A stretch of 64,000 nt of DNA. It comes from Halothermothrix orenii H 168 (GTDB taxonomy: Bacteria > Bacillota > Halanaerobiia > Halanaerobiales > Halothermotrichaceae). The stretch spans positions 2,078,501-2,142,500 of the forward strand of contig NC_011899.1 in the NCBI RefSeq assembly GCF_000020485.1, written 5' to 3'. Of the stretch, positions 1-64,000 are shown in pieces. Position 1 is the first letter of the stretch; each line of letters begins with the position of its first letter. The position numbers were made by a program, and so were the translations under genes. Under the pieces are notes generated by a model, which worked only from the letters and a program-made list of their open reading frames with translations, did not search any database and had not been told where the DNA came from.

Positions 1-1470
1 AATAAGGCGCTGGTTATCGGGCAGGACATCTTCACCAACCAGTTTGACAATCTCCTGGAGCCGGTCTTCTTCCTTCAAAAGCTCCATGGCCATATTCCTT
101 AATTTAATCCAGTCCTCGTTTATATTTTCCTTCAACCAGCCTGAAAGATCCTCCAGGTATTCACTATAGCTTTCCAGCCAGTTAACAGCCGGGAAATGCC
201 GGGCACTGGCCAGACTCTTATCCAGAGCCCAGAAACAGCGAACATAACGTTTGGTATTCTGGGTAACCGGTTCTGAAAAATCACCACCAGGTGGAGAAAC
301 AGCCCCGATCAGTGAGATAGAACCCTCCCTGTCCTGCCCCAGGGTTTTTACGTAACCGGCCCTTTCATAAAACTCGGCTAACCGGCTTGGAAGATAGGCT
401 GGAAAACCTTCTTCAGCAGGCATTTCTTCCAGACGTCCGGATATTTCCCTTAAAGCTTCGGCCCAGCGTGATGTCGAATCTGCCATCAGGGCCACATTAT
501 AGCCCATATCCCGGTAGAACTCGGCTATAGTAATGCCGGTATAAATACTGGCCTCCCTTGCCGCAACCGGCATATTGGAAGTGTTGGCAATTAAAACCGT
601 TCTCTCCATCATCGATTTCCCGGTTGAAGGGTCTTCCAGTTTGGGGAACTCCTCCAGAACATCCGTCATCTCATTACCGCGTTCCCCACACCCCACATAA
701 ACAATTATATCGGCACTGGACCATTTGGCCAGCTGGTGCTGGGTCATGGTTTTTCCGGCCCCGAATCCTCCGGGGATAGCAGCTGTTCCCCCCATCCCCA
801 GGGGGAAGAAGGTATCAAATACCCTCTGACCGGTAAGGAGGGGTTTTTTGATCGGTAAGCGCTCTCCACAGGGCCTTGGCCGCCTGACCGGCCATTTCTG
901 ATGGAGTCGAATCTGGTGGTTATTCCCCTTATCATCTTTTACAGTTACAATTTCCTGATCCACAGTATATTTACCATTGGGAACAACCTCAACCACCTCT
1001 CCTGACAGATGAGGGGGAACCATAACCCGGTGAGTAACAATACTGGTTTCCGGTACTTCAGCAACTACCTGGCCAGGTTTAACCCTGTCACCAAGTTTTA
1101 CCTTAACAGATACTGTCCATTCCCGGTCCCGATCCAGGGGGTTAACCTCAATCCCTCTTTTTATAAAGGAACCTGTTTTTTCGGCAATAACCGGTAAAGG
1201 CCTTTGAATACCATCAAATATATTTCCGATTATCCCCGGTCCCAGTTCCACCGATAACGGGCTGCCTGTAGAAAAAACCGGCTCACCCGGTTGCATCTCT
1301 GTTGTCTCTTCATAAACCTGAATTGTGGCCAGGTCACCCTCAAGTTCAATTATCTCTCCAATGAGCCTTTCTTTTCCGACATAAACAAGCTCATTCATGA
1401 TAAAACCATTCATCTTATCGGCCTTTACTACAGGCCCATTGACAAATACTATTTCACCCTTTTTATCCAC
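1..1470 (-). CDS. atpA: V/A-type ATP synthase catalytic subunit A (C-terminus cut by window edge)
   Basis: This is the nucleotide-binding catalytic subunit of the V1/A1 head. Translating the minus strand from a GTG at 1468-1470 gives 490 residues that run off the left edge. The family is usually near 590 residues, so about 100 C-terminal residues are missing. The P-loop GGFGAGKT is at residues 234-241. The bulge or non-homologous region typical of subunit A, absent from F-type beta subunits, lies at about 110-190. GTG was chosen because GGTGATGATA sits just upstream and an upstream in-phase ATG option is closed by TAG. It lies 29 bases after the atpE stop and is the last gene of the operon visible; subunits B and D probably follow outside the window (inference). 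Confidence 0.96.
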
Positions 1471-1491
1471 TATATCATCACCTGCCTTCAA

Positions 1492-2100
1492 TCATAATAC
1501 CTTGGAATGTAATTCTACGGCAATGTCTTCTTTAACTTCCTCAAGACAAGTCTCAAAAGTATTTTCAACTATTTCTTTTCCATCTCTATCCTCTACAATA
1601 ACACCACCACTGATATTTAAAGGGTTATTGGCAACCTCTATCTCTATATTATCAATTTCATTCCGGAGTTCATCCTGAATTTCATTAAAGATCTTTAAAT
1701 CATGGGAATTAAGTTTTATAATAACATGACTCGATTCCATTACATTTAAAGAGTCTTTAACAAGCCGTTTTAAAAAATCCCTGTAACCGGTGTCATTACG
1801 GTATTCATGGAGTTTTTCTTCCAGTTCTTTAAGTATCTGGTGTAAATACTCATCCATCTTCTGTCTTTTTTCCGTTTTCTTTTTAAGGACGGCCCGGGAC
1901 ACAATCTGTTCCTTTTTCATTCTGGCTTCCTGACGGTATAATTCTATAATTTCCTTCTCTTTGTTATCCAGCTTCTGTTTAAAGTCTTCATACTCTTTTT
2001 CCCACTTATCTTTTTCCCGGGATATTATCTGTTCTTTTTTATCCAGGGCTTCATTAATAATTTCCTTTTTTATAACTGAAATCTTTTTGCTAACATCCAT
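1492..2100 (-). CDS. atpE: V/A-type ATP synthase subunit E (peripheral stalk)
   Basis: Subunit E pairs with the coiled-coil G/H subunit to form the peripheral stalk linking the catalytic head to subunit I. The first ~110 residues are a charged, heptad-rich helix (many K/E, few hydrophobics), followed by a globular C-terminal half with the GGVIVEDRDGKEIVENTFE segment typical of the family. I place the start at the ATG at 2098-2100 (MDVSKK) because GAGGTGG precedes it at good spacing. A GTG three codons upstream would lie inside that ribosome site. It follows atpF by about 10 bases. The length of about 202 residues is normal. Confidence 0.93.
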   Translation of the reverse strand: MDVSKKISVIKKEIINEALDKKEQIISREKDKWEKEYEDFKQKLDNKEKEIIELYRQEARMKKEQIVSRAVLKKKTEKRQKMDEYLHQILKELEEKLHEYRNDTGYRDFLKRLVKDSLNVMESSHVIIKLNSHDLKIFNEIQDELRNEIDNIEIEVANNPLNISGGVIVEDRDGKEIVENTFETCLEEVKEDIAVELHSKVL

Positions 2101-2110
2101 ATTTTCCACC

Positions 2111-2422
2111 TCAGACCTTTATTCCAATGGAATCCCTGACATAACGGGTAATATAATCATTATCTTCATCTTTCTTTAAATGCCTGTCAGGTATTTCTAC
2201 CACCAGGGGCAGGCTGGCCGATAACTTCAGTTCATCAATAACCTCAGGTACGAGCTGGGCCAGCTTACGGGTAATTATTAAAATACCGAGTTCCTTATCC
2301 TTTCTTGCCTCTTCAATAGCTTTAAGTACTTCTTCCCTTTCATGAACTACAATACCATCAACCCCTGCCAGCCTTAACCCGATATTGGTATCTATATTGT
2401 CACTGATACAAAATATCTTCAT
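2111..2422 (-). CDS. atpF: V/A-type ATP synthase subunit F (central stalk)
   Basis: This is a small 103-residue subunit of the rotating central stalk that binds subunit D and modulates activity. The N-terminus (KIFCISDNIDTNIGLRLAG) and the segment ILIITRKLAQLVPEVI match the family's Rossmann-like fold, in which the first strand and the switch helix are the best conserved parts. It lies 12 bases downstream of the atpK stop and just before atpE. The K-F-E order differs from the commoner I-K-E-C-F-A-B-D arrangement. Confidence 0.92.
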   Translation of the reverse strand: MKIFCISDNIDTNIGLRLAGVDGIVVHEREEVLKAIEEARKDKELGILIITRKLAQLVPEVIDELKLSASLPLVVEIPDRHLKKDEDNDYITRYVRDSIGIKV

Positions 2423-2434
2423 AAAACCACCTCT

Positions 2435-2857
2435 TTATAACCGGCCAAGAATCATTATAGCTATAATAAGTCCATAGATGGCAACACCTTCAGCCAGCCC
2501 GATGAAAATCAGGGTACGTCCCAGAATTTCTGGCTTTTCACTGATAGCCCCGATGGCAGACGCCCCGGCAATACCTACCCCAATACCGGCTCCTATAGAA
2601 GCAAGGCCAACAGCCAGACCGGCGGCCAGATAACCAAAACCGGTACCACTACTATCACCGGAAACAGCTTCTGCAGCACTGGCAATACCGGGGAAAACCA
2701 GGCTTAATCCCCAGAAAACCATCAAACCCATGAATACTAGATTCAAACCTACCGACATAACTTTAACCAAATTGTTTGTTTTCTTTGTAGTTAACAAAAA
2801 GCTAAAGATCCATGATATTACAACCATCAAAATTAATGCAATTCCTGTCATAACCAT
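2435..2857 (-). CDS. atpK: V/A-type ATP synthase subunit K (membrane rotor proteolipid)
   Basis: This is the rotor-ring subunit that carries the transported ion through the membrane. The 140 residues hold four hydrophobic segments at about 4-23, 32-60, 77-99 and 112-138. Only the last pair looks like a classic glycine-rich c-type hairpin, and the single membrane carboxylate is Glu123 in LAEGVAIYGL. The first pair lacks a carboxylate, so it is either a degenerate second hairpin or a targeting extension. No glutamine stands at the usual sodium-ligand place in the third segment (GAGIGVGIAG), which leans toward protons, but this is inference. A gap of about 170 bases separates it from atpI. Confidence 0.92.
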   Translation of the reverse strand: MVMTGIALILMVVISWIFSFLLTTKKTNNLVKVMSVGLNLVFMGLMVFWGLSLVFPGIASAAEAVSGDSSGTGFGYLAAGLAVGLASIGAGIGVGIAGASAIGAISEKPEILGRTLIFIGLAEGVAIYGLIIAIMILGRL

Positions 2858-3028
2858 AACATATTCCTCCTTATATCAAAGTTTCTTTATATTTGCAGTC
2901 CACCAGCTAACCGGATTTTATATAATAAAAATATATAAAAATTAATTTTTTTGAGCTTGAAAATAAAACAAAGGATATTAACAGTTTTCAGACAAGAAAA
3001 AATCGATTATAAAAGACCCTGGTCAAAA

Positions 3029-4978
3029 TTACTGGAGCCTGGCCGGTGTGAACTTCCTGCCATCCCCTTTAAAGAATTTGCCAAACAGCTCAAAATATTC
3101 AAGCCTCAATACCTGAATACCGACAACCAGGCCTTCGAGAGCCATTATTAAAATATTTCCCCCTATAATGACAAGTATACTCCCCAGACTGTTTTTAACC
3201 ATCCCGGCCAGGATAAATACTGCCATAAATAACCCTATATGGTTCAGGGTAAAGGCACCCACCCTGACAAATGATATGGTATTACTCAAATACCCGATAA
3301 GGGTATCAAATAACTCAAAAGAGGCTTCCAGGAAGTAATTCCCGGTATCTTCAGGCCAGATGTCTTTTTCCTGGTTTATTATGTTGACCAGTGGCTCTTT
3401 AAAAAGGATCAATACCAGGGGTATAGTCAAAAGAACAAAAGTCAAAAATGGATGTAGCAGTAATTCCCCCCGGAACCCCAGTGATATAACCGTGGCCAGT
3501 GCAAACAAATAAAAGAAGAGACCGGTCAAGCCATACCTGGAAAAAAGCCCTTCACCTATATCCTTTCTCCGTAAACAATTTATCAAATTAAAGACCATAC
3601 TGATAAGCATTAATATTACACCCAGCCCGATGGCCATACCCAGCCACATCATAATATTTTCAAAGGGTCTAACCCACAGGGCCGGTAAAATATGCTCGAG
3701 ACCAAATATACTGCCATATAGAAAACCAAATACCGTTGAAGAAAAACCAAGCCCCATAAGGAGGGCTCCACTGTTAGGACTCCCCAGTTTAATGTATCTA
3801 TTTTTCATAAGGTATCCCAGGAGGAAAAAGATTAATCCCTGGCCCACATCCCCAAACATTATTCCGAACATAATGAGATAGGTAATAGCCATAAACGGTG
3901 TCGGGTCTATCTCCCCGTAACGGGGAACACCATAAAGCTCAACCAGGGATTCAAAGGGCTTAAACCACCTGAAATTTTTCAATACCGTTGGTGGTTTTTC
4001 TTTGGAGTGATTATCAATTTCTTCACTGGTATAGATAACATTGGGGAATTCTTTTTCCAATTCTGTTCTAAACCCTATTTCCCTAGTGGCTGTAATCCAG
4101 CCACTCATCACAAATAAATGGTCAACCTCTCCATAATACTGATTATTTATTTCCCGTATCCTGTCCATAAGTTTTAACTTTCTATAATAAGATTTTAATT
4201 TTTTTTCATAAAGATGGGCATATTTCTGGAATTCCAGCTTAATTTCTTCATAGGCAATTTCTATTCTCTTTAACCTGTGATCGACCCTGTCTAAAATATC
4301 CCGCGGTTGGCCCTTGACCCGGGGTGGGAGATCTAACTTTTCAAAATAAACCGTATCCAGAATATTTAAAGCCTTTTCTTCATTACTTTTTTTGGTAAAT
4401 GAAAAAAACCAGACATTATCTTCATCACGGTATACTTCAATTATTAAAATAGGTAATTCAGTTATATTTTTAATGAGCCGTTCATAATCATTTTTGCTGA
4501 CCCGGCCAAATACAAGGGAAATATATGAAAGATGCTTTAGTTCAGCTATATCCAGGTCAATATTCTTCATTAAGCGAACATGGTGTTTAAGGTCCTTTAA
4601 ACGTTCTTCTTCCTTTTCCAGTTTCCTCTTAAACCTTAATATCCTATTGATTTTCTGGGTCACAGGTTTGATATCTTTCCTGATCTGGTCAACATTTATC
4701 TTTTCTAATTCAACCTTTTCCAGGTTATTTTTATCCCTGGGGTTATCTTCATATTTGATATTAAGGGTTTCCATCAGATTAATAATTTCATTTAAAAGAC
4801 CAGAATATGGATTCTCCCTTTTGAGTGGTTTAATCTCATCCCCGGGCAGGTCACTTAGAAGGAAGGAGTCATAATCTTCAAGTTGTATAAAATCACTGTT
4901 AATGACCCGGTACGAGATAGGGTCAAGCTCTTTTTTATGACCAACAATTTGAAATTTTTTCATGGTTACAACAGCCAT
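3029..4978 (-). CDS. atpI: V/A-type ATP synthase subunit I (membrane stator, a-subunit)
   Basis: This is the large stator subunit whose membrane half forms the ion path against the K ring and whose cytoplasmic half holds the peripheral stalks. The 649 residues split into a charged, coiled-coil N-terminal half (about 1-330) and a membrane half with 7-8 helices (about 355-625). Arg572 in SFVRVGAFTLNH matches the essential membrane arginine of V-type a-subunits. The C-terminus carries the family ending LRLEYFELFGKFF. The start lies behind GGGTGATAAT and the gene follows atpC by 9 bases. Confidence 0.95.
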   Translation of the reverse strand: MAVVTMKKFQIVGHKKELDPISYRVINSDFIQLEDYDSFLLSDLPGDEIKPLKRENPYSGLLNEIINLMETLNIKYEDNPRDKNNLEKVELEKINVDQIRKDIKPVTQKINRILRFKRKLEKEEERLKDLKHHVRLMKNIDLDIAELKHLSYISLVFGRVSKNDYERLIKNITELPILIIEVYRDEDNVWFFSFTKKSNEEKALNILDTVYFEKLDLPPRVKGQPRDILDRVDHRLKRIEIAYEEIKLEFQKYAHLYEKKLKSYYRKLKLMDRIREINNQYYGEVDHLFVMSGWITATREIGFRTELEKEFPNVIYTSEEIDNHSKEKPPTVLKNFRWFKPFESLVELYGVPRYGEIDPTPFMAITYLIMFGIMFGDVGQGLIFFLLGYLMKNRYIKLGSPNSGALLMGLGFSSTVFGFLYGSIFGLEHILPALWVRPFENIMMWLGMAIGLGVILMLISMVFNLINCLRRKDIGEGLFSRYGLTGLFFYLFALATVISLGFRGELLLHPFLTFVLLTIPLVLILFKEPLVNIINQEKDIWPEDTGNYFLEASFELFDTLIGYLSNTISFVRVGAFTLNHIGLFMAVFILAGMVKNSLGSILVIIGGNILIMALEGLVVGIQVLRLEYFELFGKFFKGDGRKFTPARLQ

Positions 4979-4987
4979 ATTATCACC

Positions 4988-6040
4988 CTACTTTAAATCC
5001 CTTATTAGGTAATTTTTAATATCTTCACTTCTCAGAGAATACCTGACACCCTCGACAACAGTAATAATATCTCTTATTTCATACTCCTTGATAAAAGTAT
5101 AGGAAATTATAACACCAACATTAGAAGTGCCACTAATTTTGGTATGGTAAGCCTTTTTGAGGAGATAGGAAAGAAAGTACTTTTCAAAGAGAATACTTTT
5201 GTCATGGGCCACCGGAGAAAAAAGCTCATCATAATCTGTTTTAGAGAGGTAGTTAAATATTTCTTCTTCTTGACTTGACTGAGACAGATTTTTAAGGTCT
5301 TTAGCTGAAAGGCGGTAGTGAATAGGAATAGTATAATTTAAAATCTCTTCAGTATTGAGGTTATAATACCTTTTTGTGCGGTAAATCCACTGAATATTTA
5401 AGAGATCCACCTGGGTCCCGAGCAAATCCCGGATAATCCGGTAATCCTCACCCCTCAATCTCCTGACCAGTTGGGCCAGTTTAATAAAATAGTTAAAATC
5501 AAGGGTCATTTCTATGGGAAACAGGTTTTTATCTTTCATATAACGTTCCTCAAACCTCTCCAGGGTATCATAATATTGAGTTCCCTTAAATACCTCCAGT
5601 AAATCATGGTAATTATTTATGGAAGTCAATCTATCAAGGGATATATCTTCGTAAATACCCATATAAACAAGGGTATTTTTAAGGTATTCCTCATCATGTT
5701 CAATTAAACTTGTTCTCAATAACATCTTTAAATCTTCTATTTCAAACTTGATAAGAAAGAATTTAAAAAAGTCCCTGATAGGACCTGTCAAATACCTGAG
5801 GATAGCCTTAAAGTCCCTGATAAAGTTCTTCTTAAGGGTACGTTCCAGCTGGCGTCGATGGATTTCTACTCCGGCCAGTTCTTCAAGATATTCCCGGTAA
5901 TGAGTATTTTGATAAAGGTAATCAAAGATATCCTGAACAGACTTCTGGTTAATTAAATTATTATAGTCCTCTTCACTCAGCATCTTTCCAAATAGGGCCT
6001 TTACTTTGGCATTAACCCCTGCATAAGAAATCATACCCAT
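4988..6040 (-). CDS. atpC: V/A-type ATP synthase subunit C (d-like socket subunit)
   Basis: This subunit belongs to the AC39/subunit d family. It caps the membrane rotor and docks the central stalk. It has 350 residues, is largely alpha-helical, and contains the family N-terminus (SYAGVNAKVKALFGKML) and many conserved tyrosine and leucine helices. It has no membrane segment. It starts 2 bases after the stop of the coiled-coil stator gene, whose last codons supply the ribosome site GGTGAG. Placement before atpI rather than after atpE is unusual for bacterial operons of this type. Confidence 0.93.
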   Translation of the reverse strand: MGMISYAGVNAKVKALFGKMLSEEDYNNLINQKSVQDIFDYLYQNTHYREYLEELAGVEIHRRQLERTLKKNFIRDFKAILRYLTGPIRDFFKFFLIKFEIEDLKMLLRTSLIEHDEEYLKNTLVYMGIYEDISLDRLTSINNYHDLLEVFKGTQYYDTLERFEERYMKDKNLFPIEMTLDFNYFIKLAQLVRRLRGEDYRIIRDLLGTQVDLLNIQWIYRTKRYYNLNTEEILNYTIPIHYRLSAKDLKNLSQSSQEEEIFNYLSKTDYDELFSPVAHDKSILFEKYFLSYLLKKAYHTKISGTSNVGVIISYTFIKEYEIRDIITVVEGVRYSLRSEDIKNYLIRDLK

Positions 6041-6042
6041 AA

Positions 6043-6375
6043 TTACTCACCTTCAAACCCTGTAATCTGCTTAAAGTACTTGTTAACCACATCACTTTTA
6101 ATCCTGTTAAATCTGGCCTCCATCTCTTTAAGCTCTTTGGCCTTGTTTTTCTCCAGCTGCTGTGCGTACTCCCTGGCTTCCTGTTCTGCCTGTTTTACCA
6201 GATTTTTACCTTCCTGGCGGGCTTTAAGTAATCTCTTTTCCTTCTCCTGGTCCATTTTCTGACGATAATATTTACAGAGCTTTTTGGCTTCCTTGTGACC
6301 TTCTTCTTCCAACCTGCGGGCATCTTTTTCCACCTGTATTAAGGCCTCAATTAATTCTTCACGCAACCTACCCAC
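6043..6375 (-). CDS. atpH: V/A-type ATP synthase subunit H/G (coiled-coil peripheral stalk)
   Basis: This is the first gene of the ATPase operon and encodes a 110-residue protein that is almost entirely one charged helix (RREELIEAL, EKDARRLEEEGHKEAKKL, EQEAREYAQQLEKNKAKEL). Such proteins pair with subunit E to form the peripheral stalk. The family is poorly conserved in sequence, so the call rests on length, coiled-coil composition and position. A strong promoter lies 43 bases upstream. Confidence 0.85.
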   Translation of the reverse strand: MGRLREELIEALIQVEKDARRLEEEGHKEAKKLCKYYRQKMDQEKEKRLLKARQEGKNLVKQAEQEAREYAQQLEKNKAKELKEMEARFNRIKSDVVNKYFKQITGFEGE

Positions 6376-6417
6376 CTTCTTCTAAATTATAGTAATTACT
6401 TTGATATTTTATCTTTT

Positions 6418-6446
6418 ATTATACTCCTGTTTTGTGATAAAGTCAA
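6418..6446 (-). promoter_or_regulatory. Sigma-A type promoter of the V/A-ATPase operon
   Basis: On the minus strand TTGACT (6441-6446) and TATAAT (6418-6423) are separated by exactly 17 bases. This is one mismatch from the full consensus. It sits just downstream of the chemotaxis-receptor terminator and just upstream of the first ATPase gene, so expression is probably constitutive and strong. Confidence 0.8.
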
Positions 6447-6514
6447 ACAAACTAACCCAGTGTTAACAGGACCTTAACAGAGTTTTTAAATTTTTTACTG
6501 AAGCGAAATATAAT

Positions 6515-6564
6515 GAAAAAATAAGGGGTCATAATATGGATTTAAATCCATCATTATGACCCCT
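6515..6564 (-). terminator. Terminator of the first chemotaxis-receptor gene (long palindrome)
   Basis: A 41-base near-perfect palindrome occupies 6524-6564: AGGGGTCATAAT pairs with ATTATGACCCCT, and the centre is itself the palindrome ATGGATTTAAATCCAT. On the minus strand it is followed by TTATTTTTTCATT, the expected U-rich tail. It ends the receptor transcript before the ATPase promoter. Confidence 0.8.
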
Positions 6565-6612
6565 ATATTACCCCCATTATGTAAAACCGGGAAGGTTTTA
6601 TGGCAACTTTTT

Positions 6613-8673
6613 TTAAACCTTGAACTTCTTAATAAGAATCTCCAGCTCTTCGGCCATACTGGATAATGAAGCCGCAAGGCCGGCCAGTTCTTCAACAGAC
6701 GATAACTGTTCTTCACTGGCAGCAGCAACTTCCTGGGTACTGGCTGATGTTTCCTCAGAGATAGCAGAAATATCTTCTATACTGGATACTATTTCCCCAC
6801 TTTCCTGGTTTATATTTTTTACAATTTGAACTGACTGTTCAATTCCTTTACCAACTTCTGTAATGCTGTCACTGATTCTGTGAAAGGCTTCACTGGCTTT
6901 ATTAACAACTACTTCTCCGTTTTCTATTTCTTCAACCCCTGCTTCCATTTTAGAACTGGCTTCACCGGTACCATTTTTTATCTCCATTATTAAACCCCTG
7001 ATTTTGTCAGCAGAATTCACAGACTCCTCAGCAAGTTTTCTAATCTCTTCGGCCACAACACTAAAACCCTGACCGGCCTCACCGGCCCGGGCTGCTTCAA
7101 TGGCAGCATTTAAGGCCAGGAGATTGGTCTGTTTTCCCAAATTGTTTATTATCTCTATTATAGAATCAATTTCTTCCGAAATTGAATTTAACCTGCCAAT
7201 ACTTGTTGCTACCTGCCGGATAGAACTTTTGATATTTTCCATCTGGGTTTTAACCTTATCAATCTCTGTCTGCCCTTCCCTGGCAGCACTGGTCATTTTT
7301 CCGGAAAGATCCGTCATTTTATTATTAAAATTATCAAGCTTATTTATACCCGCAGCCAGGTTCTGGATTCTATAATTAATCTTTTCAACACTTGCAGCCT
7401 GACTGTCAGAACCTGTTGCCACTTCCTGAATGGAAACAGCCACCTGGTTGGATATATTTTCAACCTCGCTGGATATATCCTGTAGTTTATTAGAAGATTC
7501 ACCGACCTGTCCCGAGGTGTTATTAATGCTGGTAATAATATTCCTCAACTGATTAAACATATTATTAAAGGCCCTGGCGAGTAAACCAATTTCATCACCA
7601 CGCCTGATATAACGCCTGTCAAGGAGTAATTCTTTATATAGATAGCCACTGCCAAGCTGGTTAAAAGAATACAAAAACTTATTAAAGGGCTTAAATTGCC
7701 ATGTGATAAATATGTAACCACTTAGATACACTGCTATTATTCCCGTCAATGATATGTAAATAATAATATTACGTATACTACCCACTGGTTCTGTAATAGC
7801 CTTTTCAGGAATCTCAATGGCCAGATATATTTTTTTGCTTTTATCAAGCCTTTCCAGAATAAGATATTTATCTCCCACAACTTTTTTTATAGAATCGACG
7901 TTACTGTTAATCATCTTTTCAAACCAGGGATTTTTAATTCTGGTTCCAATAAGTTTATTTTGAGAATGACTCAATATTATGCCATCGGAGTTTATTAACT
8001 GAATTTCCCCATTTTCCAAGGTTCCTTCCCTGATTCCGGTTTCAAATGAATCCAGGGAAACCCCCATTACATAATATCCAATTACTTCAGCCCCATCGTT
8101 ATCTTTCTTGATGGGAACCTGAAACAGGAGATAGGAACCCTTCTCATTTTTAAATATATGGTCAGGCCTTGCCGATTTGTATTGACTCTCTGGTAGTTGT
8201 TTAAATATATATTTTTCTAAACCCTCTTCACCCTGAAGCCTTGAATCTGCAATGACATAACCCCGTGTATTTGTCAAATAGGCAAATTTGAACGATTCAT
8301 TTATTTTAGTGTGTTCATCTAATAACTTACTTCTTTCCACTATTATTTGAGAGTAATTATAATTATCCAGTGATAAGGACCGACCCTCTTCAAGGCTATT
8401 ATTGATATTACTGTTCAGTATATTTACGAAAAAATATATTTCCTGCTGAGAAGTAAAGTACTTTATCTGGTTTTCCAGCCTTGTTATAAACTCATTAATC
8501 ATATCTTTCTGCATCATTTTAATTACCCGGATCCGGTTATCGATCTGGGTAGTTACCACATTTTTTGTGCTTCTGTAAGTGAAAAAAGAAATTGATATAA
8601 GAACAATGACCATTACCAGGGAAACTACGGTCAGAATCTTCCATTTAAGCCCCATCTTCTTGAACATGCCCAT
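6613..8673 (-). CDS. Methyl-accepting chemotaxis protein with extracytoplasmic Cache-type sensor
   Basis: This is a transmembrane chemoreceptor of 686 residues. One membrane helix is at about 13-33, a large extracytoplasmic sensor of about 265 residues follows with the double-Cache look ([31 protein letters not shown]), and a second helix is at about 302-325. HAMP covers roughly 325-385 and a long coiled-coil signalling region ends at 686. The hairpin tip reads [20 protein letters not shown], the CheA/CheW contact. Methylation-type QE/EE pairs flank it. It is a single-gene unit with its own terminator. The ligand is unknown. Confidence 0.95.
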
Positions 8674-8771
8674 TACCTCCTGTTAAATAGCCTGTCAGTT
8701 ATTCTTTACAATGTATTATGTAAGTTGTAATAAATAATTAAGCATTATTTGCCATCTGAATTTAATTTTTT

Positions 8772-8791
8772 AGCTGGGGTCTCCCCCAGCT
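8772..8791. other. Perfect 8-bp stem-loop between xylH and the chemoreceptor gene
   Basis: AGCTGGGG and CCCCAGCT enclose a four-base loop. It lies 98 bases past the xylH stop. On the minus strand it is followed by A-rich, not T-rich, sequence, so it does not look like a standard intrinsic terminator. It may protect the 3' end of the xylose transcript. Confidence 0.5.
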
Positions 8792-8888
8792 CTTAGAAAT
8801 ATTGTTTTTGCAGCCTGAATTTTAATTCACAATTGGAATTATAAAAACAGGATAGATGTCTAACTTACACGGTAAATTATACTTCAAA

Positions 8889-10040
8889 TTATACTTCGGC
8901 AGCTTTCCCCTTGTTTTTGGAGGCAATATCAAACCAGACTGCCATAATTAACACTAACCCCTTCACTATAGACTGCCAGAACATGGGGACATTCATCAGA
9001 CTCATCCCATTATCGAGACTGGCCATAACAATGGCACCGATAACTGCTCCACCGACACTACCGATACCACCCATCAAACTGGCTCCCCCGATAACACAGG
9101 CAGCAATAGCATCAAGTTCAGCGTTGGTACCGGCAGCAACTGAGGCAGCATTCAAACGGGAAGTTAATAAAATACCGCCTATTGCAGCCAGTAAGCCATT
9201 AAGCATAAATACAATAAGGGTAATTTTTTTGATGTTTATCCCTGATAAACTGGCAGCTTCGTTATTACCACCAATAGCATAAATATAACGGCCGAATACA
9301 GTGTTTCTGGTAACAAAGGAAAAAAGGAAAAGTAATACCAGGAGTAATAATAACGGAACAGGAATACCCTGATAACTATTCATTACAAATACAAATATAA
9401 TTACGGCCAAAACCACAGCTATACTTTTAACTATTTCCAGTTTCATGGGCAGGACTTCAAAGTTATACTGTAATTTATTACGCCTTGTTTTATACTGATA
9501 ATAAATAATATAGGCTATTACCAGGACACTCAGGATTATACCAAGCGATTTACTTAGGTACTCTTTACCGATATAGTAGTATAAATCCCCCATCGGGCCA
9601 ATGGTTGTCCCCTGTGTTATACCGATAAGAATTCCCCTGAAGATCAACATACCACCCAGGGTTACTATAAATGAAGGTACTTTCTTATAAGCCACCCAGT
9701 AACCATTCCACAGACCCAGTAGTACACCAATAACCAGGGTGACCAGTATTGAAATTACGGGATTAAGTCCCATCCAGACATCAAAGATAGCTATAATACC
9801 ACCGGTTAAACCAACAATAGACCCAACTGACAGGTCTATCTGTCCCAGAATTATGACCATAACCATTCCGATGGCCAGTATTGAGGTAAATACCGACTGT
9901 CTAAAAAGGTTGGATAGGTTCCTCGGTGTTAAGAAGGATCCACCGGTAATTGCTGTAAATATTACCCAGATAAGTACGACGGCAATTACCATCATGTAAG
10001 TCTTGATATTAATATTTAATTTAAATTTCCTGGACTCCAT
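8889..10040 (-). CDS. xylH: D-xylose ABC transporter permease
   Basis: This is the membrane channel of a CUT2-type sugar importer that works with the ATPase and binding protein encoded just upstream. It has 383 residues and about ten hydrophobic helices. The segments MVMVIILGQIDLSVGS and GAVIGAIVMASLDNGMSLM are characteristic of the RbsC/XylH family. The larger size relative to RbsC (about 320) and the insert at about 195-215 fit XylH. I chose the ATG at 10038-10040 because GGGGGG lies 6 bases upstream and the xylG stop ends one base before it. An ATG seven codons earlier would sit ahead of that site. Confidence 0.93.
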   Translation of the reverse strand: MESRKFKLNINIKTYMMVIAVVLIWVIFTAITGGSFLTPRNLSNLFRQSVFTSILAIGMVMVIILGQIDLSVGSIVGLTGGIIAIFDVWMGLNPVISILVTLVIGVLLGLWNGYWVAYKKVPSFIVTLGGMLIFRGILIGITQGTTIGPMGDLYYYIGKEYLSKSLGIILSVLVIAYIIYYQYKTRRNKLQYNFEVLPMKLEIVKSIAVVLAVIIFVFVMNSYQGIPVPLLLLLVLLFLFSFVTRNTVFGRYIYAIGGNNEAASLSGINIKKITLIVFMLNGLLAAIGGILLTSRLNAASVAAGTNAELDAIAACVIGGASLMGGIGSVGGAVIGAIVMASLDNGMSLMNVPMFWQSIVKGLVLIMAVWFDIASKNKGKAAEV

Positions 10041-10041
10041 T

Positions 10042-11571
10042 TTATTCCCCCCCTGTAGCACATACCATGATTTCTTCCTGGGTTACATCCCTGGAACTAT
10101 TATCGAATTCTCCAGTTACTTCACCTTCATGAATTACTAAAACCCTGTCACTCATTCCCAGTATCTCTGGTAATTCAGAGGAAACCATGATAATACCAAC
10201 TCCATCTTCAGCCATTTCTTTCATTAAATTGTATATTTCATGTTTGGCCCCCACATCAATACCTCTGGTGGGTTCATCCATTATCAGTACTTCAGGATCT
10301 GTAAGCAGGTTTTTGGCCAGAACAACCTTCTGCTGGTTACCCCCACTCAAATTAAAGATATTGGTCTCCAGAGATGCTGTCTTTACCCTGAGCTCTTTAA
10401 CGAGCTTTTTGACACTGATAATTTCACGGTTTTTATCAACAGTTAAAAAGTTTTTAAAATCATTTAATGCCGCAATAGAAGTATTTTGTCTAACATCCAT
10501 TGTATGAATAAGTCCCAATCTTTTTCTATCTTCCGATACCAGGGCAATACCTTTATCCAGGGCCTCCCTGGGGGTTTTTATATCAACCCTGTTATTATTG
10601 AGATATACTTCCCCCTCACTTTCACCGGGGAAAGCCCCAAAAATACTATTTACAAGTTCAGTCCTTCCGGCTCCAACCAGGCCAAATATCCCCAGGATTT
10701 CTCCCTTCCTCAGGGTAAAACTTACATTATTAACAAGTTTTTTGCCTGGATTTCCGGGGTCTTTAACAGAGAAGTTTTTAACCTCCAGAATCTTACCTTC
10801 TGGCCTATTGGTTTTTTCAGGATACATCTGGGTGATTTCTCGACCAACCATCATCTGAACGACATCACGCTCTGTTAACTCATCTGCACTACCATATCCA
10901 ACTGATTCCCCATCTCTTAATACCGTAATATGGTCTGCAATTGTGAAAACCTCATTTAGTTTGTGAGAAATATAAATACAGGTTACTCCATCATTTCTTA
11001 ATTCTTCAAGAATATCCAGTAAGATATCAACTTCGTTATCGGTCAGGGATGCCGTAGGTTCATCCAGTATCAGAATACGGGAGTTTTTCCTCAGGGCTTT
11101 AGCTATTTCAACAAGCTGCTGCTTACCAACCCCCAGTTCTCCAACTTTAGTTGTCGGTTTGACCCCTTCAAGTCTTAGTTTCTTAATCCATTTATTGGTT
11201 TCAGCATACATTGCATCCCAGTTTAAAATACCCCTGTTTTCAATCTGGTGACCCATAAAAATATTTTCAGCTACATTTAACTCTTCAAAAAGAGTCAATT
11301 CCTGATGAATGACTGCTATACCGACTTTTTCAGCATCAACAATGGAATGAAACTCCTGTTTTTTCCCGTTAATATATATCTCACCTTCATAACTACCACA
11401 GGGGTATACACCACTTAATATCTTTATGAGGGTTGACTTTCCAGCCCCATTTTCACCACATAGGGCGTGTATTTCTCCCTTTTTTACTTTGATTGATACT
11501 TTATCCAGAGCCCTGACACCCGGAAAATCTTTTACTATATTTTTTGTCTCCAGGATATAGTCCTCCACCAT
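10042..11571 (-). CDS. xylG: D-xylose ABC transporter ATP-binding protein (two ABC domains)
   Basis: This protein powers uptake through XylH. Its 509 residues contain two tandem ABC domains, as usual for CUT2 systems. The first has Walker A GENGAGKST, Walker B LILDEPTASL and a diverged signature (VGKQQLVEIAKAL). The second has the degenerate Walker A GLVGAGRTEL expected in this family, a full signature LSGGNQQKV and Walker B LIMDEPTRGID. It lies 67 bases after xylF, across a strong stem-loop, and one base before xylH. Confidence 0.95.
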   Translation of the reverse strand: MVEDYILETKNIVKDFPGVRALDKVSIKVKKGEIHALCGENGAGKSTLIKILSGVYPCGSYEGEIYINGKKQEFHSIVDAEKVGIAVIHQELTLFEELNVAENIFMGHQIENRGILNWDAMYAETNKWIKKLRLEGVKPTTKVGELGVGKQQLVEIAKALRKNSRILILDEPTASLTDNEVDILLDILEELRNDGVTCIYISHKLNEVFTIADHITVLRDGESVGYGSADELTERDVVQMMVGREITQMYPEKTNRPEGKILEVKNFSVKDPGNPGKKLVNNVSFTLRKGEILGIFGLVGAGRTELVNSIFGAFPGESEGEVYLNNNRVDIKTPREALDKGIALVSEDRKRLGLIHTMDVRQNTSIAALNDFKNFLTVDKNREIISVKKLVKELRVKTASLETNIFNLSGGNQQKVVLAKNLLTDPEVLIMDEPTRGIDVGAKHEIYNLMKEMAEDGVGIIMVSSELPEILGMSDRVLVIHEGEVTGEFDNSSRDVTQEEIMVCATGGE

Positions 11572-11597
11572 TACCCCCCCTTTAACATAGTTAGGGA

Positions 11598-11620
11598 GAG
11601 GGGACAGTACCTGTCCCCTC
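11598..11620 (-). other. Strong intercistronic stem-loop between xylF and xylG
   Basis: GAGGGGACAG and CTGTCCCCTC form a perfect 10-bp stem with a three-base loop, 19 bases after the xylF stop. In the direction of transcription it is followed by TCCCTAACTATG and has no U-run, so read-through is likely. Such hairpins often stabilise upstream mRNA and lower downstream expression. That would give more binding protein than transporter (inference). Confidence 0.7.
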
Positions 11621-11638
11621 TATTCTTTTTTACTGAAA

Positions 11639-12673
11639 TTATAGTTCAGGCCATTCTTCCCTGGGTACATTTTTATATACGTCTTCTAAACTATGGAAAC
11701 CATCTTTGATAATTGTTTCAACCATATTATCTTTATCGACTGCAATTGGCTCCAGCAGAATGGAAGGAACATCGATCTTGCCATTATTTACCTTACCATT
11801 TGTTTTAACTTCTTCCCCTTTAGCCATGGCTACTGCGACTTCAGCTGCCCTGTTAGCCAGCTTACTAATTGGTTTATAAATGGTCATGGTCTGAGTACCT
11901 TCAACAACACGCTGACAGGCAGCCAGGTCGGCATCCTGACCAGATACCAGCACCTTTCCGTCAAGGTTCTGCTCTGCCAGGGCTTCAATAGCTCCACCGG
12001 CAGTACTATCATTGGAAGCAACAATTACATCAATATCATTGTTGTTTGCAGTCAGGGCATTCTCAATTATCTTCATGGCTTCCTGAGGTAACCAGTCCTT
12101 GGCCCACTGATCACCTACTACCTCAATATCTCCCCTTTCAATATAGGGGTTAAGTACATTCATCTGTCCCTGCCTGAAGAGTTTAGCGTTATTGTCGGTA
12201 GGAGAACCACCTAAAAGAAAGTACTTCCCACTTGGTTTCCTGTCAACCAGGTATTGGGCCTGTAACTCTCCAACCCGGATATTATCGAAAGAAATATAAT
12301 GGTCAACATCACAGTCCATTAACAATCTATCATAAGCCAGGACCTTAACTCCATTACGGTGAGCTTCCCTGACAATACTGCCCATAATTTTACCATTGTG
12401 GGGCACAACTACCAGTACGTCGATGCCCTGGGTAATCAGGTTTTCAGCCTGGGATAACTGCACCATATCATCACTATTGGCAGACTGTACCAATACTTTT
12501 GCACCTAATTCTTCAGCCCTTTTAACAAAGATGTCACGGTCATGCTGCCATCTCTCCAGCCTCAGGTTGTCCATTGAAAGACCGATTACCAATTCATCAT
12601 CAGCCAGTGCCTCTGTTACAACCAGTCCTGTGAAAAGCATTACCAGTGTTAAAATTGCAAATATTTTTTTCAT
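11639..12673 (-). CDS. xylF: Periplasmic D-xylose-binding protein
   Basis: This soluble receptor delivers xylose to XylGH. A signal peptide covers residues 1-25 (KK, a hydrophobic core, then ALA-DDE). There is no lipobox cysteine, so it should be free in a periplasm. The mature protein has the two-lobed periplasmic-binding fold of the XylF/RbsB class: GLSMDNLRLERWQHDRD at the first ligand loop, DVIVASNDSTAGGAIEAL, and VSGQDADLAACQRV. The 344 residues are normal for XylF. It follows xylB after a 199-base gap that contains an orphan Shine-Dalgarno sequence. Confidence 0.95.
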   Translation of the reverse strand: MKKIFAILTLVMLFTGLVVTEALADDELVIGLSMDNLRLERWQHDRDIFVKRAEELGAKVLVQSANSDDMVQLSQAENLITQGIDVLVVVPHNGKIMGSIVREAHRNGVKVLAYDRLLMDCDVDHYISFDNIRVGELQAQYLVDRKPSGKYFLLGGSPTDNNAKLFRQGQMNVLNPYIERGDIEVVGDQWAKDWLPQEAMKIIENALTANNNDIDVIVASNDSTAGGAIEALAEQNLDGKVLVSGQDADLAACQRVVEGTQTMTIYKPISKLANRAAEVAVAMAKGEEVKTNGKVNNGKIDVPSILLEPIAVDKDNMVETIIKDGFHSLEDVYKNVPREEWPEL

Positions 12674-12772
12674 TAAAATTACCCCCTTAAGTTTGATTAG
12701 TGTTTTTAAGGTAATAATTTAGAAAATTTAAATCATAAAGAACGTCCCACTTAGTAGTAAAATATGTATTAA

Positions 12773-12782
12773 ATCACCTCCT
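12773..12782 (-). promoter_or_regulatory. Orphan perfect Shine-Dalgarno sequence upstream of xylF
   Basis: The minus strand reads AGGAGGTGAT, a 10-base match to the 16S rRNA 3' tail. No ATG, GTG or TTG follows at usable spacing before stop codons close the frames (the next bases are TTAATACATATTTT). It lies 100 bases before the xylF start, which has its own weaker site (GGGGG). It resembles the stabilising Shine-Dalgarno elements known at the 5' end of some Bacillus mRNAs. Confidence 0.6.
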
Positions 12783-12872
12783 CTTAAGTAGATTATAAAT
12801 TGTGTTCATATATACCGTAATATTTATATCACCAGTTTATGAACAGAAAAATCAAATATAAAAGGATCTGAT

Positions 12873-14378
12873 TTAATTATTGAGGTCAGACAGGGCCTTA
12901 AAGTCATCCTTTAAGCTGGTATAAAGCTTCCTGTATAACTGATAGAGGTCATTATAATGCTGTACATTATTGGAATCAGGTTCAATAGTTTTTCTAACTT
13001 TAATTATCTTATCTTCAGCTTCTTTAAAGTTGGCATACTCACCTACTCCAACCCCGGCAATTAAAGCTGCTCCAAAGGCAGGTCCTTCCTCAATATTTAA
13101 GAGGTTTATCTCCTGGCCGAAGATGTCAGCCATAATCTGCTGCCAGATTCTACTCTTAGCTCCACCACCTATAGCCCTTATCTCCTTAATGGTTACTCCT
13201 TTTTCTTTAATTAATTCCAGAGAATCCTTCAATCCAAAGGTAACACCTTCCATGACCGCTCTTATAAAATGCCCCTGATGGTGTTTACCAGATATTCCAA
13301 AATAAACCCCGCGGGCATTGGCATCAGCATGGGGTGTCCTCTCTCCATAGAGATAGGGTAAAAAGAGGAGTCCTTCACAACCAGGGTCAACACTATCTGC
13401 CAGCTCATTTAATTTATCATAATCCAGCCTGTCATTGAACATCTTTTCCTTCATCCATTTAAAAGACATTCCTGCTGAGAGCATAACCCCCATCATATAC
13501 CATTTATCAGGGGCAGCGTGGTTAAAGAGATGGATCCTTCCCTGCTTATCAGCTCTCGGGTTATTGGCCTGGGCCAAAACTACTCCAGACGAACCAACAC
13601 TGACCATAACCCTTCCTTCGCTTACAATACCACTACCTACAGCTCCACAGGCATTATCAGCTCCACCGGCTACTACCGGTGTCCCCGGTTTCAACCCGGT
13701 TTCTACTGCCACCCCAGGTAATACTTTACCGGCAATTTCAGTGGAATCCAGGACAGGAGGTAACATCTCCCTGTCAAGATTGAGTCTGTCTAAAATCTCT
13801 TTTGACCAATCCTTTTCAACTACATCCAGTAACAGAGTCCCGGCTGCATCGGATACTTCAGTATTTATCTCTCCGGTCAGCTTATACCTGATATAGTCTT
13901 TGGGTAATAAAACAAGCTTAACTTCTTCGAAATTTTCAGGCTCATTGTCCCGTAACCACAATATCTTGGGAGCAGTAAACCCTTCCAGAGCCGGGTTAGA
14001 AACCAGATCTATTAATGATTCTAAACCATCAACCCGGTTATAAATTTCCTGACACTGCCTGGTGGTACGGGTATCACTCCAGAGAATAGCCGGTCTAATA
14101 ACCTCCATTTTATCATTGAGAAAAACAGAGCTGTGCATCTGTCCTGAAAGACTGATTCCCCTGACTGTTCCAGGATCAATTTGACTATCAGTAAGAAGGC
14201 CATTGATTACCTTTTTTGTAGCCTGCCACCAGTCCTCAGGATCCTGTTCCGCCCAGCCTGGATTGGGGGTCGCCAGGGGGTAACCTTCAGTCCTGGATGC
14301 AACTATATCACCTGTAACGGAAACAAGGATACCCTTGACACCACTTGTTCCGATATCGAGACCAATTAAATAACCCAA
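12873..14378 (-). CDS. xylB: Xylulokinase
   Basis: This FGGY-family kinase phosphorylates D-xylulose to xylulose 5-phosphate for the pentose phosphate pathway. The 501 residues show the N-terminal phosphate loop GLDIGTSGVKG, the substrate region LSGQMHSSV, the adenosine loop VSVGSSGVV and the C-terminal nucleotide motif GGGAKSRIWQQIMAD. The family's usual length is about 490-510. It lies 16 bases after the TIM-barrel gene in the xylose operon. Confidence 0.96.
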   Translation of the reverse strand: MGYLIGLDIGTSGVKGILVSVTGDIVASRTEGYPLATPNPGWAEQDPEDWWQATKKVINGLLTDSQIDPGTVRGISLSGQMHSSVFLNDKMEVIRPAILWSDTRTTRQCQEIYNRVDGLESLIDLVSNPALEGFTAPKILWLRDNEPENFEEVKLVLLPKDYIRYKLTGEINTEVSDAAGTLLLDVVEKDWSKEILDRLNLDREMLPPVLDSTEIAGKVLPGVAVETGLKPGTPVVAGGADNACGAVGSGIVSEGRVMVSVGSSGVVLAQANNPRADKQGRIHLFNHAAPDKWYMMGVMLSAGMSFKWMKEKMFNDRLDYDKLNELADSVDPGCEGLLFLPYLYGERTPHADANARGVYFGISGKHHQGHFIRAVMEGVTFGLKDSLELIKEKGVTIKEIRAIGGGAKSRIWQQIMADIFGQEINLLNIEEGPAFGAALIAGVGVGEYANFKEAEDKIIKVRKTIEPDSNNVQHYNDLYQLYRKLYTSLKDDFKALSDLNN

Positions 14379-14394
14379 CTTATCTCACCATCCT

Positions 14395-15468
14395 TTATGA
14401 TAGTTTCTTCCTTTCGTCATATAGCTTGTCTATATAACTTTTGTCAAGTCCCAGTGCTTCATAGACTACTTCATATGCCCCGATTGCATCTTTATTCTGC
14501 TGGGCTTTTACAAGTTCTTTATCATCTATCCTGGCAGCCAGGTCATAAATAAATTCCCAGTGTATTATACTCCTTTTGACAGCTTCGATGGGATTAACAG
14601 TTAACGGGAAAATATCGAATCCTACCCGCTCACCGTTCTGTCCATAATCCATCCGTTGTAATTCCCTGGCTATAGCCAGAGATTGGATAAAATTATTGGT
14701 GCCAGTAATAAAATCATCATCAAATTTATCCCAGCCATCATTGGCGTGGAGGTGACCCAGTAAACCCTCTGACCCGAGTAACGCAGCATACTCAGCCAGG
14801 GGCTCATTATTCATTAAAAGGTGCTGCCAGTCCAGATTTATTTTTAGATTGGTAACGTCAATGCCCATTTTTTCAATTTTATTTATGGTAAATAACGTCA
14901 TCCCGATATCTCGCATCAAAACCCGGCGGGCCGGTTCACTGTTTTTATGTTCCAGAAAAACAGCTACCCCTTTCTGCCCGGCATATTCAACAACTTCTCC
15001 AATACCTTCTATAAATCTATTCCATATTTCTGAATAATTAACTTCAAAGGGGTAATTATAGCCTTCACCCCCGGGCCAGATAATCAGGTGAGAATTCTCA
15101 CTGGCCGCCAGATCTACCGCCCGTTTAGCCAGATATATAGCCTTACTTCTTAAATTATCGTCAGGGTTTACAAAAGAGCCGTTTATAAACTCCTTCATAT
15201 TATGAAAACCGAGTGGTATAGCATATATATCCTTATCACCCAGGGCATTTTTAATTTTATCTACATTATTCTCGTTTATCTCATTGGGGTAATGAAACTC
15301 AAATCCATCCACCCAGTCTTCCAGTCCATCGACTACTCTTTTTACTTTTTCGAACATTCTCTCATTTCGCAGGCCAGATCTATACCCGTCAGGTAAAAAT
15401 CTGGTGGATCCAGGCCCGAAGGCCCAGATCCCTACACTGTTTTTTAATCTTTTTCCCACTTTGACCAC
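14395..15468 (-). CDS. Xylose-isomerase-like TIM-barrel protein of unknown substrate
   Basis: This 357-residue protein has the look of the sugar isomerase/epimerase TIM-barrel superfamily but is not XylA. Likely metal-binding residues are Glu173 (VFLEHK), Asp213 and His216 (NLDWQH), His239/His241 (GHLHAND) and Asp285 (GFDIFP). This matches the Glu-Asp-His-acid set of xylose isomerases and ketose epimerases. No signal peptide is visible. It sits between xylA and xylB, 16 bases from xylB, so a pentose or pentulose substrate is likely. An epimerase feeding another pentose into the xylulokinase step is one possibility. The exact reaction cannot be read from the sequence. Confidence 0.75.
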   Translation of the reverse strand: MVKVGKRLKNSVGIWAFGPGSTRFLPDGYRSGLRNERMFEKVKRVVDGLEDWVDGFEFHYPNEINENNVDKIKNALGDKDIYAIPLGFHNMKEFINGSFVNPDDNLRSKAIYLAKRAVDLAASENSHLIIWPGGEGYNYPFEVNYSEIWNRFIEGIGEVVEYAGQKGVAVFLEHKNSEPARRVLMRDIGMTLFTINKIEKMGIDVTNLKINLDWQHLLMNNEPLAEYAALLGSEGLLGHLHANDGWDKFDDDFITGTNNFIQSLAIARELQRMDYGQNGERVGFDIFPLTVNPIEAVKRSIIHWEFIYDLAARIDDKELVKAQQNKDAIGAYEVVYEALGLDKSYIDKLYDERKKLS

Positions 15469-15585
15469 CCCGGTTCCAGTATTAATTACAGCATATTAAA
15501 GGTAGAATAGTGGTTAATTCACAAAAATACAAAACTGAGTACTTCTGTGATATAAAATCAGGCACTTTACTATTGTGATAAAAAA

Positions 15586-16905
15586 CTAAGCTTCGATGAT
15601 ATATTTGTTAACAATAGATTCCAGCAATTCCTGGCGTCCAGAAACATTGGTAATCTTACCATTATTCAGGGCATAATCTTCAAGTTCTTTAAAACCAACT
15701 TCACCCTTAACAATCTTCTCTCCAATACCATTACGATAACTCTTATAACGTTCTGAGATAAAGTCTTCCAGTTCTCCACTTTCAAGGAGTTTATGGGCAA
15801 CCTTTAAACCACGGGCAAAGGCATCCATTCCGGCAATGTGAGCATAGAAGAGATCAACAGGTTCGAAAGACGCCCTCCTTACTTTAGCATCAAAGTTTAA
15901 CCCTCCGGGTTCAAGACCACCATTTTTCAGTATTTCATACATGGCAAGGGTGGTTTCATAAATATTGGTCGGGAACTGGTCGGTATCCCAGCCCAGTAAC
16001 AGGTCACCCTGGTTGGCATCTACACTACCCAGCATTCCATTTATTCTTGAAACATGGAGTTCATGCTGGAAAGTATGGCCAGCCAGAGTAGCATGGTTTG
16101 CTTCTATGTTTAGTTTAAAATGTTTATCAAGGTCATACTTTTTCAAAAAACTAATAACAGTTGCAGCATCAAAGTCATACTGGTGCTTGGTTGGCTCTTT
16201 TGGTTTGGGTTCGATTAAAAACTGCCCTTCAAATCCAATCTCTCTGGCATAGTCAACAGCCATGTGCAGGAACCGGGCGAAGTTTTCCTGCTCGAGTTCC
16301 ATATCGGTATTTAACAGGGTTTCATAACCCTCACGACCACCCCAGAAGACATAGTTTTCACCACCGAGTTCTTTGGTAATCTCCATGGCTTTTTTAACCT
16401 GGGCAGCGGCATAGGCAAAAACATCAGCGTTGGGGGAAGTAGCCGCTCCATGAACAAACCTGGGGTTTGAGAATAGATTGGCTGTACCCCAGAGAAGCTT
16501 AATACCGGTTTCATCCATTAATTCTTTTATTAAAGAAACAATTTCATCAAGGTTTTTATTGGTCTCAGCCAGTGTTCTTCCTTCCGGAGCAATATCCCTG
16601 TCATGGAAACAGAAGTATTTGACACCCAGTTTGCTCATAAATTCAAAGGCAGCCCTGACCCTGGCTTTAGCAAGCTCCATAGGATCAGTTGCAGTATCCC
16701 ATGGTCTTAACATGGTTCCCATTCCGAAGGGGTCGGATCCATCCCCGGTCAGGGTGTGCCAGTAAGCCACTGAAAACCTCAAATGTTCCTCCATTGTTTT
16801 GCCGCCAACTTTTTCTTCAGGATTGTAGTACTTAAAGGCAAGAGGGTTATCAGAATCTTTTCCTTCATATTTTATTGTTTGTGGTACATTTTTAAATACT
16901 TCCAT
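15586..16905 (-). CDS. xylA: Xylose isomerase
   Basis: This enzyme converts D-xylose to D-xylulose in the cytoplasm. The 439-residue length fits the class II (long) enzymes of Firmicutes and Thermotoga. Visible signatures are the catalytic-histidine region [12 protein letters not shown], the family motif [10 protein letters not shown], the metal segment [17 protein letters not shown], and the metal-binding loop [12 protein letters not shown]. It directly follows xylR (13 bases) and precedes the TIM-barrel gene by 117 bases. Confidence 0.97.
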
Positions 16906-16918
16906 TTAAGTCGCCTCC

Positions 16919-18094
16919 CTAATTTTTTTTAGTTTCAAAATCTATACTTTTATTAAAAACATAACTGGCCAGCCCGTACAAACAGGCCAGATCTTTAAGC
17001 CTGGTAAACTCAATATCAACCTTATCATAAGAAAGGAGCAGGCATTTTTCTTTCAGAATACTTTGTACAGTATCTATAATTAAGGTGTCGGCTTCAATTA
17101 TACCCCCTCCAAGGACAATCAACCTCGGGCTGAGGCTGTTAACTATATTGGCAAGGCCCAGGCCGATATTATGAGCAGCCTGTTTAACCACACTTAAGGC
17201 CCTATCCTCACCTTCAATGGCTTTCCGGTAAATTTCGTTCTTTTCCACATTTTCTTCCCCGGTCAACTCCTGATATTCCTTCTGGATATGGTTTTCAGAA
17301 GCCAGGGTTTCCCAGCACCCACTATTACCACAGTGGCATAATGGTCCATCACTATCAATGATAATATGTCCAAACTCACCGGCATTACCTCCGGCTCCCC
17401 GGTAAAGCCGTCCATTAAAGATAAGCCCACACCCGATACCTTCATTAATCGATACATAAACCATATCTTTAATATCGGGATAAACAAACTCCTTTTCACC
17501 TACTGCTGCTGCATTGGCTTCATTTTCAAGAACAACCGGAACCCCATATTTATCCTCAAAATATTTTACAATAGGCACTTTACTCCAGCCTAAATTGGGA
17601 GCAAACTCCAGCAAACCTTCTTCTTTATCAATCAGGCCGGGAACAGCCACCCCGATACCGAGTATTTTATCTGGCTTTATTTCCCTTTCTGACAGGATTT
17701 TCTCAATTTCTGAAAAAATTTGAGAAATGGTCTCCTTCGCCTGGGCGGGCCCGTTTATTGGAAATACAGTTTTGGCCACAACCTTAATTTTTAAATTAAA
17801 TAATACAATTTTAACCCGGGTCACTTCTACTTCAACACTTATTATATATCCCTTATCGGGGTTAACGGTAAGATAGACCGGTTTTCTTCCACCACTGGAA
17901 TATCCCTTTTCAGTTTCAATAACAAACCCCTGATCAATCAGGGCCTTAACATGGTTGGAAATAGTACCGGCACTGTAATCAGTATTATCGGCTAACTCTT
18001 TCCGGGTTATTGGTCCCTCTTTATGAATCAGCTTAAAAATCCTTTTCTGGTTTAAATTTTTTATAAAGGTGGAGTTTCCCACTTTAACATTCAT
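16919..18094 (-). CDS. xylR: ROK-family xylose repressor
   Basis: This is the likely regulator of the operon it heads. The N-terminal 75 residues form a winged helix (LIHKEGPITRKELADNTDYSAGTISNHVKAL). They are followed by a ROK domain with GIGVAVPGLID, GGNAGEFGHIIID and the zinc site CHCGNSGCWET. The ATP-binding DxGGT motif of ROK kinases is replaced (SVEVEVTRVK), as expected of a repressor that senses sugar without phosphorylating it. Length is 391 residues. A perfect inverted repeat about 80 bases upstream is the probable operator, which implies autoregulation together with the downstream xyl genes. Confidence 0.92.
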   Translation of the reverse strand: MNVKVGNSTFIKNLNQKRIFKLIHKEGPITRKELADNTDYSAGTISNHVKALIDQGFVIETEKGYSSGGRKPVYLTVNPDKGYIISVEVEVTRVKIVLFNLKIKVVAKTVFPINGPAQAKETISQIFSEIEKILSEREIKPDKILGIGVAVPGLIDKEEGLLEFAPNLGWSKVPIVKYFEDKYGVPVVLENEANAAAVGEKEFVYPDIKDMVYVSINEGIGCGLIFNGRLYRGAGGNAGEFGHIIIDSDGPLCHCGNSGCWETLASENHIQKEYQELTGEENVEKNEIYRKAIEGEDRALSVVKQAAHNIGLGLANIVNSLSPRLIVLGGGIIEADTLIIDTVQSILKEKCLLLSYDKVDIEFTRLKDLACLYGLASYVFNKSIDFETKKN

Positions 18095-18154
18095 ATAAAA
18101 TCAACCCTTCCTTATACCATATCTGTTATGGACTTATAAACTTATTTCTATATC

Positions 18155-18190
18155 AGTTTAATACTTGATTAGTTTAATACTTGATTAAAC
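18155..18190. promoter_or_regulatory. Candidate XylR operator
   Basis: The stretch holds a 16-base unit (AGTTTAATACTTGATT) repeated twice in tandem. The second copy completes a perfect inverted repeat, GTTTAATACTTGATTAAAC (18172-18190), with 7-bp arms and a 5-bp spacer. The spacing and AT-rich arms resemble known XylR operators of Firmicutes. It lies 61-96 bases upstream of xylR. Confidence 0.65.
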
Positions 18191-18250
18191 ACTTATTTTA
18201 ACCTTTAAATTAATAATTAATCTCTACTCCATTTTATTAAGATTGCTGAA

Positions 18251-18264
18251 CTAAAGGGCTTTAG
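18251..18264. promoter_or_regulatory. LacI-type operator-like palindrome upstream of xylR
   Basis: CTAAAGGGCTTTAG is an inverted repeat whose arms equal those of the five operators around the lacI-family and bglX genes of this window (CTAAA...TTTAG), but its centre is GG instead of CG. It could place the xylose operon partly under the beta-glucoside regulator. It could also be chance. Confidence 0.35.
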
Positions 18265-18410
18265 CTTCAATTTACAGAATATTGCATTTTTGAGATAATT
18301 ATTTAATATAATACTTAATTTAAGTCTTGAAATATGTTTACAATAAATATATTCAATACGCTTTCAAAAAATCCTTCTTTTTTTAAAAAATTTTTTGATT
18401 TTTTTATATG

Positions 18411-18444
18411 AAAAAAACCCCCGGATGAAAACCGGGGGTTTTTT
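18411..18444 (-). terminator. Terminator of the pullulanase gene
   Basis: CCCCCGG (18418-18424) pairs with CCGGGGG (18432-18438) around a seven-base loop. On the minus strand it is followed by seven T residues, 68 bases past the pulA stop. A T-run on the other side means it could work in both directions. The remaining intergenic sequence down to 18095 is very AT-rich and holds the operator candidates and the xylR promoter region. Confidence 0.9.
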
Positions 18445-18505
18445 AGCTTATTTTTAGCTAAATAATATATCTATATATTTACCCAGAATTAATTTACCTG
18501 AACCC

Positions 18506-21500
18506 TTATTTATGAATAACCACACAGGAAATCGGGGGTACAACTACTTCGCCATCCCTGACAACTACTTCGGTTTCAGCAAGGGGTTCTACTCCGGCCC
18601 TGTCACCATCGACTACTACCTTCCAGCTGGGGTCAACACCGTCAACCTCAACCGTTTTATTTTCTTTATTAGCATTGTAAATAACCACTATCTCTTTCCA
18701 GGGATCAGTTCCATCCTGTTCTTCAAGACGATAGGCAACCAGGAAGGGAATATCTTCTTCAATAAAGGTTAACCCCTTCTGGATTTCTTCCATGGTTTCC
18801 ATTCTAAAGGCCTCGTGTGATTTTCTAAGTTCAATAAGCCCCTTAAAGTATTCATAGACATCAGCATATTTAACCTTACGGGACCAGTCAATCTGGTTGG
18901 TCAAATCACCCGAATCATAACTGTTATGGTCGACCCCATACCTATCATTATCGGGGTCGGGTTTACTCCTTAACAATTCGGCTCCACCATGAATAAAGGG
19001 TTTACCCTGGGAAGTCAGGATTACTGCATGGGCCAGTTTGTGCATCTGCTTCCTTTCTTCTTCGGTAGCATTGGGAGTTGACCCGACAATTTTGTCCCAG
19101 AGAGTATAACCATCATGGCAGGTAACATAGGTAATAGTTTCTTCAGGGTCATCAGCAAAACGATTATAGGGATTACCATCAATCAATACCGGTGAAGTGT
19201 AATCAACCATACCGGCAATTATTCCTGATCTGATAAGGGGTTCTTTGTTCTTCTGCCTCTGAACAAACCCACCTTCGGGGAGCGGAGAGGCATAATACTC
19301 ATGTTTCAGGGCATCTCTTAAACCATCATTAAAGACGGCAATAGCATGTTCCATCTGGAGGCAGCTTCTTTCAGCCCCGGCCCCCTTAATGTAACGGTCT
19401 TTAACAGGGAGGGTCCCCATATTCCAGCCCTCACCATGGAGGACCACATCAGGATTGATGGACCTTAAGGTGCTGGCAACCTTTTTCATGGTTGTCTCAT
19501 CATGTAATCCCATCAGGTCAAACCGGAAACCATCGACATGATATTCTTCAACCCAGTATCTGGTTGAATCCACAATAAGTTTCCTCATCATGGCCCGTTC
19601 AGAAGCGGTATCATTACCACAACCGGAACCACTGGTGAAGGAACCATCGGGGTTACGCCTGTAATAATAGTTGGGGACAATATCTTCAAAGGTGCTGGTT
19701 TTAGCGGTATGGTTATAAACTACATCAAGGACAACCCCAATACCGGCATCGTGTAAAGCCTTAATGAGGGTTTTTAATTCCTTAATTCTCAGATGTGGAT
19801 CTGAGGGATCCAGTGAATACCAGCCTTCAGGTGTAAAGTAGTTATGAGGGTCATAACCCCAGTTATAATTGGCCTCACCGGCACTACCGATATTTTCAAA
19901 ATCCTTATTGAACTCATTACCGTAATAGAAGTTTAAAACCGGCATTAACTGAACATGGGTAATACCCAGGTCCTTTAAGTGAGGTATCTTATCAATAAAC
20001 CCTAAATAGGTACCTTTTTTCTCAAAATCAACTCCTGAATCAACGGAAATAGTAAAATCACGGACTGACATTTCATAGATAACTACATCTTCCTGGTCTT
20101 CAATGGAGACATAGTCATCCTGATTCCAGCCTTCAGGATCAGTCAGATCAAGGTCAACAATGGCTCCCTTACCAACCTTATCAGGACCATTACTGTTAAA
20201 CCCGGCCATAGATCTAGCATAGGGATCCAGGGCATTCCGGGTCTGACCGTTGTTGGTAACACTATACTGGTAGAATTCACCAAGTAAATCGCCTGCAACC
20301 GTTACACTCCAGACACCTTTATCTCCTTTGTTCATGGGCACAATTTTATATGGCTTTTGATCATTACCCTCTTTAAACAATTTTAATTTAACCTCAGTTG
20401 CCAGGGGTGCCCAGAGTTTAAAGGTGGTAGCCTCCGGTTTATAAAGGGCCCCCAGTTCACCGTCATAGGCAAAAGCCTTATCAATGGCTTCAGGTCCAAG
20501 AATAGTCTTGCCTTCCAGGGCCCCGCACTCAATTTTATAGGTTTTATTATAATCAAGGTCTTCCCTGGTAGTCAGGACATAAACGGGAGCCTGGGACATA
20601 TCAAGCTTTTTAAGGGGAACATAATCATAACCGTCCCTGATATAAATCGGTTTACTGATCTCTGAGCGGAACTCGACCTCAATGGTTCTCCTGTCCTTAA
20701 TAACAGCACTGACCACTTTATTACCGGCAGCATTGAGGGCTTCTTCTTTATTCAGGAACTCTTTAACTTCACCGGAAACACACCAGATTTCTTTATTCTT
20801 ATCGGGATCAGGATATGTCCTGTCCGGCTGCGGATCCTTTATATTTCCTTTATGTATAATGAAGTTGAGGTCTCCAACACCTTCATTATACGGAATATCC
20901 CAGTAAGCACCATAGTCATCAATACCGGTTATAGGTAAAGGGCTTCCCCAGGTAACTGGAGGTCCGGCATAACCTTCACCCCAGAGATGGAGTCCCCAGC
21001 CCTCATAATTTTCATCAAAACGGCGGTAATGAAGCCTGACATGGCCTTCAGGTATTTCAGTGGCTCCTTTTTTTACCCTGGGTCTTATATCTTCAAGGGT
21101 AACAGTATTTTTCTCAAATTTTCCTTCCATTGAAGCAATGGCTTCTTCTTTACTGGTGTATTCAGTAACATCACCGGTAACACACCAGATTTCTTTGTTA
21201 TTATCGGGATCAGGATAGGCCCTGTCAGGTTTAGGGTCCTTATTATCCCCTCTGTGGATAATAAAATTAAGATCCCCTGTTCCTTCCTTATAAGGCACAT
21301 CCCAGTAAGCACCATAGTCGTCAAAGCCTGTTATGGGAAGAGGAGCAGTCCATTCTACCCTGTCTCCCGCATAACCCTTACCCCAGACGTGAAGTCCCCA
21401 GCCTCTATAATCAGCATCATAGCGATGGTAGTGAATACGGACATGGCCGTCAGGAACATCACTGGCCTGGGTTAGAGGAGCAAATGAAAATAGTAATACT

Positions 21501-21544
21501 AATGCAAGTACTAAAAATACTAACCTTGAATAACGGTTACCCAT
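18506..21544 (-). CDS. pulA: Secreted type I pullulanase with two CBM41 modules
   Basis: This enzyme cleaves alpha-1,6 branches in pullulan and starch outside the cytoplasm. A signal peptide covers residues 1-28. Two CBM41 starch-binding modules are nearly duplicates at about 32-135 and 166-265 (both with HVR.HY.R.D....GWGLH.WG). A linking domain, a CBM48 module (about 365-450) and a GH13 barrel follow. The pullulanase signature YNWGYDP is at 560-566. Asp676 (DGFRFD) is the nucleophile, Glu705 (HGEGW) the acid/base and Asp811 (CHDG) the stabiliser. The C-terminal beta domain is complete at 1012 residues. No lipobox or surface-anchor motif is visible. Confidence 0.96.
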   Translation of the reverse strand: MGNRYSRLVFLVLALVLLFSFAPLTQASDVPDGHVRIHYHRYDADYRGWGLHVWGKGYAGDRVEWTAPLPITGFDDYGAYWDVPYKEGTGDLNFIIHRGDNKDPKPDRAYPDPDNNKEIWCVTGDVTEYTSKEEAIASMEGKFEKNTVTLEDIRPRVKKGATEIPEGHVRLHYRRFDENYEGWGLHLWGEGYAGPPVTWGSPLPITGIDDYGAYWDIPYNEGVGDLNFIIHKGNIKDPQPDRTYPDPDKNKEIWCVSGEVKEFLNKEEALNAAGNKVVSAVIKDRRTIEVEFRSEISKPIYIRDGYDYVPLKKLDMSQAPVYVLTTREDLDYNKTYKIECGALEGKTILGPEAIDKAFAYDGELGALYKPEATTFKLWAPLATEVKLKLFKEGNDQKPYKIVPMNKGDKGVWSVTVAGDLLGEFYQYSVTNNGQTRNALDPYARSMAGFNSNGPDKVGKGAIVDLDLTDPEGWNQDDYVSIEDQEDVVIYEMSVRDFTISVDSGVDFEKKGTYLGFIDKIPHLKDLGITHVQLMPVLNFYYGNEFNKDFENIGSAGEANYNWGYDPHNYFTPEGWYSLDPSDPHLRIKELKTLIKALHDAGIGVVLDVVYNHTAKTSTFEDIVPNYYYRRNPDGSFTSGSGCGNDTASERAMMRKLIVDSTRYWVEEYHVDGFRFDLMGLHDETTMKKVASTLRSINPDVVLHGEGWNMGTLPVKDRYIKGAGAERSCLQMEHAIAVFNDGLRDALKHEYYASPLPEGGFVQRQKNKEPLIRSGIIAGMVDYTSPVLIDGNPYNRFADDPEETITYVTCHDGYTLWDKIVGSTPNATEEERKQMHKLAHAVILTSQGKPFIHGGAELLRSKPDPDNDRYGVDHNSYDSGDLTNQIDWSRKVKYADVYEYFKGLIELRKSHEAFRMETMEEIQKGLTFIEEDIPFLVAYRLEEQDGTDPWKEIVVIYNANKENKTVEVDGVDPSWKVVVDGDRAGVEPLAETEVVVRDGEVVVPPISCVVIHK

Positions 21545-22035
21545 TAACTCATACCTCCCTGTTTTATTTATAACTTAAATATAGTTTATAATAAGCCCGG
21601 CCCGGTTTTAAAAGCAATCCCGGACAGAGCTTTAAAAACCTGAAAAAAATATAAATGCGGTCGCAAACGTTTGCATTTTAAGTAAAACCTGTTCTCTTAC
21701 TGACAGATTTGTGACCTGCCTTTTTTATCATGGTTCTTTTACCATGTTTTTTTGCTACCAGAACCCACAGAATCAATAACAGGATATATGTACTATTATT
21801 TAGGTTCTCTATAAAAACCAAATTTCCTCCCTGGATTAAACAAAAATTTTTAATTTTTCATTTTTTATAAATAAAGACTCTTTTTTATGACTTTTATGTT
21901 TTTTAAGTGGTCAGTATAATCATCAGGATCTTTTATTTATTTTTTTATTTTAAACATCGTTTAGTTAGCTAATTCCCTCATTAAAAACTAATTCCCTCAT
22001 TAAAAAAAAGAGCAGCCAGTTAATCAGCCACCTTT
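21545..22035. other. Intergenic region between metX and pulA
   Basis: This stretch of 491 bases has no convincing gene. It is AT-rich. It contains the MalR-like operator at 21663-21674, a possible pulA promoter on the minus strand (TTGCTT, 18 bases, TATTAT), and a 19-base unit CTAATTCCCTCATTAAAAA repeated twice in tandem at 21969-21987 and 21988-22006, just past the end of metX. Confidence 0.6.
21663..21674. promoter_or_regulatory. MalR-like operator upstream of pullulanase
   Basis: GCAAACGTTTGC is a perfect 12-bp palindrome with the central CG of LacI-family operators. It matches the maltose-regulator (MalR) operators described in Firmicutes. It lies 119 bases upstream of pulA, a fitting target. 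No malR gene is in the window. Confidence 0.65.
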
Positions 22036-23142
22036 TTAAGAAAACCAGTTATTTAAAATTTTAGCAAGTTTCCTGAATTCTATCAAAAAAGCATCATGGC
22101 CATATCTGGACTTAATTTCCCGGTGATAAGCTTTCTTACCCTGTTTTAGCATAATTTCTACAATCTCTACAGATTCTCCGGGATCAAACAGCTGGTCTGT
22201 ATCTGTAGTAATAATAAGGGTTTTCGCCTTTATCCTGGAGATGGCCTCCTCCAGGGAAGAATAACCCCGGGCCAGATCAAATAAATCCATGGCCTTATTA
22301 AGACACAGCAGGGAGTTGGCATCAAAACGGCCAGTAAATTTCTGCCCCTGATATTCCAGGTAATTGTTAACCTCAAACTCCCTGTTTTTCATTTTTCTCC
22401 CGAACCGTTCCTGGAAAAGATCTGGAGTCCGGTAAGTAAGCATCCCCACCATCCGGGCCAGCTGCAAACCTTTTACTGGATACCGCCCCGTGTTATAATA
22501 CCGCCCCCCCTGCCAGTCCGGATCATTCTTTATAGCCCGGGAGGCAATGGTATTGTAGGCAATTTCCCGGGCCCGGAGACGGGCTGGAGCACTGATAGCC
22601 ACTACCTGACGAACCAGCTCAGGGTAGTCAACACCCCACCTGAGGGCCTGCATTCCTCCCAGGGAGCCTCCGATAACCGTATCAATTCCCTTAATTCCTA
22701 ATTTACGCAGTAATTTAAACTGGGCCTTCACCATATCCTTTACTGTAATCACGGGGAAATCAGGACCATAAGGTTCACCGGTTTCAGGATTTATAGAACA
22801 GGGGCCAGTGGTCCCATAACAGCTTCCCAGGATATTACTACAGATTACAAAATACCGGTCTGTATCGATGATTTGCCCGGGTCCAATCAAATCATCCCAC
22901 CAGCCATACCTGTCTTCATGGGGATAATAACCGGCTACATGGGCATCTGCCGTAAGATGATGGACTACCAGAATGACATTATTCCGTTTAGAATTTAGCC
23001 TGCCATAACACTCATAGGTAATGGTCACAGGCTTTAACTTCTCCCCATTTTCCAGGGTAAGCCCTTCTTTTATTAGGATTTTTGCAGGGGAAACTTCCCC
23101 TATACCACTTTGCCCCGGTTCATTCAAGGCACTGAAAGACAT
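22036..23142 (-). CDS. metX: Homoserine O-acetyltransferase
   Basis: This enzyme activates homoserine with acetyl-CoA at the start of methionine synthesis. It is an alpha/beta-hydrolase-fold protein of 368 residues with the nucleophile Ser160 in GGSLGGMQAL. The acid lies in TDTDQLFDPGES and the histidine in RYGHDAFLIE. The N-terminal region (ITYECYGRLN, HHLTADAHVAG) is typical of MetX rather than of MetA. It is the last gene of the methionine operon, 77 bases after metY. Confidence 0.94.
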   Translation of the reverse strand: MSFSALNEPGQSGIGEVSPAKILIKEGLTLENGEKLKPVTITYECYGRLNSKRNNVILVVHHLTADAHVAGYYPHEDRYGWWDDLIGPGQIIDTDRYFVICSNILGSCYGTTGPCSINPETGEPYGPDFPVITVKDMVKAQFKLLRKLGIKGIDTVIGGSLGGMQALRWGVDYPELVRQVVAISAPARLRAREIAYNTIASRAIKNDPDWQGGRYYNTGRYPVKGLQLARMVGMLTYRTPDLFQERFGRKMKNREFEVNNYLEYQGQKFTGRFDANSLLCLNKAMDLFDLARGYSSLEEAISRIKAKTLIITTDTDQLFDPGESVEIVEIMLKQGKKAYHREIKSRYGHDAFLIEFRKLAKILNNWFS

Positions 23143-23219
23143 TCTATCTACTCCCTTCTGACCTTTCAGATAGACAATAAGCTTTTAATAAAACCAGACA
23201 AACAGTAAAGAAAGATAAA

Positions 23220-24413
23220 CTACCCCCCCAGGGCCTGATCCAGGTCATCAATTATATCCCATACATCCTCTATTCCTACCGATAGTCTGATTAAATCAGG
23301 GGTAACCCCTGCCTTTTCCTGCTCCTCTCTACTCAACTGCTCATGGGTGGTAGAGGCAGGGTGAATAATAAGGGTGCGGGTATCACCTATATTGGCAAGT
23401 AGAGAACACAGTTCCACCCTGTTGATAAGGTTCCGGGCCGCTGAATAACCACCTTTAACCCCGAAACAAATCATTCCACCAAACCCCCGCTGCTGCTTTT
23501 TGGCCAGTTCATGCCGGGGATGGTCAGGAAGGCCAGGGTAAGTCACCCATTCAACCCTTTCATCTCCGGAGAGCCACCGGGCAACCTCCATGGCATTACT
23601 ACAGTGTTTTTCCATTCTCAATGAAAGGGTCTCTAACCCCTGGATGAAAAGCCAGGCATTAAAGGGGCTTATGGCAGGACCAGTATCACGGTAAAGCTCA
23701 GTCCGGACTTTATGGATAAAATCACGGGTTCCAACAATAACCCCCCCAATTGAATTACCATGACCCCCGATATACTTGGTAGTAGAATGGACTACAATGT
23801 CAGCCCCCAATTTAAGGGGCTGGCTTAAATAGGGAGTATTAAAGGTATTATCAACAACTACAGTTATACCGTATTGATGGGCCAGGCTGGATACAGCCTC
23901 AATATCAACAATATTAAGCCGGGGATTGCCCGGTGATTCCAGGTAAAAAACCCGGGTTTTATCTGTTATAGCCTGCTCCCAGTCATTTATATCATCAGGT
24001 TTGACAAATCTGGTCTTAACCCCATACCGGGGGAGACTCTCAGCCAGAAGATGATAGGTCCCTCCGTAAATATAGCTTGATGATACCACCTCTTCCCCCT
24101 GGCTGACCAATGTCAGTATAGTCAGGGTAATAGCAGACTGCCCCGATGAGGTTGCCAGCCCGGCCTCCCCTCCCTCGAGGACGGCCATCCTTTCTTCAAA
24201 AACTTTAGTTGTCGGGTTCCCAATTCTGGTATAAATATACCCTTCTTCTTCTTCGGCAAACAGGCCAGCAGCATGTTCAGCACTATCAAACATATAGGAT
24301 GTTGTCTGGTAAATGGGAACTGCCCTGGATTTGCTCCCTTCCTGGACCGGGTCATAACCATGGTGTAAAGCCAGGGTATTAAATCCATACTGCTTTTTTG
24401 TCTTTTTATTCAT
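23220..24413 (-). CDS. metY: O-acetylhomoserine sulfhydrylase / Cys-Met metabolism PLP enzyme
   Basis: This PLP enzyme most likely joins sulfide to O-acetylhomoserine to make homocysteine. The 397 residues show the PLP lysine Lys213 in STTKYIGGHG, Asp188 (VVVDNT) against the pyridine nitrogen, and the YTRIGNPT and SSGQSAI loops of the Cys/Met metabolism family. It is a little shorter than classic MetY (about 425), so cystathionine gamma-synthase or methionine gamma-lyase cannot be excluded. Its place between metF and metX behind a SAM riboswitch supports a biosynthetic role. Confidence 0.85.
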   Translation of the reverse strand: MNKKTKKQYGFNTLALHHGYDPVQEGSKSRAVPIYQTTSYMFDSAEHAAGLFAEEEEGYIYTRIGNPTTKVFEERMAVLEGGEAGLATSSGQSAITLTILTLVSQGEEVVSSSYIYGGTYHLLAESLPRYGVKTRFVKPDDINDWEQAITDKTRVFYLESPGNPRLNIVDIEAVSSLAHQYGITVVVDNTFNTPYLSQPLKLGADIVVHSTTKYIGGHGNSIGGVIVGTRDFIHKVRTELYRDTGPAISPFNAWLFIQGLETLSLRMEKHCSNAMEVARWLSGDERVEWVTYPGLPDHPRHELAKKQQRGFGGMICFGVKGGYSAARNLINRVELCSLLANIGDTRTLIIHPASTTHEQLSREEQEKAGVTPDLIRLSVGIEDVWDIIDDLDQALGG

Positions 24414-24481
24414 TTATAATTCCTCCCTGTAATTACCTTATTATCCTGTTACAACTCTTTTTATTCCTTACCATAATCCCC

Positions 24482-25411
24482 CTATAATATTGCCCGATTA
24501 CCCTCTGTCAAAATAGCATCAACCAGCTCACTGACGACTTCCATTCTTCCCATGGGCATAATATGAATTCCGTCAACATAATCCTTAATATTTAGAACAA
24601 ATTCTTTCGCCAGTTTTATTCCGGTCCTTTCATCACCCTTTTTTATTGCCTTCATGACCGGAGCCGGTATGTCAACGCCCGGGACATTTTCATGAATATA
24701 TGTGGCCATTTTATAATTTTTAAGAGGCATAATCCCGAATAAAATCCTGGGTTTTACCGGCCATAAAGCCTCTATTGTTTTAATCCTTTCCATAAAATTA
24801 ATCACTACCCCGGGGTCATAAACTATCTGGGTCTGAATAAAACGGGCCCCGGAGCCGATTCTGGATTTAAGTTTCTCAATTTCAACCGTCAGATTACCAC
24901 CGGGGTTAATACCGGCCCCGATGGTAATATCCAGGGGTCCATTTAAAGGATTACCTGCATAATCCCGACCCCCGTTCAACTGATTGGCCAGTTTTACAAG
25001 AGCGGTTCCATCACAATCGAAAACACCTGTGCTGGAAGGGTGATCCCCATATTCCGGTTTATCTCCGGTCAGGAACAAATAATTTTTGACACCCAGAAGG
25101 GCCCCACCGAGAAGCTCACTCTGTAACCCAATGAGGTTTCGATCCCGACCGGTCAAATGACAGATAAAATCAACCTTAAAATTAAACTTATTTTTAAGGT
25201 GATGGGTCAAAGCCACTGGATTCATTTTCATCCTGGCCATGGGTGAATCAGTAAAATTAATGGCATCCACATAATCTGACAGGTATTTAACCTTCTCCAC
25301 TACATCCTCAGTATTGACCCCTCTTGGTGGATCTAGCTCAGCTGTAACAATAAATTCCCTTTCCGTTAAAACCCTGCTAAAATCCAACTCTACTCTCTCC
25401 TCCCTGCTCAT
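24482..25411 (-). CDS. metF: 5,10-methylenetetrahydrofolate reductase
   Basis: This enzyme makes the methyl-tetrahydrofolate used by the adjacent methionine synthase. The 309 residues form a TIM-barrel flavoprotein with EFIVTAELDPPRG at the N-terminus (the family's catalytic Glu region), GVKNYLFLTGDKPEYG and GARFIQTQIVYDP. The family usually has about 290-310 residues. It starts 6 bases after metH, so translation is probably coupled. Confidence 0.92.
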   Translation of the reverse strand: MSREERVELDFSRVLTEREFIVTAELDPPRGVNTEDVVEKVKYLSDYVDAINFTDSPMARMKMNPVALTHHLKNKFNFKVDFICHLTGRDRNLIGLQSELLGGALLGVKNYLFLTGDKPEYGDHPSSTGVFDCDGTALVKLANQLNGGRDYAGNPLNGPLDITIGAGINPGGNLTVEIEKLKSRIGSGARFIQTQIVYDPGVVINFMERIKTIEALWPVKPRILFGIMPLKNYKMATYIHENVPGVDIPAPVMKAIKKGDERTGIKLAKEFVLNIKDYVDGIHIMPMGRMEVVSELVDAILTEGNRAIL

Positions 25412-25417
25412 AGGACA

Positions 25418-27877
25418 TTAATTTAAATTTAGATATTTTTTTACTTTCCTTACCCCATCGAGGGCATCACCGGCATAGAGGTCAGCCCCTATCTCCCGGG
25501 CAAAATCCTCACTGGTAACTGCACCACCAATGATTATTCCTCCCTTAAACCCTTTCTGTTTCAGGATATTGACGGTCTCCCTCATCTTCTCCATGGTTAC
25601 GGTCATTAAGGCACTTAATCCCACGATATCAACTTTATGGTCAAAGGCTGCTTCTACAATATCATCACTTTTAACATTTACCCCGAGATCTACAACCTCA
25701 AAGCCATAGTTATTAAAGACTACCTTAACTATATTTTTGCCAATATCGTGAATATCACCTTCTACAGTAGCCAGCAGAATCCGGCCGGCTTTATTTATTT
25801 CTCTTCCTTTTGAGTTCATCCTCTCCTTTAAAAGGTCAAAGGCCTTTTTAACAACCCGGGAGCTCTGCATCAACTGGGGCAAAAAATACTCTCCCCTGTC
25901 ATATAGGTCACCAACCCTTTTAAGCCCCTTTACCATGGCCCTATTAATTATTTCCCGGGGTTGATATAGCTCCAGGGCCCGGGCAACCTGTTCTTCTATA
26001 ATGTCAGTATCTCCGCTAACCACTATATCCGCAATCGATGACAGGAGACGGTCATTTTCCTTATCCCTGGATGATTTAGTCTCTTTATTATTATCCAACC
26101 GATCCTCTTCCAGGGATTTATTACCCTGAAAATTCCCATACCACTTCAAAAAATTCTGTCCGTTTCTATCCCGGGCAGTTAAAAGATTAGCTGCCCTGAC
26201 TGTGGCCATTAAATCCTCATCCACGGGATCAACAATGGGGAAGTCAAGACCTGCCCCCAGGGCCATAGCCAGAAAGGTTCTATTAATTAATTTTCGGTTC
26301 GGAAGCCCATGGGAAACATTACTGATACCCATGGTAGTTTTAACCCCCAGTTCCTCCTTGATCCTTTTTAAAGTCTCAATCCCCTTCATAACCTCTGACT
26401 GGTTAGAACCGGCTGTTAAGACAATGGGGTCAATAATAATATCTTCTTCACCAAGTCCATATTCTCTAGCCCTGGCTATAATCTGTCTAGCAATCTCAAG
26501 CCTGCCCTCAACCTCAGAAGGAATCCCCCTATCATCAAGGGTCAATCCAATAACAGCTGCTCCATATCTACAGGCCAGGGGAAATACTTTATCCATAACG
26601 TCAGGATTACCATTTACTGAGTTGATCAAGGCCCGACCGGTATATTCCTTTAAAGCAGTTTCCAGGACTCCGGTCCTCGGTGTATCGATTACCAGGGGAA
26701 CATCAACCTCAAGCTGTAATTCCTGGATAACTTTTTTCATACACTTTTCCCGGTCAATGCCGGCCATCCCGATATTAACATCGAGTAAGTGGGCCCCGGC
26801 AATAACCTGTTCCCGGGCTTCTTTCCTTAAAACAGACCATTTTTCTCCTTTTAAAGCCTCTTTTAAATCATTTCTCCCGGTGGGATTAATCCTTTCCCCG
26901 ATGAGAAAAACCGGTTTATCCTCACTTGCCTGTAAATAGGTGTGGTTACTAGTTAAATATGTCCGGTTTTTATTCTCATCTTTTGCATCAGTATTTGTAT
27001 TATTACTTACTTTAGCTTCATAAACAACCTGTTTTATCCCTTTAATAAACCGGGGATTGGTCCCACAGCACCCCCCAATCAATTTTACATTATACTTTAA
27101 AAGTTCTGGTATTTTATCTGTAAAGGCATCAGGGGTTTGAGGATAAACTGTTTCGCCACCTTTGCTTTCAGGGAGCCCTGCATTTGGGAAAACACTCAGG
27201 GGTTTTGAAGTAACCCGGGACATTTTCTTTATAACTATAAGGGCTTCTTCAATCCCGGCCACACAGTTAACACCGATAACATCTACTCCCATTTTATCAA
27301 GAACAATGGCAACCACCTCAGGGGGAGAACCCGTCAAGGTTATCCCCCTCTCTGTAAAAGTCATCTGGGCAATAACCGGTACATTAAATTCTTTAGCTGC
27401 TACCACCGCTGCCCGGAGTTCTTTAAGATCACTCATGGTCTCGATAATAACCACATCTACCCCGGCGTGAACCAGGTATGATATCTGTTCTTTAAAAACG
27501 TCCCTGGCCCTGTCGAAGGAAAGATCGCCATGGGGCTCCATTAATTTTCCAGTAGGGCCAACCGAGCCTGCCACAAAAACCTTTCCCGCTGCTTTGCGGG
27601 CCAATCCTGTGGCTTTTACATTAATCTCTTCTATCTTATCTTCTAACCCCAATGATTTAAGTTTCAGCCTGTTGGCCCCAAAGGTATTGGTTTCTATTAA
27701 CCCTGCACCTGCTGCTACATATTCCTTATGGATTTTATATATGGTATCCGGCTTTTTTATAACCCAGCTTTCAGGGGCATGCCCGGATGAAAGTCCACAG
27801 GCCTGAAGCATGGTACCCATAGCTCCATCCCCAATTATTATTTTTTCCTGTAATGTACTGGTAAAATCATTAGCCAC
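25418..27877 (-). CDS. metH: Cobalamin-dependent methionine synthase (no reactivation domain)
   Basis: This enzyme transfers the methyl group of methyl-tetrahydrofolate through B12 to homocysteine. The 819 residues contain a homocysteine-binding barrel (1-290, zinc ligands Cys205, Cys270 and Cys271), a pterin-binding barrel (about 320-580, FLIGERINPTGR), and B12 cap and cobalamin domains with the lower-ligand His710 in GDIHDIG. It ends after the B12 domain. The C-terminal SAM-binding reactivation domain of long MetH is missing, so reduction of inactive cobalamin must rely on another protein. It is the first gene of the operon, 39 bases past the riboswitch terminator. Confidence 0.95.
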   Translation of the reverse strand: MANDFTSTLQEKIIIGDGAMGTMLQACGLSSGHAPESWVIKKPDTIYKIHKEYVAAGAGLIETNTFGANRLKLKSLGLEDKIEEINVKATGLARKAAGKVFVAGSVGPTGKLMEPHGDLSFDRARDVFKEQISYLVHAGVDVVIIETMSDLKELRAAVVAAKEFNVPVIAQMTFTERGITLTGSPPEVVAIVLDKMGVDVIGVNCVAGIEEALIVIKKMSRVTSKPLSVFPNAGLPESKGGETVYPQTPDAFTDKIPELLKYNVKLIGGCCGTNPRFIKGIKQVVYEAKVSNNTNTDAKDENKNRTYLTSNHTYLQASEDKPVFLIGERINPTGRNDLKEALKGEKWSVLRKEAREQVIAGAHLLDVNIGMAGIDREKCMKKVIQELQLEVDVPLVIDTPRTGVLETALKEYTGRALINSVNGNPDVMDKVFPLACRYGAAVIGLTLDDRGIPSEVEGRLEIARQIIARAREYGLGEEDIIIDPIVLTAGSNQSEVMKGIETLKRIKEELGVKTTMGISNVSHGLPNRKLINRTFLAMALGAGLDFPIVDPVDEDLMATVRAANLLTARDRNGQNFLKWYGNFQGNKSLEEDRLDNNKETKSSRDKENDRLLSSIADIVVSGDTDIIEEQVARALELYQPREIINRAMVKGLKRVGDLYDRGEYFLPQLMQSSRVVKKAFDLLKERMNSKGREINKAGRILLATVEGDIHDIGKNIVKVVFNNYGFEVVDLGVNVKSDDIVEAAFDHKVDIVGLSALMTVTMEKMRETVNILKQKGFKGGIIIGGAVTSEDFAREIGADLYAGDALDGVRKVKKYLNLN

Positions 27878-27916
27878 TTTTTAACCCCCTAAAATCAATT
27901 GTATTTTTCCTAGACA

Positions 27917-27950
27917 TTAAAAAACCTCTTCTTGCTGGAAGAAGAGGTTT
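27917..27950 (-). terminator. Regulated terminator of the SAM-I riboswitch
   Basis: AAACCTCTTCTT and AAGAAGAGGTTT form a 12-bp stem with a five-base loop, followed by TTTTTT on the minus strand. Its 5' arm can instead pair with the 3' edge of the aptamer (AGATGAGAGTTTAA), giving the antiterminator. SAM binding should therefore stop transcription before metH. Confidence 0.9.
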
Positions 27951-27972
27951 AAAAGTTCTAACGAACCGTTAA

Positions 27973-28080
27973 ACTCTCATCTTCCAGCATTTTGCTGCAG
28001 GAATTGGCACCTTACCTGTCATTCATTGGTAGGTTGCCGGGTTTCATCGGGCCAGTCCCTCCACCACTCTTGATAAGAGT
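27973..28080 (-). ncRNA. SAM-I (S-box) riboswitch
   Basis: The minus strand carries the S-box core in order: CTTATCAAGAGTGGTGGAGG, GACTGGCCCGATGAAACC, CGGCAACC, GGTGCCAATTCC and AGATGAGAG. These form the four-way junction with the kink-turn that binds S-adenosylmethionine. It controls the metH-metF-metY-metX operon through the terminator that follows. Confidence 0.97.
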
Positions 28081-28124
28081 ATAGTAAAATATTCTATTTT
28101 TTACTGTAGTTAATATTTAGTAAT

Positions 28125-28153
28125 ACTTTATCATAATTATACACTCAAGTCAA
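28125..28153 (-). promoter_or_regulatory. Probable promoter of the methionine operon
   Basis: TTGACT (28148-28153) and TAAAGT (28125-28130) are 17 bases apart on the minus strand. Transcription would begin near 28117, about 37 bases before the riboswitch aptamer. The remaining bases up to the stop of the next gene at 28300 show nothing recognisable. Confidence 0.55.
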
Positions 28154-28299
28154 GAATTAATTTTTTTTACCAAAAGTTATCTTCATCTTCCTGACCCCGT
28201 GGTTGCCATAATATAAAGGTTCACTTGTAAAATAACCGTTTTAAAATCCTATGGTATTTATTTCTCTACCTCCTTTAAAAATATATCCAGGATAATATC

Positions 28300-29091
28300 C
28301 TATTCATCGTAATCTATTATCCAGAGCTTTTCTTTGTACGGTTCTTCCCAGTTTGAGTCAAGTTTCTGTGTAACTAAAGTCTCGTAATTATTGTCATTGT
28401 CAATATCTTCATTAATTAGATTAAATATTTCCTTTTCTCCATTCTCCGTACACAGTTCTTCAATCCACGGCCTGTAAACAAATTTATCATCCTCCCAGTA
28501 AACAGCATACCCATTGGTGAATATTAATTTGGGGTAATTACCATCAGGGGGTAAAATATACCCGATTATTCTTGGACTGGAAAGCCAATCAAACTCAATA
28601 CTATATTTTTCTGTATTAGACACAGGACTATATATCTTATATGTTTTTTTTGGATAATCTTTTATTCTCTTTATCTTCTCTAATTCTTTATCATTGTTTA
28701 AATTAAAAGCAATAAAAGGATATTCATTACTACTATTTAAAATAGGTAGTACTTCTTTCTCTGGCTTTGATAGTATTACTTCATTATTTTTTACTTCTAT
28801 TTTGTTCCATGTTGTTCTATCAACTTTTACATAAACCCCTTTATTTTCTATCTCCGTAAATTTTTTTAATAAATACTCATCATATTTATATTCACATTCC
28901 CATTTCTTTACTAACTTCCCCTGCTGTTCTCCCAGTACAAACAAATAGCTTGTGGTTAATTTGTCTACCTGAATTAACAGGTTATTTTTTATCTCAATCA
29001 TATCAACTACATCTCTGGTTTCCTCTTCCCAGATAAGATTTAAGTTTGCCTTATCTTCTTTTATATACAAAAATGTCTCCAAGTTCTGCAC
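28300..29091 (-). CDS. C-terminal part of a frameshifted exported protein of unknown function
   Basis: This 263-residue reading frame opens at a GTG inside the end of the upstream frame and has no ribosome site of its own. The first residues (YIKEDKANLNLIWEEETRDVV) continue the upstream protein if one base of the AAAA run near 29057 is removed. The sequence is rich in aromatic and charged residues, with repeated LIF-, WEEE- and D.DND..YETLV segments like beta-propeller or VCBS-type repeats. I do not recognise a function. The joined protein would have about 382 residues. Confidence 0.55.
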   Translation of the reverse strand: MQNLETFLYIKEDKANLNLIWEEETRDVVDMIEIKNNLLIQVDKLTTSYLFVLGEQQGKLVKKWECEYKYDEYLLKKFTEIENKGVYVKVDRTTWNKIEVKNNEVILSKPEKEVLPILNSSNEYPFIAFNLNNDKELEKIKRIKDYPKKTYKIYSPVSNTEKYSIEFDWLSSPRIIGYILPPDGNYPKLIFTNGYAVYWEDDKFVYRPWIEELCTENGEKEIFNLINEDIDNDNNYETLVTQKLDSNWEEPYKEKLWIIDYDE

Positions 29092-29449
29092 CCTGTGACC
29101 TTACCAGGACCAATTCATCCTGTCCATCTCTATTAAAATCTATAAATATTGCCCCTAAATATGGGTATTCCCCTAAACCTTTAGGTATATGGCTGTAATT
29201 TAATTTTAATTTCTGGAATTTTTTATTTTTTATGCTATACAGATTTAATGTAAATTTATCTGGTATAAAATCTGTTAGTTTTTCTGCTAACTCTATAGTT
29301 ACCAATAAATTAATATCATTATATTTTCCTGTAGCAAAATTGCCAGAATTAGAAAAAAAAGTTTTCGACTTTAAATTAATTGCCTCTATAGAACATGATA
29401 TTGCAAAAAGAGATATAATCATCAAAAATATGATTAATTTCTTTTTCAT
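29051..29449 (-). CDS. N-terminal part of a frameshifted probable lipoprotein
   Basis: This 132-residue frame has a clear export signal (KKKLIIFLMIISLFAISC) with a plausible lipobox cysteine at residue 19. A calcium-loop-like FIDFNRDGQDELVLV follows, as in FG-GAP/VCBS repeats. It ends abruptly at YKRR-stop, and the next frame continues the same pattern after a one-base slip in an A run. I read the two as one gene that is mutated, mis-sequenced or slips during expression. It stands alone between the envelope cluster terminator and the methionine operon. Its role is unknown. Confidence 0.6.
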   Translation of the reverse strand: MKKKLIIFLMIISLFAISCSIEAINLKSKTFFSNSGNFATGKYNDINLLVTIELAEKLTDFIPDKFTLNLYSIKNKKFQKLKLNYSHIPKGLGEYPYLGAIFIDFNRDGQDELVLVRSQGAELGDIFVYKRR

Positions 29450-29552
29450 TTAAACCCTCCTTATCAATATAATCAAATGCCATGTTTCATATACATATTA
29501 ATTTCTCTATTATTGGTATTTATTCCTTTTTATGATAAGAATTCGTTTTTAA

Positions 29553-29581
29553 ACTAAAAAAAGTAGCCTGAATCAGGCCAC
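29553..29581 (-). terminator. Terminator at the end of the envelope cluster
   Basis: GTGGCCTG and CAGGCTAC pair on the minus strand around a three-base loop, followed by TTTTTTT. It lies about 150 bases past the stop of the hydrolase-Omp85 gene and probably ends the long cluster transcript. Confidence 0.85.
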
Positions 29582-29732
29582 TCTTTTCGTTGATATATAT
29601 ATTTACTACTTTTAATTAAAAATTAGCTCCGAGATACAGGTGTCATCATATTTGCTCTCCCTGTACACCTTTAGAATGGTTATCTTTACTCTGGTGACTT
29701 TCTTTGGCCGGAACAATCACATTATTTCTATT

Positions 29733-32447
29733 TTAAAACGAATGACCAAATCCCATATTAAAAGTAGTCTGGCGGTCTATCCTGTCAAAACCAAGGTCCG
29801 CCCTAACAGGTCCCAGAGGAGTGTAAATAGCAACACCAAGGCCACCATCAACCTCCCAGTTTATCGTGGAAAAATCTTCGCTGACCGGAATTATCTTTCC
29901 GCCATCTACAAAGATAATTGCCGATACCAGCTCATTTAAAAGAGGATGATGGTATTCAACACTGGTTGATAGATAACGGGTTCCAGCCCTGTCATAACTT
30001 TGTCCCCTCAGGGGAATACTGCTAAAACCTCCTCCTTTAAACTGGTAGTTTAAGGGGGTGTTGCTGCTGGAAAGCCCTCCGTTAAAAGAAAATATAAGTC
30101 TTCCCTGACCGGCCTTTTTTTCAATGTGCCATTTAAATTTTGAACGAACGAAATCAGGAAATCCTTCCCCGGGGGAATAAGCATAATCAAGATGGACTAT
30201 TAAATTTCCCACCTCTTCCAGAGATAGTGTAATCCCCGGGATTAAATACTTCTGTTCTATAGGAGAGGCATCTTCTTTTTTATAATTTTGTTCCTGATAA
30301 CCTAATGAATATTCCACCTTCCGGTAAGGGGCGGGAGTATTGCTAAAATTCAAACTGGTTTTAAAACCTTTTTCCGAAAAACTAATATTATTAAATTCCT
30401 CCCGCCTGGTGTAATTTATATATTCACAGGATGTTACCCAGCCCTGTCGTGCCGTATAATCAAAACCGACAAGCCACCAGGGTTCAGCCGACCAGTTAAC
30501 CCCTACAAAGGGACTCAATCCATTGCCTAATGGATTTCTCAACCTCTGGGTAAACTGACTGGAAGCCAGATTGATTGTCTTAAAGATAACAAACTCTCCC
30601 GGATGGATCATAAAGGGATTAGAATCATGGACCCTGATCACAACACTAACTTTGTTCCCCTCTATAACCTTATCTTCAACTTTGAGGTTAAGGGGATTAA
30701 AGATGTTCATATGATATAACCGCTGTTCAGTTAGATCCTTAATCTCCCTGGTCCAGGGAGCCCCAATCCTGAAAGGTAATTGACTGGTTATAAGCCCCTG
30801 ATTGCTTCTGGTCAAACCAATTATTTTAATATCACCAACGACATATGACTTCTCTCCATAATCGAGATTATTCCTCTCATAATCAATGGCCCTTGCCACC
30901 AGCGTTTTCCGGTGGTCATATTCCCTGAGTTTGTTATAATAAAACTCAGCCCTCCCTTTATCCTTTAAACCATCCCGGTATATTACATATATTTTATAAA
31001 GAGATTTGACCCTGATGTTTTCATGAACATCCATGGTGAGCATTTTCTCATAAAGATCTATAGCTTCTCTATAACGGGCGGTCCGCGGTCGGGCCAGGGA
31101 TTCAGCCAGCCATTCCAGGTAATAGACTTTATTAGATTTTTTTAGTACCTGTAATGCTTCCTGTTCTTCTGGTCCGGGGTCAGAAAGTCCTCCCCGGGAA
31201 CTGTTTTCAAATATATAGAGGCGAGCAAAGGCTTTTTCTTCATCACTTAATCTATAGTGCCATGTTTTCCCCTCAACGACAGCTATAACTGGCCTGAAGA
31301 CATAATAACTTTCCGGTTTAAAAGATAGATTAAAGACAGCCCTTTTCTGGTCAGGGGAAAAGACATATTTTTTATATGTAAGTTCACCATCTTTTTCCAG
31401 ACAAACCTGGACCGGTGAGGGTTTATTAATCCTTTTATCCAGAGTTATCATGACCTGATATCCTTTTGCCTTTTTCAGAACTTTTGCCGAGACAGGGACT
31501 TCAAACATATTAAGCCTTTTGCCCTGGTAGATGGAATCAAAATAATTATTTAAAACAGCCCTTACCTGCCTGCTTTGAAAATAATAATAACCAAAATGGT
31601 TTGCATCGAAATAATATAATTGTTTATTATGACCTGGAATTTTATTATATATATCGAAGGCCATTAACTTAAAAGGCGGATGGTCTAGCTTACCTGACAT
31701 TATTAAAACAGGAACCCTGATATCAGATACAAGCTTTTCCAGGTTATAGTCAGAAAAAAAGCCGTCCAGTCTTTTATCAGCCACCCCGATAAAGTTCCGG
31801 AAAATCCAGGGGAAGGCATAATTATCACCAAATCTATACTCCCTCACCAGCCTCATATAGTCTGAAAAAGGGGAGGCAGAAATAATACCATCAATTAACC
31901 CTTCCTGATCCCGGGCAGCAGCCAGTAAAACACTATATCCCCCCAGACTGTGACCGACCACTATAGTGGGAATATCTGGAGAGAGTCTCTCCAGATATTT
32001 TACTGCACCCAGGATATCATTTGAATAGTCGTTAAAACCGTTAAACCTGTGATCCAAACCTCCCCATCCAGCCAGGTCTATAGTCATTTCATTAAACTTA
32101 TAACGGGAACTATTTTCAATATAATGTTTAAGAAAAACACCATGAAAATAATAAGACTTTCCCGAGCGGCCGTATCCATGGACAAAAATAACATTAAAAT
32201 GGGGAGAATCTACAGTCCTTAAAAATGCACTGACCCTTTTTTCTCCCCCGTAGTCCGGAAAGGTAACCTCACCCCAGCCCCTTTCAGGAATATCCCTAAC
32301 TGTATAATCTGCTGGTGTCTTATTAAAGTAATCATTAATAATACTCTCAAATATACCTGCCTCACAGCGGTCACTTAAAAAACCTGAAAGTAAAATTATG
32401 GTCAAAAAAAAGAATATTAAACCCCTGGCCAGGTTAGTTTTTCTCAT
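29733..32447 (-). CDS. Alpha/beta-hydrolase fused to POTRA and Omp85-type outer-membrane barrel
   Basis: This 904-residue protein appears to join an enzyme to an outer-membrane barrel. A signal peptide covers 1-30. An alpha/beta-hydrolase spans about 60-305, with the triad Ser167 (GHSLGG), Asp255 (GKLDHP) and His284 (DANHFG) and the oxyanion motif HGYGRSG. A beta-rich segment (about 315-405) and TPR-like helices (about 425-520) follow. One POTRA-like domain lies at about 535-608 (VVGDIKIIGLTRSNQGLI). The barrel at about 620-904 has the Omp85 loop-6 type motif PLRGQ (812-816), the late strand PLGPVRADLGF and a terminal Phe. Patatin-POTRA-barrel fusions are known, but I know of no described alpha/beta-hydrolase version. 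Confidence 0.85.
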   Translation of the reverse strand: MRKTNLARGLIFFFLTIILLSGFLSDRCEAGIFESIINDYFNKTPADYTVRDIPERGWGEVTFPDYGGEKRVSAFLRTVDSPHFNVIFVHGYGRSGKSYYFHGVFLKHYIENSSRYKFNEMTIDLAGWGGLDHRFNGFNDYSNDILGAVKYLERLSPDIPTIVVGHSLGGYSVLLAAARDQEGLIDGIISASPFSDYMRLVREYRFGDNYAFPWIFRNFIGVADKRLDGFFSDYNLEKLVSDIRVPVLIMSGKLDHPPFKLMAFDIYNKIPGHNKQLYYFDANHFGYYYFQSRQVRAVLNNYFDSIYQGKRLNMFEVPVSAKVLKKAKGYQVMITLDKRINKPSPVQVCLEKDGELTYKKYVFSPDQKRAVFNLSFKPESYYVFRPVIAVVEGKTWHYRLSDEEKAFARLYIFENSSRGGLSDPGPEEQEALQVLKKSNKVYYLEWLAESLARPRTARYREAIDLYEKMLTMDVHENIRVKSLYKIYVIYRDGLKDKGRAEFYYNKLREYDHRKTLVARAIDYERNNLDYGEKSYVVGDIKIIGLTRSNQGLITSQLPFRIGAPWTREIKDLTEQRLYHMNIFNPLNLKVEDKVIEGNKVSVVIRVHDSNPFMIHPGEFVIFKTINLASSQFTQRLRNPLGNGLSPFVGVNWSAEPWWLVGFDYTARQGWVTSCEYINYTRREEFNNISFSEKGFKTSLNFSNTPAPYRKVEYSLGYQEQNYKKEDASPIEQKYLIPGITLSLEEVGNLIVHLDYAYSPGEGFPDFVRSKFKWHIEKKAGQGRLIFSFNGGLSSSNTPLNYQFKGGGFSSIPLRGQSYDRAGTRYLSTSVEYHHPLLNELVSAIIFVDGGKIIPVSEDFSTINWEVDGGLGVAIYTPLGPVRADLGFDRIDRQTTFNMGFGHSF

Positions 32448-32586
32448 AATAATCCCTACCTTCTGTAACCATTTTCCAATATATTACCATAAATCAGGGA
32501 TTTAATCAATTAAGTGATTTTTATACTAAATTTGTGAGCCCGGTTTACGACCAGAAGAATCAATTATAAAAGAATTTATTATTATG

Positions 32587-33540
32587 TTAATAACTAAAAC
32601 TGACAAAAAACATGGTCTGCCACTCCCCTTTATCGGTTACAAACTCCTCAAGACGATATTCTACCTGCCCCATGGCCCAGACCAGACCCAGGCCCCCACT
32701 GGTATGTAATTTAAAATCCTTCACCGATTCATCCGCAGAAATCACATCACCGGTCCGGACAAAGACCGAACCATTCATCAGGGCCAGAAAGGGGTTATCA
32801 CTGTAAGGATAGATTTGAAACTGCCTTTCCAGAAAGAGGCTGACCAGCCTGTTTCCCTTTTCATTTTCATACCCAGTGACATAAGAGGACAGATTATAAC
32901 AGGGTTCTATCCGGGATGAGGAGTTAATATAACCAAATCTGGGTACTATCCTGTACTCCCCTAGTTTAACCGGCAGGGTCAGGTTTGATATATAGTAACT
33001 ATCACCCTCTGTTATATCCTGACCTGAAGTTACATTGAAATAAAACTTTATTTCATTAAGGACATCATAGTGAAGGTCTTTATAATAGCTAAGGTAGGCA
33101 AAACGGGTCTTTATTTCTTCATTAAAACTGGAACCGATTTGTCCCTGAAACAGCAAAAAGGCCAGGCCGTGTTCCGGTTCGATGGGATAAGATACCGCTG
33201 CCTTTACCCCCTTCTGGTATATATAACCAGGAAGGTTATTATTTAACCAGTAATGGTAATTCAGGTCAAAATAAAGTCCCTCCCATTCCGTCCGGTTACC
33301 TACCCTGTAATATACCTCATTATTACTATAATCATAAGCAGCCCCAAGGTAAGGATACTGGTCAGAAATTTTTTCTTCCAATCCCTGAAGATGATGGCTA
33401 TATTCCAGACCAACAATACTCCCTTCAAAGGGAAGAATCGGCTTGAATTTAGCCTTTACCTGATAACGAAAAGGGCCAACCCCTGCTGTTATTACTGTTA
33501 CCACAGTTAATATCAATAATATTTTAAGAAACCTTTTCAT
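32587..33540 (-). CDS. Probable outer-membrane beta-barrel protein
   Basis: A signal peptide covers about residues 1-30. The rest of the 317 residues alternate polar and hydrophobic positions with many tyrosines (YLGAAYDYSNNEVYYRVG, LYFDLNYHYWLNNN), as in a transmembrane barrel of perhaps 12-14 strands. The last strand ends in an aromatic (FFVSFSY), the usual recognition signal for the BAM machinery. I do not recognise a specific family. It is co-oriented with and next to another barrel gene and the Omp85 fusion. Confidence 0.75.
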   Translation of the reverse strand: MKRFLKILLILTVVTVITAGVGPFRYQVKAKFKPILPFEGSIVGLEYSHHLQGLEEKISDQYPYLGAAYDYSNNEVYYRVGNRTEWEGLYFDLNYHYWLNNNLPGYIYQKGVKAAVSYPIEPEHGLAFLLFQGQIGSSFNEEIKTRFAYLSYYKDLHYDVLNEIKFYFNVTSGQDITEGDSYYISNLTLPVKLGEYRIVPRFGYINSSSRIEPCYNLSSYVTGYENEKGNRLVSLFLERQFQIYPYSDNPFLALMNGSVFVRTGDVISADESVKDFKLHTSGGLGLVWAMGQVEYRLEEFVTDKGEWQTMFFVSFSY

Positions 33541-33556
33541 ACATATCCCTCACTTT

Positions 33557-33653
33557 CAATGATAGACTTAAGTTTAGACTAAATATAGGTTGGTGCATTC
33601 TTACCTGTCCCTGTCTTAATTATTCAATTATAGACTTAAGTCAGGACTAAATA
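33557..33653. repeat. Pair of 29-bp direct repeats between the two barrel genes
   Basis: Two copies (33557-33585 and 33625-33653) agree at 25 of 29 positions. The core is the palindrome GACTTAAGTC (33633-33642), with GACTTAAGTT in the other copy. The lower-strand stop codon of the 33647 gene lies inside the second copy. They could be binding sites, for example for the cluster's response regulator, or a small local duplication. Confidence 0.55.
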
Positions 33654-34699
33654 CTGATTTTTACCCTGAAGGTCAATTTCCAGTCGTGATAAACACCATA
33701 GCTCCCCTGATAATTATTTATCTCAAGCCCGGGGGTTATATTATCATCTCCAATATAATCCAGGCTTAAAGTACGAATTTCACCGTAATCACTCCAGTTT
33801 ACAACATCTCTTATCTGCCATTGCCAGTCTGACATAAGGTCTCCATTAATAAAATTGATCAGGATCTGATCATGCCCACTGCGGTCCCGGTACACTTCAC
33901 CCACCAGAATATGTCCTGAAGGCAGTGTGTATTTACCACCCACTAAGTATTGATAGGAAACGGTATCCCCGGGGTAACAGGAGAGATTGGCACCCACCTG
34001 GAGGGCAAACCCATTCAGGAAATCCCGTGAATAGCTCCCCCCTAGATTAATATTATCTACCTGGCCATTACTGCCTTCTCTGGTCTCATTGTCTTTCTTT
34101 AGATAAGACATTACTACTTTATAATCACTCTGGTTCATCAGTGAACCAACCCTGATCCAGCTTCCAGTATTAATATCTTTCCCATTTGCAATTTCATTTC
34201 CGTCTACCACCGCTGAACCAAAGGATAAATTGTAACGGAGACCCGGGAGATTAAATTCACCACCCCAGTAATTTCTGTCAGCCTTGAGGGGGTAGGTAGG
34301 GGAATAGCTAAAGCCTTCACCCCACCTCCAGTCTCTTTTGCCTGCTTCAAAGACCCCCGGTCCGGCAAAACCACTTATGGTTATTTCTTCAAAGTCAGCC
34401 CTGAACTTCTGCCAGTCCCCCTTTACCCCGAGGCTATACTGATAGTTCCCGACCAGCCCGCTAAAATCCAGTTGTATTTCAGTGGCAGCTTCTGTTATGG
34501 TGTCCTTCCGGGCCACTGGTCCCGGTGGGGTCACATGCCTAAAACTATATTCATTAACCAGGTCCATATTGAAGTGATAAGCCTTTACCTTACCGGTAAC
34601 AGGACTGCCATTTAAAATACCTGCCAGTATAAATAAGGTGCCAATAACAGGGAGAACCTTTTTTACCAGACCTTTTATCCCTTCCGTGGTTTTCTTCAT
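33647..34699 (-). CDS. Probable outer-membrane beta-barrel protein
   Basis: A 350-residue protein with a long N-terminal signal (hydrophobic core at about 17-30), then alternating amphipathic strands with glycine and aromatic turns (YQYSLGVKGDWQKFRADFEE, GGSYSRDFLNGFALQVGAN). It ends in YHDWKLTFRVKISI, a typical last strand though with Ile rather than Phe. No known family is recognised. It begins 12 bases after the LolA-like gene, so it may be a client or partner of that system. Confidence 0.72.
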   Translation of the reverse strand: MKKTTEGIKGLVKKVLPVIGTLFILAGILNGSPVTGKVKAYHFNMDLVNEYSFRHVTPPGPVARKDTITEAATEIQLDFSGLVGNYQYSLGVKGDWQKFRADFEEITISGFAGPGVFEAGKRDWRWGEGFSYSPTYPLKADRNYWGGEFNLPGLRYNLSFGSAVVDGNEIANGKDINTGSWIRVGSLMNQSDYKVVMSYLKKDNETREGSNGQVDNINLGGSYSRDFLNGFALQVGANLSCYPGDTVSYQYLVGGKYTLPSGHILVGEVYRDRSGHDQILINFINGDLMSDWQWQIRDVVNWSDYGEIRTLSLDYIGDDNITPGLEINNYQGSYGVYHDWKLTFRVKISI

Positions 34700-34711
34700 A
34701 ACTTCACCCCA

Positions 34712-35464
34712 CTATTCCCTTATTAATAACCTGAATTTATCCAGCGTCAGGGGCTGAAAAGCCTGCTCAGGTAAGTCCCCGGGTTTTACATCCTTAAAAA
34801 TAAGGACTGTCTTTCTATCACGTTCATATAGCAGATTTTTAACAGTTATGTCAGCCACTTCAATACCGGCCATTTCCCGGTGATTATGATAAATTAATTC
34901 CTTTAAAGGCTCTCCATTGACCCCTTTGAGGATGACCCGCTCAATCTGTAAGCTGTCCCCGGAAACATAAAGGTCGGCCATCTGATATGCTGTTTTACTG
35001 TCCCTGGCCTTAAGTTTTAAAATAAAATGTTCCTTTTCTTCCTCCATACCCAGCGGTTTATACTCCCGGTAATAATCTATTCCCATTGTCTCTGCAATAC
35101 CGGCTTCACCGAAAAGCTTTTGCCGCGGTGATATTCTAATCGGTCTTCTAAGACCCTCCTGGTACTTCCAGGTATTATGGCCTACCACCAGATAACGGTC
35201 ATTAACAAACCTCTCAGGTGCCAGAAATGTGGCAATAGACCTTTTACTATCATATATATAGACCCGGACCCGGGCCTGATGGCTATCTTCCCCTTCATAG
35301 GTAATAACCTCAAAGTCCATGATACACGACCATTCCAGGTTCATTTTCTTATCAAGATTTAAAAGGATCTCTTCAGGGGTTAAAGACAGGGCCTCGACCG
35401 GTAAAGCTCCCCAGATTAATATTCCCATCAAAATAAACAGGGTAGTTCCAGTTATTTTTTTCAT
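34712..35464 (-). CDS. LolA-like outer-membrane lipoprotein-sorting protein
   Basis: A signal peptide (1-25) is followed by a 225-residue domain of the LolA/LolB-like fold (COG2834 type). It begins with LTPEEILLNLDKKM, has a run of antiparallel strands (MDFEVITYEG, ARVRVYIYDSKRS) and the conserved GHNTWKYQEGLRRPIRI. In Proteobacteria LolA carries lipoproteins across the periplasm. Proteins of this subtype are often encoded next to MacB/LolE-like exporters. It lies 12 bases after the FtsX-type permease gene, which supports that pairing here. Its cargo is unknown. Confidence 0.82.
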   Translation of the reverse strand: MKKITGTTLFILMGILIWGALPVEALSLTPEEILLNLDKKMNLEWSCIMDFEVITYEGEDSHQARVRVYIYDSKRSIATFLAPERFVNDRYLVVGHNTWKYQEGLRRPIRISPRQKLFGEAGIAETMGIDYYREYKPLGMEEEKEHFILKLKARDSKTAYQMADLYVSGDSLQIERVILKGVNGEPLKELIYHNHREMAGIEVADITVKNLLYERDRKTVLIFKDVKPGDLPEQAFQPLTLDKFRLLIRE

Positions 35465-35476
35465 ATAATTACCCTC

Positions 35477-36679
35477 CTATGAATATCTTAACATCTCAAC
35501 TACATTTATTCTTGAAGCCTTAAGGGCTGGATACAGGGCCGATAGAGTAGTCGAAACCAGAATAATAATAAAGGGAGTAACCCCATTACTGAAGGCCAGT
35601 TTAAAATAAAGGGGTACCGGCTCACTGACATTGGGAGGGGTATAGGTAATATAGGCATTATTTAAAGCATAGCCGATACCCCAGCCCAGGGTAAGTCCAA
35701 TAATACCCCCGATAATCCCCAGTATTAACGCCTCCTGTAGAAGCAGGGTAAAAACCTGTCTTCTCCGGGTTCCGATAGCCCTGATAGTCCCGATCTCATT
35801 CATCCTCTCAAAGAAGGCCATTGACATTATCTCCAGGATACTGAAAAAGACCAGTATAAATATTATGGTAGACAGGAAGAAAAAGATAAGGTCATACATG
35901 GCTTTTACCTGATGGTACATGGTCGCCAGGTCCAGCCAGGTTTTAATATCAACCTTAAGTCCCATCTCCTCAAATTTTTCTTCAAGGCGAGTCTTAACCT
36001 CTTCAGTCTTCCCTGTGTCTTCAAGGGAAACTATTACCTTATCAACCCCATCGGTATTTAATAGATTCTGGGCAAAAGACAGGGGCATCATAATAAAGTA
36101 ATTATCAGCTTCAGCACTATAGGTAGAAAAAGATCCCGAAACTTTAAGGCTACTGGCGCTGTAAGCCCCATCAAGGGTTGTAGCCATTAGAGAAAACCAG
36201 TCATCAACTGACAGATTCAGTTTTTCCATTACCCCTTTTCCCAGAAGAACCCTGGTCCTGTCTCCAGGAAAGAGGTTAAATCCTTCTTCAATCATTACAC
36301 TTTGATTAAAGCTATTACCGGGCTCAATTCCTGTTCCAGAAACAATGGTACTACCCTTTTCGGTCCCCAAAATTCCCGAAACCTTAAGTTCACTGGTAAA
36401 GTTATTTACATCATCAACAGACTCAAGGACCCCGGTGATAGCTTTATGGTATTCACCTGTAAGTAAAAGCCTTTCCTGTCCCGTATTTCCCCAGAATCCC
36501 TCCGGTGCTATCTGGAGGTGACCATTCCTGGATATGGACATCATTTTTAGTCCGTCATAGGTTGCAGCAAAATAACCCTTTACCAGAAAAAGTACCATTA
36601 CCCCGAAGATAATAATCCCCAGAATAAGGAGGGACCTCCTTTTATTCCGTAAAATATTACGCCATGCTATTTTTATCAT
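35477..36679 (-). CDS. LolCE/MacB-type ABC transporter permease
   Basis: This is a membrane subunit of a type VII (mechanotransmission) ABC system. The 400 residues have one N-terminal helix (about 15-35), a large extracytoplasmic domain (about 40-260) and three further helices within the FtsX domain (about 270-395), including the conserved NEIGTIRAIGTRRRQVFTLLLQEALILG. It overlaps the ATPase gene by 23 bases, so the two are translationally coupled. Such systems move lipoproteins or other envelope substrates, not sugars. Only one permease gene is present, implying a homodimer. Confidence 0.88.
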   Translation of the reverse strand: MIKIAWRNILRNKRRSLLILGIIIFGVMVLFLVKGYFAATYDGLKMMSISRNGHLQIAPEGFWGNTGQERLLLTGEYHKAITGVLESVDDVNNFTSELKVSGILGTEKGSTIVSGTGIEPGNSFNQSVMIEEGFNLFPGDRTRVLLGKGVMEKLNLSVDDWFSLMATTLDGAYSASSLKVSGSFSTYSAEADNYFIMMPLSFAQNLLNTDGVDKVIVSLEDTGKTEEVKTRLEEKFEEMGLKVDIKTWLDLATMYHQVKAMYDLIFFFLSTIIFILVFFSILEIMSMAFFERMNEIGTIRAIGTRRRQVFTLLLQEALILGIIGGIIGLTLGWGIGYALNNAYITYTPPNVSEPVPLYFKLAFSNGVTPFIIILVSTTLSALYPALKASRINVVEMLRYS

Positions 36680-37355
36680 AATTATTCACCTCTAACCTGC
36701 CATCCCTGATTTTAATTAACTTCCTGGCGTATTGATTTATTGAAAGGTCATGGGTTACTATTACAAAGGAAACCTGAAAATCATGGTTTAAACGGTTCAT
36801 TAACTCTATTATTTTTCGACCGGTTCCGGTATCCAGATTACCGGTAGGCTCATCAGCCAGAACCACGTCAGGTTCAGTTACCAGGGCCCGGGCGATAGCC
36901 ACCCTCTGTTTCTGCCCCCCTGATAACTGTGAAGGCCGGCGGTCTGCCATATCGAGCAACCCCACCTGGTCGAGAATACAATCGACTCGCTTTTTTCTCT
37001 GAGATCTGTCAATTTTCTGTAATAAAAGCGGATACTCCACATTTTCCCGGGCCGTTAAAACAGGGATCAATTCAAAAGACTGGAACACCAACCCTATTTT
37101 ATTCCTTCTAATTAAGGTCCTTTTACTATCCTTTAACTCAGATAATGGCTTGCCGTCAATATAAACCTCTCCTTCGGTAGGCCGGTCAACACCGGATAAA
37201 ATATTTAATAAAGTTGTCTTCCCACTTCCCGAGGGGCCATTAATAACAATGAAATCACCTTTATTTATCTCCAGGTCTACCCCTTTGAGGGCATAGACCT
37301 TTTCTGCCTGAGTGGTATAGACCTTCTTGATACCCCGGGCCTTTAGAATGGTCAT
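36657..37355 (-). CDS. LolD/MacB-type ABC transporter ATP-binding protein
   Basis: This 232-residue ATPase drives the adjacent FtsX-type permease. It has Walker [10 protein letters not shown], the Q-loop [13 protein letters not shown], the signature [15 protein letters not shown], Walker [13 protein letters not shown] and the switch histidine in VTHD. The ADEPTGNLD form marks the LolD/MacB/FtsE group. It shares a four-base ATGA overlap with the TPR gene upstream. Confidence 0.92.
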
Positions 37356-38164
37356 TTTTCCTCCCCTTCCTGTTTTTTAATTGATTCCATAAGCCATCTG
37401 GCCCAGCCACTGCCAGGGTATATCTCAAGGGCCTTCTTTACATACCTCATGGCCGCAGAAGCCTCCCCCTTCTTTTTATGGGCAGTTGCCAGCCACATAT
37501 AGGAAATAAAATTATCAAACCTGTCATTACTCTCCAGAGCTTTTTGAAGGGTTTTAATCCCCTTATTGACATCACCACCACCGATTTCAGGGGCATTTAT
37601 GTAATAAATAGCCATGGTATTCAGGGCTCTATAATTTGTTCTATCAAGGCTCACCGCTTTCTGGGCCAGTTTTAGGGACTGGGGTCCTTTTGTCACGGCA
37701 AAAAGGGAACCCTTGTAATTCATAAGCCTCATATAGGCATCGGCCATAAGCCGGTAAGCATCACTGAAGTCAGATTTATTATCAATGGCTTTTCTGGCAA
37801 GCTGACTGGCCTTATCAAAAGATACAGCCGCCTCCCTTTGTTTACCTAAGGCTTCAGCAACCTCTCCCTGGAGGAACTTTAACTGTCCCTGCCAGTAATA
37901 TTTTTTATAGTTGTCTTCAGATGAAGATAGAATTTCTTCACAGTTATCAACGATCTTTTTTATTTCCTGATAACCCCCCTCACCATTGTAAAAAATATCC
38001 CGGGCCCTGACATATAACTTCTGACCCTTCTGTAGGGGAGACTCCTCTCCGGCCTGAACCATAGAAGAAACTACCACCAGACTTAATCCCACCATAATAA
38101 CCATTGCCATAAACTTTAATGGCCAAATATTCTTAATGTTGCTTCTATTAAATCTCTTTAACAT
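37352..38164 (-). CDS. TPR-repeat exported or membrane-anchored protein
   Basis: After a hydrophobic segment (about residues 15-37) the protein consists of helical TPR-like repeats (YWQGQLKFLQGEVAEALGKQREAAVSF, NTMAIYYINAPEIGG, MWLATAHKKKGEASAAMRYVKKALEI). It is probably held in or across the inner membrane and acts as a scaffold for the ABC/LolA-like system. I chose the ATG at 38162-38164 because AAGGAGG is 8 bases upstream of it. An ATG three codons earlier directly abuts that site. The start codons are coupled with the neighbouring genes. Confidence 0.78.
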   Translation of the reverse strand: MLKRFNRSNIKNIWPLKFMAMVIMVGLSLVVVSSMVQAGEESPLQKGQKLYVRARDIFYNGEGGYQEIKKIVDNCEEILSSSEDNYKKYYWQGQLKFLQGEVAEALGKQREAAVSFDKASQLARKAIDNKSDFSDAYRLMADAYMRLMNYKGSLFAVTKGPQSLKLAQKAVSLDRTNYRALNTMAIYYINAPEIGGGDVNKGIKTLQKALESNDRFDNFISYMWLATAHKKKGEASAAMRYVKKALEIYPGSGWARWLMESIKKQEGEEK

Positions 38165-38183
38165 TTTCCTCATCCTCCTTATT

Positions 38184-39242
38184 TTAATGAATAGAAACTT
38201 TTACAGTGGTTCCCTGTCCCGGTTGTGACTCTATATCAAAGTCACCACCAACATCGTTGACCCTGTCCTTCATTCCCGAAATCCCAAACCGGCCACTGCC
38301 TGCCTTAACTCTGCCAACATTAAACCCTTTCCCATTATCCTTTATAGCCATTGTAATTCCATTATTGCCTATACCAAGGGTTATGCTGACCTTATCGGCA
38401 TCAGCATGTTTTACAATATTATTTAGGGCCTCCTGTGCTACCCGGTATAAGGCAAGCTGGACTTCACTCTCAACCCTGTTTTCATTACCATTAAGATGTG
38501 TGGTGATTTTCAGATTATAACGGTTTCTGTACAACTCAACCAGGCTTTCCAGGGCTTCAAAAAAATCTTTCTCCCTGAGGTGGACCGGTTTTAGTTCATA
38601 GATCATAAGCCTCATTTCGGTCTGGACCTCCTGGACCATCTTCTTCAAATCCTCAACTGTCTTTCGAACCCTATCATGGTCCCCCTCATCAATTAAAACC
38701 TCCAGGGTATTAAGATTTAAGTTGATTCCAAAAAGGTTCTGGGATACAGAATCATGGAGTTCCCGGGCAATCCTGTTTCTTTCTTCAATAATGGCCAGTT
38801 TTTTATTTTCCTTTTCAAGTTCAAGTTTCTCCTGTTGTTGTTCGAGCACATAAAAAAACAAGGAGATCATAACCGAACCAATCCCTACCCCCAGACTTAT
38901 ATATAAATTGAAACTAAAAGGAACTCCAATTAAGGGAAAGAAAATAAGTCCACACAAATAAAATACCAGACTACTTGCCAGGTAGGTAATAAAACTCCGC
39001 CCCAGTACATTACTAATTACAGGTAGAGAAAAATTTGCAGCAATATAAATCACTGACTGACTGCTGATTGAAATTAAAAAACCAACAATGTACCCGAAAA
39101 TAACATAGATTATAAAGAGCAAAAATGGGTTGTCAGTTTTTGAAAAACCAGAAAATGAAAAGAAAAACATAAGTGATATCCCGATACCAATAATACCACT
39201 TTTAAAAGAATTCTTAGTTATAGCCAGAATACTTTTTCTCAT
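38184..39242 (-). CDS. Sensor histidine kinase, NarL/DesK-type (HisKA_3)
   Basis: This kinase senses through its membrane part: about four or five helices fill residues 15-135, and almost no extracytoplasmic domain is present, as in DesK/LiaS kinases that respond to membrane state. A short coiled coil leads to the dimerisation/phosphotransfer helix NRIARELHDSVSQN (phospho-His at about 163) and an ATPase domain with NNIVKHADA and DNGKGF motifs. I chose the ATG at 39240-39242 because AGGTGAT precedes it. A GTG three codons upstream overlaps the response-regulator stop. It is paired with the regulator directly upstream. Confidence 0.9.
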   Translation of the reverse strand: MRKSILAITKNSFKSGIIGIGISLMFFFSFSGFSKTDNPFLLFIIYVIFGYIVGFLISISSQSVIYIAANFSLPVISNVLGRSFITYLASSLVFYLCGLIFFPLIGVPFSFNLYISLGVGIGSVMISLFFYVLEQQQEKLELEKENKKLAIIEERNRIARELHDSVSQNLFGINLNLNTLEVLIDEGDHDRVRKTVEDLKKMVQEVQTEMRLMIYELKPVHLREKDFFEALESLVELYRNRYNLKITTHLNGNENRVESEVQLALYRVAQEALNNIVKHADADKVSITLGIGNNGITMAIKDNGKGFNVGRVKAGSGRFGISGMKDRVNDVGGDFDIESQPGQGTTVKVSIH

Positions 39243-39247
39243 TAATA

Positions 39248-39877
39248 TCACCTATCTACCAGATTATTTTCTATAGCCTTAATAACTGCCTGAGTCCGGT
39301 CTTTAACATCCAGTTTCTTTAAAATATTACTGACATGGGTTTTAACAGTAGTCTCAGATATGCACAGGGTTTTGGCTATATCACGGTTAGAATTACCCCT
39401 GACAAGGCACGCCAGGACTTCCTTCTCACGGGGTGTTAGTGGCTCTGTCTTACGTCCCTTCCGGGCTGCCCTTTTCATGATTTTTTTGGCAACACCAGGG
39501 GTTAAAACAGGTTCCCCCCGCCGGGCTGCCTTTATAGCCTCAACCAGTTTTTCGGGACGGGAATCCTTCATTACATAACTTAAGGCTCCGGCATCTATGG
39601 CCTCAATTACCTCATCCTCTTTATTAAAACTGGAAAGAATGATAACTTCAGTCCCGGGGTTTTTCTTTTTTATCTCCCTGGTAACTTCAATCCCGTTAAG
39701 CCCGGGAAGCCGCAGATCGACCACCGCCACCTCTGGATTTAATTTTGCAATTTCTTTAATGGCCTTTTCTCCATTACCTGATGTCCCAACAATTTCAATT
39801 CCCTCCCGGGTATTTAAATATGCTTTCAACCCCTGAAGGACAAATGGATGATCATCAACCAGGTATACCTGTATCAT
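39248..39877 (-). CDS. LuxR/NarL-family response regulator
   Basis: This is the DNA-binding partner of the adjacent kinase. The receiver domain (1-120) has the acidic pocket VDDHP and the phospho-Asp in VAVVDLRLPG at about residue 54. A LuxR-type helix-turn-helix (about 145-205: TPREKEVLACLVRGNSNRDIAKTLCISETTVKTH) follows. I chose the ATG at 39875-39877 (MIQVYLVDD), which is preceded by AAAGGGG. A longer in-frame version would add about 31 residues unlike the family. It heads the envelope cluster and probably controls it. Confidence 0.92.
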   Translation of the reverse strand: MIQVYLVDDHPFVLQGLKAYLNTREGIEIVGTSGNGEKAIKEIAKLNPEVAVVDLRLPGLNGIEVTREIKKKNPGTEVIILSSFNKEDEVIEAIDAGALSYVMKDSRPEKLVEAIKAARRGEPVLTPGVAKKIMKRAARKGRKTEPLTPREKEVLACLVRGNSNRDIAKTLCISETTVKTHVSNILKKLDVKDRTQAVIKAIENNLVDR

Positions 39878-40000
39878 ACAAACACCCCTTTTTGATAAAT
39901 AAACAATTACACAGTAAAAATTTATGAGATCAGCCTTTATAACAGGAAAAATTCTTTGAAAAAAAATCAATTGTAATACAGGCTGGAATAGAAAACCATA

Positions 40001-40068
40001 ATCATGTTCCCCGGGTTAATTTAATTATATGCTAAAACTCCTTTTAATTCATCAACCGGGAGCATGAT
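40001..40068. repeat. Long imperfect inverted repeat upstream of the response regulator
   Basis: ATCATGTTCCCCGGGTT (40001-40017) is nearly complementary to AACCGGGAGCATGAT (40054-40068), with 36 bases between. It lies in the 356-base gap before the response regulator. It could fold in the 5' leader of the cluster mRNA or be a paired protein-binding site. Confidence 0.5.
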
Positions 40069-40094
40069 ATTTAGTAAAAATAAGTAGGATCTTT

Positions 40095-40116
40095 TTCTCC
40101 TACTTTCGTAGGAGAA
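40095..40116. other. Perfect 9-bp hairpin in the gap after the NatB-like gene
   Basis: TTCTCCTAC and GTAGGAGAA flank the loop TTTC. There is no clear T-run on either side. It stands between the exporter terminator and the long inverted repeat of the envelope cluster leader. Its function is unknown. Confidence 0.4.
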
Positions 40117-40164
40117 CATTGTCTCCAAAAACACCGGCAGGATAACAGGACCCTTAACCTCCCT

Positions 40165-40197
40165 ATACAAAAAAGAGGTAAGGATATCCTCCTTACC
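40165..40197 (-). terminator. Terminator of the NatAB-like operon
   Basis: GGTAAGG and CCTTACC form a 7-bp stem on the minus strand, followed by TCTTTTTTGT. It lies 37 bases past the end of the permease gene. Confidence 0.8.
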
Positions 40198-40233
40198 CCT
40201 GGGCCCTAAAAATATATTATCCTGTGTTTAATT

Positions 40234-40821
40234 CTATGTCCTGAAGATAATACTTTCACGCTGAAATAGCCTGACTGACATATAGTTTAATAAAAACCCG
40301 AAGATAGAGGAGCTTATAACCGTCATCCAGAAGTTAATAGCCTCAGCATTTAAACTTAAGACATCCTGTAACATAAAGATTACATTTAATATTGGAATTA
40401 AATACATGGGGGTTGATATGCTAAAGGCCCCACTCATCGACATAACCCCGATAAGTATTACGGCCATATATGCCGGCATCACATAGGAGTTTCCTTCTTT
40501 GATATTTCTGGCAAAACTACCCGCCAGCATCACTATTCCACTAATTATAAAGGCCAGTAATACCAGTAAAACCAGCATCTGGATAAGCCAGCCACCTGAC
40601 ATACTGACCACCAGATCCAGTTCTGAACCTGTAGCCCTGAAGGCAAAATTATAGGCAAAAACAATCCCTACAATATTGAGGATAGCCGAAAAGGTGGAAA
40701 TTATTATCAGGGTTATTAGCTTACCAGTTACTACTTCTGACCGGGTTAACTGGGTTACCAGGAGGGTACTCAGGGTCCCCTTCTCCTTCTCTCCTGCGGT
40801 AATATTTATCCCCACGTTCAT
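40234..40821 (-). CDS. C-terminal part of a frameshifted ABC-2 type permease (NatB-like)
   Basis: This 195-residue frame holds five hydrophobic helices and the segment GEKEKGTLSTLLVTQLTRSEVVTGKL, the conserved region before the second helix of NatB/CcmB-type ABC-2 permeases. It lacks the first helix and extracytoplasmic loop, which are encoded in the next frame upstream. Reading through the A8 run at 40970-40977 with one A fewer joins both parts without a stop, giving about 401 residues, the normal size. No ribosome site precedes this frame's own ATG. Confidence 0.65.
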   Translation of the reverse strand: MNVGINITAGEKEKGTLSTLLVTQLTRSEVVTGKLITLIIISTFSAILNIVGIVFAYNFAFRATGSELDLVVSMSGGWLIQMLVLLVLLAFIISGIVMLAGSFARNIKEGNSYVMPAYMAVILIGVMSMSGAFSISTPMYLIPILNVIFMLQDVLSLNAEAINFWMTVISSSIFGFLLNYMSVRLFQRESIIFRT

Positions 40822-40957
40822 GGCCCCGACAAAAATTGAAATAATTACAAAGTAAGGAATTACTATTCCCAGAAAGTGACCACTTTGTTCCTCTTTAGAG
40901 GCCCTGTCAATAACAGTATAGCTTACAGGATTGATATAATTATCACTTATATTCAGT

Positions 40958-41440
40958 CTACTGAGCCGTTTTTTTTACAATCTGCTTTTGGTATCTCATT
41001 ACCAGTTTTTCAAATCTATCGAGACCTGCCTGTGACCGCTCCCGGGTATTATTATAAAAAACGGTGATCTGGCCTGTCTTTCCTTCATTAATATTATCCT
41101 GGAAATCATCTTCCACCCTGAGGTAAAGGGAGATTAACCCCTCCTTAAGGGCCTCTTCAGGGTCCCTGCCCAGATAAGTAGCACCCCGGATACCCTCTTC
41201 TCCTTTCAGGTAACCAACCAGGCCCGGTGCCTTCTCTCCCCCCTCTATAAATATATAGGTAATCTCTTCATAGCTTTGCTGTTGGGCCATCATCTGGAAA
41301 TAGGTAATCCCCCCTAACAGCAGTGGTAAAAAGACAAGGGGCATTATTACCATTGTAATAAAGGTCCTTCTATCCCTTACTATCCCCTTAAGTTCTTTAA
41401 ATATTAAATACCTAATTCTGGTCCAGTTCATAGTCTTCAC
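40958..41440 (-). CDS. N-terminal part of a frameshifted ABC-2 type permease (NatB-like)
   Basis: This 160-residue frame encodes the first helix (MVIMPLVFLPLLLGGITYF) and the extracytoplasmic domain of an ABC-2 exporter permease. It stops just after a run of eight A residues (QIVKKTAQ-stop). A seven-A reading would continue as VKKRLSRLNISDNYINPVSY and flow into the downstream frame. It overlaps the end of the ATPase gene by 29 bases, as usual for coupled NatA-NatB pairs. Loss of function, a sequencing error or slippage on the A8 tract are all possible. Confidence 0.65.
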   Translation of the reverse strand: MKTMNWTRIRYLIFKELKGIVRDRRTFITMVIMPLVFLPLLLGGITYFQMMAQQQSYEEITYIFIEGGEKAPGLVGYLKGEEGIRGATYLGRDPEEALKEGLISLYLRVEDDFQDNINEGKTGQITVFYNNTRERSQAGLDRFEKLVMRYQKQIVKKTAQ

Positions 41441-42170
41441 CTACCAGTTTAAAGAATATGTCTTCAAGTCTTTCTTCCCCTGTCTGCCCGGACAGATCCT
41501 TATGACTTCCGGTAGCAATTAGTTCTCCATCAAACAGTATCCCCAGACGGTCACAGATGCTTTCCGCCAGGGTCATATTATGGGTAGATACTATGATAGA
41601 TTTGCCCCTATCCCTCAGCTGTTCTATCAGGCGGGTTACAACCCGGGCAGCCATAATATCCAGACCGTTTATCGGCTCATCAAAGATTAAAATCGGGGGA
41701 TCGGGCAATAAAGCCCTAGCTATAGATACCTTTTGTTTCATCCCTGTCGAGAAATTATCAACCCGCCGGTCGGCATATTCTTCAAGACCGAGCTGTTTGA
41801 GGATTTGCGGAATCCTTTTTTCAGTTTCCGTTCCGGGCATACCATTGACCCGGGCAAAAAATTCTAAAAGCTCCCTGACCGTGAAGTAGTCATAAAGGTT
41901 CATTTCAGCTGTAAGAAAACCAAGACTTGACCTCACTTTCTGACTATCAGTAACGGTATTATATCCTTTTACCGTAACCTCTCCTTCGGTAGGCACCATC
42001 AGGGTTGATATAATCCTGAGGGTGGTGGTCTTTCCGGCTCCATTGGGACCCAGAAGTCCGAAAATTTCCCCGGATTTGACCCTGAAAGAAACATTTTTTA
42101 AAGCAGTGATAACCCTGTCCTTTTCCTTAAAAACCTTGGTTAGATTATTAACCTCAATCAGACTATCCAT
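41412..42170 (-). CDS. ABC-2 type exporter ATP-binding protein (NatA-like)
   Basis: This 252-residue ATPase energises the adjacent NatB-like permease. It has Walker A GPNGAGKTT, the Q-loop region LGFLTAEMNLYDYFT, the signature FSTGMKQKVSIARAL, Walker B LIFDEPINGLD and the switch STHNM. This set matches the NatA/CcmA group, some of which extrude sodium. I chose the ATG at 42168-42170 because GGAGGG lies 7 bases upstream. A GTG six codons earlier would overlap that site. A halophile would have use for a sodium exporter, but the substrate is not proven. Confidence 0.88.
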   Translation of the reverse strand: MDSLIEVNNLTKVFKEKDRVITALKNVSFRVKSGEIFGLLGPNGAGKTTTLRIISTLMVPTEGEVTVKGYNTVTDSQKVRSSLGFLTAEMNLYDYFTVRELLEFFARVNGMPGTETEKRIPQILKQLGLEEYADRRVDNFSTGMKQKVSIARALLPDPPILIFDEPINGLDIMAARVVTRLIEQLRDRGKSIIVSTHNMTLAESICDRLGILFDGELIATGSHKDLSGQTGEERLEDIFFKLVGEDYELDQN

Positions 42171-42376
42171 TACTTTCCCTCCTACCACTCAGATTTATAT
42201 AATAATGCCATATAAAAATATTTAAATCATTTGCCATCCCTCATTTAATTTTTACTTAACCCTGGTCTAAATAATATTGGATTAAAAAGTTAACAATAAT
42301 ATTTTTGCCATTATCAATGATATAACTTACATCTACATTTTATTTATACATCATATTATACATTCCCCTGAATAAG

Positions 42377-42473
42377 TCCTGCATAAAAAAACAGGATTAA
42401 GCATGCTACTTCGCTTATAACTCCCACCATAAAAATAATCCTCAGCAGGAGCATGAATACTTAATCCTGTCTG
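42377..42473. repeat. Intergenic repeat, copy 1 (97 bp)
   Basis: This is the first of three copies. The ends are CAGGATTAAG and CTTAATCCTG, so the unit folds into a long stem. On the minus strand the closing arm is followed by TTTTTTT, which makes it terminator-like. It is identical to copy 2 along its whole length. It lies between the second chemoreceptor and the NatA-like gene. Confidence 0.85.
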
Positions 42474-42486
42474 TTAAGATAGTACC

Positions 42487-42640
42487 TAGTTACTTTCGGA
42501 TACAGGACGCTCCCATATTTACTTAAAATACAATTCTTTAGCAATTATCTCTTTGAATGCTAATCCCTCATCTATCCTCCGGTATCTTTGGCTCCGTTAT
42601 CTTTCTATACCAAAGTTATTTTACACTAACTTTAAAAAAA
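42487..42640 (-). ncRNA. Possible degenerate ydaO-type (c-di-AMP) riboswitch
   Basis: The minus strand contains, in the right order, ACCGGAGGATA, GAGGGATTAGC and CCTGTATCCGAAAGTAACT. These resemble the conserved ydaO-yuaA blocks GGAGGAACC, GGGGTTAATC and CCGCACCCGACAGCTAAC. A CTTTGG/CCAAAG stem precedes them. Several core positions differ, so this is tentative. It is followed by the terminator-like repeat copy 1 and then the NatA-like gene, which fits an ion/osmotic role. Confidence 0.33.
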
Positions 42641-42663
42641 TGGTTATATAAATTTGTCATTAA

Positions 42664-44667
42664 CTAAATGTTAAATCGATCAATTGATTTGTTTAAGTTT
42701 TCTGCCATGCTGGCCAGTTCATCTGCCAGTGAAATTATATTATCAATTGAACTCTTTTGCTCTTCACTTGCTGCTGCTACTTCCTGTGAGCTTGCTGATA
42801 TCTCTTCAGATATACCTGCTATATTTTGAACATTTTCTACTATCCTTTTACTATTATTGTTTGCTTTCATTAGAGCCTCATTAGACTTTTCAAATCCATT
42901 GTTTACATTTTTAACTAGTTGACTTATATCACCAAAAGCCTCGCGGGCAGAATTAACAACTGCCTCCCCTTTATTTACTTCTTCTGTGCCTTCCTGCATT
43001 CTCTTACTTGCTGCCTTTGTTTCCTGTTTAATATCGGTTATTAAATCACGTATCCTGTCTGCTGATTTTACCGATTCGACTGCAAGTTCCCGTATTTCTT
43101 CAGCAACTACGCTAAAACCACGGCCTGCATCTCCTGCCCTTGCAGCCTCAATGGCAGCATTTAATGCCAGCAAGTTTGTCTGTTCTGCTATATTATTTAT
43201 TAAATTTAAAATATCATCTATTTCTTCCGATGCAGATTCCAGGTAAGTAAAACCACGGGCAGCTTTATGAATAGTATCTTTTATCTTATCCATCTGTTCT
43301 TTTACCCTCTTAATTTCCTTGCTTCCCCTGTCTGAAGCAAGGTTCATACTGCCTGCAAGCTTTCTGACCATCTGGTTTGACTCATTAACAAGGCTCAGCT
43401 CCTCAGCCAGGTTCTGAATTTGCTTATTTACATCTTCAATATTGTTGGCCTGTTCGTCTGAGCCGGATACCAGCTCTTCAATTGATGACAACACCTGGTC
43501 TGTCATATTACCTACCTGTAGGGAATTATCTTTCAGGTTGTGTGAGGAACCACCTACCATTTTAGCTGCATCTTTAATGGATATAATAATTTTTTTCAAC
43601 TGTGTTACCATACTGTTAAATACCTTTGTTAACTGTCCAATCTCATCTGACCGTTTAAGATCAAATTTAACCGTTAAATCACCCCGGGCAACCCTCTGGA
43701 TGTTATTTGTGAAAAAAGAAATGGGTTGCAGTAGATATCTTCTTATTACAATGTATACTGCCAGAACTAAAATAAAGAGAATAGTTAATTCAATTATCAC
43801 CATTTTCCTTTGAATCCTGTTCAATCCAGAAAATACTTGTTTTACGGGCACCGATACAATAATAGTACCATCAATAAAAGGAAGTGGAACATATGATCCC
43901 AGATACTCGGTCTGGTTAAAGGTATATTGAAGGTTATCGGCCCTTGTTTTATTTATGTTATCAATGTTAATTACCTGTGCAAAGTCCTTACCTTCAATTA
44001 CCATATCATGGTCATAGTGGGCAATTAACTTTCCTTTGCTATCAACCATAAATGATAAGACATTGTCTTCATTCAACATATCACTGACAAGGGTTGAAAA
44101 TTTTTTTAAAGATATTGTTGCGCCCAGAACCCCGCTCAACTTACCGTCAAACCCATTGATTGACTTTGATAGCGTAATCACCGGATAACCATCGTTCTTA
44201 TTTTTTTTCAGGTTACCTATTACCAGACCTTCTGTAGTTACTGCCTTTTTGTACCATTCCTCCTGAACTGGATCATAATCCGGTGAGAATTCAACTACCG
44301 GGAAATGTATGATTTCCCCTTTAACAGAAGCAAAGTACATAGAGACAAACTGTGGATAGTCAGCTGTAATTTTATTAAATAAATCCATCATTGGAAACCT
44401 GCTGCCTGCCCTGACTATATCCTGTTTTGAAGTTAACTCAAACATATTAACTGTTTCCTTAATAAAAGCATCTACTTCACTCTGGATGGAACATGCCATA
44501 CCAAAGTTCCTTTCCTGAACTAGTGAAGTAATCTCTTCTGATACAAGAGAATTAATGGTAACTCCAAAAAACAGAACCAAAATTACTACTACAAGAAAGA
44601 CAACCCCGATAACTTTTATTGTTAAACTACTTCTCAACCTAAAATTGGTCTTCTTTTTACTTTTCAT
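42664..44667 (-). CDS. Methyl-accepting chemotaxis protein with double-Cache sensor
   Basis: A 667-residue chemoreceptor: membrane helix at about 13-35, extracytoplasmic double-Cache region of about 245 residues ([51 protein letters not shown]), second helix at about 285-310, HAMP at about 310-365, and a signalling domain with the tip [20 protein letters not shown]. It differs from the first receptor of the window mainly in the sensor. It lies directly downstream of the beta-glucoside phosphorylase genes, so a sugar-related ligand is a guess. A 10-bp inverted repeat (44677-44686 and 44712-44721) lies just upstream. Confidence 0.95.
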
Positions 44668-44676
44668 TGTCTCCCC

Positions 44677-44721
44677 CTTCTTTAACTAAGTTTTTTGACA
44701 CTGATAATACTGTTAAAGAAG
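44677..44721. other. Inverted repeat in the leader of the second chemoreceptor gene
   Basis: CTTCTTTAAC (44677-44686) and GTTAAAGAAG (44712-44721) are perfectly complementary with a 25-base loop. The hairpin would sit right before the ribosome site GGGGGAG of the receptor gene and could limit its translation or receive a regulator. Confidence 0.45.
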
Positions 44722-44738
44722 AGAACAAAGGTATACTT

Positions 44739-47198
44739 TCAGCCCATAATTACTTCTACAATGTGCTGAGTTGTATTATCATTGACATTTTCTCTGGCTT
44801 GATTTTCTAGCGGAATTCTAATTAAATTACCTTCAATTATTTCTCCATCTACCTTGATATGTTTTACCCCTTTACTAACTTTTGCAGGGTTATTTACATG
44901 AATTTTATACACTTTACCTCTAAATCTCTTCTCTACATAAAATCCAGACCATTCTTCAGGGATACATGGATCTATTTTCAAACCTTCATATTCCGGCCTT
45001 ATTCCCAGTATATAATGTGTGATAGCCACATAATTCCAGGCAGCAGTTCCGGTTAACCACGAATTCTTTGCTTCACCATGGTTAACTGCATCTTTGCCTG
45101 CAATCATCTGGGCATATACATATGGCTCCATCCTGTGGATATCACTGATTTCTTCAAGATATGCAGGGGCTATCTTTTTATAGTATTCAAACGCATTATT
45201 CCCTCTCCCCAGGACTGTTTCTGCAATCATTATCCAGGGGTTGGCATGACAGAAAATACCTCCATTTTCCTTATATCCAGGCGGGTATGAAGAAATTTCA
45301 CCAAGTTCAGGGTAATATTGTTTATAGGGCGGATCCAGTAATACAAGGCCATATTCTGTATCAAGCCTCTCTTTGACAGAATCAAGTGCCTTACGGGCAA
45401 ACCCTGATTCAATACCCAGCCCCCCCATAACACAAAAACCCTGAGGTTCTATATATATTTGACCTTCATTGTTATCAATACTACCAACCTTATTTCCATA
45501 ATAATCGTATGCCCTCAGAAACCAGTTTTTGTCTCTCCCGTGCTCCATTACTGCCTTTTTCATGTCCTCAATTTCTGATTGAGCTCTGTCAGCAATTTCA
45601 TCTTTACCGATAAATCTGCACATCTTAACAAATTCAGGACCTATCGTCACAAACATCCCGGCAATCAGAACAGATTCAGCCTGCCCATCATCTTTATTAG
45701 TTGTCGTCTGGAATGACTCTCCAGGGTCAGTCGAAAAACAATTTAAGTTTAAACAATCATTCCAGTCAGCCCTGCCAATCAATGGCAATCCATGCGGCCC
45801 CTTATTTAAGACAACATGGTTAAATGATGCCAGTAAATGATCAAATAAAGTTGCCTCCTTACCATTATTAAAGCTAACCTCTTCATTAAGAATAGAAATA
45901 TCGCCGGTTTCCTTGATATAAGCTGCAGTACCTAAAATTAGCCATAAGGGGTCATCATTAAACCCACTTCCTATTTCATTATTACCTTCTTTGGTAAGGG
46001 GCTGGTATTGATGGTACGTGCTCCCGTCCTCAAACTGTGTACGGGCCAGATCTATCAACCTTTCTCTTGCCCTTTCAGGAACCATGTGAACAACCCCCAG
46101 AAGGTCCTGATTGGAATCCCTAAATCCTATTCCTCTACTAATACCTGATTCGAAATATGATGCACTCCTGGCCAGATTAAAGGTAACCATACACTGATAT
46201 TGATTCCAGGTATTAACCATCCTGTCTAACCTGTCATCACCAGATTCAAGATAAAAGCCTGAAAGGAGGTCATCCCAGTAAGATTTAAGCTGTTGCAATG
46301 CATTGTCAACTTTGATATCAGAATTATAGCGCCTGATCATACTATAGGCTTTATCTTTATTAATTCCCCCGCATGAAGACCACTTGTTATCAGGATTATT
46401 TTCCATAAAGCCAAGTATAAAAATATAACTTTGTTCTTCACCCGGTTGTAATACTATTTCCAGGCAGTGTGAGCCAATTGGTGACCACCCACTGGCAATA
46501 GAATTACCTGGTCTGCCACTGACAACAACCTGTGGTTCATGGAAACCGTTATACAGACCTATAAATGATTCCCTATCGGTATCAAAACCTGAAATATTAC
46601 TATTGACTGTAAAAAAGGAAAAATGGTTTCTCCTCTCTCTATATTCTGTTTTATGGAATATGGTTGAACCCTCTACTTCTACCTCACCAGTACTTAAGTT
46701 CCTCTGGAAATTAGTCATATCATCATATGCATCCCAGAGACAAAACTCAACAAAGGAAAACAGTTTTATTTTTCTAACAGATGAACCATTATTTTTTATT
46801 TTTAAACGGTGTATTTCACAGTTATCATCTACTGGAACAAAATATAATATTTCAGTTGAAATGTTTTTCCGTTCACCGGTTATTACACTATAACCCAGGC
46901 CATGCTGACACTGGTAGTAATCAAGCTTTGCCTTAACCGGAGCCCAGGTAGGGGACCAGTATTCTCCGTCTTCATATATATAGTAATACTTACCACCTGC
47001 ATCAATCGGAACATTATTGTATCGATATCTGGTAATCCTGAGTAATCTGGCATCCTTGTAAAAACTATACCCTCCTGCAGTATTGGAAAGAAGACAGAAA
47101 TAATTTTTTGAACCCAGATAATTTATCCAGGGATACGGAGTTTCTGGATTATTAATTACATATTCCCTGGCCCGGTCATCAAAATACCCGTATTTCAT
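44739..47198 (-). CDS. Cellobiose phosphorylase (GH94)
   Basis: This enzyme most likely splits cellobiose with phosphate into glucose 1-phosphate and glucose in the cytoplasm, saving one ATP. The 819 residues have no signal peptide. The N-terminus ([37 protein letters not shown]) and the segment [12 protein letters not shown] follow known cellobiose phosphorylases closely. The catalytic acid lies in ADWND at 477-481. The phosphate-binding region near the C-terminus ([20 protein letters not shown]) is intact. Cellodextrin phosphorylases are longer (about 980), which argues for the disaccharide enzyme. It follows the second GH94 gene by 75 bases. Confidence 0.9.
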
Positions 47199-47273
47199 GT
47201 TAGTTCACTCCTTTTAACAGCTTTAATAGTTGTTTTAATAGGTTATTGCCACGGATATTATGTCTGTTACACG

Positions 47274-49628
47274 TTATGTATAATATACTTCAAGTCTGTT
47301 GATATCTTCAGTTAACTCACTCAGCGATACTTTATTACCCGATTTTTCCCCGACACCATTAATCCTGATATAATTCCGATCCGATTTGATACAATTTATC
47401 TCAATTACTTTACCTCTGAATTTTCTTTTTATACTAAAGTTTTCCCAGGAAGAAGGGACAACCGGGTCAATAATTAAACCGTCATAAGTGGGTCTCACAC
47501 CAAGAATATAATATACTGCGGCCCTGTACATCCATGCTGCCGTACCGGTTAACCATGAGTTTCTGCCAAGCCCAAACTGGGGATGTTCTTTTCCTAATAT
47601 GTTCTGACAGTATACATAGGGTTCGATCTCATATCGATCTGCAATATCATTCTTTAATGGGGGTAACAACTTCCGGTAATACTGGTATGCCCTGTTACCA
47701 TTTCCCAGCATTGTTTCTGCAATAATAAGCCAGGGATTAGTATGCAGGAATATGCCTCCATTTTCTTTCGCCCCGGGTGGGTAAGTTGTTATTCCACCTT
47801 TTTCCGGGTCATACTTATGATAGGCGGGATATACCAGCACAACACCAAATTCAGTATTTAACATCTCATCTACTTTCTGTAATAATCTTTGTTGTTGCTT
47901 ATTGTCTGCTATTCCAGCCATTATAGACCATGACTGGGGATTAAGGAATATTTTTCCATGTTCACAATGTTGGGAACCTAATGGCTCCCCGTTATCATCA
48001 TAGGCCCTTAAATACCAGTCCCCATCCCATGCATATTTATTGATAGCTTCCCTTTGTGACTGGTAATACTCTTGATAACGGGTAACAAGTTGGTTTTCTC
48101 CTAAATACTCAAGCAGGTCAAGCATCTCTTTCAATGCATAACAATAAAGCATACCAGTCCAGACAGATTCTGCAACCCCATTACCATTATCCAGGTTAAT
48201 GGTGTCATTCCAGTCTGCAAAACCAGCAAGGGGAATATTGTGCTTACCCTTATGGTTTTCCGTGAATTCCAGTGCCTTACATAAATGTTCAAGAACGGTA
48301 CCTTCTCCCTGATTATCTGCATAGGGGACTACCTCTGTTAAAAAGTCAAAGTCACCAGTCTCCTTTAGGTAAGCAGCTACAGAAATAATTATCCACAGGT
48401 GGTCATCTGAATACCAGTCAACACTCCCATCCACCCCTGCTTCACCTGTTGTACCCTCTCCAGTCAGTGGGTAGTATAAATGATAGGCATGGCCATCCTG
48501 ATGCTGTATCTTGAAGAGTTTAATAATTAATTCCCTGCACTCATCCGGTATAGCATGCATAACACCCAGAACATCCTGGGCACTATCCCTGAATCCCATT
48601 CCTCTGTTTATTCCTAACTGATACAGTGATACAAACCTTGACCAGTTAAATGTTGTTTTACACTGGTACTGGTTCCAGGTATTTAACATTAAATTCATTT
48701 CAGGGTCAGGTGTATCAACCTCACAGCTGCTTAAAAAATTATCCCAGTATTTTTTTAAACCTTCTTTTTCCTGCTCTACCTGTTCCGGGTCGAGAAAACT
48801 GGATATTTTTTCTTTAACAGTTTGCTTTGAGGGAGTAGTACCAAGGATATAAATAATTTCTTTTTCACATCCAGGCTCAAGTTTGATTTCATGATTTAAG
48901 CAACCAACACCATTTCCCCTCTGGGCAAGATAATTGCTGCAATTACTCTCCTCTACAGCAATTGGATTGGACAGGTCACGATAACAACCAACAAACCTTT
49001 CACGGCTGGTTTCATAAGACGTTACCTGAATACTGCTTGTCATAAAAATGTATTCCCAGTTTTTCATAAATGCATTCCAGAATAGGATATTATCCTCGAA
49101 CTCACCCTGTTGTATCTGTTGTGTCCAGTCCACATTCTGCTGATCCTTTACTGCATCAAAAAAGGAAAATTCCGCATAGGTATACAGGGAGAGATGTCTG
49201 GTTTCTTCACCCAAATTTTTAACATTTAACTGCCATATTTCCAGGGATTCATTACCCGGAACAAAATATGTAACACTGGTAACTATGTCATCCTTTTTTT
49301 GCTCAATTGTTGTATAACCAAGTCCATGCCGGCATACATACTCATCAAAATCAGCTTTAACAGGCTGCCAGGTAGCTGACCAGTAATTATTGTTATCAAT
49401 ATCCCTTAGATAAATATACCTTCCGGGTTGGTCTTCAGGAATACTATTATATCTATATCTTAAAACCCTTTTGAACCTGGGGTCACCATCAAAACTATAT
49501 CCTCCCCCTGTCTGGGAAACAATTCCACCATAATTTCCACCACCAATATAGTTAATCCATGGTGTAGGGGTCCGTGGGTTGGTTATAACATATTCTTTGT
49601 TTTCACTGTCAAAATATCCGTATGACAA
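47274..49628 (-). CDS. GH94 glycoside phosphorylase of uncertain specificity
   Basis: This is a second inverting phosphorylase of about 784 residues without signal peptide. It has the GH94 acid motif ADWND (about 471-475), the [12 protein letters not shown] region and the N-terminal beta-sandwich. The YWSATWQPVKA segment and shorter length are closer to chitobiose- or other beta-glucobiose-type phosphorylases than to its neighbour, so laminaribiose, chitobiose or another disaccharide are candidates. I chose the TTG at 49626-49628, which aligns with the neighbour (SYGYFD versus KYGYFD) and has AGGAGGAGG 8 bases upstream. A GTG three codons earlier would overlap that site. Confidence 0.85.
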   Translation of the reverse strand: MSYGYFDSENKEYVITNPRTPTPWINYIGGGNYGGIVSQTGGGYSFDGDPRFKRVLRYRYNSIPEDQPGRYIYLRDIDNNNYWSATWQPVKADFDEYVCRHGLGYTTIEQKKDDIVTSVTYFVPGNESLEIWQLNVKNLGEETRHLSLYTYAEFSFFDAVKDQQNVDWTQQIQQGEFEDNILFWNAFMKNWEYIFMTSSIQVTSYETSRERFVGCYRDLSNPIAVEESNCSNYLAQRGNGVGCLNHEIKLEPGCEKEIIYILGTTPSKQTVKEKISSFLDPEQVEQEKEGLKKYWDNFLSSCEVDTPDPEMNLMLNTWNQYQCKTTFNWSRFVSLYQLGINRGMGFRDSAQDVLGVMHAIPDECRELIIKLFKIQHQDGHAYHLYYPLTGEGTTGEAGVDGSVDWYSDDHLWIIISVAAYLKETGDFDFLTEVVPYADNQGEGTVLEHLCKALEFTENHKGKHNIPLAGFADWNDTINLDNGNGVAESVWTGMLYCYALKEMLDLLEYLGENQLVTRYQEYYQSQREAINKYAWDGDWYLRAYDDNGEPLGSQHCEHGKIFLNPQSWSIMAGIADNKQQQRLLQKVDEMLNTEFGVVLVYPAYHKYDPEKGGITTYPPGAKENGGIFLHTNPWLIIAETMLGNGNRAYQYYRKLLPPLKNDIADRYEIEPYVYCQNILGKEHPQFGLGRNSWLTGTAAWMYRAAVYYILGVRPTYDGLIIDPVVPSSWENFSIKRKFRGKVIEINCIKSDRNYIRINGVGEKSGNKVSLSELTEDINRLEVYYT

Positions 49629-49853
49629 TACAAACACCTCCTCCTAAAATTTATGCAACTGCAACCTGGTCACAATCATTATTGGTATAACACAGAGATC
49701 AGTCCAAAATATACATTTATTATTATGAAAAACCCTGTTTTATAAATATGGCCCTTGCATAATTAATATTGTCAGTTTCATAAACTCACTGCTTCATAAC
49801 AGATAATATCTGGTCAAATACTCTCAATTACTTTATAATATAAAATAGGGGGA

Positions 49854-49876
49854 GGGAAGGAGGTATTCTCCTTCCC
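49854..49876 (-). other. Stem-loop between the sugar-binding protein and GH94 genes
   Basis: GGGAAGGAG and CTCCTTCCC form a perfect 9-bp stem with a five-base loop, 42 bases past the stop of the binding-protein gene. The following sequence on the minus strand is TCCCCCTATTTT, with no strong U-run. It mirrors the stem-loop after xylF and may stabilise the binding-protein mRNA or reduce downstream expression. Confidence 0.6.
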
Positions 49877-49917
49877 TTCGATATTATGGGGTGTGTCCAC
49901 CTTTATTATCAGTTTTA

Positions 49918-51189
49918 TTACTTATCACTATGTTCCTTTAATATGTTGTTTACCTCTAATGCAGCAGCATCAAGGTATTTTTTGGCGGTATTATCATCAT
50001 ATACACCATCAATATAATCGGTAAGAATGTTCTGAAAACTGGTCCTCATAGCCAGTTCAATTTCACCCCATGCAGGTAAAGATGGATAAGCATGTGCATA
50101 GCTCAATGATTTTTCAAATACCTGCATTATCTCACTCTGGAAGAATGGATCAGAAAATGCATCCTTGGTTGCTGGTAACATGTTAGAAAGTTTAACATAC
50201 TCTGTCAGGTTAGTATCACTTAACAGGAATTTAATCCACTTAATTGATGCTTCAATTTCATCCTGTGGAGCATTTTTCCGGACTACGAGGTTACTACCAC
50301 CGGCAAAGGAAGCCCTACCATAAGGTCCAGCTGGAAGTTCAGCAGCTGCAAATGGAAGATCGGGGTTATCATTCTTTATACCTGAAATATTCCATGGTCC
50401 CTGGAAGGCCATTGCCACATCACCATTGGCAAAAGCTGAATCAGCCTGGGACTGGTCATATTCAGCACATGCTGTACTTGCTAAACCATTCCTTACCAGG
50501 TCTACATAATATTCTACTGCTTCATACCCTGCTTCAGATAGGTTAAAGGCAGCCCGTTTCCAGTCTGGTGTCAGGAAATCTCCTCCCCTGGTCCATAGCA
50601 TCGGAGCCCAGTTATGGATCAGGTCCCATGCATTTGTACCAGCAATAGCAATAGCTGTTCCCTCTCCATATACATCAACTATCTTTTCACCAACTTCAAT
50701 AAGTTCTTCCCATGTCTGGGGAGGTTCAACACCTGCTTTTTCAAACATTTCTGTGTTATAAAACAGGACTCTGGTTTCTGCAATCCACGGTACACCATAG
50801 TACTTACCATCCAGTACTGTGGACTTTAAATTGCCTTCCATAAAATTATCTTTTCCACCAAATTCACGAATGTCTATTTCGACCAATCCACCGGTAGCTG
50901 CAAAGAAAGGTGTCTGGGTTGTTCCAACCTGCATTACATTCGCGCCCTCACCGGTTGCCAGTGCAGTTGAAATAACCTCCATGCAGCTGGACCAGGCTAT
51001 CTCTTCAAAGTTAACCTTGATACCGGTCAGTTCTTCAAATTCTGCAGCCTTTTCATTAAACCAGGCAATGTTTAATTCAGATGGAGCATTATTCATTGCC
51101 CACATAGTAATTTCGGTAGCACCTGCAGAAACAGCCAGAGTACCAACAAATAGAGTTGTTAATACTAACAACAGAAAAAACTTTTTCAT
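49918..51189 (-). CDS. Periplasmic sugar-binding protein of a CUT1-type ABC importer
   Basis: This is the substrate receptor for the two permeases encoded upstream. A cleavable signal peptide (about residues 1-23, ending SAGA-TE) has no lipobox cysteine. The mature protein is of the MalE/UgpB class (ITMWAMNNAPSELNIAWFNEKAAEFEELTG, GPWNISGIKNDNPDL, FAGGSNLVVRKNAP) with 423 residues. The start at 51187-51189 has GAGGAGG 9 bases upstream. A longer frame would begin inside that site. Context suggests cellobiose or another beta-gluco-oligosaccharide. No ATPase gene is nearby, so a shared MsmK-type ATPase elsewhere must serve it. Confidence 0.92.
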   Translation of the reverse strand: MKKFFLLLVLTTLFVGTLAVSAGATEITMWAMNNAPSELNIAWFNEKAAEFEELTGIKVNFEEIAWSSCMEVISTALATGEGANVMQVGTTQTPFFAATGGLVEIDIREFGGKDNFMEGNLKSTVLDGKYYGVPWIAETRVLFYNTEMFEKAGVEPPQTWEELIEVGEKIVDVYGEGTAIAIAGTNAWDLIHNWAPMLWTRGGDFLTPDWKRAAFNLSEAGYEAVEYYVDLVRNGLASTACAEYDQSQADSAFANGDVAMAFQGPWNISGIKNDNPDLPFAAAELPAGPYGRASFAGGSNLVVRKNAPQDEIEASIKWIKFLLSDTNLTEYVKLSNMLPATKDAFSDPFFQSEIMQVFEKSLSYAHAYPSLPAWGEIELAMRTSFQNILTDYIDGVYDDNTAKKYLDAAALEVNNILKEHSDK

Positions 51190-51302
51190 TATTATTAACC
51201 TCCTCATTACTTTTAAATACCTGGACCAACCTTCATCCGATAAACCTCTTCTCCTTACTTAAACCCTGTAAACTAATAATTTCACTGTACACCACCTCCT
51301 TT

Positions 51303-52160
51303 TTATCCTTTTGTAGCACCTGATACCAGTCCCTGAACAATATGTTTTTGCATTAATGTAAAGAGTACTATTACAGGAATGGTTGTCATAATACATGCTG
51401 CCATCATCTGGCCCCAGTGGGCCTGGTTTGAAGTAATATATTGCAGCAAACCTATGGAAATAGTACGGGTCTCTGTTCTGGTTAAGACCATAGCAAACAG
51501 TATTTCATTCCAGGCCATAATAAAAGAGTAAATACCAACTGCTGCAATCCCGGGTTTGGCAAGGGGGAGTATCACTTTAAATAGTGCCTTTACTCTGGAA
51601 CAACCATCTATCATTGCCTGTTCATCAATCTCCCGGGGTACCGAATCAAGATAGTTTCTTAGCATAATAATGGAAAATGGTAATGAAAATGAAGTATAAG
51701 TAAATATCATCCCGTGGTATGTATTGGTCATCGGTATGCCCAGAGTGTTTTTTATCCAGGTAAACATGACGAAATAGGGTATCAAAAACAAAATACCTGG
51801 TAACATCTGTGTTGAAAACAGTGACAATTGATATGCATTTCTACCCCTGAATCTGAATCTTGATATTGAGTAAGCTGCCAGTGTGCCAATTACAACTGTT
51901 ACAATCATAGTCCCAAGACTGATAATCAGACTGTTCTTAAAAAATTTCAGGATTGGTACTGTTCTGTTCATATCCCGGTAGTTATCAAGGGTGAATGTAC
52001 TGGGTATCCAGGTGGGTTCCATTGCCTGTATTTCTATCGGTGTTTTAAAAGAACCACTGATCATCCACAGATAAGGCCCCATAACAATTACCACAATGAA
52101 TAAAATAGCCAAATAAAATAGTGTTTTCTGTAAATAATATACATATCTTCTTTTTTTCAC
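51303..52160 (-). CDS. Sugar ABC transporter permease (MalG-type)
   Basis: One of two membrane subunits of the beta-glucoside importer. The 285 residues have six membrane helices and the EAA loop REIDEQAMIDGCSRVKALFKVILPLAKPG, which docks to the ATPase. The C-terminus (MQKHIVQGLVSGATKG) is typical of the MalG side. It is followed after 113 bases by the binding-protein gene and begins 5 bases after its partner permease. Confidence 0.93.
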   Translation of the reverse strand: MKKRRYVYYLQKTLFYLAILFIVVIVMGPYLWMISGSFKTPIEIQAMEPTWIPSTFTLDNYRDMNRTVPILKFFKNSLIISLGTMIVTVVIGTLAAYSISRFRFRGRNAYQLSLFSTQMLPGILFLIPYFVMFTWIKNTLGIPMTNTYHGMIFTYTSFSLPFSIIMLRNYLDSVPREIDEQAMIDGCSRVKALFKVILPLAKPGIAAVGIYSFIMAWNEILFAMVLTRTETRTISIGLLQYITSNQAHWGQMMAACIMTTIPVIVLFTLMQKHIVQGLVSGATKG

Positions 52161-52165
52161 TTAAT

Positions 52166-53125
52166 TCACTCCCTTTCTGCCCTGATACGGAAGAAATAGA
52201 GGTAAGCAATAGTAATGATCAGCATAATTAACATCAAAATTATTGACAGGGCAGCACCCAGACCGTATTTGAAATGTCCAAATGCCTGGCGCATTATTAA
52301 TGTACTGGGTACTTCAGCATATTTTCCGGGGCTTCTTCCAAGTAGTACAACAAACTGGTTAAACGCAAAGAAATTCCACAAAATATTCATAATCATTAAG
52401 GTTTTTGTTACAGGTTTTAAGTACTGGAAAGTAATATACCTGAACCTCTGCCAGGCAGATGCACCATCAATTCTGGCTGCTTCATATATTTCCTGAGGTA
52501 TGGTCTGTAACCCGGCAAGTAATATCAGTGCTGCAAATGGCCACCCTTTCCAGATAGAGGCAATTACAACCGCATAAAGACTATTCTGTCCTACCAGCCA
52601 GACAATATTCTCTTGAATAAGACCCAGGTCCAGCAACATTTTGTTGAGGATACCAATCCTTGACTGAAAGATAAAACGCCAGAAGTTATAGGCAACGGAA
52701 TCGGGAGTGATAAAAGGAATAAGAATTAACCCCCTGATAAATGTCCTGCCGAAAAACGGCCTGTTCAGTAATAATGCAGCCCCAAGTCCCAGGAAATAAC
52801 CAATTGATATCGTCAACAGACTGTAATAAGCTACATTGAAAAGGCTTTTGAAGTACATTCTACCAATGGTTGTAACAGGTGAAAAACCCTTAGTATAATT
52901 CTCCAGACCGACAAACGGAGCACTGGCCCATCTTGTTATGTTGTAAATATCCAGGTCAAGGAAACTGATCACAACACCCCATAACATAGGAATGATGTGG
53001 ACAAATAACATACCAATTAATGCCGGTAAAATAAACATATAGGGTAAACTCTTTTTGGCCGTCCGGTGCTTTAACTGATGAATCAAACTATTATCAAAAT
53101 AACCCCTTATTTTGGCAAGCATCAT
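52166..53125 (-). CDS. Sugar ABC transporter permease (MalF-type)
   Basis: The partner permease has 319 residues, six membrane helices and the EAA loop IPQEIYEAARIDGASAWQRFRYITFQYLKP. Adjacent ATG codons (MM) both sit within reach of GGAGG; either may be used. It follows the LacI-family regulator gene by 70 bases, so regulator, importer, phosphorylases and possibly the downstream chemoreceptor form one operon. Confidence 0.93.
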   Translation of the reverse strand: MMLAKIRGYFDNSLIHQLKHRTAKKSLPYMFILPALIGMLFVHIIPMLWGVVISFLDLDIYNITRWASAPFVGLENYTKGFSPVTTIGRMYFKSLFNVAYYSLLTISIGYFLGLGAALLLNRPFFGRTFIRGLILIPFITPDSVAYNFWRFIFQSRIGILNKMLLDLGLIQENIVWLVGQNSLYAVVIASIWKGWPFAALILLAGLQTIPQEIYEAARIDGASAWQRFRYITFQYLKPVTKTLMIMNILWNFFAFNQFVVLLGRSPGKYAEVPSTLIMRQAFGHFKYGLGAALSIILMLIMLIITIAYLYFFRIRAERE

Positions 53126-53195
53126 CTTTCCTCCTTATTTAATAATCTTAAGTTGACCAGCCTTTAATACATGACTATCCCTTCACTCTCTACAC

Positions 53196-54206
53196 CTATC
53201 CAATCTTTCTACATGACTCCCTCTCGATTAATTTTGTTGGTAACACTACGGGAGAAAAGGTTTTGTTTGGGTTATTAATCATTTCCAGAAGAATACTGGC
53301 GGCCTTCTTTCCCATAGTCAATTTATCCTGATGGATTGTAGTAAGACCAGGGGAAACATAACTACTTATTTCAATATTATCAAAGCCAACTATAGAAAAA
53401 TCTTGAGGTACATTGTAACCATGTTCTTTTATAGCGTTAATAGCTCCAATGGCCATTTCATCACCCTGGCAAAACACAGCAGATGGTCTTATCTCCTGGG
53501 TAATAATCCTTTTCATAGCTTGATAACCGCCTTCTTCTCCGAATTCAGCCTCTATAATCCATTCCGGGTTATACTCCAGACCTAAATTCGTTAACTCTTC
53601 CTGAAAACCAATCAGGCGATCCTGTGCCGGTTTAGTAATCCGCTGTCCCATAATCATACCTATTTTTATATGGCCAAGGGAATAAAGATAATTCACAGCC
53701 TGTTTTGCCCCCTGAACATTATCGGATATCACATACGTAGCATTTTTGCCAACTATATCGAGGTCTATAAATACTGTTGGTATATTTGAATTAACTAATT
53801 TATCAAGATTGGGATCAGTCCTCGGCATCCCCATTAAGATGGCACCATCAACATGACGACTTTTACACTTTTCTGTATAACTGAACCTGTCTCCCCATTG
53901 ATGGGCAAATAAAATCAGGTCATACCCTTTTCGGAAAAATGTCTTTTCGATCCCGTAAATAATATCTCTGAAAAAGGGGTGCCTCAACCCACTATTTAAA
54001 TGGTCTGTAAAAAATACTCCTATTGACCGCGAACGGCTTGTTGACAGGCTTCTGGCAATAGCATTAGGGCGGTAATTTTGCTGTTCCATGATTTTTATAA
54101 CCTTTTCCTTTGTTTTATCACTAATATCAGGATAATTATTGATAACTTTTGATACTGTAGTTACTGAAACACCTGCAAGTTTTGCAATGTCTTTTATTGT
54201 TGCCAT
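53196..54206 (-). CDS. LacI-family transcriptional regulator of the beta-glucoside genes
   Basis: A 336-residue repressor with the N-terminal helix-turn-helix ATIKDIAKLAGVSVTTVSKVIN, a hinge helix (RPNAIARSLSTSRSRS) and a sugar-binding core (IGVFFTDHLNSGLRHPFF, DGAILMGMPRTDP, PSAVFCQGDEMAIGAI). It heads the importer-phosphorylase operon. Two copies of the palindrome CTAAAnCGnTTTAG lie in its upstream region and three more before bglX, so it probably represses both units and itself until a beta-glucoside binds. Confidence 0.93.
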   Translation of the reverse strand: MATIKDIAKLAGVSVTTVSKVINNYPDISDKTKEKVIKIMEQQNYRPNAIARSLSTSRSRSIGVFFTDHLNSGLRHPFFRDIIYGIEKTFFRKGYDLILFAHQWGDRFSYTEKCKSRHVDGAILMGMPRTDPNLDKLVNSNIPTVFIDLDIVGKNATYVISDNVQGAKQAVNYLYSLGHIKIGMIMGQRITKPAQDRLIGFQEELTNLGLEYNPEWIIEAEFGEEGGYQAMKRIITQEIRPSAVFCQGDEMAIGAINAIKEHGYNVPQDFSIVGFDNIEISSYVSPGLTTIHQDKLTMGKKAASILLEMINNPNKTFSPVVLPTKLIERESCRKIG

Positions 54207-54227
54207 TTATTAATACCTCCTAATTTA

Positions 54228-54241
54228 CTAAAGCAATTTAG
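54228..54241. promoter_or_regulatory. LacI-family operator 1 (lacI-like promoter)
   Basis: CTAAAGCAATTTAG lies 22 bases before the regulator start, next to its ribosome site. It shares the arms CTAAA/TTTAG with four other sites. Confidence 0.7.
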
Positions 54242-54333
54242 ATAACATCCATAAATTTTTTGTTTCCATTTATTATAATTGCTGTTATTACAGGAATTCT
54301 AATATAATATCGATCAATTAGAATGGCTAAACA

Positions 54334-54347
54334 CTAAACCGCTTTAG
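54334..54347. promoter_or_regulatory. LacI-family operator 2 (lacI-like promoter)
   Basis: CTAAACCGCTTTAG is a 14-base palindrome-like site with the central CG of LacI operators. It lies 106 bases from operator 1, near ten helical turns, which would allow DNA looping. Confidence 0.75.
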
Positions 54348-54400
54348 CTCTGATATATATTATTCACTAGCAGCTAAAAAATTCCTGATTTATTTTATTT

Positions 54401-56620
54401 TTATATTTTTACCCGTCTGCTAAACCCTGCAATCTGTATTTCAAATGTTCCTGGTTCTACTACTTCAACAAAATTTTCATTATAAAGTGTAAGTTTAGTA
54501 AAAGGTATTACAAATTCTACCCTCCGTGTTTCTCCAGGTCTTAGATAAACTTTTTTAAAGTCTTTTAATTCCCTTACCGGCGTGGTTACACTACTATAAA
54601 CATCATTGATATAAACCTGAACGACCTCAGTACCTCCCACATCACCTATATTTTTAACATCAACACTTATTTGCAATGAATCATGCTGTTTTTTTACAGT
54701 CAATCCACTATATTCAAAACTGGTATAACTCAACCCATAACCAAAGGGAAATTGAGGGTCATAATCTACTCCCGGTTTATGGTTATAATATAGTGGGAGT
54801 TGGCCGGTATATTTGGGTATAGTTATTGGTAGTTTGCCTGAAGGATTATAATCACCAAATAGTACGTCAGCAACCGCATTACCACCCTCGGTTCCTGGCA
54901 GGAATGATAATAACAACCCCGGGGTGCTATTGAGGATTGGTCCAACTGCCAGTGGCCTTCCCGTAATTAAAACCGTTATAACCGGTTTTCCAGTATTTCC
55001 GAGTGCCTTTATCAGTTTAATTTGATCTGCCGGTAGCTGTATGTTTTGCACATCACCCATCATTTCTGCATAGGGTTCTTCACCAATAGCCACAATTATT
55101 GCTTCTGCATCTGATGCAGCTTCAAGGACTTTTTTTACATAGATATCTATGCTCTCCAGCCGATATTTTATATAATCTACCCTGGTTCCCGGGGCCACTT
55201 TTTCTTTAATGGCTTCCAGAATTGTTTTCCCGGTTGTCAGGTCTGTTTCTTCAGGACCCTGCCAGTTTATTGTCCATCCCCCACACAAATTGCCCATACT
55301 TTCAGCACAATTACCCACTACCAGCACAGACTTTATCTCCCTCGAGAGAGGAAGTACATTATCTTTGTTCTGCAATAGCACAATTGATTCCCGGGCAGCC
55401 TGGCGGAATAGTTCCACAGCTTCACTATTATTACTTATTATTTTTTCGGCATTAGCCGGGTCTTTTAACTCTTCGTTAAACAACCCAAGTTCCATCTTTA
55501 ATTTTAATATTCTACTTACAGATTGATTAATTCTCTCCTCACTCACAGTACCCTCTTTTACTGCTTCTATCAGAAATCGATAAAACCCGGGATAGTTGTC
55601 GGGTTCCATAAACATATCCACACCTGCATTGACAGCTCTGATTATTGCTTCTTCATAGTCTTTAGCAACCATATGGTAATCATGAAGCTTACTAATATCA
55701 GCATAATCAGATATTATTACACCAGAAAAACCAAGTTCCATCCTGAGGAGATCATTTAACAACCATTTTGAAACATGCACTGGAATACCATTAACTTCCC
55801 CACTATTAACCATAATTGTTTTAACACCTTCAGCCACAGCCTTCTTAAATGGTGGGTAATACACTTCATACAATTCCCTCTTGGGTATATAGGAAGGATC
55901 CCTGTCCATACCATTTTCAGAACCACTATACCCAATATAATGTTTTGCAGTTGCACAAACCCTGCCCGATTTCTGTATACCTCGAACACTTGCAGCCCCC
56001 ATCACACTTACTAAAAACGGGTCTTCTCCAAAGGTCTCATATGTTCTCCCCCACCTCGGGTCACGGGCAACATCCAGAACTGGTGCATAATTCCAGCTTA
56101 CACCAATCGCCTCCAGTGAATCACTTGTATAACCATAAACCCTTTCAACTAGTTCAGGATTCCATGTAGATGCCAACCCGAGATTGTGTGGAGAAATAGG
56201 TGCACCAATTACTTTATTATTGCCATGAATAGCATCCAGTGCATAAATAACCGGAATCCTGCTGTTATCATTAAACACCTGTTTTATATTATTTATCATT
56301 TCTGTCCAGGTAGCGGGGTTGTTTGGAACAGGGTTAGCCCGCAGGCTACCACCACTAAAGATACTGCCAACATTCGTTAGCCCTTTTAATTTTCTGGTAT
56401 CAATTCTCCCGCTGGTACCAAATGGTCCCCTTCTTTCCATAACAGTTGAAACTTCAACCACAAACATCTGGCCTATTTTCTCTTCAAGGGACATTTGACT
56501 CAACATATCATTTACCTTCCTGTCAATACTTTCTGAATATACACTTCCACTGCCCATAATAAACAGTAATAATATTATAATTGCAACCGAGAAAGGGGTA
56601 TATCTCCTCATAACAACCAT
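54401..56620 (-). CDS. bglX: Exported GH3 beta-glucosidase
   Basis: This enzyme releases glucose from beta-linked oligosaccharides outside the cytoplasm. A signal peptide covers about 1-30, with no lipobox. The GH3 barrel (about 35-370) has the substrate pair Lys226-His227 (AKHYIG) and the nucleophile Asp305 (GVIISDYADI). The alpha/beta sandwich (about 400-620) and a fibronectin III-like C-terminal domain (about 665-739) follow. The 739-residue length equals that of periplasmic BglX. The start ATG is preceded by GGGAGG. Three operators precede it, tying it to the LacI-like regulator. Confidence 0.94.
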   Translation of the reverse strand: MVVMRRYTPFSVAIIILLLFIMGSGSVYSESIDRKVNDMLSQMSLEEKIGQMFVVEVSTVMERRGPFGTSGRIDTRKLKGLTNVGSIFSGGSLRANPVPNNPATWTEMINNIKQVFNDNSRIPVIYALDAIHGNNKVIGAPISPHNLGLASTWNPELVERVYGYTSDSLEAIGVSWNYAPVLDVARDPRWGRTYETFGEDPFLVSVMGAASVRGIQKSGRVCATAKHYIGYSGSENGMDRDPSYIPKRELYEVYYPPFKKAVAEGVKTIMVNSGEVNGIPVHVSKWLLNDLLRMELGFSGVIISDYADISKLHDYHMVAKDYEEAIIRAVNAGVDMFMEPDNYPGFYRFLIEAVKEGTVSEERINQSVSRILKLKMELGLFNEELKDPANAEKIISNNSEAVELFRQAARESIVLLQNKDNVLPLSREIKSVLVVGNCAESMGNLCGGWTINWQGPEETDLTTGKTILEAIKEKVAPGTRVDYIKYRLESIDIYVKKVLEAASDAEAIIVAIGEEPYAEMMGDVQNIQLPADQIKLIKALGNTGKPVITVLITGRPLAVGPILNSTPGLLLSFLPGTEGGNAVADVLFGDYNPSGKLPITIPKYTGQLPLYYNHKPGVDYDPQFPFGYGLSYTSFEYSGLTVKKQHDSLQISVDVKNIGDVGGTEVVQVYINDVYSSVTTPVRELKDFKKVYLRPGETRRVEFVIPFTKLTLYNENFVEVVEPGTFEIQIAGFSRRVKI

Positions 56621-56639
56621 GGTTATTGCCTCCCTTTGT

Positions 56640-56653
56640 CTAAAGCAGTTTAG
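56640..56653. promoter_or_regulatory. LacI-family operator 3 (bglX promoter)
   Basis: CTAAAGCAGTTTAG lies 20 bases before the bglX start, next to its ribosome site, exactly as operator 1 does for the regulator gene. It is followed by TAAAATGAG, also found at operator 4 in reverse. Confidence 0.75.
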
Positions 56654-56761
56654 TAAAATGAGTTTATTAATAGTTTATGCCAATCCAGTTATAATCGGGT
56701 TAGCCTTTACATAACAGGGGGACACAGGTTATCAAAAACTAAAGGGAGGGAGCCCATTTTA

Positions 56762-56775
56762 CTAAATCGCTTTAG
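56762..56775. promoter_or_regulatory. LacI-family operator 4 (bglX promoter)
   Basis: CTAAATCGCTTTAG. On the minus strand it reads CTAAAGCGATTTAG and is followed by TAAAATGGG, so operators 3 and 4 form facing 23-bp inverted repeats about 120 bases apart that bracket the bglX promoter. Confidence 0.75.
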
Positions 56776-56942
56776 TTATGTTTTATATATTCTCCACTGA
56801 TTTAAAAAATCCTTCTCTTTTTTTTAATTTTTTCTATTTTTTTTACATTATTTTATCAGAGTTGTTAAATAGCCCGTTAAGCCAAGCATCATCAGGTGGC
56901 TATCATTAGACAATATTTATTTACAACACCTACGGACAATTT

Positions 56943-56956
56943 CTAAAACGTTTTAG
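56943..56956. promoter_or_regulatory. LacI-family operator 5 (perfect palindrome)
   Basis: CTAAAACGTTTTAG is fully symmetrical. It lies 323 bases upstream of bglX at the end of a gene relic, so it could be a remote auxiliary site or serve a lost gene. Confidence 0.65.
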
Positions 56957-57100
56957 TTATGCAACACCTCTGATTAATAACCACTTCAGGGATTGGTTTA
57001 TCCTTATTCCATTTTAATAACCCCCACTGTTCACAAAAATAAGATGTTTCTCCAGGGTTTAAACTTACTAATGGACCATGAACTTCAACTTCAACTTTAA
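56946..57100 (-). pseudogene. Relic of a protein-coding gene interrupted by repeat copy 2
   Basis: On the minus strand the bases after the repeat encode KVEVEVHGPLVSLNPGETSYF, then CEQWGLLKWNKDKP, and a stop. The pattern (HGPL, NPGE, a late W) looks like the C-terminal end of a carbohydrate-related beta-sandwich enzyme. No start or upstream coding sequence is found, because the 97-bp repeat lies exactly at the break. The family cannot be named safely. Confidence 0.45.
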
Positions 57101-57197
57101 TCCTGCATAAAAAAACAGGATTAAGCATGCTACTTCGCTTATAACTCCCACCATAAAAATAATCCTCAGCAGGAGCATGAATACTTAATCCTGTCTG
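57101..57197. repeat. Intergenic repeat, copy 2 (97 bp)
   Basis: This copy is identical to copy 1 (42377-42473) over 97 bases although 14.7 kb apart. It stands between the first LRR gene, whose transcript it could terminate, and the gene relic it appears to have entered. Confidence 0.85.
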
Positions 57198-57264
57198 AAC
57201 CATGAAACATAAAAAATTTATTCAAATTTAACACACAAATTTTACCGAAACAAAACAGTATTGT

Positions 57265-58860
57265 TCAATACACAACAGTTACTTTATTATCCTCCAGCTT
57301 TTTTATAACATCTTCATCAAGCTTAAACTGATTATTTTTTATTGCTACAACACTCAAATTATTTAATTTTAAAAGGGGTTTAATATTCCTGATTCTATTG
57401 CCCGAAATATATAATACTTCCAGCTGGTTTAAACCAGTCAAAGAATCGATGTTTTCAATCTGATTATCGTTTAATGATAGCACCTTTAAGTTCATCAATT
57501 CACCCAGGGTACTTATATCTTTAATCTGGTTATTATCAAGAACCAGGGTTTTTAAATTAATATGTTTTTTTAAAGGCTCAATCTGGCTTATTCTATTATT
57601 TTCAAGTTCAAGGTATTCCAGGGATCCCAGGTCTTTTAAAAATTCTATCGCGGTCAGACCACACCCCTCAAGGTCTAAATATTTAAGTTTATTGAGTCCA
57701 GATATGACTGAAACATTTTCTATACTATTTCCACTCAGGTCAAGCCTTTCGAGAGTGTTCAGCCCTTCAAGGGGACTAATATCGGTAATCCTGTTGTTAT
57801 GCAAAAAAAGCTCTTTTAAACTGTTATGTCCCCTTAAAGGTGATATGTCCCTTATCTCACAATTGAAGGCCAGTAATCTTTCAAGTTTCCTGCACTCGCT
57901 GATAAAATTAATATCGTCAATGGGGTTGCCACTTATATTCAATTCCTTCAGACCTTTAAATTCCTTTAAACCGGGGGCAACACTGATATTATTGTCACTG
58001 ATATCCAGTTTCTCAAGGTTTACCAGTCGGGTAAGGGAGGCAATATTCCGGAGGTCATTCCCGCTTAACAGCAATACCTGCAAACCTTCCAGACTGGAAA
58101 GGTGTTTTACACCGGTCAACTCATTTCTGATCAGATTTAAATAGGTAAGTTTTTTTAACCCTCTTAATGGAGATATATCTTTAATATTGTTGGCTTCCAG
58201 ATCCAGGTGGCTTAACCCTGTCAAAGCAGTCAGGGGTTTAAGGTCAGATATACTGTTATAGGCTACATTCAGGGTTTTTAAGTTTGGTAGTTGAGTCAGG
58301 GTCTCTAAATTTGATATCTTTTGATGGGATAATTTAAGGTATTCAAGTTTTACTAAACCGGCCAGAGGACTTATGTCCTCAATATAATGTCCTGAATATT
58401 TACCTGAAGGCAATCCCTTTTTATATGGAGGTAACCCCCTGATTATTAACTCCCTTAATTCCTTCAATTTTCCCAGTGGACTTAAATCTTCAATATGATT
58501 TTCAAAGATATAGAGTCTTTCAAGGTCTGTTAAATGGGCCAGGGGGGTTAAATCACTGATATAATTTGGCCCAATCCGCAGGGTTTTTATGTTTAAAAAG
58601 GCTTCTAATCCCTTTATAGAATTTATTTCATAATGACGAAAAGAGGGGATACTGAACTCAGTTAAATTTTCCACCTCTGGCCTGAAGACAGGTCCTTCCG
58701 GCTTGCTCAGTGACCTCATTACCACTTTTTTCAGGTCCTCATCTTCAAAAACAATAATTCCTGTATCTTCGACAGCTTCCCCATTCCAGGCAAAAAGAAA
58801 GATTGAAAAAATAATTATAACAAACAGTGTAACTATTTTTGAAAAAGGCTTTTTACTCAT
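57265..58860 (-). CDS. Secreted leucine-rich-repeat protein (internalin-type LRRs)
   Basis: A signal peptide (about 1-30) is followed by a short cap and roughly 19-20 leucine-rich repeats of 22 residues, from about 70 to 520. The pattern is L..L..L.L..N.I.DI.PL..L, as in LSHLDLEANNIKDISPLRGL. Such repeats form a curved binding surface. There is no LPXTG or other anchor, and the protein ends at FKLDEDVIKKLEDNKVTVVY right after the last repeat. The partner is unknown. It follows a shorter paralogue by 25 bases, probably in the same transcript. Confidence 0.88.
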   Translation of the reverse strand: MSKKPFSKIVTLFVIIIFSIFLFAWNGEAVEDTGIIVFEDEDLKKVVMRSLSKPEGPVFRPEVENLTEFSIPSFRHYEINSIKGLEAFLNIKTLRIGPNYISDLTPLAHLTDLERLYIFENHIEDLSPLGKLKELRELIIRGLPPYKKGLPSGKYSGHYIEDISPLAGLVKLEYLKLSHQKISNLETLTQLPNLKTLNVAYNSISDLKPLTALTGLSHLDLEANNIKDISPLRGLKKLTYLNLIRNELTGVKHLSSLEGLQVLLLSGNDLRNIASLTRLVNLEKLDISDNNISVAPGLKEFKGLKELNISGNPIDDINFISECRKLERLLAFNCEIRDISPLRGHNSLKELFLHNNRITDISPLEGLNTLERLDLSGNSIENVSVISGLNKLKYLDLEGCGLTAIEFLKDLGSLEYLELENNRISQIEPLKKHINLKTLVLDNNQIKDISTLGELMNLKVLSLNDNQIENIDSLTGLNQLEVLYISGNRIRNIKPLLKLNNLSVVAIKNNQFKLDEDVIKKLEDNKVTVVY

Positions 58861-58885
58861 ATTTAAATAACCTCCCGGTTAATAT

Positions 58886-60163
58886 CTAGTATTCTACTTT
58901 GACCCCTCGATCCTTAAGTTTATTTATAACCTCTATATCTAGTTTAAAATGGTTGTTTTTCAGGGTAACCGATTTTAACTTGCACAATTTCAACAGAGGG
59001 GTAATATCCTTTACCCTGTTTCCGGATAAATCTAAAATTTCCAGGTTTTTTAAACCGACCAGGGGACTTATATCTTCTATATTGTTATTGACAAGGTCCA
59101 GATGGACAAGGCCGGTCAGTCCGGAGATGGGGTCAAGGTTGGAAACCCGGTCATAGTTAATTTTAAGATGTTTCAACCTGGTAAGGTTGGCAAGGGGACT
59201 TAGATCCTTAATGTCATTAAATTTAAATTCAAGGTATTCTAAATCAGTTAAATTCTTTAAAAAACTTAAATCCCGGACCCGGCAGGGCCAGTATTTATCG
59301 ACAGGCAGGGCTTGATATCCCCATATTGTTAACACTTTTAATTTTTTTAGTCTTCCCAGAGGACTATAGTCTTTAACCGGAATACCATGTATTCTTAATT
59401 CTTTTATATTTTTTAATTTAGTTAGGGGATTTAAATCTTTAATATCGTTTCTGGATATTATCAGTTCCTGCAGTCCTGAGAAAAATTCTAATCCATTAAG
59501 GGATTTTATCCTGTATTGATTATCGCCTGGGATATGTAAGCGCTTGATATTCTTAACCTCTGCCTCATAAACAGAGTCTCCTTTTTTATTCATTAAGCCT
59601 TTGATATATTGTTCCAGGTTTTTATCACCAAATATAATTTTCTGGCCTTTATGTTTAAAACTCTCCGGAGGGATATCTACTTCCCTGTAAACCCTGTATA
59701 TCCTGGGTAGAAAATTATTTATAAAATCTTCTTTCCCCATTGTGTAATTCCTTATAATTTCCCGGGGGGTGTAGTATTCGGAATTAAACTCATATACTGG
59801 TACCATAATTTCACTTTTTTCTCCGTTGTTATCCCAGCCAGTAAATTTATAGGTATCTAATGATGAAATAGAAATAGATGATCCATTATCTTCGCCTGTA
59901 TCCCCGGCAACGTAAATTTTATAAAATACTACGATGTGTTCCCCGTCACTACTTATATACCAGTCTAAAATAACACCATCTGCTAAATTGTTTTTGCTCA
60001 CTTTTTCAAATACCTCTTTAACATAATACTCTAGATCAATGCTGTTATAATCAGGTAAATTATTACCCTCATTTTGAGAATACGCAGAGGGGCTTACCAG
60101 ACTTAAAACAAAAATAATAATGAAAATAATTAATGTTCTAATCCACTTCACTTTAGAGGACAT
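58886..60163 (-). CDS. Secreted leucine-rich-repeat protein with unique N-terminal domain
   Basis: This paralogue has a signal peptide (about 1-29), an unassigned N-terminal domain (about 35-180, rich in Y, D and E) and some 9-10 leucine-rich repeats (about 205-420) of the same type. Its C-terminal cap FKLDIEVINKLKDRGVKVEY closely matches that of its neighbour, showing that the pair arose by duplication. The N-terminal domain has no recognised family. Both probably act in the periplasm or at the cell surface. Confidence 0.86.
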   Translation of the reverse strand: MSSKVKWIRTLIIFIIIFVLSLVSPSAYSQNEGNNLPDYNSIDLEYYVKEVFEKVSKNNLADGVILDWYISSDGEHIVVFYKIYVAGDTGEDNGSSISISSLDTYKFTGWDNNGEKSEIMVPVYEFNSEYYTPREIIRNYTMGKEDFINNFLPRIYRVYREVDIPPESFKHKGQKIIFGDKNLEQYIKGLMNKKGDSVYEAEVKNIKRLHIPGDNQYRIKSLNGLEFFSGLQELIISRNDIKDLNPLTKLKNIKELRIHGIPVKDYSPLGRLKKLKVLTIWGYQALPVDKYWPCRVRDLSFLKNLTDLEYLEFKFNDIKDLSPLANLTRLKHLKINYDRVSNLDPISGLTGLVHLDLVNNNIEDISPLVGLKNLEILDLSGNRVKDITPLLKLCKLKSVTLKNNHFKLDIEVINKLKDRGVKVEY

Positions 60164-60471
60164 GTTCTCTTCAACACCCTTTCAAAACAATATTATATTT
60201 AATATATCTTACAGGTAAATCAATTTTTATACACTTATCCACCATTAATACTTTCAAAAAACCTCAGGGAATTGAAAAATATTTTACATCCTTTAAATAA
60301 AAATTACTATCATGATACATGTTTTTCTATATTTTAGTATATTTGATTATTTATTTCAAGAATTATCTGGTAAATCTTATTATTTTATTCATTTCCTATT
60401 TTTAATGACCCAGAAATAAAACCACAGATAGGCCTGCCATTTGTGTGATCAGGCCATGTCTTTAACTTTAG

Positions 60472-60562
60472 TCCTGCATAAAAAAACAGGATTAAGCATT
60501 CTACTGTAGCCCCAGCTTAAAATTAATTTTCGTCAGGAGCCATAAATACTTAATCCTGTCTG
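60472..60562. repeat. Intergenic repeat, copy 3 (91 bp, diverged centre)
   Basis: The ends match copies 1 and 2 (about 30 bases at each side), but the middle differs in sequence and is 6 bases shorter. It begins 25 bases after the stop of the sensor kinase and would act as its terminator. The rest of the gap 60164-60586 is AT-rich with nothing recognisable. Confidence 0.8.
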
Positions 60563-60586
60563 TAAATTATTTAATTGTAACTTACC

Positions 60587-62374
60587 CTAATCACCATCAT
60601 TTTTAATAACTCCAATCTTGATGGTAGCCTTAGTACCGGCCCCTATATCACTATCGAGATAGAGCCCGTAGTCGGGTCCAAACTTTAGTTTAATCCTTTC
60701 ATTGACATTTCTGAGGCCGAAATACTGTTTTTCGTCCTCTACCCCCATTTCCCCCCTCAATATTGAATTTATTTCGTCAACCTTCTCCCGGGACATTCCC
60801 ACTCCATTATCTATTACATCAAAGAAAATATCTTCTCCCTTACGATAACCTCTAACAATAATTAGGCCGCTTTTATTCACCTTCAGTATTCCGTGGTAGA
60901 TAGCATTCTCAACCAGGGGTTGAAGGAGTAACTTGGGCATATATTCAGTAAGTATTTCTTTATCCTTAATATCAATAATATACTCATATTCTTCACCATG
61001 GCGCTGCTGCTGGATATAAAGATAGTTTTTGACATGTTCAATCTCATTTTTAACCATGACCAGTTCTTTACCATGGCTCAGGCTTAACCGGAAGAATTTA
61101 CCCAGAGCTTCTATCAAAAAAGAAGCCTTTTTACTGTTATTACTTTCAAGATAACCGATAATTAAATCAAGGGTATTATAAATAAAATGGGGTTTTATCT
61201 GATTTTCCAGACTTTCCATCTCAAGTTTTCTAATAAGCTTCTGTTCCTCAATATTTTCCTGCATTAGCTTCTTAATTCTTTCAATCATTTTATTAAAGCT
61301 GTTACCCAGCTGGGCAATTTCGTCATTACCACTGATTTTAATCTTGACACTCAGGTCATTATTGGCAGCCCTGTTGGTAAGATGCTCCAGTTTCCGGATT
61401 GGTCGGGTTAACGTATTTGATAAGTAAACAGTTAGTAGCACTACTGTTAGCAATACCAGTAAAATAATACCCAGGGTAATATTTTTTAACTGATGGAGTT
61501 GCCCGCTTATCTCGCGGGCTGGAGCCAGACTAACAATATACCATCCTGTTTTCCGGGATACGGTATAGGTGAGAATATATTGTTTGCCCTCTCTGGAAAT
61601 AATCCTGTTATTGCTACCGCTTTTTAACCATCCAGTATTTATAAACTGACTTTTACTACCTATCAACTTGCGATCTGGATGATATATAATATTACCCAGC
61701 CTATCAACAACAAATACATATCCTTTTTTCCCGAGCTTAACACCGGTAATACTATCCAGAATATCAAGGGAGATATCAGCACTTATCATAACTTTTTCTT
61801 CCGGACTTCCCGGGTTAAATACCCTGGCTACAGTTATTACCGGTTTATTCATAAAATTGCAGTGGGGCCTGGTAACAATATAGGAATCTCTATCCTCTTT
61901 TATTATCTTATTATATAAAGCCATTGTCTCAGGGATTGCATAATACAACCCGTAGGTACTGAACCTCTTCCCGTCATCAAAGGTCAGGGCAACATCTTCA
62001 ATCCCTTCTTTTATCCTTGTCAGGGTACTAAAGTCTTCCCACAACCGGAAGGTATATTTCCTGTTACCTTCAAAATCTCCTGCCCTCTTAAGTTTAATAA
62101 ACTGGTTAATATAATAGTCATCCTTCATATTTAACAGTGAATTAACATCCTGGAGGTATTCATCCAGATCCTTCTGCATCCTGGAGACCACACCTTCGGA
62201 GTAGGTTGTTATCCTTTCCTGAAGAGCCCCGAGGTATTTATTATAAGAAAAAAAGGCAAATATAAGAAAAGGAACGAGGCCAAATAGGAGAAAAGAAAAG
62301 ACCAGCTTTGTTCTGAGGGTCTGTATCTGAAATAACGAAGATAATGTTTGCATGATTTTTTTTAAGGCCTTCAT
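60587..62374 (-). CDS. Sensor histidine kinase, YesM/LytS type (pfam06580-like)
   Basis: A 595-residue membrane kinase: helix at about 22-42, extracytoplasmic double-Cache sensor at about 45-290 (YVFVVDRLGNIIYHPDRKLIGS), second helix at about 300-320, HAMP at about 320-375, phospho-accepting His396 in NQIKPHFIYNTLDLI, and an ATPase domain with PLVENAIYHG and DNGVGM. Kinases of this type usually pair with an AraC-type response regulator and regulate sugar uptake genes. No regulator gene adjoins it here. It starts 27 bases after the sugar-binding-like gene, suggesting a shared sensing unit. Confidence 0.93.
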   Translation of the reverse strand: MKALKKIMQTLSSLFQIQTLRTKLVFSFLLFGLVPFLIFAFFSYNKYLGALQERITTYSEGVVSRMQKDLDEYLQDVNSLLNMKDDYYINQFIKLKRAGDFEGNRKYTFRLWEDFSTLTRIKEGIEDVALTFDDGKRFSTYGLYYAIPETMALYNKIIKEDRDSYIVTRPHCNFMNKPVITVARVFNPGSPEEKVMISADISLDILDSITGVKLGKKGYVFVVDRLGNIIYHPDRKLIGSKSQFINTGWLKSGSNNRIISREGKQYILTYTVSRKTGWYIVSLAPAREISGQLHQLKNITLGIILLVLLTVVLLTVYLSNTLTRPIRKLEHLTNRAANNDLSVKIKISGNDEIAQLGNSFNKMIERIKKLMQENIEEQKLIRKLEMESLENQIKPHFIYNTLDLIIGYLESNNSKKASFLIEALGKFFRLSLSHGKELVMVKNEIEHVKNYLYIQQQRHGEEYEYIIDIKDKEILTEYMPKLLLQPLVENAIYHGILKVNKSGLIIVRGYRKGEDIFFDVIDNGVGMSREKVDEINSILRGEMGVEDEKQYFGLRNVNERIKLKFGPDYGLYLDSDIGAGTKATIKIGVIKNDGD

Positions 62375-62401
62375 AACATCAACCCCTATCTGCCAGACAA
62401 A

Positions 62402-63364
62402 TTATCTGACACCCCATGGTTTATGAACTTTAAGTAGCCTATCAATATTACTGGTGTTGGCATGCTCAATACCGGTTTTAATAATAACCGGGGGCTTCTG
62501 CCCACTCCTCAAGAACCTGACCAGATAACGAAGACTCAACTGCCCCATCCCACTGAAATCCTGACCCACCAGGTACTGGATCATACCCTCCTTCTGTAAA
62601 ACAAGGGCTGAATAAAAGATATCTATTCCTATCGCAATTCCCCCCTGTCGGGCCCATTTTTGAAAACGAGGCATGGCATCAGGGGGAACATAAAAGGGCC
62701 ACCCGCCGACAAATAAAATAATGTCAATATCAGGATGGGACTTAATATAATTTTCTACCAGTTCATTGGCCAGCTGAAAATCGTCATTGCAGTATAAAAT
62801 ATCCTTGATTTCGATATCAATCTCTTCTTCAACTGCTTTAGCAAAACCCTTAACCCGTTTTTTTAAATTTAAGGCCTCTTTACCGCCACTCAGTACCATT
62901 ACCTTATATTTTTCAGTTTTTATCCCCTTTCGTTTCAGAACCTGAAGGAGGGCTTTACCCAGTTCGTAGCCTGCCCTCCAATTATCTGTACCAACATAAA
63001 AAAGCCTGTCACTCCCGGGGACATCAGAATCAAAAGTAGCTACAGCAATACCACTTTTTACTGCTTTATTTATTATTTCCTTAAGGGCATTGGAATCATT
63101 GGCACTAATAATGATGCCATCAACCCGTCTCTGTATTAAATTTTTTACTACTTTTATCTGGCCTTCTGTACTGGTGGTAAAGGGGGCTACCCATTCGAGC
63201 CTGACTCCAAGCCTCCGGGCTTCTTTCTGGGCAGCTTCGAGGGTATCCAGGAAAATGGGATTATCCAGGGATTTGGGAACAAAGGCAATGGTAAGGGGTT
63301 TAGGGGGTAGCTTCCCGGCACTAACAGATAGGGAGAGGGATAGAGGACAAACCACCATTAACAC
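62402..63364 (-). CDS. RbsB-like periplasmic sugar-binding protein (start uncertain)
   Basis: The 320 residues have the CUT2 binding-protein fold (IAFVPKSLDNPIFLDTLEAAQ, VDGIIISANDSNAL, VATFDSDVPGSDRLFYVGTDN). The signal peptide seems truncated when read from the GTG at 63362-63364, which has no ribosome site. In the same frame a TTG at 63422-63424 has GGAGGGG 8 bases before it, but a TAG at 63404-63406 stands between. It may have been damaged near its start, or translation restarts. Lying next to the YesM-type kinase, it may feed ligand information to that sensor instead of importing. Confidence 0.82.
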   Translation of the reverse strand: MLMVVCPLSLSLSVSAGKLPPKPLTIAFVPKSLDNPIFLDTLEAAQKEARRLGVRLEWVAPFTTSTEGQIKVVKNLIQRRVDGIIISANDSNALKEIINKAVKSGIAVATFDSDVPGSDRLFYVGTDNWRAGYELGKALLQVLKRKGIKTEKYKVMVLSGGKEALNLKKRVKGFAKAVEEEIDIEIKDILYCNDDFQLANELVENYIKSHPDIDIILFVGGWPFYVPPDAMPRFQKWARQGGIAIGIDIFYSALVLQKEGMIQYLVGQDFSGMGQLSLRYLVRFLRSGQKPPVIIKTGIEHANTSNIDRLLKVHKPWGVR

Positions 63365-63532
63365 TGAAAAGATTATTATTTTTGCCAGCCACTTTAACCG
63401 GGCCTATGACCTTTCAGTCAACAATTACATCCCCTCCCGGTTTATTTTTTTCTCCAAAAACCCAGTTTTTTAATAACTAAATAAATCGTACAGGAATATT
63501 AATGTTGATTAAAAACCTTTAACTATAACAAA

Positions 63533-63564
63533 TATTAAAATCCGGGAATAGAAATATCCCCGGA
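63533..63564 (-). terminator. Terminator after the right-edge permease gene
   Basis: TCCGGGAATA pairs with TATCCCCGGA with one mismatch around a GAAA loop, followed on the minus strand by TTTTAATATTTG. It lies 10 bases past the permease stop and separates that operon from the binding-protein/kinase pair. Confidence 0.75.
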
Positions 63565-63573
63565 TATATTATT

Positions 63574-64000
63574 TTATCCCTTGACACTCCCTGCTGTCAG
63601 TCCCTTAATAATGAACTTCTGGAATAACAGGGCCAGAATTACAGGGGGGAGAATGGCAATAAAACCTGCTGCAGATACCTGTTCCCAGGATGTTGTATAC
63701 TGGCTTCCCAGTTCCTGAATAAATAAAGTCAGGGTAATTGATTGATTACTTTTAGTGAAGATTAAAGCCAGCAGAAACTCATTCCAGGCCAGAAGAAAAG
63801 AGAAGATACCTGTAGCCACAAGGCCCGGGGCCGACAGGGGAAGAATTATTTTAAAGAGAACCCCCCAGCGGTTTAAACCATCTATTAAACCGGCTTCTTC
63901 AAGTTCTTTAGGAATTGACATGAGGTATCCCCTCATAATCCAGATATCAAAACCAAGAATAAAAGAAGTATACAGGATTATCAGGTTAATCCGGGTATCA
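63574..64000 (-). CDS. Sugar ABC transporter permease, MalG-type (N-terminus beyond window)
   Basis: The frame stays open to the right edge, so the gene starts outside. About 142 C-terminal residues are visible. They contain the EAA loop KELEEAGLIDGLNRWGVLFKIILPLSAPG, three membrane helices and the MalG-like end FIIKGLTAGSVKG. It resembles the permease at 51303-52160 in layout and is part of a further CUT1-type importer. Confidence 0.9.
   Translation of the reverse strand, partial: DTRINLIILYTSFILGFDIWIMRGYLMSIPKELEEAGLIDGLNRWGVLFKIILPLSAPGLVATGIFSFLLAWNEFLLALIFTKSNQSITLTLFIQELGSQYTTSWEQVSAAGFIAILPPVILALLFQKFIIKGLTAGSVKG

What the first reader, a model, noticed from the sequence alone, without database searches (positions are those of the whole stretch)
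29733..32447. Alpha/beta-hydrolase joined to POTRA and an Omp85-type outer-membrane barrel
One protein carries a complete Ser-Asp-His hydrolase (Ser167, Asp255, His284), a TPR-like linker, one POTRA-like domain and a barrel with the PLRGQ motif and terminal Phe. The known enzyme-Omp85 fusions (PlpD, FplA) use a patatin lipase. A serine hydrolase of a different fold in the same architecture, in a Firmicute, suggests independent evolution of an outer-membrane-tethered or self-secreted lipase/esterase. The triad is seen in the sequence; the secretion or anchoring role is inference.
Basis: partly seen in the sequence, partly recalled or inferred. Interest (0 to 1): 0.88.

Follow-up and report, generated by a model that had tools for sequence, protein, structure and literature searches.

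The report
Hydrolase fused to an outer-membrane barrel
A salt-loving bacterium makes a single protein that joins an intact fat- or ester-cutting enzyme to an outer-membrane barrel, and related barrels in other bacteria are fused to, or encoded beside, quite different enzymes, which suggests a reusable outer-membrane platform for enzymes.

Summary
One 904-aa ORF encodes a signal peptide, an alpha/beta-hydrolase with intact Ser167/Asp255/His284, a beta-rich segment, a TPR-type helical linker, one POTRA and a full-length Omp85 barrel ending in Phe. Domain profiles, a profile-profile alignment to the BamA of the same order and a model of residues 395-612 support each part except the barrel's strand count.

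The larger finding lies outside the window. Residues 531-904 belong to a distinct clade of single-POTRA Omp85s (here "sOmp85"), seen only in some Halanaerobiales and one other Bacillota family. There the same chassis is fused to a transglutaminase-like domain (two genomes), or follows directly after an exported C45 Ntn-hydrolase-TPR gene (six of six genomes carrying that subclade). The enzyme has therefore been changed at least twice on one chassis, covalently or as a two-gene unit.

Most likely this is an outer-membrane-tethered periplasmic hydrolase held at the POTRA domain. The PlpD patatin is now reported to be periplasmic, so "self-secreted" is the weaker reading. The alpha/beta-hydrolase fusion was found in one species only. 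Function, topology and substrate are inferred.

The parts
29733..32447 (-). whole gene: exported alpha/beta-hydrolase - TPR-type linker - POTRA - Omp85 barrel, 904 aa
32358..32447 (-). Sec-type signal peptide, residues 1-30 (hydrophobic stretch GLIFFFLTIILLSGFL; no lipobox at the Cys)
   Evidence: read directly from the sequence
31518..32330 (-). alpha/beta-hydrolase domain, about residues 40-310
   Evidence: Pfam Hydrolase_4 2.6e-11, Abhydrolase_6 2.8e-9; homologue alignment
31947..31949 (-). nucleophile Ser167 (GHSLGG)
31683..31685 (-). triad Asp255
31596..31598 (-). triad His284
31263..31517 (-). beta-rich segment, residues 311-395, unassigned (possibly a beta-sandwich)
   Evidence: strands in the low-confidence full-length model
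30858..31262 (-). TPR-type helical solenoid, residues 396-530
   Evidence: model pLDDT mostly 73-89 and VIA-align Z up to 10.8 to TPR domains
30612..30857 (-). single POTRA domain, residues 531-612
29736..30611 (-). Omp85 barrel, residues 613-904, with PLRGQ at 812-816 and terminal Phe904
   Evidence: Pfam PF01103 4.1e-9; profile-profile alignment to BamA; TamA/BamA in the PDB
32563..32590 (-). promoter-like site TTAACA-16-TATAAT, 11 of 12, about 115 nt before the start; chance matches are common here (19 found, 16 expected)
32587..33540 (-). 317-aa exported protein with no family, beta-barrel-like by inspection, just upstream on the same strand; not found in any other genome of the order
33647..38173 (-). 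upstream gene group: TPR protein, ABC ATPase, LolCE-like permease, LolA_like protein, 350-aa exported protein; conserved in G005 (L110) without the hydrolase-Omp85

Best explanation
The protein is an outer-membrane-anchored periplasmic hydrolase. Shown by sequence: an export signal, a complete alpha/beta-hydrolase triad, a TPR-type linker, one POTRA and a complete Omp85 barrel, all in one reading frame. Inferred: Sec exports it, BAM inserts the barrel, and the hydrolase stays on the periplasmic side, docked through the TPR/POTRA region close to the inner leaflet, where it cleaves acyl or other ester bonds of membrane lipids, lipoproteins or incoming substrates. The barrel is one of a small Omp85 clade (sOmp85) that works as a platform for exported enzymes: in relatives the enzyme slot holds a transglutaminase-like domain in the same chain, or a C45 Ntn-hydrolase-TPR made by the gene next door.
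For: Domains and triad. Omp85 membership. Distinct sOmp85 clade (100/100) apart from the order's BamA; the genome has its own canonical Omp85/BamA. Enzyme swapping: transglutaminase-POTRA-barrel fusions in L066 and L067, Pfam PF01841 6.7e-12 and 9.3e-12, with Cys143/His180/Asp197 intact and the enzyme half more conserved than the barrel (79% against 61%). C45-TPR gene 16-23 nt before sOmp85, or overlapping it, in five genomes; in a sixth the contig begins inside that gene's end. NCBIfam C45 187 bits against a cut-off of 85. That gene is in 6 of 6 genomes of the subclade and in none of the other 11 of the order, apart from one distant 28% match. The order enzyme-TPR-POTRA-barrel is the same in the fusion and the operon. 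Precedent: the PlpD patatin is periplasmic and touches POTRA (PMC11116518). Halanaerobiales lack Mla (PMC10665443), and no PldA family member was found in this genome, so lipid clean-up in their outer membrane is open.
Against: No experiment on any member. The substrate is unknown; alpha/beta-hydrolases cut many bonds. The abhydrolase fusion was seen in one species only, so conservation of this exact architecture cannot be tested. No confident model of the hydrolase-POTRA contact or of the barrel. The TPR parts of the fusion and of the C45 protein show no detectable sequence homology, so the parallel is one of layout. Four sOmp85s (G015, G031, G331, H. kushneri) have no fused enzyme, and in a Halanaerobium-group genome the gene has decayed.
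Confidence: 0.55

Rival explanations
1. Self-secretion (type Vd as first proposed): the barrel carries its own hydrolase across the outer membrane to the cell surface or medium.
For: Same domain order as PlpD, first described as an autotransporter (PMC4104836). An exoenzyme would suit a fermentative anaerobe (inference).
Against: PlpD's patatin domain was shown to stay in the periplasm and FplA was not detected on the surface (PMC11116518). A folded hydrolase plus a TPR solenoid is a poor cargo for an Omp85 pore.
Confidence: 0.13
2. Two-partner-like translocation: sOmp85 is a dedicated exporter, and the neighbouring or fused enzyme is its cargo.
For: C45-TPR gene directly before sOmp85 in six genomes, as TpsA/TpsB genes are paired. 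Omp85 proteins include translocators.
Against: TpsA cargoes carry a TPS domain and beta-helix (established knowledge); none was matched in these enzymes. Fusions keep the enzyme on the periplasmic side of POTRA.
Confidence: 0.14
3. Outer-membrane assembly factor (TamA/BamA-like) with an added regulatory or quality-control enzyme; the barrel is an insertase for a few clients.
For: Closest solved relatives are TamA and BamA. The gene follows two exported, barrel-like proteins and a LolCE/LolA-like gene group. TPR plus POTRA recalls BamD docking on BamA.
Against: A separate BamA is present in nearly every genome of the order, while sOmp85 is sporadic (4 of 38). Only one POTRA. Solo sOmp85s have no consistent neighbours.
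Confidence: 0.15
4. Annotation or sequencing artefact: two genes wrongly joined.
For: Homologues of the barrel half exist as separate genes with their own signal peptides.
Against: One stop-free frame of 904 codons, coding throughout, with no second signal peptide before POTRA and a folded TPR linker. Independent transglutaminase fusions exist at the same joint.
Confidence: 0.02

Closest known systems
Patatin-Omp85 proteins (PlpD of Pseudomonas aeruginosa, FplA of Fusobacterium nucleatum; 'type Vd')
   Same: Exported enzyme at the N-terminus, one POTRA, Omp85 barrel at the C-terminus; serine-dependent lipolytic-type enzyme class.
   Different: Alpha/beta-hydrolase with a Ser-Asp-His triad instead of a patatin Ser-Asp dyad; extra beta-rich and TPR-type segments; a distinct barrel clade whose enzymes change.
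Metallo-Omp85 and WD40-Omp85 subfamilies (Heinz and Lithgow 2014)
   Same: A non-POTRA module placed before an Omp85 barrel.
   Different: Different enzyme or propeller modules. The ten subfamilies described there include neither alpha/beta-hydrolase nor transglutaminase in the text read.
TamA / BamA
   Same: POTRA and barrel homologous; nearest by profile.
   Different: One POTRA instead of three to five; carries an enzyme; separate clade; the genome has its own BamA.
C45 autoproteolytic acyltransferase/hydrolase family
   Same: The partner enzyme of the two-gene form is a member.
   Different: Unrelated in fold to the window's hydrolase; shares only the layout enzyme-TPR then POTRA-barrel.

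Membership tests
Omp85 superfamily | C-terminal Omp85 barrel domain by sequence profile | tested here: met
   PF01103 36.8 bits against a cut-off of 24; hhalign to BamA 99.7% over POTRA plus the whole barrel
Omp85 superfamily | at least one POTRA domain | tested here: met
   model match to BamA POTRA, Z 9.8, rmsd 2.2; Pfam alone below cut-off
Omp85 superfamily | 16 closed strands | tested here: inconclusive
   full-length model failed, pLDDT 35; the barrel is close in length to BamA's
Omp85 superfamily | conserved RG motif and C-terminal aromatic residue | tested here: met
   PLRGQ 812-816 aligns with LRGY of BamA; Phe904
Patatin-Omp85 (PlpD/FplA, type Vd) | N-terminal patatin domain | tested here: not met
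   alpha/beta-hydrolase families only, no PF01734
Patatin-Omp85 (PlpD/FplA, type Vd) | enzyme - single POTRA - Omp85 barrel order | tested here: met
Patatin-Omp85 (PlpD/FplA, type Vd) | final location of the enzyme domain (periplasm or surface) | not testable with these tools
   needs protease or tag accessibility
BamA | orthology to the order's essential BamA | tested here: not met
   separate clade at 100/100; the genome's BamA lies elsewhere
TamA | three POTRA domains | tested here: not met
   one POTRA; NCBIfam TamA 28.7 bits against a cut-off of 625
TamA | TamB partner | not tested
   no search for TamB was made; PMC5007114 reports TamB beside BamA in this order
Alpha/beta-hydrolase fold enzymes | GxSxG nucleophile elbow with Asp and His | tested here: met
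Alpha/beta-hydrolase fold enzymes | hydrolytic activity | not testable with these tools
   needs an assay

The most novel reading that the evidence does not exclude
sOmp85 is a previously unrecognised Omp85 subfamily that serves as an interchangeable outer-membrane docking platform for periplasmic enzymes. Three unrelated enzyme types (alpha/beta-hydrolase, transglutaminase-like, C45 Ntn hydrolase) have been attached to it, covalently or as a two-gene complex through a TPR-POTRA contact, serving envelope-lipid or envelope-remodelling roles in Bacillota diderms, some of which lack Mla and PldA.
Probability: 0.42. Interest if true: 0.78.

Novelty: new variant of a known kind. Interest (0 to 1): 0.68.

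Why it matters
Enzyme-Omp85 proteins are best known from the patatin type, and their purpose is disputed. A clade in which the barrel is kept while the enzyme changes fold separates the two questions of what the barrel is for and what the enzyme does. The operon form lets the enzyme-barrel contact be tested by simple co-purification. It also gives a concrete candidate for outer-membrane upkeep in Halanaerobiales, where Mla is absent.

Tried and rejected
This scan is insensitive and is not evidence of rarity outside Bacillota. No plasmid record matched. The full-length AlphaFold model with two sequences failed (mean pLDDT 35), so no fold search was made with it. Deeper alignments were not sent to structure prediction because its stated rule covers only window proteins and loci of certain tools. 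Foldseek on the TPR-POTRA model gave no match below E 0.001, so the VIA-align re-look carries that point. Homology between the TPR parts of the fusion and of the C45 protein: none detected. A patatin protein next to the C45-sOmp85 pair in L050 was tested for an Omp85 barrel: none. The beta-lactamase-like gene 79 nt before sOmp85 in H. kushneri was considered a fourth enzyme partner but is not conserved in G015, so it is not counted. No paper held was found that describes an alpha/beta-hydrolase or transglutaminase fused to Omp85.

Full report
WHAT IS THERE. The ORF at 29733-32447 is real but lies on the minus strand. It is 904 codons without a stop, starts with ATG behind a plausible ribosome-binding stretch (AAGGTAGGG), and has a gene-typical composition: GC 0.402 against 0.395 for the window, with similar third-position GC in its three parts (0.35, 0.38, 0.39). 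The genome is one contig of 2,578,146 bases. It shares an order with Halanaerobium kushneri (G012, whose contig matches NZ_FTNC01000001.1 in length and position), so it belongs to Halanaerobiales. The species is, by my recollection of its genome size, Halothermothrix orenii H 168; no tool named it. Halanaerobiales are diderm Bacillota with an LPS outer membrane (PMC5007114).

ANATOMY. Residues 1-30 are a Sec-type signal peptide without lipobox (read from the sequence). Residues about 40-310 are an alpha/beta-hydrolase: Pfam Hydrolase_4 43.7 bits and Abhydrolase_6 38.4 bits, both over cut-off. Residues 311-395 are beta-rich and unassigned. Residues 396-530 form a helical solenoid, and 531-612 a beta-alpha-alpha-beta-beta domain in a model of mean pLDDT 75. 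Re-alignment to solved structures puts the first with TPR domains (Z up to 10.8, below the level at which helical repeats are decisive) and the second on BamA POTRA (Z 9.8, rmsd 2.2 over 77 residues). Residues 613-904 are the barrel: Pfam Omp85 36.8 bits over a cut-off of 24, PLRGQ at 812-816, Phe at the end. A profile of this domain finds TamA (4.7e-13) and BamA (8.7e-11) in the PDB. It aligns with the last POTRA and the whole barrel of the order's own BamA at 99.7% probability, E 1.4e-26, over 363 columns. The barrel itself could not be modelled, so the strand count is inferred from homology.

THE CHASSIS CLADE. Residues 531-904 have homologues as free-standing proteins of 384-431 aa with their own signal peptides. 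I call them sOmp85. They form a clade at 100/100 support apart from BamA, but the deep branches inside the clade are unresolved. In the order, 4 of 38 genomes have one, while nearly every genome also shows a BamA-type match (a second, canonical Omp85 in this genome). In one other Bacillota family (f30; names are withheld) 9 of 17 genomes of the order have one. In an evenly drawn sample of 398 genomes of the phylum no others appeared at E 1e-25. Another Halanaerobium-group genome (G010) carries a decayed remnant. PMC5007114 reported a single BamA homologue per Halanaerobiales genome, so this second Omp85 seems to have gone unremarked there.

THE ENZYME CHANGES. In f30 two genomes carry a fusion of the same order as the window's protein but with another enzyme: transglutaminase-like (PF01841, 6.7e-12 and 9.3e-12, over cut-off) - POTRA - barrel, 720 and 695 aa. 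Cys143, His180 and Asp197 are intact in both, and the enzyme half is better conserved than the barrel half (79% against 61%). In the other subclade of f30 the gene before sOmp85 encodes an exported C45 autoproteolytic acyltransferase/hydrolase (NCBIfam 187 bits against 85) with a C-terminal TPR. The two genes are 16-23 nt apart, or overlap by 35, in five genomes; in the sixth the contig begins inside the C45 gene's TPR end. Neighbours beyond the pair differ between genera. The C45 gene is in 6 of 6 genomes of this subclade and in none of the other 11 of the order except one distant 28% match. Taken as independent genomes that is 1 in 12,376, but relatedness makes it weaker. So 9 of 13 sOmp85s are fused to or directly follow an exported enzyme, of three unrelated types. 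The layout enzyme-TPR / POTRA-barrel of the gene pair is the layout of the window's single protein, although the TPR parts show no detectable sequence homology.

NEIGHBOURHOOD. Upstream on the same strand lie a two-component pair, a TPR protein, an ABC ATPase, a LolCE-like permease (97.8 bits, below the equivalog cut-off), a LolA_like protein (6.4e-18) and two exported proteins without family that look like barrels. The set up to the 350-aa protein is conserved in G005 without the hydrolase-Omp85. The fusion therefore sits behind a Lol-like gene group but is not an obligate part of it. Gaps of 106 and 139 nt and a promoter-like site (not above chance overall) leave open whether it is co-transcribed.

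MECHANISM. I think the most likely reading is an outer-membrane-tethered periplasmic hydrolase. The closest precedent, PlpD, was long called a self-secreting lipase, but its patatin domain was shown to stay in the periplasm against POTRA, and FplA was not detected on the surface (PMC11116518). Halanaerobiales lack Mla (PMC10665443) and no PldA-family protein was found in this genome, so a tethered lipid hydrolase would fill a gap. That last step is conjecture: the substrate could as well be a lipoprotein, a glycan ester or an imported ester. Rivals are self-secretion, two-partner-like export of the enzyme and an assembly factor with an added enzyme.

NOVELTY. The architecture is of the PlpD kind but fails that family's defining patatin domain. 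The ten subfamilies of Heinz and Lithgow do not include it, and no held paper describes it. The surprising part is less the single fusion, found in one species, than the clade in which the barrel is constant and the enzyme changes.

LIMITS. Other phyla were not sampled; the collection-wide pattern scans were weak. No barrel model, no activity, no topology. The number of enzyme gains and their direction (operon to fusion or the reverse) cannot be told from the tree.

Noticed in passing
L066:3187-5349 and L067:7744-9831: Transglutaminase-like domain fused to POTRA and Omp85 barrel (720 and 695 aa) in two genomes of another Bacillota family; Cys-His-Asp intact.
   Followed up: yes
L047:608-3629, L048:1848-4857, L049:7431-10516, L050:5431-8440, L069:4786-7795: Exported C45 Ntn-hydrolase-TPR gene directly followed by a single-POTRA Omp85 gene; the pair is conserved while the genes around it differ.
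   Followed up: yes
L050:2890-4629: Exported patatin protein with a beta-rich C-terminal half ending in Tyr, near the C45-sOmp85 pair; its C-terminal part does not match Omp85 profiles, so perhaps another barrel type.
   Followed up: partly
L056:9030-9284: Decayed remnant of an sOmp85 gene with a large internal deletion and a stop in a Halanaerobium-group genome.
   Followed up: partly
L070:5339-8122: In Halanaerobium kushneri a beta-lactamase-fold serine hydrolase with C-terminal membrane helices lies 79 nt before sOmp85; not conserved in the sister genome G015.
   Followed up: partly
window 33647-39970: Two-component pair, TPR protein, ABC ATPase, LolCE-like permease, LolA_like protein and a family-less exported protein form a gene group conserved in G005 (L110), where the two-component genes point the other way.
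   Followed up: partly
window 32587-33540: 317-aa exported, barrel-like protein without any confident Pfam or NCBIfam match and without a homologue in the other 37 genomes of the order.
   Followed up: partly
window 28300-29449: Two overlapping minus-strand ORFs (132 and 263 aa) that look like one exported protein split by a frameshift.
   Followed up: no
G057:C42:337-552: Fragment 65% identical to the C45 protein with stops inside: a decayed second copy.
   Followed up: no

What the first reader, a model, noticed from the sequence alone, without database searches (positions are those of the whole stretch)
40234..41440. NatB-like permease split exactly at an A8 tract
Removing one A from the run at 40970-40977 restores a single frame of about 401 residues, with the bridging translation (NISDNYINPVSYTVIDRAS) filling the gap of the family. 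Long A runs allow RNA polymerase slippage, so the gene may be switchable or expressed at low level rather than dead. A sequencing error is the plain alternative.
Basis: seen in the sequence. Interest (0 to 1): 0.55.

Follow-up and report, generated by a model that had tools for sequence, protein, structure and literature searches.

The report
Transporter gene with one-base frameshift
A membrane transporter gene in a heat- and salt-loving bacterium is cut in two by one extra base in a run of eight A's, most likely a sequencing slip or a young mutation and not a switch, so the finding is ordinary.

Summary
Reading seven A's gives one open frame that aligns without a gap at the tract to 30 of 31 relatives. 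All relatives examined are intact. The nearest one, in a Halanaerobiales MAG (58% identity), has no A run there.

The switch or slippage reading is not supported. The tract is private to this sequence. No relative is interrupted. Frame repair needs a one-base loss (or a gain of two), whereas published slippage on A runs is mostly a one-base gain. A8 is tolerated in coding genes of this genome; only runs of nine or more are absent. No helper structure stands out.

There is no sign of decay apart from the one base. I judge a consensus error in the Sanger/454 genome of Halothermothrix orenii slightly more likely (0.50) than a genuine young frameshift (0.41). Functional slippage or phase variation gets 0.06. 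A second gene (CorA-like) is split at another A run in a 17% sample of the genome, which fits either plain reading.

The parts
40958..41431 (-). 5' part of the ABC-2 permease gene as written: ATG 41431 to TAG 40958 (157 aa; 160 aa from GTG 41440)
   Evidence: ORF; PF12698 positions 2-110 (29.6 bits, under the 31.6 cut-off on its own); ABC_perm_CPBP positions 1-157
40969..40976 (-). A8 tract (T8 on + strand) at which the frame breaks
   Evidence: relatives have no run of 7 or more A at the aligned codons (0 of 31)
40234..40974 (-). 3' part of the permease gene, open frame of 246 codons; first start codon ATG 40821, inside predicted TM2
   Evidence: PF12698 positions 142-342 (56.8 bits); ABC_perm_CPBP positions 155-400; hydropathy
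41412..42188 (-). intact partner ABC ATPase gene (258 aa), overlapping the permease start
   Evidence: PF00005, E 1.4e-34; the same gene order in the MAG relative L003/L061
40174..40200 (-). terminator-like hairpin and T run about 33 bases after the permease stop
   Evidence: 11 pairs, 5 GC (3 sites found in the region against a shuffle mean of 2.7, so the scan by itself is weak)

Best explanation
The gene is an ordinary ABC-2 permease in an ATPase-permease pair. The deposited consensus carries one A too many in an A7 coding tract (Lys-Lys codons ahead of a commonly conserved Arg-Leu). Most likely this is a base-calling or consensus error of the 2008-era Sanger plus 454 assembly, and the cell makes one normal 398-residue permease. 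Shown: one single-base break, otherwise intact and conserved, private to this sequence. Inferred: that the break is in the record and not in the cell.
For: The single contig of 2,578,146 bases has the length published for Halothermothrix orenii (abstract). That genome was made with 3-kb and fosmid libraries plus 454 FLX, with a stated error rate under 1 in 50,000, which allows up to about 52 errors by my arithmetic. There is no other lesion: the H. orenii reading matches 31 of 34 columns that are at least 90% conserved in the other rows, and 13 of 13 invariant ones. dN to the MAG relative is 0.43 (N part) and 0.29 (C part), against 0.31 for the intact partner ATPase. A start signal and a terminator-like hairpin are in place. 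The site aligns gap-free with A7 in 30 of 31 relatives. The GeneTack authors expect unclustered frameshifts validated by BLASTp to be sequencing errors (PMC3711429 section 29). In a 444-kb sample a second gene (CorA-like) is also split at an A run, where one more A would join it, the opposite direction from here.
Against: No reads were available. Finished genomes with Sanger backing usually resolve A8 (recalled, not tested). Indels in A runs are also a common real mutation, and the genome paper reports a frameshift in another gene, PTS enzyme I, away from a slippery site and takes it as a likely pseudogene (passage). dS to the only close relative is saturated, so a recent loss of function would leave no trace.
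Confidence: 0.5

Rival explanations
1. Genuine young frameshift. Replication slippage lengthened A7 to A8 in the sequenced strain, giving a null or near-null permease allele that has not had time to decay. The pieces (157 aa with TM1 and the outside domain; 195 aa starting inside TM2) are probably not a working permease.
For: A runs are hot spots for one-base indels (general knowledge). H. orenii is reported to carry a frameshifted gene, PTS enzyme I. The ATG of the second piece lies at residue 204, inside predicted TM2 at 182-213, and my reading of the bases upstream shows no clear ribosome site. Two other genes pass the PF12698 cut-off in the genome and are uninterrupted, so a loss might be tolerated.
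Against: No second lesion and no loss of conserved residues. 19 runs of A8 in sense lie within a steady frame in the sample, so A8 as such is not usually broken here.
Confidence: 0.41
2. RNA polymerase slippage or phase variation at A8 supplies some full-length permease, so the gene is switchable or expressed at low level.
For: A8 is close to the length at which slippage becomes harmful. In 305 ORFs A8 is slightly rare (31 against 37.8 expected from synonymous shuffles), T8 rarer (12 against 22.2), and A/T runs of 9 or more are absent (0 against 23.2). Rescue by slippage is documented at A11 in Citrobacter tssM (PMC4256274, passages).
Against: The tract is not conserved (0 of 31) and no relative is interrupted (0 of 43 places). 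A one-base insertion (A9) fails; only a one-base loss or a gain of two restores the frame. Insertions predominate on A/T runs, and only 3 deletions in E. coli began within uninterrupted runs (PMC5574713, passages). Insertion was at least twice as efficient as deletion on 7-11 A (PMC6260861 citing another study, passage). The same paper notes one in vitro case, E. coli RNA polymerase on A11, where deletions predominated, so the preference is not absolute. No stable flanking hairpin (z -0.97 to -0.17).
Confidence: 0.06
3. The two pieces are made separately and work together as a two-part permease, or the ribosome shifts frame at the run.
For: Both frames are open and conserved. A AAA AAA is a -1 slippery heptamer in the first frame (sequence; motif recalled).
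Against: A -1 ribosomal shift reads into a stop after NGSVD (same frame as A9); a +1 or -2 shift would be needed. The second piece has no start before residue 204. No relative is split.
Confidence: 0.03

Closest known systems
ABC-2 permease family PF12698 (ABC2_membrane_3), with NCBIfam NF041647 (ABC_perm_CPBP) as the nearest named model
   Same: A7 reading scores 99.3 bits over PF12698 positions 2-342 (cut-off 31.6); 319.8 bits to positions 1-400 of NF041647; ATPase gene directly upstream
   Different: Frame broken by one base; lacks the last 236 positions of NF041647 and is below its cut-off of 435
Citrobacter rodentium tssM1 (slippage rescue at a poly-A tract)
   Same: A gene interrupted just after an A run
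   Different: A11 with proven insertion slippage of about 20% (PMC4256274, passages); here A8, and a deletion is needed
Thermus thermophilus dnaX (A9 slippage)
   Same: Thermophile, A run in the sense strand of a gene
   Different: A9 in a continuous frame with a working shorter product (PMC1088944 and PMC5009743, passages); here the shorter product lacks most of the membrane part
Singleton frameshifts of the GeneTack survey
   Same: One private frame break with a full-length homologue across it
   Different: Halothermothrix is not named in that paper's main text (0 occurrences)

Membership tests
ABC-2 type permease, PF12698 | Profile match above the curated cut-off over the whole domain | tested here: met
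   A7 reading 99.3 bits against 31.6; as written only the C part passes (56.8) and the N part does not (29.6)
ABC-2 type permease, PF12698 | TM1, a large outside domain, then a block of further TM helices; cognate ATPase gene adjacent (layout recalled) | tested here: met
   Hydropathy peaks at 21-49, then 182-213 and further peaks up to 362; ATPase PF00005 at 41412-42188
NF041647 ABC permease/CPBP protease | Whole-protein score at or above 435 bits, C-terminal CPBP part | tested here: not met
   319.8 bits, positions 1-400 of 636 only
NatB (sodium-export permease) | Specific relatedness to NatB and sodium export | not tested
   No NatB sequence was compared; the NCBIfam scan returned no model of that name
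Programmed transcriptional slippage gene | Slippery tract and interrupted frame conserved in relatives | tested here: not met
   0 of 31 relatives with the tract; 0 of 43 places interrupted
Programmed transcriptional slippage gene | The usual slippage product (one base inserted) restores the frame | tested here: not met
   A9 stops at 162 residues; A7 and A10 are open
Programmed transcriptional slippage gene | mRNA of mixed tract length and full-length product | not testable with these tools
   No RNA reads or protein data
Phase-variable gene by slipped-strand mispairing | Tract length differs between cells or strains | not testable with these tools
   No other genome of the genus among the 38 of the order searched; no reads
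Decayed pseudogene | Further lesions or loss of conserved residues | tested here: not met
   One lesion only; 31 of 34 conserved columns kept

The most novel reading that the evidence does not exclude
H. orenii RNA polymerase, at the growth temperature of this thermophile, slips on A8 often enough, in both directions, that A7 and A10 messages make a small, growth-dependent dose of full-length permease, so A8 is a low-expression setting that mutates back and forth.
Probability: 0.05. Interest if true: 0.45.

Novelty: new member of a known kind. Interest (0 to 1): 0.1.

Why it matters
It matters mainly for annotation: the gene should be read as one ABC-2 permease with a doubtful base, not as two proteins or a switch. 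The run-length result gives a rule of use for this genome: A8 is common in intact genes and runs of nine or more are avoided, so a single A8 is weak evidence for slippage.

Tried and rejected
Ribosomal -1 frameshifting at A AAA AAA: rejected, because the product ends after NGSVD. Stimulating RNA hairpin beside the tract: none clearly better than shuffles. Conserved slippery site: not conserved. A general excess of broken frames at A8: of 75 A/T runs of exactly eight scored in the sample (3 more skipped), 30 had a confident frame on both sides; 23 kept the frame and 7 changed it. By ORF layout and Pfam, 6 of the 7 are gene junctions or stretches without a clear gene, and only the permease is one domain cut in two (Pfam was run on 2 of the 6). 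dN/dS as a test of recent loss: useless, because dS is saturated. Solved relatives by sequence: none at E 0.1. First scan of genome contigs with the A7 protein: no relative; the second, with the MAG protein, found only that MAG. A paper search for H. orenii transcriptome data gave nothing useful (terms too broad).

Full report
What is there. The finding lies on the minus strand of a single contig of 2,578,146 bases, the length published for Halothermothrix orenii (abstract seen in the listing). As written, the first frame ends at 40958. The next frame is open from 40974 to 40234, but its first start codon is ATG 40821. Only A7 and A10 join the frames; A6, A9 and A11 do not.

What the gene is. 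The joined protein is an ABC-2 permease: PF12698 at 99.3 bits over positions 2-342, while the two pieces score 29.6 and 56.8. The nearest NCBIfam model is NF041647 at 319.8 bits, below its cut-off of 435 and only over positions 1-400 of 636. An intact ATPase gene lies directly upstream and overlaps the start. A Shine-Dalgarno-like AGGTG precedes ATG 41431 (my reading). A terminator-like hairpin follows the stop (the scan alone is weak: 3 found, shuffle mean 2.7). NatB itself was not compared.

Relatives. In the order, 2 of 38 genomes match: this one and one MAG. The MAG copy is 401 aa, intact, 58% identical. It was later named as Halanaerobiales MAG.272, contig JAKSCG010000036.1, and has the same ATPase-permease order. 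Its codons at the site are GAG CAA CGG against AAA AAA CGG here. In a wider sample 41 of 398 genomes of the phylum match at 1e-15, this one included. All 43 places outside this genome have no stop inside. In the first, looser search (12 of 101 genomes at 1e-3) one weak hit, L013 (E 6.3e-4, 22% identity, residues 126-266), has one stop inside; at that score I do not count it as a relative. I aligned the 31 relatives whose loci were given and whose matches were strong; the weak hits L008-L013 and L015 and the 14 places listed without a locus were not aligned. At the tract 30 of 31 align without a gap, and L041 has a gap there. None has seven or more A's at the aligned codons. L022 has an A8 about five codons further on in an intact frame of 403 codons. 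That row shows that A8 can sit in an uninterrupted member of the family.

Selection. Leaving each sequence out in turn (L041 dropped), the H. orenii reading keeps 31 of 34 columns that are at least 90% conserved in the others, and 13 of 13 invariant ones. At the 80% level it keeps 36 of 50, against a mean fraction of 0.89 in the other rows; the MAG copy does no better (34 of 51), so I read this as their shared divergence and not decay. dN to the MAG is 0.43 and 0.29 for the two parts and 0.31 for the ATPase; dS is saturated. The gene was under normal constraint until recently, but a recent loss cannot be seen.

Runs in this genome. There are 436 runs of exactly eight A on the two strands. In a sample of 444,000 bases (window plus 19 stretches; 2,500 N), 305 ORFs of at least 150 codons were compared with 200 synonymous shuffles: A8 31 against 37.8, T8 12 against 22.2, A or T of nine or more 0 against 23.2. 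The choice of long ORFs biases against broken genes. The step at nine agrees with the length given for a large share of genomes in PMC1088944 (abstract passages; section 6). Of 30 A/T8 runs with a confident frame on both sides, 23 keep the frame, 19 of them with A in the sense strand. Seven change, and six of those are junctions or stretches without a clear gene. A separate search of the sample for genes cut in two gave five candidates, of which the permease was one. Pfam was run on two of the other four. One is a plain S2/EF-Ts junction. The other is a CorA-like gene truly cut in two, with an A6 run in the overlap, where A7 would join it. The remaining two candidates, with short second frames, were not tested.

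Mechanism. Slippage on A/T runs mostly adds one base (PMC5574713 and PMC6260861, passages), which gives A9 here and a stop. E. coli RNA polymerase needs at least seven T and more than that of A (PMC6260861 abstract). No hairpin stands out. The second piece would start inside predicted TM2. Together these make a functional switch unlikely. Between an error in the record and a young mutation the data do not decide. I lean to the record because of the mixed Sanger/454 assembly with a stated bound of 1 error in 50,000, the expectation of the GeneTack authors for such singletons (section 29), and the second A-run split with the opposite sign. The same facts fit two young mutations almost as well.

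Verdict. Observation confirmed; interpretation as a switch not supported; an ordinary broken or misread transporter gene.

Noticed in passing
L051:12930-13909 (G000:C1 near 1.213 Mb): A CorA-like magnesium transporter gene is split in two frames with an A6 run in the overlap; Pfam CorA positions 3-117 and 138-292 lie in different frames.
   Followed up: partly
L042:5831-5837 and L053:7129-7135: Two near-identical overlapping ORF pairs (105 and 305 codons) meet at A7 followed by G, which looks like an IS3-type orfA/orfB with a programmed -1 frameshift (label recalled, not searched).
   Followed up: no
444-kb sample of G000, window included: No A or T run of nine or more in 305 ORFs, against 23.2 expected from synonymous shuffles.
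   Followed up: yes
G000:C1:383558-385500: Two adjacent, uninterrupted PF12698 permease genes elsewhere in the same genome.
   Followed up: no
window 35477-39970: Downstream on the same strand: a response regulator, a histidine kinase-like ORF, a TPR-like ORF, an ABC ATPase and an FtsX/MacB-type permease in a row; Pfam was run only on the last, the other labels are by eye.
   Followed up: no
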